34,428 bases of DNA from Opitutaceae bacterium (lineage in GTDB: Bacteria; Verrucomicrobiota; Verrucomicrobiia; Opitutales; Opitutaceae), in the NCBI GenBank assembly GCA_023269565.1, contig JAHFTD010000017.1, positions 1-34,428 of the forward strand, written 5' to 3'. This document shows, one piece after another, positions 1 through 34,428 of the stretch (positions within the stretch are counted from its first letter, which is position 1; the number at the start of each line of letters is the position of its first letter). Below the pieces are notes generated by a model. That model was given only the letters and a program-made list of their open reading frames with translations. It made no database searches and was not told the DNA's origin. The position numbers were made by a program, and so were the translations under genes.

Positions 1-754
1 GCTTGAGGGCCTCGGCGGCCTGCGGAGCATTGGCGCGGTCCTTCCAGAGGATGGCGGCGCAGCCCTCGGGCGAGATGACGGAGTAGTAGGCGTTCTCGAA
101 GATAAGCACGCGGTCGGTGACGCCGATGCCAAGCGCGCCGCCGGAGCCGCCCTCGCCGACGATGACGGCGATGGACGGGACGCGCAGGAGGGTCATTTCG
201 CGGAGGTTGACGGCGATGGCCTCGGAGACATGCCGGGCCTCGGACTCGACGCCGGGGTAGGCGCCGGGGGTGTCGATGAAGGAGAGGACGGGCAGGGAGA
301 ACTTCTCGGCGAGTTTCATCAGGCGCAGGGCCTTGCGGTAGCCCTCGGGCTGGGGCATGCCGAAGTTGCGGAAGATGTTTTCCTTGGTGTCGCGGCCCTT
401 CTGCTGGGCGATAAGCATGACGGCGCGGTCGCCGAAGAAGGCGGTGCCGCCGATCAGGGCTTGGTCGTCCTTGAACTGGCGGTCGCCGTGGAGTTCCTGG
501 AAGTCGGTGCAGAGCGCGCCGATGTAGTCGAGGGCGTAGGGACGCCGGGGGTGGCGGGCGACGAGCACGCGCTGCCAGGGGGTGAGGCTGGAGTAGATCT
601 CGCGCCGGGTCGTCTCGATCTTTGCCTCGATGGTGGCGAGCTCGGCAAACATATCGATGTTGTTCTCAAGAGACTGCTGATGCAGGGCCTCGAGCTGTTT
701 TTCGAGTTCGCGGAGGGGTTTTTCGAACTCGAGGAGGTAGACGGGTCGCTCCAT
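1..754 (-). CDS. accA: acetyl-CoA carboxylase carboxyltransferase subunit alpha, 3' part cut by window edge
   Basis: Reverse-strand translation from ATG at 754: [39 protein letters not shown]...[26 protein letters not shown]...[24 protein letters not shown]...[26 protein letters not shown]...[41 protein letters not shown]; characteristic AccA motifs; open to window edge. Confidence 0.95.
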
Positions 755-803
755 GCGGCCGCGAGGGTAGGCGGGCGCGCGGGCGGGTGTCAACGGGCCA
801 GCC

Positions 804-1163
804 TCAAATGCCGCCGTCAGATGCAGTTGGGTTGCGCAACTGGTCCTTCCAGCCGAGGATTTTGGCCTGCGCGCCGAATTTCTCGGCCATGGCCTTGTCG
901 CCCTTTTCCATCCAGACGCGGGAGAGCGTGGTGTTGATGAAGAGGTCGTCGAGGCGGAGGGCGTAGGCTTTTTCCGCGGCGGCGAGGGCGGGGTCGAGTC
1001 GGCGCAGCGAGAAATTGATCTCGGCCAGTGCGTGCCAGACCTCGAAGGACTCCGGCGCGGCGGCCGCGGCGCGGCCGAGCTTGGCCAGCGCGGCTTCGCT
1101 GTCGCCCATGGTGTAGTCGAAAGTGGCGTCCTCGATGACGGACTGGATTTCTCCGGGGGTCAT
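804..1163 (-). CDS. TPR-like small protein
   Basis: 119 aa ORF; helical repeats such as [50 protein letters not shown]. Confidence 0.75.
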
Positions 1164-1241
1164 GAGTGGAACGTAGCAGGGTCGGAAGAAAAAGAAAGGA
1201 CGGCCTTGGCGGGCCGTCCGGTGGTGAAAAACTGTGCTGGC

Positions 1242-1850
1242 TCAGCCCTGCTTGGCGGGGGCGGCGGCGGGAGCCGGCTGTTCTTTCTTGTAGCCGGCTT
1301 CGATGGCGATGTTCACGGTCACGTCCTCACCGAGAATTTTCGGGCCGTAGCTGACGCCAAAATCGTTGCGGTTGAGGACGGTGGTGGCCTCCCAGCCAGA
1401 GAGCATCGTGCCGGGGCGCATGCCGGCACCGAAGCCGAGCGAAGTGACTTTGAGGACGACTTCCTTGGTGATCCCCTTGATGGTGAGGCCGCCCGTCACA
1501 TCAAAGGTGCCGGAGCCGGCCTTTTTCCAGGACTTGCTCTTGAAGGTCGCGGTGGGGAACTTGGCGCCGTCGAAGAAATCGGGCGACTGAAGGTGCTTGT
1601 CGCGGTCGGCGTTGGCCGTGCCGAGCGAGGCGATCTCGACGGTGGCCTCGACGGTGTTGTTTTCCATGTTGGCCTGGTCGACGGTGATCGTGCCGGTGGT
1701 CTTGGTGAAGCTGCTGGTGAACTTGGAGAAGAGATGGCGGACGCTGAAGCCGGTCGAGGAATGGACCGGGTCGATCTTGTAGGTTACGACTTCCGCACGG
1801 GTGGCGACGAGGAGGCTGAGCGTGGCGAACAGGGCAAGTAGGCGTTTCAT
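1242..1850 (-). CDS. YceI family protein with signal peptide
   Basis: MKRLLALFATLSLLVATRAEVVTYKIDPVHSSTGFSVRHLFSKFTSSFTKTTGTI...; YceI signature; start trimmed from the longer ORF to the MKRLLAL signal peptide. Confidence 0.9.
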   Translation of the reverse strand: MKRLLALFATLSLLVATRAEVVTYKIDPVHSSTGFSVRHLFSKFTSSFTKTTGTITVDQANMENNTVEATVEIASLGTANADRDKHLQSPDFFDGAKFPTATFKSKSWKKAGSGTFDVTGGLTIKGITKEVVLKVTSLGFGAGMRPGTMLSGWEATTVLNRNDFGVSYGPKILGEDVTVNIAIEAGYKKEQPAPAAAPAKQG

Positions 1851-1930
1851 AGTTGGTGGATTTTTTGGAAGCCCACACGCATAACCAGAATACCGGCTTC
1901 TGCAACCGCCGAGTGGCGGACGGTCCGGAT

Positions 1931-2998
1931 TCACAGGATGAGCATAGCGTCGCCGTAGCTGAAGAAGCGGTATTCGCGGATCACCGCCTCGGCGTAGATT
2001 TCCTTGAGCCACGTGATGCCGTCCTCTCTGCCCGGAGCCAGGAACGCCGCCACGAGGCACAGCAGTGTCGAACGAGGTTGGTGGAAATTCGTGATGAGCG
2101 CGTCGATGCCGCGGAAGGCATGGGACGGATGGATGAAAATACCCGCCTCGCCGAGGAAATCTGCCTCGAGGGCCGCCGCGTGCCCCGTCAGAAAATCCTC
2201 GATGGCCCGCACCGCCGTCGTGCCGACCGCCACGCGCCGTTGCGCCGGTGCGAAAAGCGCGCATTGCGCCGCCACGGGCAGTTTGTAAACCTCGCGGTGA
2301 ATGGCGTGGGCCTCAATATTTTCGGTCGTGATCGGCCGGAAGGTGCCGAGCCCGACATGGAGTGTGAGGTCGGCGAAGCCCACGCCCGCCGCCGCCAGTT
2401 GCGCGAGCAGTTCCGGTGTGAAATGCAGACCGGCGGTCGGGGCCGCGGCGGCGACCTGGTGGGCGCGGTCGGCATAGACCGTCTGGTAGCGTTCGCGGTC
2501 GAGCTGCCGCTCGGCGTCGGTGTGCCGCCCGGCGATGTAGGGCGGCAGCGGCATCTCGCCGCGGCGGTTGGCGACGGCAAGGATGTCGCTCCCGTCGTCA
2601 ACCGCGAAGGAGACACGCGCGAGGCCGTCGCCGGTTTTTTCGCGCACTGTGGCGGTAAACTGCCCCGCCGCGCTAAAAATCGCCCCGACGGGCAGCTTTT
2701 TGCCCGGGCGCAACAGGCACCACCACTCGCCCGCGACCGCCGCCGGCCGCAGCAGCAGGCACTCGACGTGCCCGCCGGTGGGGCGCGCGGCGTGCAGGCG
2801 CGCGGGGATGACCGCAGCGTTGTTGCGAAAGAGGCAGTCGCCCGGCCGCAGGTAGTCGCCGAGGTCGGAGAAACGGCGGTGCTCGATCCGCCGCCCGGCG
2901 CGGTCGACGACGAGCAGACGCGACTCGTCGCGCCGCGCGGCGGGCACCTGGGCGATGAGGTGCGCGGGCAGGGGATAGTCGAACAGGGAGGTTTCCAA
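1931..2998 (-). CDS. queA: S-adenosylmethionine:tRNA ribosyltransferase-isomerase
   Basis: 355 aa METSLFDYPLPAHLIAQVPAARRDESRLLVVDR...PTAGLHFTPELLAQL...HVGLGTFRPI...; QueA motifs; start codon is TTG. Confidence 0.95.
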   Translation of the reverse strand: METSLFDYPLPAHLIAQVPAARRDESRLLVVDRAGRRIEHRRFSDLGDYLRPGDCLFRNNAAVIPARLHAARPTGGHVECLLLRPAAVAGEWWCLLRPGKKLPVGAIFSAAGQFTATVREKTGDGLARVSFAVDDGSDILAVANRRGEMPLPPYIAGRHTDAERQLDRERYQTVYADRAHQVAAAAPTAGLHFTPELLAQLAAAGVGFADLTLHVGLGTFRPITTENIEAHAIHREVYKLPVAAQCALFAPAQRRVAVGTTAVRAIEDFLTGHAAALEADFLGEAGIFIHPSHAFRGIDALITNFHQPRSTLLCLVAAFLAPGREDGITWLKEIYAEAVIREYRFFSYGDAMLIL

Positions 2999-3996
2999 TG
3001 AGCCGAAGGAAAAATGTTTCCTGGCTGGAGTCGAAGCCGAATGACTGGCAACTTCGCCCGATGGGCGAACCTGCGTGGAAAAAATCCCTGCTCTGGCTGC
3101 TGGCCGCCGGCTGCGCGCTGCCGTGGATCACGCCGCCGCTGGCGCTCTTCGCCGGACTGGTGTTCGCGCTGTTGGCGGGCAACGTCGATGCCCCCCGCAC
3201 GGCGAAGGTCCAGAAATACCTCCTGCAGGGCTCGGTAGTCGGGCTGGGCTTCGGCATCCAGTTTTCCGCGGTGCTGAAAGCCGGCTCGACCGGCGTGTTG
3301 GTGACGGCCCTGACGCTGCTCGCCACGCTTGCGGCCGGGCTCCTGCTGGCGCGGCTGCTGCGCGTGGACAAGACGACGGGGCAACTGATCTCGGCCGGCA
3401 CGGCCATCTGCGGCGGCAGCGCCATCGCGGCAATGGGGCCGGTGCTCGGGGCGCAGGCGCGCGAGATGTCGGTGGCGCTGGGTTGTGTGTTCGTGCTCAA
3501 CGCCGTGGCGCTGTTCGTGTTTCCGGTGGTCGGCCACTGGACCGGCCTGGGGCCGGAGCAGTTCGGCTACTGGGCGGCCATCGCCATCCACGATACGAGC
3601 TCGGTGGTGGGCGCGGCGGCGCGCTACGCACCGGAGTCGCTCGCCATCGCCGTGCCGGTGAAATTGGCGCGGGCGCTCTGGATCCTGCCGCTGGTGGCGG
3701 GGGCGGCGTTGCTCGTGCGCAAGAAGGACAGCAAGGCGACGGTGCCGTGGTTCATTTTCCTTTTCGTGGGCGCTTCGGCGCTGGCGTCATTCGTGCCGGC
3801 AGGCGGACCGGTCTATCCGTGGCTGGCGCGGGCGGCGCGGGCCGGGCTGGCGGTCACGCTCTTCCTCATCGGCGCCAGCCTGTCGCTCGCCAACCTCAAG
3901 GCGGTGGGCTGGCGGCCATTCGCGCAGGGCATCGCGCTGTGGGTGCTGGTCAGCGTCGCGTCGCTCTGGGCGGTGCTGCGCCTCGGCGTGCAGTGA
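2998..3996 (+). CDS. YeiH/UPF0324 family putative sulfate exporter, multi-span membrane protein; true start probably ATG 3061
   Basis: MGEPAWKKSLLWLLAAGCALPWITPPLALFAGLVFALLAGN...SAGTAICGGSAIAAMGPVL...IAIHDTSSVVGAA; YeiH-type GTAICGGSAI and HDTSSVVGA motifs. Confidence 0.85.
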   Translation: MSRRKNVSWLESKPNDWQLRPMGEPAWKKSLLWLLAAGCALPWITPPLALFAGLVFALLAGNVDAPRTAKVQKYLLQGSVVGLGFGIQFSAVLKAGSTGVLVTALTLLATLAAGLLLARLLRVDKTTGQLISAGTAICGGSAIAAMGPVLGAQAREMSVALGCVFVLNAVALFVFPVVGHWTGLGPEQFGYWAAIAIHDTSSVVGAAARYAPESLAIAVPVKLARALWILPLVAGAALLVRKKDSKATVPWFIFLFVGASALASFVPAGGPVYPWLARAARAGLAVTLFLIGASLSLANLKAVGWRPFAQGIALWVLVSVASLWAVLRLGVQ

Positions 3997-4002
3997 GCGT
4001 GC

Positions 4003-6243
4003 TCACTCGTCCTTCAATTTGCGCAGTTCTTTGTCGGTGTCGCGCAGGCGGAGCGCCACGGCCTCGGCGAGGCGGGCAAAAAACATGGCGCCGACGGTGG
4101 GATTGCCGCGCGAAAGCTCGTCGAACCGCGGGCGCGCCAGCACAAACAGGTCGGTCGGCATCTCGGCGAGGGCGTCGGCGATGCGTTTGCGGCCGGTGAG
4201 GAAGCCGAGGTCGCCGAAGAAATCACCGCGGGCAAAGGAGGCGAGGCGGTGCTGTTTCTCGGTCAGGCGGAGCGGCAGGGTGATGCGCACGCGGCCGCGG
4301 CGGATGATGAACATCTCGTCGCCGCTGGCGCCGGCGCGGAAGATCGCTTCGCTGGCGGGCACGCTGCGGATGGCGATGCAGGCGGCCAGGGCGTTGAGCG
4401 CGCCGGCGTCGAACCTCCGGAAAAGGTCGATCGCACTGAGGTCGAGGGGGGCCTCCTCAGCGCGGGCGCCGTGGCTGTGTTCGGCCAGGATGGTGTTCTC
4501 GGCCCACTCGAGCGCCTCATCGCGACTGCCAACCAGCAGCGCGCCGGCGTCGTTTTTGCGGACCACGCCGAGGTCGTCAAAGTAGTTACGGAGATTCTGG
4601 CCGCTCGGGAGGCTCTTCGGCAGGCCGGAGAGGATGAGCCGGCCACCGCGCTCGGCGAGCTGGTCGGCCATCTGCTCGAGGATGTGCGCGGCGGTAAAAT
4701 CGACCGTCTGCACGCGGCGCATGTCGAGGATGAGGTAACGGCAGCGCTTGAGGTCGGTCTCGAGTTCGGAGCGGAGCTGGTCGGTGGTGCCGAAGAAGAG
4801 GCTGCTTTGCAGCACACAGACGATGGTCTGGCCGCCATACTCCTCGAGGATGGCGCGCTCTTCCGGCAGGCGGCGCTGCTTGGAAAACGATTCGGAGCCG
4901 GTAACCTTGCTCCGGATGACACTGCCGCGGATCTGCTCGCGGATAAACAGCACCACGGACAGCAGCACGCCGACGCCGGCGGCGGCGATCAGGCTGACGC
5001 TTACGGCGGTGGCCACCACGGCGACGATCACGGCGAAATCCAGCAGCGTGCCCTTGTGCTTCAGCAGTTGGAAAGTGTTCCGGTCAATCATCCGGAACCC
5101 AACGACTACCAGAATGCCGCCCAGCGCCGCGAGCGGCACCCAGCCAATCAAGCTGCCGAGCAAAACAAAGGCGACGAAGACGAAGACCGCCTCGAGGATC
5201 CCCGAGAGCCGGGTTTGCCCGCCGCTCGTGACGCTGACCAGCGTTGCACCCATCATGCCGGCGCCGGGCACGCCGCCCGCCAGAGCGGAAGCGAGATTGC
5301 CGAGGCCCTGCCCGAGCAGCGTGCGGTTGGAATTGTGCCGCGTGCGCGTGAGCGCGTCGACGACCACGCAGGTCTTCAGCGTGTCCATCGAAAGCAGGAC
5401 CGAGAGGGTCAGGGCCGGCATCAACATCGCGCGGGCATCGCTCCAAGTCAGCGAGGAAAGAGCATGCCATTGGGCGGAGAGGCCGTGGAGAATCCGGCCG
5501 AGACCGGCCTCGAGGCGGCCGATGACGAATTTGTTGCCGGCGAGGGTGCCGAGGTCCGGGCGCAACGTCGCGGCCAGTGCAGCATAAACCGCCAGGCCGG
5601 CCATCAAACCAATGATGGCCGCGGGAATCACCTTGGTAACGCGGACGGCGCCAGCCATCGCTGCAATAGTGGCCAGCGTGATGATGACCGAAGGCCATTG
5701 CCAGAGAGCGGGGGAGACCAGCCCGTGCCATGCGCCGGTGCCCGCCGCCAAGCCGAGGACGGAGGGGATTTGTTTATACAGGATGAGGAGGCCGACGCCG
5801 CTCAGGTAACCCGAGACGACAGGGAAGGGGATGAACTTGATCAAGGTGCCGCCACCAATCAAACCGTAGGCGATCTGCAGGCTGGCGGAAATCAACGCGG
5901 CCAGCGTCATCAACAACACGATGTGCTCGACGCTGCCGTTGCCGCCGGCCGCCAGCTCGGCGGCCAGCGCACCCATGACCGCCGCGGCGGGCGCGCAGGG
6001 CGAGCTAATGATGCGCGGCGCGCCGCCGAACACGGAGGCGACGAGCCCGATGACCACCGCGCCGACCAGGCCCGCCGTCGCACCATAGCCCGCCTGCGCC
6101 GGGCCGAGTGCCGCGAAGGTGGCGACGCCGAATGCAATCGCCGAAGGGATCGCCACCAGCATGGCGGCCAGCCCGCCCCAGAAATCTCCCAGCCTGGACG
6201 GCGCGGTTGGCTCGCGGGACGGGGTCGGAAGGTTGTTGGTCAT
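4003..6243 (-). CDS. SulP family anion transporter with C-terminal STAS and CRP-like cyclic-nucleotide-binding domains
   Basis: Start trimmed to MTNNLPTPSREPTAPSRLGDFWGGLAAMLVAIPSAIAFGVATFA; SulP core, STAS region (LILDMRRVQTVDFTAAHILEQMADQLAERGGRLILSGLP), cNMP-binding region (DLFRRFDAGALNALAACIAIRSVPASEAIFRAGASGDEMFIIRRGRVRI...ARGDFFGDLGFLTGRKRIADALA). Confidence 0.9.
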   Translation of the reverse strand: MTNNLPTPSREPTAPSRLGDFWGGLAAMLVAIPSAIAFGVATFAALGPAQAGYGATAGLVGAVVIGLVASVFGGAPRIISSPCAPAAAVMGALAAELAAGGNGSVEHIVLLMTLAALISASLQIAYGLIGGGTLIKFIPFPVVSGYLSGVGLLILYKQIPSVLGLAAGTGAWHGLVSPALWQWPSVIITLATIAAMAGAVRVTKVIPAAIIGLMAGLAVYAALAATLRPDLGTLAGNKFVIGRLEAGLGRILHGLSAQWHALSSLTWSDARAMLMPALTLSVLLSMDTLKTCVVVDALTRTRHNSNRTLLGQGLGNLASALAGGVPGAGMMGATLVSVTSGGQTRLSGILEAVFVFVAFVLLGSLIGWVPLAALGGILVVVGFRMIDRNTFQLLKHKGTLLDFAVIVAVVATAVSVSLIAAAGVGVLLSVVLFIREQIRGSVIRSKVTGSESFSKQRRLPEERAILEEYGGQTIVCVLQSSLFFGTTDQLRSELETDLKRCRYLILDMRRVQTVDFTAAHILEQMADQLAERGGRLILSGLPKSLPSGQNLRNYFDDLGVVRKNDAGALLVGSRDEALEWAENTILAEHSHGARAEEAPLDLSAIDLFRRFDAGALNALAACIAIRSVPASEAIFRAGASGDEMFIIRRGRVRITLPLRLTEKQHRLASFARGDFFGDLGFLTGRKRIADALAEMPTDLFVLARPRFDELSRGNPTVGAMFFARLAEAVALRLRDTDKELRKLKDE

Positions 6244-6377
6244 GTCGCGCTCTCTTTGCACACCGCCCGGCCGGTAGTGCCGGGTTCGTAAACAGATTAC
6301 GTGAATCGTTGCCCGATGGGCAGCCAGAAATTCAGCAGGCCAGCGCAATAAACGCGCAGACTTTTTCGAAAAAATCA

Positions 6378-6553
6378 GCTGGCCAGCCGCAAAAAATATG
6401 CGGCTAAGCATTGTGCCCGCATGGGCCAGCTTTCTGGCCCGTGTTTTTATTTAGCACCAACGCAGCGAACGACCCGAAGCCCGTTTCGGTCCTCCGGCAT
6501 GGAGGGACGGCCGATTGGCCGTCCGCATCGGAACCGGTCCGTCGGGAGACGGA
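6378..6553. other. closely spaced perfect hairpins in non-coding DNA, candidate structured RNA or leader
   Basis: GCTGGCCAGC palindrome 6378-6387; AGCCGCA/TGCGGCT 6385-6405; GGGCCAG/CTGGCCC 6423-6440; CCGAA/TTCGG 6474-6489; CCTCC/GGAGG 6491-6505; GGACGGCC-gatt-GGCCGTCC 6505-6524; TCCGTC-ggga-GACGGA 6538-6553. Confidence 0.6.
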
Positions 6554-6582
6554 TTCTCCAAGGTCCGGAGGCTTTCATCGCG

Positions 6583-6792
6583 GTAGGCCGATACTTCAGT
6601 GCGATAGCCCGGCACTCCGGGTTAGTATCGCGATACCACTGTGCGTCTGCACGGAGACGCAGCAAAATATCACGCTACTACGGCGCAGTATCGCGTTACC
6701 AGCGCGTGGTATCGTTCAACAAAGGCATGGTAGGTCGATGCCTGACCGTGGTATCGCGCTACCGCTGTCAAGTATGGCGTTATCTGGGTCAA
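6583..6792. repeat. degenerate tandem array of ten 21-nt units, consensus GTATCGCGNTACCnnnnnnnn
   Basis: Exact 21-nt register: 6583 gtaggccgatacttcagtgcg; 6604 atagcccggcactccgggtta; 6625 gtatcgcgataccactgtgcg; 6646 tctgcacggagacgcagcaaa; 6667 atatcacgctactacggcgca; 6688 gtatcgcgttaccagcgcgtg; 6709 gtatcgttcaacaaaggcatg; 6730 gtaggtcgatgcctgaccgtg; 6751 gtatcgcgctaccgctgtcaa; 6772 gtatggcgttatctgggtcaa. Confidence 0.85.
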
Positions 6793-6883
6793 AAGCCGCG
6801 ATTTCCGGCATAAATTTGGTAAAATACAGGCTTTTCGCGTCAATTTATGGCCATAAGCCACAAAACAAAAGGAGAAATCAGAT

Positions 6884-7198
6884 ATGTCAACCGCACCAAA
6901 GAATGCCTTGGCGCAGCTGACTCAGGCCATGCAGGCTTGGGAGACGCTGCGCCAGACAAAGTCCTTCACCGGGATGACGCTCGCGCAGTTCAAGGCGAAG
7001 CTCCAACCCAGCCTCACAGCCCGCGCCAATCAAGCGGTGATCGAGGCGCAGATGACCGCCGCGCTGGATCAGCGCGACAATACCGACAAAATCTCGGCGG
7101 CGATCGTGCTGCTGGTCGTCAACGCCGTGAAGGGTGATCCGGAGGAAGGGAAGGACGGCGAGCTGTTTTATGAAGTCTTTTCTAAGGGAGGCGACTGA
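6884..7198 (+). CDS. small predicted-helical orphan protein (104 aa) directly downstream of the 21-nt array
   Basis: Strong Shine-Dalgarno AAAAGGAG about 10 nt upstream of ATG 6884; MSTAPKNALAQLTQAMQAWETLRQTKSFTGMTLAQFKAKLQPSLTARANQAVIEAQMTAALDQRDNTDKISAAIVLLVVNAVKGDPEEGKDGELFYEVFSKGGD; no family recognised. Confidence 0.8.
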   Translation: MSTAPKNALAQLTQAMQAWETLRQTKSFTGMTLAQFKAKLQPSLTARANQAVIEAQMTAALDQRDNTDKISAAIVLLVVNAVKGDPEEGKDGELFYEVFSKGGD

Positions 7199-7322
7199 GG
7201 CGAACATAGTAAAGTTCCTCGGGGCTTGCCACCAGAATCTTTATTACCAGACTAACATGGTGGATGGATCAAAAAGGTAAATCCCCGTCCCTTTTTTCAC
7301 CCGCTTTTGCACACACTACCGA

Positions 7323-8207
7323 ATGAAACCCACCATCGCCTTTGTTGGGGTCGGCCGTATGGGTGCCAACATGGCCCGCCGTCTTAGGGACTGTGGTTAC
7401 GCCGTAACCGCAGTTCACGATGCCCACGCAAGCACTGCGGGGGCGCTCGCCGCCGAGATCGGCGCACGGCACGCCCCCACGCTCGCTGCAGTTACCGCTG
7501 CGGCTGAGGTAATCTTCACCGTTGTCACCGACGATGCGGCCCAACTTGGCATCTTCACCGAGAACGGCGATTCGCTGCTGGCCGGAGCTCGCGACAAGAT
7601 CTTCGTGAATTGCGCCACTATCACGCCCGCCACACATATCGAGATTGAACAGCGGGCTCGTGCCGTTGGGGCCGCAACCCTTGAGGGTTGCATGGCCTCC
7701 TCGATCCCCCAGGCCCGCAACGGAACACTCTACCTCATGTGCGGTGGATCAAAAGAAACCTTCGAGCACGTGCGCCCCATTCTGCAGAGCCTCAGTTCCG
7801 CCCTGCACTATATCGGTCCCACCGGGCAGGCCGCCCGAGTGAAAGCGCTCGTGAACATGGTCATGAATATCAACACCGCCGCACTTGCGGAGGGCCTTGG
7901 GTTAGGTCACGCGATGGGACTTGATCTCGCGCTGCTTCGCGAGATTTTCCTGCAAACCGGAGCAAATTCCCAAGTGCTCAAGACTGACGGCGAGGACATG
8001 CAGAACCGCGATCACGCCTGCTTTTTTTCCGCGGCTCACGCCGCCAAAGACTCTACCATCGCTTGGCGGCTCGGCGTCGAAGCCGGGTTGCATCTTCCGC
8101 TAGCCGCTGCCACCAAGCTTCAGTTTGATCGCATGGTCGCTCTCGGTCTTGGTGGTATCGACAAATCGGGGGTGGCTGAGCTCACCTTCAAGGACCGCCA
8201 CGCTTAA
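7323..8207 (+). CDS. NAD(P)-dependent oxidoreductase, 3-hydroxyisobutyrate dehydrogenase family
   Basis: 294 aa MKPTIAFVGVGRMGANMARRLRDCGYAVTAVHD...; Rossmann GxGxMGxxMA motif; C-terminal ...GLGHAMGLDLALLREIFLQTGANS...AAKDSTIAWRLGVEAGLHLPL. Confidence 0.9.
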   Translation: MKPTIAFVGVGRMGANMARRLRDCGYAVTAVHDAHASTAGALAAEIGARHAPTLAAVTAAAEVIFTVVTDDAAQLGIFTENGDSLLAGARDKIFVNCATITPATHIEIEQRARAVGAATLEGCMASSIPQARNGTLYLMCGGSKETFEHVRPILQSLSSALHYIGPTGQAARVKALVNMVMNINTAALAEGLGLGHAMGLDLALLREIFLQTGANSQVLKTDGEDMQNRDHACFFSAAHAAKDSTIAWRLGVEAGLHLPLAAATKLQFDRMVALGLGGIDKSGVAELTFKDRHA

Positions 8208-8337
8208 CCGCCAGTCCCAAGACGACCCGTAGGGTGTTTCCAGGGCCAACCGGCAGGTCGAGGCTAGGTTCGTAAGGAACTCTCTCCTCTGCTGGGAATT
8301 CGGCCTACGGCGATGGGTCCGGGGGCGCGCAGTCGGG

Positions 8338-9342
8338 TCAGGCAGTAAGGTCGTAATTCCCGGACGTAATCAAGGCCTGCAGGGGCAGGCCGTCGCGATA
8401 AGCGCGGAGGTTCCTAAGTAGGAATTCTCCCGCATCGCAAAGGCGGTCATGCGTGGGGCCGGCAATGTGCGGCGTAAGGGTGACATTGCGCAGGCCACGG
8501 AAAGGCGAATCGGCGGGTAGCGGTTCGACTGTGAAGACATCGAGGCCAATCATAATCTGTCCCTCTCGGGCCACAACCAGGAGGGCGGTTTCGTCGACGA
8601 CCGACCCACGACCGACATTGACGAAAACGCCGCCAGGTCGGATAAGGCGAAGCAATTTTTCACCCACGATGCCGGTGGTCTCGGGGATCAAGGGGGCAAG
8701 CTCGACGATGATGTCGTTGCCGGAGAAAAGCGACTCTAGGGTGGTGGCGCGTCTGACGCGGTAGGAGGCCTCGGCGGTGGCGTCTATATCGGGAGCAAAG
8801 ATGGAAACGTTACAGCCAAACGGGCGCAGTAAGCCGACTAACTCGCGGGCCACGTGGCCGAACCCGTGCAGGCCGACGCGTCGACCAAAAAGCGAAGCAG
8901 GGACAGGATCGTCACCCCTCCAGCCGCCGGCACCGTGCATGGTGTGTATCCAATGAGTGGCGTGGCGCAGGCCGCAGAGGATGTGGAACAGGGCGCACTC
9001 GGCGACGACACGGCTGATGGATCCACCCCAGTTCGTCACCAGCAAGCCACACTCGACATGCCCGCGCGGGACAAGTTGGCGGACGGAGCCGCATAAATAA
9101 CCAACATAGCGCAGACCGGGGGGGAGAGTCCCAGACAGCTTTGGGGTCTTCCAGCAGCCGACGAGAACCTCGGGATTGGCAGCTGCTAGGGCATGATGAA
9201 AACGATCGACCGCCAGATCCGTGGTGTCGAGATGCTGGAACGCCGGGGTGAGGCGACGGACTTCGCTCAGTATGGGCTCGGGCAGGAAATCGCGGAGTTC
9301 CTCGGGGGTGACGGCGACAAGTATGGATGACGGGCGCGGCAT
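8338..9342 (-). CDS. D-2-hydroxyacid dehydrogenase (phosphoglycerate dehydrogenase-like)
   Basis: MPRPSSILVAVTPEELRDFLPEPILSEVRR...LFGRRVGLHGFGHVARELVGLLRPFGCNVSIFAPD...PGGVFVNVGRGSVVDETALL...LDVFTVEPLPADSPFRGLRNVTLTPHIAG. Confidence 0.9.
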   Translation of the reverse strand: MPRPSSILVAVTPEELRDFLPEPILSEVRRLTPAFQHLDTTDLAVDRFHHALAAANPEVLVGCWKTPKLSGTLPPGLRYVGYLCGSVRQLVPRGHVECGLLVTNWGGSISRVVAECALFHILCGLRHATHWIHTMHGAGGWRGDDPVPASLFGRRVGLHGFGHVARELVGLLRPFGCNVSIFAPDIDATAEASYRVRRATTLESLFSGNDIIVELAPLIPETTGIVGEKLLRLIRPGGVFVNVGRGSVVDETALLVVAREGQIMIGLDVFTVEPLPADSPFRGLRNVTLTPHIAGPTHDRLCDAGEFLLRNLRAYRDGLPLQALITSGNYDLTA

Positions 9343-9677
9343 TGAAGGAGGGAGGAACCACGGGAATAAGGAGACCAAATTTGCACGGATTCAATCTTTT
9401 GAGCTACCCGACGTGTTGGTTCGGGAGGAGTCATGAGTTCAAGTAGCGGCTTGGGATTGCTCGGATCCGCCGCGATTCGACGAATGCACTCTACTGGGAC
9501 GGTCGGGTCGAGAGTGATTGTTCCTATTTTTGTGTTATATATATACCATGGCACGAAATTCCCTAGCAAGGAACTCTGCGCCTTCATCCGGGCAGATGAG
9601 GTTGGTTTGCAAGGCAGAGGGAACGCGCTCTTTTTTCGTGTCAACCAGGCCCTCGGCACCCACGCTGTCGCCCTCCC

Positions 9678-10475
9678 ATGGCTTACACGCGCACCTATTC
9701 CACTCTCGGCAGTCCCGAACTGAGCTTGGAGCAAACTCTCGCTCTCACCGCCCGGCATGGTCTTCCGGGAGTGGAACTCCGGGCCTTGGCTGGAACAATC
9801 GACCTGCCGGGGCACTTCACGTCCGTCTACGGCACGCCGGCAGTCCTGGCAGCCCGGTTGCGCACGCAGCCGGTGAAGATTCTCTCGCTCGACACTTCGC
9901 TCAAGCTTGCGGGCAGCACGACCGCGGAACGCGGGGAGTTCTTGAAATTCCTCCCATGGGCTGAGGCGCTTGGCGTGCCGCGGCTGCGGGTGTTCGACGG
10001 CGGCCAAAATGCCGACCCAGCCACGCACCGCGAGATGGCAGACACCGTTGCGTGGTGGAGGACGCTGCGGGCCAAAAACAACTGGCGGGCCGACCTCATG
10101 GTCGAGACGCACGATGCGCTGCGCACAGCCGAATCAATCAACCAGTTTTTGCGGCTGGCTCCGGGCACGGGCATCCTCTGGGACACGCACCACACGTGGA
10201 AGACCGGCGGCGAGGATCCGCTCGTGACCTGGCAGGCCATCCGGCCGCATGTCGTGCACATGCACGTGAAGGACAGCGTCAGCATTCCGAACGGGAAACA
10301 CCCCTTCAGCTACCGGTTGCCCGGCGACGGCGAATTTCCGATGCAGTCGCTGCGGGAGGTGATCCGCGAGGAATATGTCGGCCCGGTCAGCCTTGAATGG
10401 GAGAGGCTGTGGCACCCCGAGCTGGCGCCGGTGGACGATGCCCTCACGGCTGCGACGCAACGCGGCTGGTGGTGA
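9678..10475 (+). CDS. sugar phosphate isomerase/epimerase-like TIM barrel (AP endonuclease 2 family)
   Basis: 265 aa MAYTRTYSTLGSPELSLEQTLALTARHGLPGVELRALAG...LMVETHDALRTAESINQFLRLAPGTGILWDTHHTWKTGGEDPL...VHMHVKDS...YVGPVSLEWERLWHPEL. Confidence 0.85.
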   Translation: MAYTRTYSTLGSPELSLEQTLALTARHGLPGVELRALAGTIDLPGHFTSVYGTPAVLAARLRTQPVKILSLDTSLKLAGSTTAERGEFLKFLPWAEALGVPRLRVFDGGQNADPATHREMADTVAWWRTLRAKNNWRADLMVETHDALRTAESINQFLRLAPGTGILWDTHHTWKTGGEDPLVTWQAIRPHVVHMHVKDSVSIPNGKHPFSYRLPGDGEFPMQSLREVIREEYVGPVSLEWERLWHPELAPVDDALTAATQRGWW

Positions 10476-10565
10476 GGTGACGATAGGCTTAGCAAATACA
10501 CGCGGCTCTATCCTATTTTGGAGTAGTCTGTCCAGCTGGAGACGCGTCGCCCTCGGAGCGTCGTT

Positions 10566-11432
10566 CTATTGAGCGCGGCTCAAAAGTCCCCGGGCTTCCA
10601 GGAAGTCGATGATCAGCTGGCGTGACTTCTCCTTCCACTCGGGCACGTCATTGCCGAAATTGTGTCCGCCACCGGGGACGATGTGCAGATCGCAGGTGTT
10701 GCCGGTCGCCACGAGCTTGTCGCGCAGGGCAAGGGCCTGCCGCAGCGGCACGGTGTTGTCGGCGTCGCCATGGAACGCCAACATAGGCGGCATCTTCGCG
10801 TCGAGCTGGTGGATGGGCGAAAGCGCGGTGGTGTTCGCGCCGAAGCGCTGTGGTGTGTAGCCGGTGTCGGCCGACGTGTCCGAGATGGTGCTGAAAAGGA
10901 TGAGCACGGCGGGCTTGCGGCGCGGTGATTCCGCCTCGGCGGAACCGGGCGGGGCAGGGGTGATGGCCGTCCACAACGCGACGTGGCCGCCGGAGGAGTT
11001 GCCGCCCACGGCAATGCGCGCGGGATCAAGACCGAGTTCGGCAGCGTGAACTTGCACCCAATGCAGGGCGGCGCGGCTGTCGGCCACGGCCGCGAGCGGC
11101 GAGGTGTCGTTGCGGCCCTTCGTGCGGTAGTCGGGCGCAATGCCGACCAGGCCAAGATCCGCTGCAAAGCGCGCCCAGAAGATCGCGCTGGCCGGCGTGC
11201 CTGTGGTCCAGCCGCCGCCGAAGAAGAACATCAGCGCACCGCGCCGGTCGCCGACCTTCCAGCCCACCGGCTTGATCACAAAGAGCCGTTGCGGCTCGGG
11301 CGTGCCGGCGCGGTAGACGAAGGTCTCGGTGCCGGGCAGTTCGGTGGGCGTAGTCTCGGGTGCGGCCGGTGCAGCGAGGCCGGCCGTGGCAGCCACGAGA
11401 AAAAACGCGTGGCGCGGGAAGCGGAAAAGCAT
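10566..11432 (-). CDS. alpha/beta hydrolase, secreted esterase-like
   Basis: 288 aa; signal peptide MLFRFPRHAFFLVAATAGLAAPAAP; ALMFFFGGGWTTGTP oxyanion region, IAVGGNSSGGHVALW nucleophile elbow, AFHGDADNTVPLRQA. Confidence 0.85.
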   Translation of the reverse strand: MLFRFPRHAFFLVAATAGLAAPAAPETTPTELPGTETFVYRAGTPEPQRLFVIKPVGWKVGDRRGALMFFFGGGWTTGTPASAIFWARFAADLGLVGIAPDYRTKGRNDTSPLAAVADSRAALHWVQVHAAELGLDPARIAVGGNSSGGHVALWTAITPAPPGSAEAESPRRKPAVLILFSTISDTSADTGYTPQRFGANTTALSPIHQLDAKMPPMLAFHGDADNTVPLRQALALRDKLVATGNTCDLHIVPGGGHNFGNDVPEWKEKSRQLIIDFLEARGLLSRAQ

Positions 11433-11463
11433 CAGTGGGGATAGCTGAAGTGCCGTCCAAACA

Positions 11464-12273
11464 TCAACCCTTGCCGGCCTCTTCGTTGCTGACCGGCTTG
11501 AAGTTCGGGCGGCTGTAGCGTTGCGTCGGGGGCGTGCCGTAGGGGTTGTGCTTGAAGGTGTCCACGCCGCGGCAGAGGTAGATCTTGAAGTTCGGGTTCA
11601 CAGACAAGTCGTTCTTCACGTTGGTGCCCGAGTAGCGGATGGTCAGTCCCGCGCGGCGGCGGTCGGAGGGGTTGGCCTGCGAGCCGTGGATGGCTCGGTC
11701 GTCATGCAGCGAGCACTCGCCGGCCTTGAGGCGGAACTGCACGGCGTGGTCGGCGTTAAAGTCGCTGCCGTCCTCCAGCTCGAGGGTGAGCACGGAACTG
11801 GTTTCCTTCGATCGGCGGTGCTTGATGACGCCGCCCTTGTGCGAACCCGGCAGCAGCTTCATGCCGCCGTTGCCTTCATCGACGTCGTCGAAGGCCAGCC
11901 AGACAGTGACAGAATTATGCGGCGCCATCGGCCAGTAATAGGAGTCCTGGTGCCAGCCCACGGTAGCCATGCTGCGCGGGTCCTTGATAAAGAAGTTGCT
12001 CGCCCAGCAGTAGAAATTTGGCCCGAGGATGTCCTCGACGAGATTATGGATCTTGGGGTTCATCGCGATCTCGTAGAGGTAGGTGCTCGTCTCGTGCCAT
12101 TCGCGGATGTCCTTGGTGGTCTCGCCCGGCTGGAGCAGGGCGAGCAGCTGGGGTAGCTCTGAGTTGATCACGGCCATTTCCTCGCGGGTGTAAATCGCGG
12201 GCAGGCCGAGAAGGTAGCCGTTGTCGTGATAGAATTTCTGCTGGGCAGGGGTGAGGTGGTGGGTGGGGTTCAT
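11464..12273 (-). CDS. phytanoyl-CoA dioxygenase (PhyH) family protein
   Basis: MNPTHHLTPAQQKFYHDNGYLLGLPAIYTREEMAVINSELPQLL...VGWHQDSYYWPMAPHNSVTVWLAFDDVDEGNGGMKLLPGSHKGG...HDDRAIHGSQANPSDRRRAGLTIRY; HxD...H motif. Confidence 0.9.
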   Translation of the reverse strand: MNPTHHLTPAQQKFYHDNGYLLGLPAIYTREEMAVINSELPQLLALLQPGETTKDIREWHETSTYLYEIAMNPKIHNLVEDILGPNFYCWASNFFIKDPRSMATVGWHQDSYYWPMAPHNSVTVWLAFDDVDEGNGGMKLLPGSHKGGVIKHRRSKETSSVLTLELEDGSDFNADHAVQFRLKAGECSLHDDRAIHGSQANPSDRRRAGLTIRYSGTNVKNDLSVNPNFKIYLCRGVDTFKHNPYGTPPTQRYSRPNFKPVSNEEAGKG

Positions 12274-12315
12274 GGGGGAAAGTTTTTTAAACAGAATCAA
12301 GGCAGTCGGTGTCGA

Positions 12316-12383
12316 CCACGGATTTCCCGGATAGAAACTGATTCCTTCTGCTTATTGCCGAATTCATCCGTGTTCGTCCGTGG
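12316..12383. repeat. intergenic inverted-repeat element with CCACGGA / TCCGTGG ends
   Basis: CCACGGATTTCCCGGAT at left and CATCCGTGTTCGTCCGTGG at right, between the PhyH and SIS genes; 7-bp terminal inverted repeat. Confidence 0.5.
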
Positions 12384-12395
12384 CTAACAAAGGAT

Positions 12396-13010
12396 TCAGC
12401 CGAAAAAGGCGTCCTCGAGCATCAGCGAGAGGCAGTGGTAGATTGGCAGGTGGTATTCCTGCGCACGGTAGGTCTCGCGGGCCGGGACACGGATGCAGAT
12501 GTCGCTAAGGCTGCGCAGGCGGCCGCCGCTGGCGCCGGTGAGGCCGATGGTCCGCAAGCCACGTGCCCGGGCGGTTGCCGCGGCGTGGCAGACATTTCGT
12601 GCGTTGCCGGAGGTGCTGAGTGCGACGAGCACGTCGCCGCGTCTGCCGAGGGCGGCGGTGAGCTGGGCAAAGGCCAGGTCGGAGGTCACATCGTTGCCGA
12701 ATGCGCTAGTGAGTGCAGTGAAACTGGTGAGCGGGATGGCGGGCAGGGCGCCCTGCAGGTGCTTGGCGACATACGAGGGCAGTTTTTTGCGGTCCTTGGC
12801 GGAGAGCGGGCGCTTTTGGCCAAAACCCTTGAGCAATTCACCGGCCCAGTGGTCGGCGTCCGCAGCACTGCCGCCGTTGCCGCAGAGGAGGATCTTGCCG
12901 CCGGACTTGAAGCAGGCGTGCAGGACGGCATAGGCCTCCGCAATCGACGCCTCGCACGCCGCGAGCTCGGGCAGGCGCCGGATCAGTTTTGCCAGATGGG
13001 GGGTGGACAT
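12396..13010 (-). CDS. SIS-domain phosphosugar isomerase (GmhA/DiaA-like)
   Basis: 204 aa; GGKILLCGNGGSAADADHWAGELLKGF; DVLVALSTSGNARNV. Confidence 0.88.
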   Translation of the reverse strand: MSTPHLAKLIRRLPELAACEASIAEAYAVLHACFKSGGKILLCGNGGSAADADHWAGELLKGFGQKRPLSAKDRKKLPSYVAKHLQGALPAIPLTSFTALTSAFGNDVTSDLAFAQLTAALGRRGDVLVALSTSGNARNVCHAAATARARGLRTIGLTGASGGRLRSLSDICIRVPARETYRAQEYHLPIYHCLSLMLEDAFFG

Positions 13011-13027
13011 AAAAGATGGCAGGTTGA

Positions 13028-14032
13028 TCAGGTTTTGCTCTCGGCCTGGAGCGCGATCGCGATGGCGCCGTAGCTGCCGATGGTTTCACCCAGCTTGGCC
13101 GGCAGGATCCGGCAAGCCGCGAGGGAGTGGGGCAGGGCTTCACGGGCCAGCGTCTTCCGCATGGCCGGATCGAGCAGCCTGCGGCAATGGGGATAGAAGC
13201 CGCCGATCACGATCCGCTCGGGATTCAACAGGTCGATAATGAAGGCGAGGGCCTCGCCGAGGCGCCGGCCCGCCTCGCCCATGATCGCGCGGGCGAGCGG
13301 ATCGCCGTCCTTGGCCGCATCGGCGATCTGGCGCGTCGTGGTTTTTCCATTGGGGGAATACCACACGGGTGGGGACCTGACCTGCTGGCGCACGCAGGAT
13401 TCGGCGAGCCGGGCGATGCCGCCGCCGCTGCAAAAGCCCTCGAAGGACCCGGCTTTGCCGAAGCCCATGGGCCCGTCGACGGCGAGGCGCAGGTGGCCGA
13501 CCTCGCCGGCGTCGCCGCTGGCGCCTACATAGAGACGGCCGTTCAATATAACCCCGGCGCCCATGCCGGTGCCCGAGGTGAGGAAAACCATGTGCCGGCA
13601 GCCGCGGCCTGCGCCGAATCGCCACTCGGCGAGCGCACATGCGTTCGCATCGTTCATGAGAAAGGCCCGGCCGCCGAATTTTTTCACCAGGCGCCGGCAG
13701 ATCTCCACGCCGTGCCAGCTGCGCGCGAGGTTGGGCGGCGAAAGGATCACGCCCCGCGTGGCGTCGAGCGGCCCGCCGCACGAGATGCCGAAGACGGGGT
13801 TCGCCGGCATCACGCGGGCGGCGGCCTTGGTCAGCGCCGCAAATGTCGTCGCAAAATCGCCCGTGGGCACGCGGATGATCTCCTCGAGGACGCCGTGCCG
13901 CACGCGGCTGGCCGCGCACTTGGTCCCGCCGATGTCGAAGCCGATGATTTCTTCCGGACCTTCACTGGCGAGACCGGGTGGGAGACTTCGTCCCTGACCC
14001 CGGGCCGGTTGAGGCAGGGAAGGCAGCTTCAT
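13028..14032 (-). CDS. ROK family sugar kinase
   Basis: Start trimmed to MKLPSLPQPARGQGRSLPPGLASEGPEEIIGFDIGGTKCAASRV; ATP-binding DIGGTK; MNDANACALAEWRFGAGRGCRHMVFLTSGTGMGAGVILNGRLYVGASGDAGEVGHL. Confidence 0.9.
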   Translation of the reverse strand: MKLPSLPQPARGQGRSLPPGLASEGPEEIIGFDIGGTKCAASRVRHGVLEEIIRVPTGDFATTFAALTKAAARVMPANPVFGISCGGPLDATRGVILSPPNLARSWHGVEICRRLVKKFGGRAFLMNDANACALAEWRFGAGRGCRHMVFLTSGTGMGAGVILNGRLYVGASGDAGEVGHLRLAVDGPMGFGKAGSFEGFCSGGGIARLAESCVRQQVRSPPVWYSPNGKTTTRQIADAAKDGDPLARAIMGEAGRRLGEALAFIIDLLNPERIVIGGFYPHCRRLLDPAMRKTLAREALPHSLAACRILPAKLGETIGSYGAIAIALQAESKT

Positions 14033-14187
14033 GCGCTGATCACAACCGAATCGAGGGCCAAGTTCCACAGAAAAGGTGTGATTCCTGCCGGTGATATCAG
14101 GAGCAGTTTTCAGCCGGAGCCTCTGGCACGGCGACAGAACGCCGCCGGGGATCAGCCTGGCGACTGAGCGGCCGGCTACGCCCACGG

Positions 14188-14967
14188 CTATAGGCGGGGA
14201 ATGGTCAGACCGCCGTCGACCATCACCACCTGCCCGGTGGAGAAGGGGAAGTCTCCCCGTGCCAGTGCGGCTACCGCCTTTCCAATGTCCTCGGGATAAC
14301 CCCACCGTGGTTGCACACACAGACCGCCGGCGATCAAGGCATCATACTTCCCCGTGACGCCCGCGGTCATGTCGGTCTTGATGATCCCTGGGCGGACTTC
14401 GTAGACGGCGATGCCATCGGAACCGAGACGGGCGGCGAAAAGTTGCGTGAGCATGCTCAATCCGGCTTTGGCGATGCAGTATTCGCTGCGGCTGATGCTC
14501 ACCACGGTGGAGGAAATGGACGTGAGGTTGATGATCGCGGCGGGGAAAGCTGGATCGGCTTTCTTCGCGGCGACCATGTCGCGGGCGAAGGCTTGGGTGA
14601 GAAAGAACACGCCCTTGAGGTTGGTGTTAACGATATGGTCATAGCTCTCCTCGGTTGTCTCGAGCAGGTCGGCACGGACCTGCGGCGCGACGCCGGCGTT
14701 GTTGACGAGCAAGTTGATCGTGCCACCAGAAAAAGCCTTGGTGGCGGCGAGGATCGCAGCTCGGCCTTCGACTGAGCCGATATCGCCGCGGGCGTAGCCG
14801 ACGCGAACGCCATGCGCGCGCAGCGCGGCGAGGGGCGCAGCGACGGCGTCCTCGGGACGGACTCCATTGATGATGAGATCCCATTTTTCAGCGGCGAGTT
14901 TCTGGGCGATGCCATAGCCGATGCCGCGGCTGCCACCGGTGACAAGGGCGATTCTGGAGTGTAACAT
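14188..14967 (-). CDS. SDR family 3-ketoacyl-ACP-reductase-like oxidoreductase
   Basis: 259 aa MLHSRIALVTGGSRGIGYGIAQKLA...LLVNNAGVAPQ...SRSEYCIAKAGLSMLTQ...VRPGIIKTDMT...GQVVMVDGGLTIPRL. Confidence 0.92.
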   Translation of the reverse strand: MLHSRIALVTGGSRGIGYGIAQKLAAEKWDLIINGVRPEDAVAAPLAALRAHGVRVGYARGDIGSVEGRAAILAATKAFSGGTINLLVNNAGVAPQVRADLLETTEESYDHIVNTNLKGVFFLTQAFARDMVAAKKADPAFPAAIINLTSISSTVVSISRSEYCIAKAGLSMLTQLFAARLGSDGIAVYEVRPGIIKTDMTAGVTGKYDALIAGGLCVQPRWGYPEDIGKAVAALARGDFPFSTGQVVMVDGGLTIPRL

Positions 14968-15111
14968 GTGATGTGTTTGGTGAATTTGGGTGGTGCCCGG
15001 GGAATTCAGAATACAGAATCCGCGGGATCCAAAAAGAGAGACGGAGTGCGCGTGAGTGTTCGGCTCATCTTGTGGATATTCAATACGGCATTAGATTGAT
15101 AGCCTAGTGTG

Positions 15112-16260
15112 CTAGGCGAGAGGCGGGACGTCGACCCACCGGCGTTCAGTCCATGATTTCAGGCCGAGTTCGGCGAGCTGGACGCCCTTGGCACCCTCGT
15201 GGAGAGTCCACGGGAACGGGGAACCGGTGACGACATGCTTGAGGAAAAGCTCCCACTCGAGTTTGAACGCGTTGTCGTAGGGGCCCTGGTCAGGCACGCG
15301 CGTCCAGCCATCCCTGTATTTGATGGGCGAATCGACGTCGGGATTCCAGACGCAGCGCGGGGTGGCAGCGAGGGCCTGCGCTTTGCAGTCGCGCAAGCCG
15401 GCAACGGCGGAGCCGTGCGTGCCGTCGACTTGGAGCGTGAGCAGGTCGTCGCGGTCGACGCGGACAGTCCACGAGGAGTTGAAGTGACAGACGATGCCGT
15501 TGTGCAGCTCGAATGTGACGTAGGCGGCGTCGTCGGCGGTGCAGCGGTAGGGTTGACCGGATTCGTTCCAGCGGGCGGGGATGTGCGTGGCGCCAAGGCA
15601 GGTAAGGCTCTTGATGTCGCCGAAGAGGTTCTGGATGACATACTGCCAGTGGCAGAGCATGTCGACGATGATACCGCCGTCGTCTTCCTTGCGGTAGTTC
15701 CAAGAGGGGCGCTGGAGTCTTTCGAACTCACCGGTGAAAACCCAGTAGCCGAATTCACCGCGGACGGAGAGGATTTTGCCAAAAAAACCGGTATCGATGA
15801 GATACTTCAGCTTCACGAGGCCCGGGAGCCAGAGCTTGTCCTGCACGACGCCATTCCTGAGGCCGGCGGCAGCAACTTCCCTGGCCAGGGCGAGTGCCTC
15901 AGCCGCGGTGGTGGCGGTGGGTTTTTCACAGTAGATGTGTTTCCGTGCGGCGATGGCCTTGCGGACTCCGATGGGCCGCTGGCCCGTGAGGGTGGCGTCG
16001 AAATATATCTGGTTGGCCGGGTTGGCCAGTTCGGCGTCGAGGTCGGTGGAAATGCGCTGCATACCGGTGCGGGTGGCGAGGGCGCGGAGCTTATCCTCAC
16101 TGCGACCGACGAGCACGGGGTCGGGCAGGATGATCTCGGAATCGGAGAGTTTCACGCCGCCTTGGTCGAGGATCGCCTTGATGGAGCGGATAAGATGCTG
16201 GTTGGTGCCCATGCGTCCGGTGACGCCGTTCATGATGATGCCGATGCGATGGGTTTTCAT
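15112..16260 (-). CDS. Gfo/Idh/MocA family oxidoreductase
   Basis: 382 aa MKTHRIGIIMNGVTGRMGTNQHLIRSI...HIYCEKPTATTAAEALALA...GGIIVDMLCHWQYVIQNLFG. Confidence 0.92.
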   Translation of the reverse strand: MKTHRIGIIMNGVTGRMGTNQHLIRSIKAILDQGGVKLSDSEIILPDPVLVGRSEDKLRALATRTGMQRISTDLDAELANPANQIYFDATLTGQRPIGVRKAIAARKHIYCEKPTATTAAEALALAREVAAAGLRNGVVQDKLWLPGLVKLKYLIDTGFFGKILSVRGEFGYWVFTGEFERLQRPSWNYRKEDDGGIIVDMLCHWQYVIQNLFGDIKSLTCLGATHIPARWNESGQPYRCTADDAAYVTFELHNGIVCHFNSSWTVRVDRDDLLTLQVDGTHGSAVAGLRDCKAQALAATPRCVWNPDVDSPIKYRDGWTRVPDQGPYDNAFKLEWELFLKHVVTGSPFPWTLHEGAKGVQLAELGLKSWTERRWVDVPPLA

Positions 16261-16305
16261 AGGGAGCCCGGAAGGGGGTTGGGTTTGACGCTGTAGGGTG
16301 AGGTG

Positions 16306-17142
16306 TCAGGCGTGCTCGCGGTAGGCTTGGATGATAGTTCCGAGGTAGTCATCTTGGTCGGTGGCCCAATGGCGCGTGGAGAAGACCTCGACTTCGTTGA
16401 AACCGCGGAAGCCGGCCGCCTCAACCCAGGCGCGGATCTGGCGAAGCGGGATGCAGCCTTCGCCCATGAGGCCACGATCGTTGAGCAGGTCGGTGGTTGG
16501 GGTGCGCCAGTCGCAGAGGTGGAAAGCGAGGAGGGCCTTGAGACGCCCACAGCGCGCGATCTCCTGCTCCAACGCCGGATCCCACCAAAGATGATAGACG
16601 TCAACGGCCACGCCGACGTGAGGGGACTGGAGCTGCTCGACCATGTCGTTGGCCTGTCCGAGGGTGTTCACGGCGGAGCGGCTGTCGGCATACATCGGAT
16701 GGAGCGGCTCGATGGCGAGCCGCACCCCGGCGGCCTGGCAATCGGGCAGCAGCGCAGCGATGCCGGCGAGAATTTGCCGGCGTGACTCGGGGAGCGGCAC
16801 GCCGGGCACGGCGCCGCAGACCAGCACGATCAAGGGCGCGCCGAGCGCGTGCGCCTCGGCAATGGCCCGGCGGTTGTCGTCGCGCGCCTTGGCCCGTCCC
16901 TCGGCCGTGGGTGCGGGAAAAAATCCGCCGCGACACAACGAGACGATCGTCAGGCCGTGATCGCGGAGGAGCTGCCCGGTTATTGCCGGGTCGCGGCCCG
17001 ACAGGGCGTCGCGCCAGACCGTGATGCCTCGCACGCCTGCCGAGGAGTATTTGGCAGCGGCAGTCTCGATCGACCACGGCTTGGTGGTGATGGTGTGGAG
17101 GCAGAGCCGCGCCAGATCGGGGAGGACGGCGGCGGGATTCAT
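16306..17142 (-). CDS. sugar phosphate isomerase/epimerase-like TIM barrel
   Basis: Start trimmed to MNPAAVLPDLARLCLHTITTKPWSIETAAAKYSSAGVRGITVWRDAL...RLAIEPLHPMYADSRSAVNTLGQANDMV...VDVYHLWWDPAL; 4-bp ATGA overlap with upstream GH88-like gene. Confidence 0.88.
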   Translation of the reverse strand: MNPAAVLPDLARLCLHTITTKPWSIETAAAKYSSAGVRGITVWRDALSGRDPAITGQLLRDHGLTIVSLCRGGFFPAPTAEGRAKARDDNRRAIAEAHALGAPLIVLVCGAVPGVPLPESRRQILAGIAALLPDCQAAGVRLAIEPLHPMYADSRSAVNTLGQANDMVEQLQSPHVGVAVDVYHLWWDPALEQEIARCGRLKALLAFHLCDWRTPTTDLLNDRGLMGEGCIPLRQIRAWVEAAGFRGFNEVEVFSTRHWATDQDDYLGTIIQAYREHA

Positions 17143-18518
17143 GGCAGGCAGCCGAAGAAGGTATAGTATTTGCCACCTTGAATGATGCGCTGGAGATAGA
17201 TCGCGGCCTCGCGAAGGTGATAATCTCCCCACATGCAGGATTCGCCGCACGGCACCTTGCGGCCCGGCGGGATGTAATCCCAGCCGTTCGGGCGATGGTA
17301 GACGGTGTGCAGGAGGAGCCCGTGGTGTTGCGGATCGGTCGACAGATAGGGCGGGCCTAGCAGCGTTTGCATCGTGGTGAGCCCGGCTTGCCAGTAGCGC
17401 CGGCCCCCGGCGGTCGATTCACCGAGGTAGTGGCCGAGGCGGAGCAGACCCTGCGTGCCGATGGCGGCAGCGGAGCTATCCACCGGTTCAAAGTCGTTGA
17501 AGGGATCCGCCGGCCGGGCGCGCCAGTCGCCGAGTCGATGGAGGTCGGGTGCGCCCCCATCCCAGTAGGGGATGCCGTCGCGGGCGGTATGGGCGATGAA
17601 CCAGTCGCAAGTGGCGCAGGCGGCCTTGAGCATGAGTTCGCGCCAGCGGGCGCGGCCGCCGAACGGCGCGAGGTCGGCCTCAGAGAGGAGGTCGAGAAAT
17701 TCCAGTTGTTCGGCGAAACCCACCATGGCCCAGGCGAGGCCGCGAGTCCAGGTGGTGAAACCGGAGAAACCCTGCTGCGAATTCGGGCAGCGAAAACGGC
17801 CGTCGTTGGGATTGAAAATGCACTCGTGGGCAGTGCGGCCGCGCTCGGCCGGCACGTCGTAGCGATCCCGGCCCTCGCCGTAGAACACCGAATACCGGCT
17901 GGTGGCCTCGATGTGCTGGAGGGCGCGGCCGAGCAGCGAGTGGAACTCGTCGTTCTCGCCCATCAGTCGGTGGCCGAGGCGGTGGGCCACCATGAGGATG
18001 CGACAGGAGCGGATCGTGTCGACGAAAAGCGAGTGGGGACCGTTGAAGGAATAAATGTAGCCGCCGCCGCCATGAATCCTCGACCAACGTCCAGCCTGGA
18101 CGGCACCGGAAATCTTCAGCGCGAGCTCGCAAAATTCAATCTGGTCGGCGGGCAGCCGACCCTCGCGCTGAAGGCGAAGCCAGTTGCCATAGGTGCTGAG
18201 ATTATTGAAGCCGTGGTCATGCACACCGGTGTGTGAAACATGCGAGGCCATCCGCTCGACCGTGAGAAGCCGCGCCTGCTCGGCGAAACGACGCTCGCTC
18301 GTGGCGTCGAACTGGATGAAAGTTGAGCCGTAGTGAAAGCCCTCGGTCCATTCGGTCCAACCACGGGTGGTATATCTGCCGCCGACCGTGAAGACCGGCG
18401 AGCCCAGGGCGGGGTCGTATTCAGCGGAGAGCAGGTCGAGCTTCCGCGCGGAAAGCTGCCAGAGTTGCTCGAGTGCGGGGGCGAGCGCGGCGGGAGTCAG
18501 TTGGTCGTCGATGCGCAT
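17139..18518 (-). CDS. glycoside hydrolase family 88-like (unsaturated glucuronyl hydrolase-like)
   Basis: 459 aa; SHVSHTGVHDHGFNNLSTYGNWLRL, GFTTWTRGLAWAMVGFAEQLEFL, IPYWDGGAPDL...FEPVDSSAAAIGTQGLLRLG. Confidence 0.85.
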   Translation of the reverse strand: MRIDDQLTPAALAPALEQLWQLSARKLDLLSAEYDPALGSPVFTVGGRYTTRGWTEWTEGFHYGSTFIQFDATSERRFAEQARLLTVERMASHVSHTGVHDHGFNNLSTYGNWLRLQREGRLPADQIEFCELALKISGAVQAGRWSRIHGGGGYIYSFNGPHSLFVDTIRSCRILMVAHRLGHRLMGENDEFHSLLGRALQHIEATSRYSVFYGEGRDRYDVPAERGRTAHECIFNPNDGRFRCPNSQQGFSGFTTWTRGLAWAMVGFAEQLEFLDLLSEADLAPFGGRARWRELMLKAACATCDWFIAHTARDGIPYWDGGAPDLHRLGDWRARPADPFNDFEPVDSSAAAIGTQGLLRLGHYLGESTAGGRRYWQAGLTTMQTLLGPPYLSTDPQHHGLLLHTVYHRPNGWDYIPPGRKVPCGESCMWGDYHLREAAIYLQRIIQGGKYYTFFGCLP

Positions 18519-18537
18519 GGAGGTGGTGTGGGGCGGC

Positions 18538-19074
18538 TCAGTAACGTTTGTCCTTGCGGAGATGCAGAATCACAAACTGAGAGTCGGCGAGTGCCTCGTA
18601 GGTGTGCTGCTGGATGGCATCGAACTGGATGCTCTCGCCGGCCTTGAGGACGCACACCTCGTGCGGGAGAGTTAGGCGCAATTTGCCCGCGGTGACCCAG
18701 CAGACCTCGGTGTCGTCGTGGTGGATTTCGGGACGCGAGACTTTTGCCCCCGCGGGCGCAGCGCCGATCAAGCCCACGATGTTGGCGTATTTGATCTGGC
18801 GGAATTTGAAATCACCCGACCGGTAGCTCCGTTCCCCGGTGCGATGGGCCAGAGGGGATTCGGCCAGCGCCATCAGATCAGTGGTGCTCAGACCGAAGGC
18901 CCGCGCCAGGCGATAGAGCGTATCAAGTTCCGCCGACTGCTGGTTGCGCTCCAGCTTGGAGATCACCGCCGGGGAGACCCCGGAGGCGGTTGACAGGCCC
19001 GCCAGGGTCAACTCCCCCTGCTCGCGCAGCCGGCGGATGACGGAAAAATCGAACTGGGGCGGTGTTTTTGCCAT
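18538..19074 (-). CDS. XRE family transcriptional regulator with C-terminal cupin domain
   Basis: 178 aa; HTH VIRRLREQGELTLAGLSTASGVSPAVISKLERNQQSAELDTLYRLARAFGLS; cupin EIHHDDTEVCWVTAGKLRLTL...VLKAGESIQFDAIQQHTYEAL. Confidence 0.9.
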   Translation of the reverse strand: MAKTPPQFDFSVIRRLREQGELTLAGLSTASGVSPAVISKLERNQQSAELDTLYRLARAFGLSTTDLMALAESPLAHRTGERSYRSGDFKFRQIKYANIVGLIGAAPAGAKVSRPEIHHDDTEVCWVTAGKLRLTLPHEVCVLKAGESIQFDAIQQHTYEALADSQFVILHLRKDKRY

Positions 19075-19100
19075 TTTCGTGGATGATAAAATATAACTTT

Positions 19101-19129
19101 TTTATTGCCGTCAAAGCAAAATCAATAAA
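19101..19129. promoter_or_regulatory. candidate operator in AT-rich divergent region upstream of XRE-cupin gene
   Basis: TTTATTG-N15-CAATAAA inverted repeat in the short AT-rich gap between the XRE-cupin start and the aldolase fragment. Confidence 0.35.
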
Positions 19130-19150
19130 GCATCCCGCCGGTCGCATTCC

Positions 19151-19372
19151 ATGAGCAAAGCCGAGGTTCTCGCCCGCATCAAACAGGAGAAGGTCGTTGC
19201 GCTCCTCCATGCCGGCAGTTCCGCGAGCCTGCTCGACTGCGCCCAGGCCCTCAGCACCGGCGGGCTCAACTGTCTTGAGCCGACGATGACCACGCCCGGA
19301 GACACCTCCATGGCCATGCGGGCGGAGGGCGAAAAGATGATGAAAGGCGGCTCAGCCCGCCTGCAGAGGTAG
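19151..19372 (+). pseudogene. truncated N-terminal fragment resembling KDPG/KHG aldolase (Eda family)
   Basis: 73 aa MSKAEVLARIKQEKVVALLHAGSSASLLDCAQALSTGGLNCLEPTMTTPGDTSMAM...; matches the N-terminal strand/helix pattern of Eda but stops after ~73 aa; catalytic barrel absent. Confidence 0.55.
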
Positions 19373-19518
19373 ATATTGGATGGTCGATACGGGCAGCGAT
19401 TTCCGGGCGCCTCTGTGCCGCAGATTGCCCGGCACCGTGCCGCCGTCACTCATCCCGCCTATTGCGATGTGACTGGTTACCTCAATGGCAGAGCATTTCG
19501 GCTCCCGGCCGGTTCCGG

Positions 19519-20136
19519 CTACTCGTCGAGCAACAGCGCCAGCTGCCGGCCGGGCCCATGCACGCCTTCGATCAGGATGCCTTCGACATCTGCTGTCTTG
19601 GATGGCCCCGTGACCCAGATGACATTGGGATCCGCTGGCAGCACCGCAAGCGCGGCGGAGATATCCGCGTGAATCTGGCTGCGGCCCAGCACGGCCACAT
19701 GCACCCATGGTGCCAGGGCCGCGAGACGGGAGGAGGTGCCGGCGTCCGTCAGGATCAAGGTGCCCGTTTCCGCGATGGCTCCGCTGGCGGCCGTGATACC
19801 GAAATCAAAGTCGTCCACCCGGGCGCGGTCGAAGATGGTCTCCACCGTAAAATTTACCGGGAAGGCCGCTTGCAACCGGGGCCAGAGCGCGGGGTCGCAG
19901 TAGCCGCGGCGCCAGCCGTGTTGCTCCAGCAGCGCGACCAGGCCCGCCGCAGAATCCAGCGGGGTGCCGTTCACAGCCGTCAATTGTCCGGCGAAGGTGG
20001 CCCACAAATCGGTGGCTGGCTGCGGCGAGCGGTGGCGGACGAGCGTCTGCTCCCACTCTGGCAGTGGAGCGCGCTGCGGCAGGGGCGCAAGGGCCGAGCG
20101 CACCCGGGCGAGGATCTGGTCGCGTGCGGAGTTCAT
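19519..20136 (-). CDS. lutC: lactate utilization protein C (LUD domain)
   Basis: Start trimmed to MNSARDQILARVRSALAPLPQ; C-terminal DFDFGITAASGAIAETGTLILTDAGTSSRLAALAPWVHVAVLGRSQIHADISAAL...VTGPSKTADVEGILIEGVHGPGRQLALLLDE. Confidence 0.9.
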   Translation of the reverse strand: MNSARDQILARVRSALAPLPQRAPLPEWEQTLVRHRSPQPATDLWATFAGQLTAVNGTPLDSAAGLVALLEQHGWRRGYCDPALWPRLQAAFPVNFTVETIFDRARVDDFDFGITAASGAIAETGTLILTDAGTSSRLAALAPWVHVAVLGRSQIHADISAALAVLPADPNVIWVTGPSKTADVEGILIEGVHGPGRQLALLLDE

Positions 20137-21527
20137 GCCTTGTTGCGACGTTTCAGCCAGCGGCGGAACTCGCCCCCCCGCCACCCCGGAAGGGTTCGTT
20201 TCTGCGCCCAGGCCTGGAGCGCGGGGAGGGGCAGTAGTTTGGTCGGCAGAAAGTCGAGCGCCTTGCCGCCCAGGAGCGCCGCCTTCCACGCCAGGGGTTG
20301 CGAGGCCAGCAGTGCCCATGCGCCCATCGACGGCGTGCCAGCGGCGGCGAGCAGCGCGCCCGCGGCCTTGCCCTTCGCGCGGAGGCGCAGCAGTAGGTCC
20401 GGGATCGGGATGTCGACCGGGCAGACCTCGTGGCAAGCGCCGCAGAGTGATGAGGCCTTGGGGAGGTCGGCGAACTCGGGGAACTTGTCTCCGGCCAGTA
20501 GGGGCGTGAGCACGGCTCCGAGCGGTCCGGGGTAAACGCTGCGATAGGCGTGGCCGCTGACCTGCCGATAGACCGGGCAGACATTCAGGCACGCGCCGCA
20601 GCGGATGCAGCGCAGGATCTCGCGGCAGTCGGAGGCCAGTGCGGCGGTGCGGCCGTTGTCGACGAAGATCACATGCATCTCCTCCGGGCCGTCGGGCTGC
20701 GCGGCGGCCTTGGGTCCTGCGATGAACTCGGTATAGACGGTGAGCTGCTGTGCCGTGGCCGAGCGGGCCAGCAGATTAAGCAGCAGGCCGAGATCGCGGT
20801 CGCGCGGCACGAGCTTCTCGAGGCCGACGAGAGCGATGTGGCAGCGCGGCGCCGCGAGGCAGAAGCGGGAGTTACCCTCGTTGGTGACAACGACGAGGCG
20901 GCCGCTTTCGACAGAAAGGAAATTCGCGCCAGTGAGGCCGACATCGGCCTGGAGGTATTTGTGCCGGAGAAACTGCCGGGCCCGGCGGGTGATGATCGTC
21001 GGGTCGTCGTTGTATGGGCCGAGCCCGTGACGTTCGAAGCTCCGCGCGATTTCACGGCGGTTCTTGTGGATGATCGGGCGGACGATGTGGCTGGGGTGGT
21101 CGCCGTCGATCTGCACGATGAATTCGCCGAGGTCGGTTTCGAGCGCCTCGATCCCATGGCGGGCCAGGAAGGCGGCAAGGCCGATCTCCTCGCTGACCAT
21201 GGTCTTGGCCTTGACCATTTTGGTGGCGCCGCGCGCCTGCATGATGCGAAGCACGGCGGTGCAGGCGTCGTCAGCCGTGGCGGCCCAGTGCACCTGCGCG
21301 CCATTAGCTTGGAGCCGGGCTTCGGCGGCGGGCAGCATGCGGTCGAGATTCTCAATGACGTGCTGCTTGATGCCGCCGGCGATCCGTCGCAGCTCGTCCG
21401 GGTCGGCAAACTGGTCGTAAAGCAGCCGGGTGCGCTTCTCGTGCGTGGCCTTGGTGCTCTGGTAAACCGCGGCGCGCGTGTCGGCGGGAAGGCCGGCCGA
21501 AAAGGCATCGAGGGGCTGGCGGGGCAT
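20133..21527 (-). CDS. lutB: lactate utilization iron-sulfur protein B
   Basis: Start trimmed to MPRQPLDAFSAGLPADTRAAVYQSTKATHEKR; LUD domain plus ferredoxin motifs CIRCGACLNVCPVYRQ and CGACHEVCPVDIPIPDLL. Confidence 0.92.
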   Translation of the reverse strand: MPRQPLDAFSAGLPADTRAAVYQSTKATHEKRTRLLYDQFADPDELRRIAGGIKQHVIENLDRMLPAAEARLQANGAQVHWAATADDACTAVLRIMQARGATKMVKAKTMVSEEIGLAAFLARHGIEALETDLGEFIVQIDGDHPSHIVRPIIHKNRREIARSFERHGLGPYNDDPTIITRRARQFLRHKYLQADVGLTGANFLSVESGRLVVVTNEGNSRFCLAAPRCHIALVGLEKLVPRDRDLGLLLNLLARSATAQQLTVYTEFIAGPKAAAQPDGPEEMHVIFVDNGRTAALASDCREILRCIRCGACLNVCPVYRQVSGHAYRSVYPGPLGAVLTPLLAGDKFPEFADLPKASSLCGACHEVCPVDIPIPDLLLRLRAKGKAAGALLAAAGTPSMGAWALLASQPLAWKAALLGGKALDFLPTKLLPLPALQAWAQKRTLPGWRGGEFRRWLKRRNKA

Positions 21528-22303
21528 CAGAGCAGCCCCCCTTGCCTGAGCGCATCGCGGAGAATCTGCGCGAAGTGCCGGGTCGGGAGCGGCGTCCCCT
21601 GCTTTTCCGCCAGCCCGCCGAGATGCATGAGGCAGCTCATGTCGGTCGAGACGAGCACGTCGGGCTGTGCGGCCCGGATGTGCTCCAGCTTGAGCGTGCC
21701 TATGCCGGCTGAAACGTTCGGGAAGCCGACGGCGAAGGTGCCGCCGAAGCCGCAGCATTGCTCGGCCTCGCCCACGGCAACGAGCCGGAGGCCGGCGATG
21801 GAGCCGAGCAGCCGGGTGGCAGCCTCGGTGGAGGCGGTGCCACGCGTGTGGCAGGCTCGATGGAAGGCGACGGTGGCCTCGTAGCGGCCGGGCCAGGCCG
21901 TCACCCCGAGTCCATGGACGATGAACTCGGCCAATTCCCAGGTGCGGGCGCCGAGCGCCTGCACAGCCGGCCGGTCGGACTCGTTTTCAAATTCCAGGGG
22001 CGCGCCATGGCGCAGCATTGCGGCGCACGAACCGGAAGGCACGACGACGGGGAGGTCGCCGTCGAAAGTGAGGACGGTGTGCCGCACGACGCGGCGCGAG
22101 GCCGGCCAGTCGCCGCTGTTGAACGCCGGCTGGCCACAGCAGGTCTGGCCCTCGGGAAACTCCACCACGCAACCAAGGTGTTCGAGCACTTCGACCGTTG
22201 CGCGTGCTAGGTCGTCGTAGAATGCGTCGCAGAGGCAAGTCGCCAACAATTGCACCCGCCATGGTGCGCCGGATGGGAACGGACTCGGGCGGACGGGGTT
22301 CAT
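21527..22303 (-). CDS. lutA: lactate utilization (Fe)-S oxidoreductase subunit A
   Basis: Start trimmed to MNPVRPSPFPSGAPWRVQLLATCLCDAFYDDLARATVEVLEHLGCVVEFPEGQTCCGQPAFNSGDW; second CCG motif EQCCGFGGTFAV; STDMSCLMHLGG. Confidence 0.92.
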   Translation of the reverse strand: MNPVRPSPFPSGAPWRVQLLATCLCDAFYDDLARATVEVLEHLGCVVEFPEGQTCCGQPAFNSGDWPASRRVVRHTVLTFDGDLPVVVPSGSCAAMLRHGAPLEFENESDRPAVQALGARTWELAEFIVHGLGVTAWPGRYEATVAFHRACHTRGTASTEAATRLLGSIAGLRLVAVGEAEQCCGFGGTFAVGFPNVSAGIGTLKLEHIRAAQPDVLVSTDMSCLMHLGGLAEKQGTPLPTRHFAQILRDALRQGGLL

Positions 22304-23724
22304 GACCGGGGGTGCGGCCGGTAAATGGTGGCGGTGAGGCGTTGGGCGAAATCCGCGCGGAAAGCCCGGAGGCTGGGGACTGCGCCTAGGCCGACGAGCT
22401 GGTTGGCAAGATTGCCGACAGCCGTGCCCTCGAGTTGCAAGGCATGGACCGGCAGGCCCGTGGCCTCGGCAGTGGCCTGACACAGCAGGGCGTTCTTTGC
22501 CCCGCCGCCGACCATGAGGATGCGGCGGAACCGGCGCCCGGTGAGCCGCGAGAAGATCCGCGCACCCTCGGCGTGGCTGCGGGCGAGGGAAGCGCAGATG
22601 AGCCGGACATAACCGGGCAGCGTGCGCGGCGGCCGGCTTTCTCGGCGCAGCAGTTGCGCGTCGATCGCCGTGCGCATGTCGGGCGGGTTGAATAGCGCGG
22701 AGTCGGAGACGTCGAGCAGCATGCGCGGAGCGGGGGCGGCGGTAGCGGCGGCGATGAGCCGCCGCCAGCCAGCGCGGTCGTGCGGTCGTGTGCGAAAGGC
22801 CGGCAGCGTCTGCTCGAGCAGCCACAGGCCGAGGCAACTGCGGAGGGGGCGGTAGCGACCGTCCCCCATGCGCTCGTTGGAGATCTTGAGCTCGCGGGCC
22901 TCCTCGCCGAGGACCGGCCGGTCGCTTTCGCAGCCGAGCAGCGACCAGGTGCCGGTGCTGAGATAGAGGTCGCCGCCGGCGGGATCGGCCGGCATGGCGG
23001 CGAACGCGCAGGCAGTATCGTGGCCGGGGACCGCAATCACCTGCACTTGCTCAAAACCCGGCAGACCGCGGACAGGGCCGAGCCGTGCCGGCGAGTGGAG
23101 GGGCCGGCTGAACCAGCGGGCCGGCACGCCGAAATGAGCGAGCGCTGCGCGCGACCAGTTGTCTTTGTGCACGTCGAGCAACTGGGAATGGCTGCAGATG
23201 GAGATTTCGTTTTCCATCCGTCCTGAGAGGAGAAAGTTGAAATAATCGGGCAGGAACAGGCAGCGGGCGGCGAGGCGGGTGAGAGTGGGGAAGCGGCCCA
23301 GCACTTCCTGGAGCTGGAGACTGGAGTTGTAGGGATAGTCGGGCAGGCCGGTCAGCGCGTAGATGCGCCGGTAGGCACCGCGGCGCAGGCGCGCGACCAG
23401 CGGGGCGGTGCGTGTGTCGCGATAGGCGTGGACGGGGAAGACCAGCCGTCCGGTTCGGTCGACCAGCGCATAATCCACGCCCCAGGTGCAGACGCCGACC
23501 GAGGTGAGTTTTCCTCCGGCCGCATCCCGGGCGCGGGCGAGACCGGTGCGCACCTCGGCCCAAAGGCCGGCGAGGTCCCAGTAATCGTGGCCGCCGAGGG
23601 AGTGGAAGGCGTTGGGAAAGCGGTGAACTTCGCGTAGCGTGAGACGGCGCCTTGCCCAAGTGCCGAGGATCACGCGACCGCTGGTCGCGCCCAGGTCGAC
23701 GGCGGCGCAGTGGAAGGGCTTCAT
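22300..23724 (-). CDS. rhaB: rhamnulokinase
   Basis: 474 aa FGGY kinase: AVDLGATSGRVILGTW...EVHRFPNAFHSLGGHDYWDLAGLW...GVCTWGVDYALVDR...VPGHDTACAFAAMP...STGTWSLLGCE. Confidence 0.93.
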   Translation of the reverse strand: MKPFHCAAVDLGATSGRVILGTWARRRLTLREVHRFPNAFHSLGGHDYWDLAGLWAEVRTGLARARDAAGGKLTSVGVCTWGVDYALVDRTGRLVFPVHAYRDTRTAPLVARLRRGAYRRIYALTGLPDYPYNSSLQLQEVLGRFPTLTRLAARCLFLPDYFNFLLSGRMENEISICSHSQLLDVHKDNWSRAALAHFGVPARWFSRPLHSPARLGPVRGLPGFEQVQVIAVPGHDTACAFAAMPADPAGGDLYLSTGTWSLLGCESDRPVLGEEARELKISNERMGDGRYRPLRSCLGLWLLEQTLPAFRTRPHDRAGWRRLIAAATAAPAPRMLLDVSDSALFNPPDMRTAIDAQLLRRESRPPRTLPGYVRLICASLARSHAEGARIFSRLTGRRFRRILMVGGGAKNALLCQATAEATGLPVHALQLEGTAVGNLANQLVGLGAVPSLRAFRADFAQRLTATIYRPHPRS

Positions 23725-23725
23725 G

Positions 23726-25918
23726 CTAGCGCAGGAACGCTTCCGTCAGGCCGCCGTCCACGGCGAGAATCTGGCCGGTGGTCTTGCGGAGGCGCGGAGA
23801 GATGAGCAGGAAATACGCCTCGGCCTGATCGGCGGGCGTGATGGGAGACTTGGTGAGGGTGCGGTCGGCGTAGAACTGCGCGAGCTTACGCACGAGCGAC
23901 TCGGTGGACTCGGCACCGGCATGGGCGATGTGATATTTGGCGAGCGAACCAAGGACGCGCTCGCGCGGGAACATCGCGGAGCCCTGCACGACGGTCGCGG
24001 GCGCGACGCCGTTCACGCGCACGAGCGGGGCGAGCTCGATAGCAAGCTCGCGCACCAGATGGCTGGCGGCGGCCTTGGAGGTGTCGTAGGCGACGGAACC
24101 CCTCTTCGCCACGACAGCATTGGCCGAGGTTGTGAGAACGAGCTGGCCCGGGAGGCCTTGCTCCTGCCAGGTCTTGAAGGCCTCGTCGGCCACGAGATAA
24201 CTGCCGGTGATGTTGACGTTGAAGGTGAACGCCCATTTGTCGTCGGGGATGCGTCCGGTGGCGTCGCTCGGCCAGAACACACCGGCGGTGACACAGATGG
24301 AGTCGAAGCCGCCATAGGCGAGCGCGACATTGTCGAGCATGGTGCGCAGGCTCGCGCGGCTTGTGATGTCGCAGGCGAGGCCGAGGGCCGGGCCGCAGTT
24401 GGACAGGCCGGAACCGGCGACGCCGATACCCATGCCGTATTTACCGATGATTTCCGCGGCGGTTGTCTGCGCGGCCGCGAGGTCCAGATCGACACAGACG
24501 ACGTGCGCGCCTTCACGGGCGAGGCGGTGGGCGGTCTCCCGGCCGATGCCCGAGCCGGCGCCGATGACGATGACAACTTGGCGCGCAAGCTCCTTTTCGG
24601 CGGGCATGCGCCGCAGTTTTGCCTCCTCGAGGAGCCAGTATTCGATGTCGAACGCCTCCCGCTGGGGGAGTGCGATATAACGGTCGAGGGCCTCGGCGCC
24701 GCGCATGACCTCGATGGCGCAGCCGTAGAACTCGGCGGTGACGCGGGATTCGGATTTGTCCTTGCCCCAGGCGATCAGGCCGAGGCCAGGGATGAGCATG
24801 ACGGTCGGGTTGGGGTCGCGCATGGCGGGCGAGTCGGCCCGACGGCAGGAAGTATAATAGGCGGCGTAGTCAGTGCGGTAGGCCTCGAGCCCGGCAGCGA
24901 GGGCGGCTTTGAGCGCGGCCAGATCCTGCGTCTGCGGGTCCCATTCGACGTAAAGTGGCTTGATCTTGGTGCGGAGGAAGTGGTCGGGGCAGGAAGTGCC
25001 GAGCGCGGCTAGACGAGCGGCATCCTGCGAGTTGACGAAGCGGGTGGTTGGCGGGTCGTCAAGGATGGTGCCAATGAAGCGCTTTTCGCCCGAGACCCGG
25101 CCGCGAATCCAGGGGAGGACCGCCGCGAACATCGCCCGGCGCTCAGCGTCACCGAGCGACCGGTATTTCGGGCCGCCGAACGCGGTGGCGTCGCCACCCC
25201 GGGCGGCGTATTGTTTTTCGATGCAGGCGGCGGCCCGCTCGATGCAGTCGAGGGTGAGGGTGTAGCACTGACGGTCGTCGTCGGCCCAAGAGATGAAACC
25301 GTGTTGCCCCATCATGATGGCGCGGAGGCTCGGATGGGTCTGAGCGATCCGCTGCATGGCCAGACCGAGTTCGAAGCCCGGGCGCATCCACGGCACATAG
25401 GCCATATCACCGCCGAAGATCTCGCGTGTCAGTCGCTCGCAGCCGGCGGAGGCGGCGATGGCGATGATGGCGTTCGGGTGCATGTGGTCGACGTGCCGGC
25501 CGGGGAGGAAGGCGTGCAGCGGCGTGTCGATCGACGAGGCCCGGGGGTTGAGATTGAAGGTGGTGTGCGCATACATCGCGACCATGGCGTCCTCGGCGGA
25601 GGACTTGAGATTCTGGTCCGGGCGCGCGGCGTAGAGTTGCCGGAGGTCGAGGAGCTTTTGTTGGCAGAGGGAGGCGAAGTTTTCGCGGGTGCTGGTGCGT
25701 AGGTCCCCGCCCGAGCCTTTGACCCAGAGGACCTCGACCGGCCGGCCGGTGAGTGGATCCATTTCGGTGAGCTTGGAGGAGGTGTTGCCACCGCCAGTGT
25801 TGGTGATGCGCTGATCGCTGCCGAGCAGATTAGAGCGATAGACTAGGCGCGCCACGGGATCGAGGGCGGCGGCGTGGCCGTCATCCCATAGATAATTAAC
25901 GTGACGGTAGGCGGACAT
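23726..25918 (-). CDS. bifunctional rhamnulose-1-phosphate aldolase / short-chain dehydrogenase
   Basis: Start trimmed to MSAYRHVNYLWDDGHAAALDPVARLVYRSNLLGSDQRITNTGGGNTSSKL; class II aldolase half, then SDR half VVIVIGAGSGIGRETAHRLAREGAHVVCVDLD...GQILAVDGGLTEAFLR. Confidence 0.92.
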   Translation of the reverse strand: MSAYRHVNYLWDDGHAAALDPVARLVYRSNLLGSDQRITNTGGGNTSSKLTEMDPLTGRPVEVLWVKGSGGDLRTSTRENFASLCQQKLLDLRQLYAARPDQNLKSSAEDAMVAMYAHTTFNLNPRASSIDTPLHAFLPGRHVDHMHPNAIIAIAASAGCERLTREIFGGDMAYVPWMRPGFELGLAMQRIAQTHPSLRAIMMGQHGFISWADDDRQCYTLTLDCIERAAACIEKQYAARGGDATAFGGPKYRSLGDAERRAMFAAVLPWIRGRVSGEKRFIGTILDDPPTTRFVNSQDAARLAALGTSCPDHFLRTKIKPLYVEWDPQTQDLAALKAALAAGLEAYRTDYAAYYTSCRRADSPAMRDPNPTVMLIPGLGLIAWGKDKSESRVTAEFYGCAIEVMRGAEALDRYIALPQREAFDIEYWLLEEAKLRRMPAEKELARQVVIVIGAGSGIGRETAHRLAREGAHVVCVDLDLAAAQTTAAEIIGKYGMGIGVAGSGLSNCGPALGLACDITSRASLRTMLDNVALAYGGFDSICVTAGVFWPSDATGRIPDDKWAFTFNVNITGSYLVADEAFKTWQEQGLPGQLVLTTSANAVVAKRGSVAYDTSKAAASHLVRELAIELAPLVRVNGVAPATVVQGSAMFPRERVLGSLAKYHIAHAGAESTESLVRKLAQFYADRTLTKSPITPADQAEAYFLLISPRLRKTTGQILAVDGGLTEAFLR

Positions 25919-25925
25919 GGAGGGA

Positions 25926-27182
25926 TCAGCGGCGGAGGGAGAGGACCTCGCGTTCGTAGCGTTGGATTTCGGGGAGCCAAGAACGGTCGGACGGGGTGTT
26001 GGTGCGCTGGCAATGCTCGTCCCAAACGGCGCCGAACGGCAAGGTTTTGCTTTCTTCCAGCAGGGCGAGACGGCCGGTGTGGTCGCCGGAAGCCTCAAGT
26101 GCGCGAAGTTGCGTGGTGGGTTCAAGCAGGGCGACCAGCAGGCATTTCTGGGTGTTGCGGGTGCCTAGCACCCAGGCGGCGACGCGGTTGATGCTGGCGT
26201 CGAAATAGTCGAGTCCGATGTGCGTGCGCGGCAGATGGCCGCCGCGCACGATCTCCTCGAAGAGCGAGCGGGTCGGGTCGTCGAACAGGACCACATGGTC
26301 GCTGTCCCAGCGGACACCACGGCTGACATGCAGCAGCAGCCCGGGGACGAACTGGAGCACGGAGGAGACCTTGTCCGCCACCGACTCCGTCGGATGGAAG
26401 TGCCCCATGTCGAGGCAAAGCAGCTTCTGCCGCGTGATGGCGTATCCGAGGTAGAACTCGTGTGAGCCCACGACAAAGCTTTCGGAGCCGATGCCGAAGA
26501 GCTTGCTTTCGACGGCGTCGAGATGATGCGCGGGATCAAGCAGCTCCCGGAACGCCGCATCGAGCGCGGTCGCCAGGCGCTCGCGCGGGCCATGGCGGTC
26601 GGCAGGCAGGTCCTTGCATCCGTCGGGAATCCAGACGTTGGTCACGGTCGGTGAACCCAGGGCGCGGCCCATGACAGCCCCGATGCGGCGACAGGCGATG
26701 ACGTGCTCGATCCAGTATTGCCGCACGGCGGGGTCGCGATGTGAGAGCGTGAAGCCATCTGCCGCCAGCGAGTGGGCGAAGCAGGTCGGGTTGAAATCGA
26801 GGCCCAGGCCGCGGGCCCGGGCCCAGTCGATCCAAGAGGAGAAATGCTCCGGGCCGATGGCGCAGCGCTCAACCTGGCGGCCGCCGAAGTCGCCGTAGAT
26901 GGCGTGCAGATTGACACGGTGCCGGCCGGGAATAAGGCGGAGGGCGACGTCGAGGTCGGCGCGGAGCTCATCGATGGAGCGCGCTTTGCCGGGATAATTA
27001 CCGGTGGCTTGGATGCCGGCACCGTCGAGCGTGGCACCGGTCGATTCGAATCCGCCAACATCATCGCCCTGCCAGCAATGCAGAGAAATGGGTGTGGCGG
27101 CGAGAGTGGCGAGCGCACCCTCGGGGTCGACCCCGAGGGCGGCGTAATCCTCGAGGGCGGATTGGTAGGAGTGGTGATGCAT
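25926..27182 (-). CDS. L-rhamnose isomerase
   Basis: 418 aa; [109 protein letters not shown]. Confidence 0.94.
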
Positions 27183-27215
27183 GGAGGATAATGCAGAAAG
27201 TGACCTTGGATATGG

Positions 27216-27241
27216 CTCTGCCCGGCGTCATCCTAGCAGAG
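27216..27241. promoter_or_regulatory. candidate operator in rhaI/AraC divergent intergenic region
   Basis: CTCTGC-N14-GCAGAG inverted repeat between divergent rhamnose isomerase and AraC regulator genes. Confidence 0.3.
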
Positions 27242-27288
27242 GGAAACGGGAGCTTGGAATCCATAGAATGACCTACTACATACAATAA

Positions 27289-28188
27289 ATGAGACAAGAT
27301 AAGCGTAGGCCGGACTATCAGCGCTACCTCGCGAGCACACCCGAGGCGGAGGCCTGGGGTGTGGCGGTAGCTGCGGGCGGACGGCAAGCCATAGCACCGG
27401 GCGAGACGTATCCGCCGCCGCACCATCCGGCTGATCACATGTTCCGTTGGGAAACGGGCCGCGTGCTGGGCGCCTGCCAGATCGTGTTCATCACGGCGGG
27501 CCGAGGGTTGTTTGAGTCGCATGAAACGGGCTTGGTGGAGGTCGCGGCCGGCATGGCGTTGGTGATTCTGCCCGGGGTCTGGCACCGCTACGCGCCCGAT
27601 CCGGCCACGGGCTGGACGGAGCAGTGGGTTGAACTACAGGGATCCGTCGTCGGACGGCTGGTCAGGCAAGGCGTGCTGACTCCGCACCGCGCGGTAGTGC
27701 CGGTGGGGCGCGTGCTTGAGGTTGAGCGGTTGATGGAGACCGTGCACGCGCGGCTGCTGCACGAGGCGGCGACGGGTCTCGATCCGGAACGCGCGGCGGT
27801 GGGCCTGCAGGTGTTGGCGATCGTGACGGGCACTACGCGGGAGGGTGCGGCGGCGCGCCCGCTGGCGTCCGTGATCGCCCGTGCCGAGCGCCGGCTAACC
27901 GAGTCGGCCGACCGGCCGCCGGACATGCCGGCACTGGCCCGGGAGCTTGGGCTGGCCTACTCCCTTTTCCGGCGCGAATTCAAACGGCACACCGGGCTGG
28001 CCCCCTACCAATATGTGCAGCAGCTCCGCCTCGAGAAGGCACGCCGCCTGATCGGCAACACCAACGAGAGTCTCAAGGTGATCGCGGAGCAGCTCGGCTT
28101 TGCGTCGGCCTACCATCTCTCCGCCGCTTTCAAGGGACGCTACGGGGAAGCGCCGGCGCACTGGCGCCGGCGACGGCATCCACGCTGA
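27289..28188 (+). CDS. AraC family transcriptional regulator, divergent from the rhamnose operon
   Basis: 299 aa; C-terminal double HTH LARELGLAYSLFRREFKRHTGLAPYQYVQQLRLEKARRLIGNTNESLKVIAEQLGFASAYHLSAAFKGRYGEAPAHWRRRR. Confidence 0.92.
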   Translation: MRQDKRRPDYQRYLASTPEAEAWGVAVAAGGRQAIAPGETYPPPHHPADHMFRWETGRVLGACQIVFITAGRGLFESHETGLVEVAAGMALVILPGVWHRYAPDPATGWTEQWVELQGSVVGRLVRQGVLTPHRAVVPVGRVLEVERLMETVHARLLHEAATGLDPERAAVGLQVLAIVTGTTREGAAARPLASVIARAERRLTESADRPPDMPALARELGLAYSLFRREFKRHTGLAPYQYVQQLRLEKARRLIGNTNESLKVIAEQLGFASAYHLSAAFKGRYGEAPAHWRRRRHPR

Positions 28189-30378
28189 TCAATCCAGCAA
28201 CACGAGGCCCGTGGCCGCATCAAGCACGGTGGTGCTTCGGGCCGGCAACGCGAGGTGGACGGACCGGCCACCCGGCAGGGAGAGGGTGCGCGGGCCGCCC
28301 GTCAAAGTGTGAATCATCAGCAGTCCGTCGCCGAGCAGGGTCGCGTCATCGTGATCATTGATGATGTGGCAGCCGGCGCGGCGGGCGAGCGCGCGGAGCA
28401 CGGGCGGCTCGACGGGGGCGACGGCGAATGTCCACCACGTGGCCTGCCCGTCGTGGCGCCAGGCCGCGCTGATGCTCCCGTCCTTCCAGCGGCCGGCCAC
28501 CCGGTCCGCCGGAGCCTCATAGGCGGGCACGTGCTTTGGCGGTTCCAAGACCTGTTCCTCGGTCGCGCCGTCGAGAACGAGCGAGGATGTCGGAACCATG
28601 GCGTTGCATCCCGACGTCGGGATGCCGCTGAGGGCGGCGGCCAGGTGGGCACCGATCTCGCGGCGATTGCCCCAGCCGGCGTAGCCGGTCAGCACGAGAT
28701 GGCGCCCGCCGAGTGCGAGCCGGTTGCGGATGAAATCACGATGGGTGTCGTCGAGCACCGGGGTGGTGCCGAACAGGACGAACCGGTAGGGCGACAGATC
28801 CATCCCGGGCAGTTCGGAGAGCAGGGCCTCGTCGAATACGAGGCCAGAGTGGTAGAGGCCTTCGAGAAGTCCGTCCATGCCGCGGGCGGAAAACGGGTCG
28901 GGTCCGACGGGCGGCTGGTCGCCGAACTTGAAACCTTCGAGCGACCAGCGTCGTGCCACGGTGTGGCAGAACGACCAGGGATCGTGCACCACCAGTGTGT
29001 CCGCCGGCCGGACGAACGGCCGGTCGTGCCGGGAACGGGCGAGGGCTTGCAGGGCGGCGATCTCACAGGCGAGCCGCGGATCGTCCCACCAACCGACATT
29101 GCCGTGAGTGGCGAAATTGGGCGTGCCGGCGACCATGCCGAAATCATACCACCACTGGCCGCCGCCCCGCAGGACGGGCTGGAGGGTGTTCCGGCGCAGG
29201 TAGGCGATGTCGTCCGCCGGAGATGACTGGAATTTCCGGTCCCACGGACAGCCGACGAGGGAGGAGCCGTGGTCATTCTCATCGAGCCAGAGTTTGCCGG
29301 CGCGGCGCACGCTCCCGAGAATTCCGCGCGCATGGCCGGAGCCGCCCATGGCACGAACGCGCTCGGTGTAGGATTGCGGTGAGCAGAGGCAATCGAGGTG
29401 AGGGGACGCCAAAACCCGGTCGAGTGCGAGGTGGCTGCCGGCGGCATTCCGGCCGAACTGGCCGTAGAAATAGCCTTGAAACGCGGCGGTGACCACGGGA
29501 CGCGGCCATGAGGCCTTGACCGTGGCCGCCAGCCCGAGCAGCGCGTCGGTCATGGTTTCATGCAACCAAGTGAAGTAGTCGATGATGTCCTGCTGGGTGC
29601 GCGGATCCCGCAGAGGACCGCAAGCCGCGTGCTCGCGGGCGGGGGAGCCGGGGGCCGACACGGCGTCGAGGCGTGCCTGTGGCTGCTGCCACGCATGGGC
29701 CAGGCCGGGGTCATCGCCGTAGCGTGCGCGCAGCCACGCACGGAAAGAGCGCGTGGCTGCCCCGCCGGTGTCGGGGTCGTGATGCAGGAAGCCGAACTGG
29801 TGCCATTCGCCGTAGAGACCGTTTGCCAACTGCAGGGAAAAGACGGCGCCGCCTTCCGGCGTGGCCGCCAGTTCGCGGCAGAATTCGCGCAGGCGGGCGT
29901 CGGCCCATTGCCGCCACGGCAGCGAGGCGAAGCTGGCGCGGACGGGCCGGGCGCCATCGGCGGCGACCGGTCGTTGCAGGCCCCAGGTCGCCGGTTCCTC
30001 CGGCGTGGTGTCGGCGTAGCCCACGCATTCCCCGGGATGCAGCGCGCACCAGGCGGCGGGGGCGTTCACATGCAGGCGGAGCATCACGGCGGCGTCGGGG
30101 CACTGGGCGAGGACGCCGGCGATTTGCCGGCGGGCGAGGGTGAGATCGAGGCGGTCGTCCTCGCCAAGCATTTGCTCGAACCAGATGTCGGCTTGAAATA
30201 GTCGCACGCCCTGCCGGGCGAACAGCCGGATGTTGCGCGCGGGCACTTCCTCCCAAGTCCAGCGCGCGCCCGGGCAATCTGACAGCGCGTAGAGGAGTGG
30301 CGCATGCGGCACCCCATTGAGGAGCAGGGTGGGCCGGTTGGCGCGCATCTCAACCGAGGCGGAGAGGGGCCGGTTCAT
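28189..30378 (-). CDS. GH-A clan (GH42-like) putative glycosidase
   Basis: 729 aa; ...ADARLREFCRELAATPEGGAVFSLQLANGLYGEWHQFGF...; GH42-like length and C-terminal glutamine-amidotransferase-like region; family call from pattern only. Confidence 0.6.
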   Translation of the reverse strand: MNRPLSASVEMRANRPTLLLNGVPHAPLLYALSDCPGARWTWEEVPARNIRLFARQGVRLFQADIWFEQMLGEDDRLDLTLARRQIAGVLAQCPDAAVMLRLHVNAPAAWCALHPGECVGYADTTPEEPATWGLQRPVAADGARPVRASFASLPWRQWADARLREFCRELAATPEGGAVFSLQLANGLYGEWHQFGFLHHDPDTGGAATRSFRAWLRARYGDDPGLAHAWQQPQARLDAVSAPGSPAREHAACGPLRDPRTQQDIIDYFTWLHETMTDALLGLAATVKASWPRPVVTAAFQGYFYGQFGRNAAGSHLALDRVLASPHLDCLCSPQSYTERVRAMGGSGHARGILGSVRRAGKLWLDENDHGSSLVGCPWDRKFQSSPADDIAYLRRNTLQPVLRGGGQWWYDFGMVAGTPNFATHGNVGWWDDPRLACEIAALQALARSRHDRPFVRPADTLVVHDPWSFCHTVARRWSLEGFKFGDQPPVGPDPFSARGMDGLLEGLYHSGLVFDEALLSELPGMDLSPYRFVLFGTTPVLDDTHRDFIRNRLALGGRHLVLTGYAGWGNRREIGAHLAAALSGIPTSGCNAMVPTSSLVLDGATEEQVLEPPKHVPAYEAPADRVAGRWKDGSISAAWRHDGQATWWTFAVAPVEPPVLRALARRAGCHIINDHDDATLLGDGLLMIHTLTGGPRTLSLPGGRSVHLALPARSTTVLDAATGLVLLD

Positions 30379-30650
30379 CGGTGGCAGGGGTCGCAGGCCG
30401 GATGCACCCCGCGGGCATCCACATCAAACAGTGCGCCGTGGTGAGGGATGTTGATGAGAGCGGCCTGCGGGTTGAAGCAGCCGAGCCAGGGCGGGGCGCC
30501 TTCCCGCGGGGAATAAGTGGCATTCCAACCGTTGACCGAGCGGATCACACCTTCGCCGGTAAGAATCCGGAGCCGGGCCGCGCGAGGTGCGGAGTCCGTA
30601 TTGGTGAGGCGGAGCGCGGGGGTGAACATGAGGCGGGGGTCGCCGCTCAA
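30375..30650 (-). CDS. conserved-context hypothetical protein (91 aa)
   Basis: Overlaps both neighbours by 4 nt at its start and stop, consistent with translational coupling; MSGDPRLMFTPALRLTNTDSAPRAARLRILTGEGVIRSVNGWNATYSPREGAPPWLGCFN... Confidence 0.6.
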   Translation of the reverse strand: MSGDPRLMFTPALRLTNTDSAPRAARLRILTGEGVIRSVNGWNATYSPREGAPPWLGCFNPQAALINIPHHGALFDVDARGVHPACDPCHR

Positions 30651-31795
30651 GGGGTGAGCCGGAGGATTTTAGAGTAAAGTTCGACGGCCCGGTTCAGCTC
30701 GGCGCGGGATAGCCATTCATCGTGTGTGTGGGCCTGGGCGATGTCGCCGGGCCCCAGCACGAGCACCGGGGCGCCGGCGGCGGCGTAGTGGCTGGCATCG
30801 GTGGCGTAAGGCACCCCGGTGGCGGTAGGATCGAGACTGGCGGCGGTGAAGGCGGGCTGCAGCCACGCGAGCAAGGCGGCGGAGCTGCCCGGCGGCAGCG
30901 GAGGCGCGAGGTAGAGGCTGTCGTGCTCGACCGCAAGGCCGGCGAGGGCCGCATCGCGCTGGGCGAGCACGGTGTCGGGCGACTCGCCCGGAACGAGCCG
31001 GCGGTCGCAGCTGATCTCGCAGTAGTCCGGGATGATGTTCACGGCGGAGCCGCCGTGGATGACGTTGATGCTCGCGGCCGCCCTGCCGGTGAGCGGAAAC
31101 ACACGGTTCGCGAGCGGAATGAATTTTTCCTCAAGCGCCGCGATGACCGCGAGCATGGCACCGATCGCCGAGCGGCCCTTGGACGGATCGGCGGAGTGGG
31201 CGGAGATACCGCGCGTGATCGTTTTCCAGCGCAGAGAGCCGTTGTGGGCTACGACCGGCCGGAGGCCGGTGGGCTCGCCGACGATGAGGCCGCGCAGGCG
31301 GGGCAGGAATTCCCGGAGCCCGCCGCCGGCGAACGCCTGTGCGCCGGACATCCGTGCCTCCTCGTCGATTGCGAAGAGGACGCCGGCGTTGCGTGTGCGG
31401 CGCGGGTCGCAGGAAAAGTCGCGGAGGGCCCAGAACATGGCGGCGCCGGAGCCCTTCGTGTCACAAGCGCCCCGGCCATGGAGTCGGTCGCCTTTGGGTG
31501 TGAGCCGGAACGGTGGCACGGTCATGCCTTCGACCCCGACGGTGTCGAGGTGGCTTTCGAAGAGCAGCCACTCGGCACTGGGTGCGACCTCGCTGGAGAT
31601 CAGAAGATTAAAGGCATCACCGTCGACCGGGTCGCGGCGACTGGACAGGCCCCACTGCGCGGCAAGTTGCTCAAGGTGCGCGGCCAGCCTCGCCTCGCCA
31701 CCGGCCGACCCACCGTAATGGAGGTTCACAGTCTCGAAGGAGATCATCTGAGCGAGCAGTTCCTCGCAGGAGGACGGTGGCGGCAGGGAGGGCAT
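30647..31795 (-). CDS. M20 family peptidase / ArgE-DapE-like deacetylase
   Basis: 382 aa; LLFESHLDTVGVEG, LHGRGACDTKGSGAAMFWALRDF, VLFAIDEEARMSGAQAF, INVIHGGSAVNIIPDYCEISCDRRLVPGES. Confidence 0.9.
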   Translation of the reverse strand: MPSLPPPSSCEELLAQMISFETVNLHYGGSAGGEARLAAHLEQLAAQWGLSSRRDPVDGDAFNLLISSEVAPSAEWLLFESHLDTVGVEGMTVPPFRLTPKGDRLHGRGACDTKGSGAAMFWALRDFSCDPRRTRNAGVLFAIDEEARMSGAQAFAGGGLREFLPRLRGLIVGEPTGLRPVVAHNGSLRWKTITRGISAHSADPSKGRSAIGAMLAVIAALEEKFIPLANRVFPLTGRAAASINVIHGGSAVNIIPDYCEISCDRRLVPGESPDTVLAQRDAALAGLAVEHDSLYLAPPLPPGSSAALLAWLQPAFTAASLDPTATGVPYATDASHYAAAGAPVLVLGPGDIAQAHTHDEWLSRAELNRAVELYSKILRLTP

Positions 31796-31797
31796 GG

Positions 31798-32844
31798 CTA
31801 GCGCAGCCAGTGGTCGCGATGCTCGGCGACAAAGGAGTCGTCCGTCAGCTCCGGGTAGGCGGTGCAGACGCGGGTTAGTTCCTCCGCCTGCCCGGGAGAG
31901 AGCACTTCGGCGGGATTGAGGCAGTGGACCGAGGTGACAAGACCCTGGCGGCGTAGCACCTCCAGGATGCCGGGGATGCAGCCGCGGAAATGGTTGGCGG
32001 CGTCAAAGAGAGTGGCGTTCATGTCCGTGACTGCGGTGGCGCGCGCCAGCCACGAGGCGTCGATTTGGGGCTGGGCTGCGGCGCCCTGGAGCTCACGGAA
32101 GAGTTCTACGGCGGAGTGTGTCCACACGCCCCAGTGCCCGAGCAGGCCGCCGACGATGCGACGGGTCACTGGCCGGCCGCCGGTGTCGAAGGTAAAAGGC
32201 GAAAGTAGGTCGGTGACGATGGTGTCGTCGTTGCCAGTGTAGAGGGCGATGTCGTCACGGCCGGCGGCGGTGACGGCGCGGACCACATCGATGGTCTGGT
32301 AGCGGTTGAACGGTGCGATCTTGATCGCAACGATGCCGGGAATCTCGGCGAAGCGCCGCCAAAAGCCATGGCTGAGCACGCGCCCGCCGACGGCGGGTTG
32401 CAGATAAAAGCCCACGACGGGGATGGTTAGTGCGACGGTGGCGACATGGGCGAGGATGGCCTCCTCCGGTTCGGTCTGAAACGCCGCCATGCTGACCAAC
32501 CCCGCGTGGTAGCCCAGCGAGCAGGCCAGCTCCGCCTCGGCGACGGCTTGCGCGGTCTGGCCGCAGACGCCCGCGATCAGCGCGTAATCGCGCGGTGCGG
32601 CGCGCAGCTCGTCGGCAATGGTCGCGGCAGCGAGTTCGAGGACTGGCTTGAAGAGATTGTGCCGGGGATCGCGGATTTCGAACTGCGTGGAGTGCACGCC
32701 GACCGCGATGCCGCCAGTGCCGGCCGAGAAGTAATAGCGGGCGAGGGCGCGCTGGTGCTTTTCGGAAAAACGCCGCTGCGCGTCGAGGGCGAGCGGATGC
32801 GCCGGGATGACTTGGCCGGCGAGAAGATGGGAGCGAAGATTCAT
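31798..32844 (-). CDS. dihydrodipicolinate synthase (DapA) family protein
   Basis: Start trimmed to MNLRSHLLAGQVIPAHPLALDAQRRFSEKHQRALARYYFSAGTGGIAVGVHSTQFE...IPVVGFYLQPAVGGRVLSHGFWRRFAEIPGIVAIKIAPFNRYQTIDVVRAV. Confidence 0.8.
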   Translation of the reverse strand: MNLRSHLLAGQVIPAHPLALDAQRRFSEKHQRALARYYFSAGTGGIAVGVHSTQFEIRDPRHNLFKPVLELAAATIADELRAAPRDYALIAGVCGQTAQAVAEAELACSLGYHAGLVSMAAFQTEPEEAILAHVATVALTIPVVGFYLQPAVGGRVLSHGFWRRFAEIPGIVAIKIAPFNRYQTIDVVRAVTAAGRDDIALYTGNDDTIVTDLLSPFTFDTGGRPVTRRIVGGLLGHWGVWTHSAVELFRELQGAAAQPQIDASWLARATAVTDMNATLFDAANHFRGCIPGILEVLRRQGLVTSVHCLNPAEVLSPGQAEELTRVCTAYPELTDDSFVAEHRDHWLR

Positions 32845-32846
32845 GG

Positions 32847-33878
32847 TCAGAACTTCCCGCTGCGGGTTTCGAAGTGGGTGGGCTTGCCGAGCATCCGCCC
32901 GCCTTCCTGCAGGTAGCCGGTGATCAAATCCATCATGTCGGTCACAGCCATCTCCGGCGGTCCAAACAGCCGGATGGATTCGCTGGCGTCGGCGAGCCAG
33001 GTGTCCGGGGCCTCGGTGCCGGTGAGGTGCGGGGCGCGGCCAAGACGCCGGCCGAATTCCTCCGCGAGCGTGCGGATGCGGAGCTTTTCCGGGCCGGTGA
33101 TGTTGAGGATGCGCGGCGGGCTGGCGGTATGGGCGAGGCACTGGATGGCCCGCGCGCAGGCGTCACCCTGCCAGATGCAGTTGAGCCAGCCCATCGTGAG
33201 GTCCACCGGCGCGCCCTGCTGCACCTTGAGTGCGAGGTCGACGAGCACGCCGTAGCGGAGTTCCACCGAGTAGTTGAGCCGGTAGATCAGCTGCGGAGTG
33301 CCGAACTGCTGGGAAAAATACGTGAACACCCGCTCGCGGCCGACGCAGGTGCTGGCATATTCCCCGAGGAAGGTGACGGGTTCGCGCTCGTTCGCCCCCG
33401 GGCCGGTGACCGGCACGAACGGGTAGACGCAACCGGTCGAGAAGATGACGGTGCGGGAGTCGCGGAAACGCTGCGCCACGAACATTGGCACGACAGTGTT
33501 CTGGATCCACGTCAGCCCGGGCGCGCTGTCGGTGCCGAATTTCTGGCCGGCAAGGAAGAGCACATTGGTGGCGGCAGGCAGCGCCGCGACCTGCGCCGCA
33601 TCGGCGAGATCGCATGACAAGGTGCGGACCCCGAGCTCTTCCAGTTCGCTGCGCGCCTCGGTCCGGCTGAAGCGCGAGATGCCGGTGACGGTGGCGTCCT
33701 TGCGGCCGGCGGCATCGAGCGCGCGGCGCAGCATGACGGCGGTCGTGGTGCCCATCTTGCCGCCGACGCCCAGCACCATGAAATCGCCCGGCAGGCTGGC
33801 GACGGCCTTGGTGGCTCCCGGAGTGGGGGTCGATAGCAGCAGCTCGATCTCACGGTCAGTCCGGGGCAGGGAAGGCAT
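32847..33878 (-). CDS. NAD-dependent epimerase/dehydratase
   Basis: 343 aa; FMVLGVGGKMGTTTAVMLRRALDAAGR...TVIFSTGCVYPFVPVTGPGANEREPVTFLGEYASTCVGRERVF. Confidence 0.85.
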   Translation of the reverse strand: MPSLPRTDREIELLLSTPTPGATKAVASLPGDFMVLGVGGKMGTTTAVMLRRALDAAGRKDATVTGISRFSRTEARSELEELGVRTLSCDLADAAQVAALPAATNVLFLAGQKFGTDSAPGLTWIQNTVVPMFVAQRFRDSRTVIFSTGCVYPFVPVTGPGANEREPVTFLGEYASTCVGRERVFTYFSQQFGTPQLIYRLNYSVELRYGVLVDLALKVQQGAPVDLTMGWLNCIWQGDACARAIQCLAHTASPPRILNITGPEKLRIRTLAEEFGRRLGRAPHLTGTEAPDTWLADASESIRLFGPPEMAVTDMMDLITGYLQEGGRMLGKPTHFETRSGKF

Positions 33879-33979
33879 ATTATTCAGTGCAGACAGCTTC
33901 TTTGGTTGAGAGGATACTTGTCAGCACTATACCGCTCAAGCAATGTGCGTAAAGCCAAGCGCAATCACCCTGAAATTTC

Positions 33980-34428
33980 ATGCGAGCCATCGATATCCAC
34001 ACACACCCCATTCTGCGGGACGACAAGCGTGGACGTGCCGGGGCGGATGAGCTGATCGCCCGGGCCCGGGTCCATGGCCTCAGGCACCTGGTGGCGCTCG
34101 GGGACGTGCTCGCCTACGGCCGTTCACCCACCGAGGAACAGCTGCGGAAAATCAACGACGACACTTTCTGGCTGATGCGGCGCTATCCCGATTTTGTCAC
34201 CGGTTTCTGTCACCTGAACCCGACGCTCGGCGAGCGCGCGGTCCGGCGGGAGACGGAGCGCTGTGTCGCGCGCGGTTTCCGCGGCTTGAAGCTCGAGATC
34301 GCCAACAACGCCCGCGACGCCTGCATGCGGCCGTTGATGAAGCTGGCGGTGCGGCACGGGCTGCCGCTCCTGCAACACGCGTGGAGCATGACCAAGATCA
34401 AGCAGCGCAGCTTTCACACCGACCCGGA
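33980..34428 (+). CDS. amidohydrolase-family metal-dependent hydrolase, truncated at window end
   Basis: ATG 33980: MRAIDIHTHPILRDDKRGRAGADELIARARVHGLRHLVALGDVLAYGRSPTEEQLRKINDDTFWLMRRYPDFVTGFCHLNP...GFRGLKLEIANNARD...GLPLLQHAW; DIHTH metal motif. Confidence 0.85.
   Translation, partial: MRAIDIHTHPILRDDKRGRAGADELIARARVHGLRHLVALGDVLAYGRSPTEEQLRKINDDTFWLMRRYPDFVTGFCHLNPTLGERAVRRETERCVARGFRGLKLEIANNARDACMRPLMKLAVRHGLPLLQHAWSMTKIKQRSFHTDP

Follow-up and report, generated by a model that had tools for sequence, protein, structure and literature searches.

The locus and its hairpins

We analysed a 34,428-nucleotide stretch of Opitutaceae DNA (the window; contig JAHFTD010000017.1), in which a 651-nt intergenic region lies between two divergent genes (Table 1). 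One encodes a protein of the sulfate permease family that has a STAS domain and, at its C terminus, a cyclic-nucleotide-binding domain. The other encodes a 104-aa protein, which matched nothing in Pfam or NCBIfam and whose homologues occur in 4 of the 199 other sampled genomes of the family, in four different genera, and nowhere else among the 388 sampled genomes of the phylum. Between them is an array of palindromic units (for example, GTATCGCGATACC) with autocorrelations of 0.47–0.50 at 21, 42 and 63 nt, compared to a shuffle 95% level of 0.36. Palindromic arrays with a 21-nt period also lie upstream of the 104-aa gene homologues in G013 and G177 (L004 2353–2700 and L005 1150–1380 were examined), the unit being different in G177 (CATTTC..GAAATG); G082 has 42/21 spacing without a significant period, and G051 has none. 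A predicted terminator-like hairpin, preceded by an imperfect direct repeat and followed by TTTTATTT, is the nearest terminator call to 6474–6560. No plus-strand gene is evident just upstream of it (6290–6450), in a segment that possibly yields a small transcript.

Table 1. Features of the intergenic region and its flanking genes, in window positions (REP, repetitive extragenic palindrome)
Feature	Position	Strand	Basis
Sulfate-permease-family gene	4003–6243	−	
Imperfect 17-nt direct repeat	6328 and 6371		
Predicted strong terminator-like hairpin	6419–6444	+	
Stem-loop 1, CCGAA/TTCGG, outside the element	6474–6489		shuffles, own-genome flanks
Stem-loop 2, CCTCC/GGAGG, not conserved	6491–6505		shuffles, own-genome flanks
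Probable REP dimer of the REPIN/BIME kind: inverted pair of GGAG-footed hairpins in outer stem TGGAG (6500–6504)/CTCCA (6556–6560)	6500–6560		covariance model, pair counts
REP unit 1: T, foot GGAG (6501–6504), stem GGACGGC (6505–6511)/GCCGTCC (6518–6524), loop CGATTG	6500–6524	+	sequence, family alignment
Stem-loop 3	6505–6524		
Spacer GCATCGGAACC between REP units	6525–6535		alignment
REP unit 2, minus-strand reading TGGAG AATCCGT CTCCCG ACGGACC	6536–6560	−	sequence, alignment
Stem-loop 4	6538–6553		
Palindromic array	6583–6792		
Gene for the 104-aa protein	6884–7198		

An earlier note on this DNA had listed four perfect stem-loops immediately upstream of the array, and we located each of them exactly where it had been placed. 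They have 5, 5, 8 and 6 bp with loops of 6, 5, 4 and 4 nt, respectively, and two added G–T pairs can lengthen the stem of the fourth. Stems of at least 5 bp exceeded the expectation from dinucleotide shuffles of the region (4 observed in 80 nt, 0.96 expected, P = 0.015), and an equal density was reached in 10 of 3435 sliding 80-nt windows; the second and third stems are not independent, because base 6505 is common to both. The stem density is real and mildly above chance, but it is not decisive. When folding was compared to shuffled controls, the whole 91 nt performed only weakly better than its shuffles (z = −1.75), and the segment 6500–6560 folded better than its shuffles both as RNA (z = −2.8) and as DNA (z = −2.7). 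This segment, called the element below, has an outer stem that was absent from the earlier list. The element shows no link to the array, a separate repeat whose 21-nt period is absent from the 6474–6553 region.

A dispersed family of GGAG-footed dimers

A DNA search of 200 family genomes with the intergenic region gave a single weak match, over 6500–6560, to an intergenic site in G129 (contig C27) that lies 3′ of a gene reading as peroxiredoxin (a name from sequence reading alone); no orthologous intergenic region was found among these genomes. An earlier, stricter pattern, applied to 57 relatives, had matched only the window itself. As a lead only, we took the element to be of the same kind as repeats of verrucomicrobial genomes, and this was then tested by a search with the pattern GGAGGGACGGCCNNNNNGCNGTCC.

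At one mismatch, the pattern is present in 27 of the 200 family genomes, with at least 64 matches in G046 (0 for a reversed-pattern control) and 22 each in G076 and G099. A scan of GTDB returned at least 119 stretches, and the matches listed come mostly from Opitutaceae, other Verrucomicrobia, Kiritimatiellae, Lentisphaerae and Victivallaceae; a minority come from unrelated bacteria and are probably due to chance. Repeat-like matches beside a G129 transposase (L194/L205) were spurious, in sequence that reads as coding and does not hold the element.

The typical dimer consists of T-GGAG, a 7-bp stem enclosing a 6-nt loop, a spacer and an inverted unit ending in CTCCA. Dimers are frequent among the copies, their spacers ranging from 2 to about 40 nt, and many other copies are single units; their loops are mostly CTCCGT, CTCTGT, CTCCGC or CTCCCG. 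The ends of the dimers are sharp and their flanks unrelated. At the 5′ boundary, homology starts at the T before GGAG in 143 of 193 cases, and because position −2 is unconserved, we rejected a reading of the foot as GTGG. Each half of the dimer, with its GGAG foot directly 5′ of the stem, has the anatomy of a REP: the palindromes are short, within the REP range of about 20–40 nt, are repeated many times per genome and are paired as two inverted units across a short spacer. With GGAG as its foot, the family falls outside the GTAG REP superfamily, which is defined by GTAG or GTGG-type variants. The loop GGGA, which the earlier note had likened to a GNRA loop, is not a conserved GNRA loop; read from the opposite strand, these bases form the centre of CTCCCG, one of the variants of the CTCCGT loop of the family.

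Two hairpins supported by compensated base pairs

We built a covariance model, R1, from 19 dimers of other genomes, with the window excluded. Applied to the window, it identified 6500–6560 at 51.2 bits (E = 4.4e-10), and the next-best match in the window had E = 0.2. Because the aligned sequences are related and were partly picked for having the two-hairpin architecture, the shuffle controls that follow are not probabilities: in the R1 set, 97.8% of cells are paired and 40 cells are changed on both sides (13.6 in shuffles, with 0 of 500 shuffles as high), and in a second set that includes the window and the copies from its own genome, 96.0% are paired and 36 cells are compensated (9.9 in shuffles). 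Slid controls gave pair counts far lower than the real alignment, and a single long-hairpin fold paired 81% and fitted worse than two hairpins. The compensatory changes that the earlier note had proposed to look for are thus present, but they come from dispersed copies beside unrelated genes and not from orthologous intergenic regions. Covariation cannot tell DNA hairpins from RNA hairpins.

Copies in the window's genome and at orthologous sites

When applied to the window's own genome, model R1 returned about 11 sites (E < 0.002); one of these is a single unit next to sequence that reads as a tRNA gene. Most of these copies match one 52-nt consensus in unrelated flanks, and several lie a few nucleotides 3′ of a stop codon. 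Nine of the 10 sites checked are outside coding-like open reading frames and the tenth is at a doubtful start, so that the repeat is mostly extragenic in this genome, with exceptions in others. The first two stem-loops have no counterpart in the flanks of the other own-genome copies, and the second makes use of the foot (GGAG) that belongs to REP unit 1. Such short stems arise about once per region in shuffles, and both are compatible with chance neighbours. Of the proposed four-stem cluster, stems 3 and 4 belong together in one structure, and stems 1 and 2 lie outside it.

In the window copy, the two REP units point towards each other, and their GGAG feet are on the outside. The loop of unit 1 is degenerate compared to the family loop CTCCGT, in unit 2 the outermost two pairs of the stem have decayed to A–C on the minus strand (G–T on the plus strand), and the spacer exceeds by 9 nt the GC spacer that the closest relatives have in the alignment. 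By these three features, the window copy reads as a worn, degenerate REP dimer.

Copy number within one genus ranges from 0 (G146) to 73 two-strand matches, or about 37 dimers (G037 and G197). In G160, a dimer lies within a 105-bp in-frame insert in tsaD, and the orthologue in the window's genome (Pfam TsaD, 1e-72) does not have this insert; it has its own dimer just past the stop codon, where G160 has none. Such filled and empty orthologous sites are consistent with movement. At a ybeY-like gene (named from its sequence reading), G174 and G197 have a dimer at one common site, so some copies are inherited; the copies kept orthologously in two species show that some are stable, which counts against reading the repeat as mobile. 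The REP dimers inside TsaD and the YbeY-like protein (L288 633–1838 and L275 1206–1721) are translated in frame, and add similar peptides (LEGRSPDRPRSAGRPTLQ and VEGRSPHRPRSARRPTLQ).

A RAYT clade beside GGAG-footed hairpins

At two loci, L241 and L022, genes of the RAYT (REP-associated tyrosine transposase) type are bordered on either side by GGAG-footed hairpins. The L241 protein has matches in 117 of 388 Verrucomicrobiota genomes, and in 20 of the best 30 RAYT loci, at least two GGAG-footed hairpins lie beside the gene (88 hairpins in all). Other feet gave 0–4 of these loci, except for GAGG, which represents GGAG sites shifted by one base; among other Y1-transposase loci, used as a control, 7 of 80 had at least two GGAG-footed hairpins. 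The RAYT protein scores above the cut-off of NCBIfam REP_Tyr_transpos and matches Escherichia coli TnpA_REP (PDB 4er8, E = 2.8e-10), with its WQ pair and guide-region R aligned to that structure. PF01797 genes in general were rejected as partners, as they mostly belong to other subclasses without GGAG hairpins. At L022 (57–5419; Kiritimatiellae), we also observed a cluster that resembles a diversity-generating retroelement, with an FGE-sulfatase-fold protein, an HRDC protein, a RAYT-like protein and a reverse transcriptase; it is riddled with GGAG-footed hairpins, several of which lie in frame within the genes for the RAYT-like protein and the reverse transcriptase.

A cognate RAYT flanked by a like repeat was thus found at the level of the class: no RAYT among the loci found was flanked by exactly the window's stem, and the putative partner of the window-type element is assigned by foot and loop. 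The window's genome gave no PF01797 or RAYT match, and the window copy is therefore probably a fossil now; since the genome is only 84% complete, this status is probable rather than certain. The lost loop, the two weakened stem pairs and the longer spacer fit such a status.

Probable switching of the foot

GTAG feet lie beside most of the more distant RAYT members in twenty further loci, and one stem, GCGGGGTGCCCTCACCCCGC (GCGGGGTG..CACCCCGC), is found with TGTAG and TGTGG in G048, with TGTGG in G037 and with TGGAG in G112. The RAYT tree was built by a quick method and has many weakly supported forks; in it, a fully supported group of 31 rows contains 21 GGAG, 9 unassigned and 1 GTAG, a second small group places three GGAG rows beside GTGG/GTAG rows, and the fewest changes between GGAG and GT[AG]G are 3. 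This minimum and the feet that share a stem suggest more than one switch of the foot, likely in the direction from GTAG to GGAG. We consider it somewhat more likely than not that the Verrucomicrobiota hold an undescribed class of REPs with a GGAG guide and a RAYT clade of its own, and that there were repeated switches of the guide among GTAG, GTGG and GGAG, one of them with the stem kept.

The main text of PMC3733652 recognises two REP superfamilies, GTAG and CGTC, and describes Opitutus terrae as highly enriched in GTAG REPs. By TnpA_REP subclass, the main text of PMC6006769 gives GT[AG]G feet for 2.2, 2.4, 2.5, 2.7 and 2.8, CnGA feet for class 3 and atypical feet for subclass 2.6 of the Bacteroidetes. 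Neither main text names a GGAG foot, and the main text of PMC6006769 does not name Verrucomicrobia. On the basis of these main texts, the GGAG foot is likely, rather than established, to be new to the literature.

Interpretation of the element

The REP anatomy of the element, together with a RAYT clade flanked by GGAG-footed hairpins, leads us to read 6500–6560 as a single degenerate copy of a REP dimer of the REPIN/BIME type that is dispersed and non-autonomous, with a probability of about 0.88. The repeat was most likely spread by a small transposase. Like REPINs and BIMEs (PMC3116915, PMC2817692), the dimers have two short GC-rich inverted hairpins, a tetranucleotide foot outside each and a short spacer, are mostly extragenic and dispersed, and are accompanied by a RAYT family flanked by a like hairpin. 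Unlike them, they carry GGAG instead of GTAG/GTGG, number in the tens rather than the hundreds, and here lie in a genome without a detected RAYT. The GTAG REPs of PMC3733652 include those of O. terrae, from the same phylum and family, and GTAG REPs are found beside more remote members of this RAYT family, with stem-sharing intermediates that link them to GGAG; the text of that paper names no GGAG foot. The TnpA_REP subclasses in the main text of PMC6006769 likewise combine HUH with a single tyrosine, and the RAYT motifs here (DHIH, WQ and YVRSNP) resemble those of subclass 2.7 ([ND]HVH, WQ and YI[LR][NQ]NP), whereas the feet given there do not include GGAG.

In E. coli, TnpA_REP requires both foot and hairpin and cuts at CT (PMC8266576). 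By analogy with this enzyme and with IS200/IS605, the hairpin would form in single-stranded DNA, such as the lagging-strand template, where a RAYT would bind the hairpin plus its foot. The last two foot bases, AG (A3–G4, unchanged from GTAG), may direct cleavage to a CT site, and the single strand, once released or copied, would insert elsewhere. If neighbouring transcripts are affected, this would be a by-product of hairpin formation.

The density of the stem-loops had been taken to suggest a folded RNA rather than isolated terminators. A compact folded element with compensatory changes is indeed present rather than isolated terminators; a functional RNA is unsupported, because copies lie dispersed beside unrelated genes, copy number swings, the hairpin type flanks transposases and no match in Rfam reaches the gathering threshold (the best relaxed match, E = 0.78, is far below the gathering score). 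A structured non-coding RNA, or a cis-regulatory leader of the 104-aa gene, would account for the stable RNA fold, the strong covariation and the position in a divergent intergenic region upstream of 6884. We nevertheless hold it very unlikely, as copies also lie in frame inside tsaD- and ybeY-like genes, the covariation serves DNA hairpins equally, and no dimer was seen upstream of the 104-aa gene homologues in the four other genomes, so that a link of the element to that gene was rejected. Since the element is scattered through the genome and its relatives and was likely spread by a transposase, we read it as a DNA repeat and not a special RNA, and an RNA role is unneeded to explain it.

A secondary use of the element as an intrinsic terminator or transcript-end stabiliser is less likely still. 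Some own-genome copies closely follow stop codons, and the main text of PMC6006769 reports effects of REPs elsewhere on termination and mRNA stability, but the window element lies between divergent genes rather than at a gene end, has no T-run after it and no terminator call within 6474–6560 on either strand, and such a role could be no more than incidental to a repeat. The reading of short stems brought together by chance in GC-rich intergenic DNA, which the modest density (one window of thousands) and the weak 91-nt fold would permit and which does hold for stem-loops 1 and 2, is refuted for 6500–6560 by the match to the independently built model and the further copies in the same genome.

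The REP-dimer reading has corrective value: a striking hairpin cluster that is probably mobile repeat DNA is therefore not to be pursued as a riboregulator. In the papers covered here, REPs are tied to GT[AG]G, CGTC or CnGA feet, and the foot is proposed to choose the cut site; GGAG-footed REPs and their RAYT clade extend the REP/RAYT system, and the in-frame copies in core genes illustrate the way in which repeats of this sort add peptides to proteins. The transposases whose hairpins keep one stem with a changed foot (G048, G037 and G112) permit a direct test of the foot rule. If the Verrucomicrobiota do hold a GGAG-guided class with a switching guide, foot and transposase would form a recognition pair that co-evolves in nature, and comparison within it would allow the guide-base cleavage rule to be tested.
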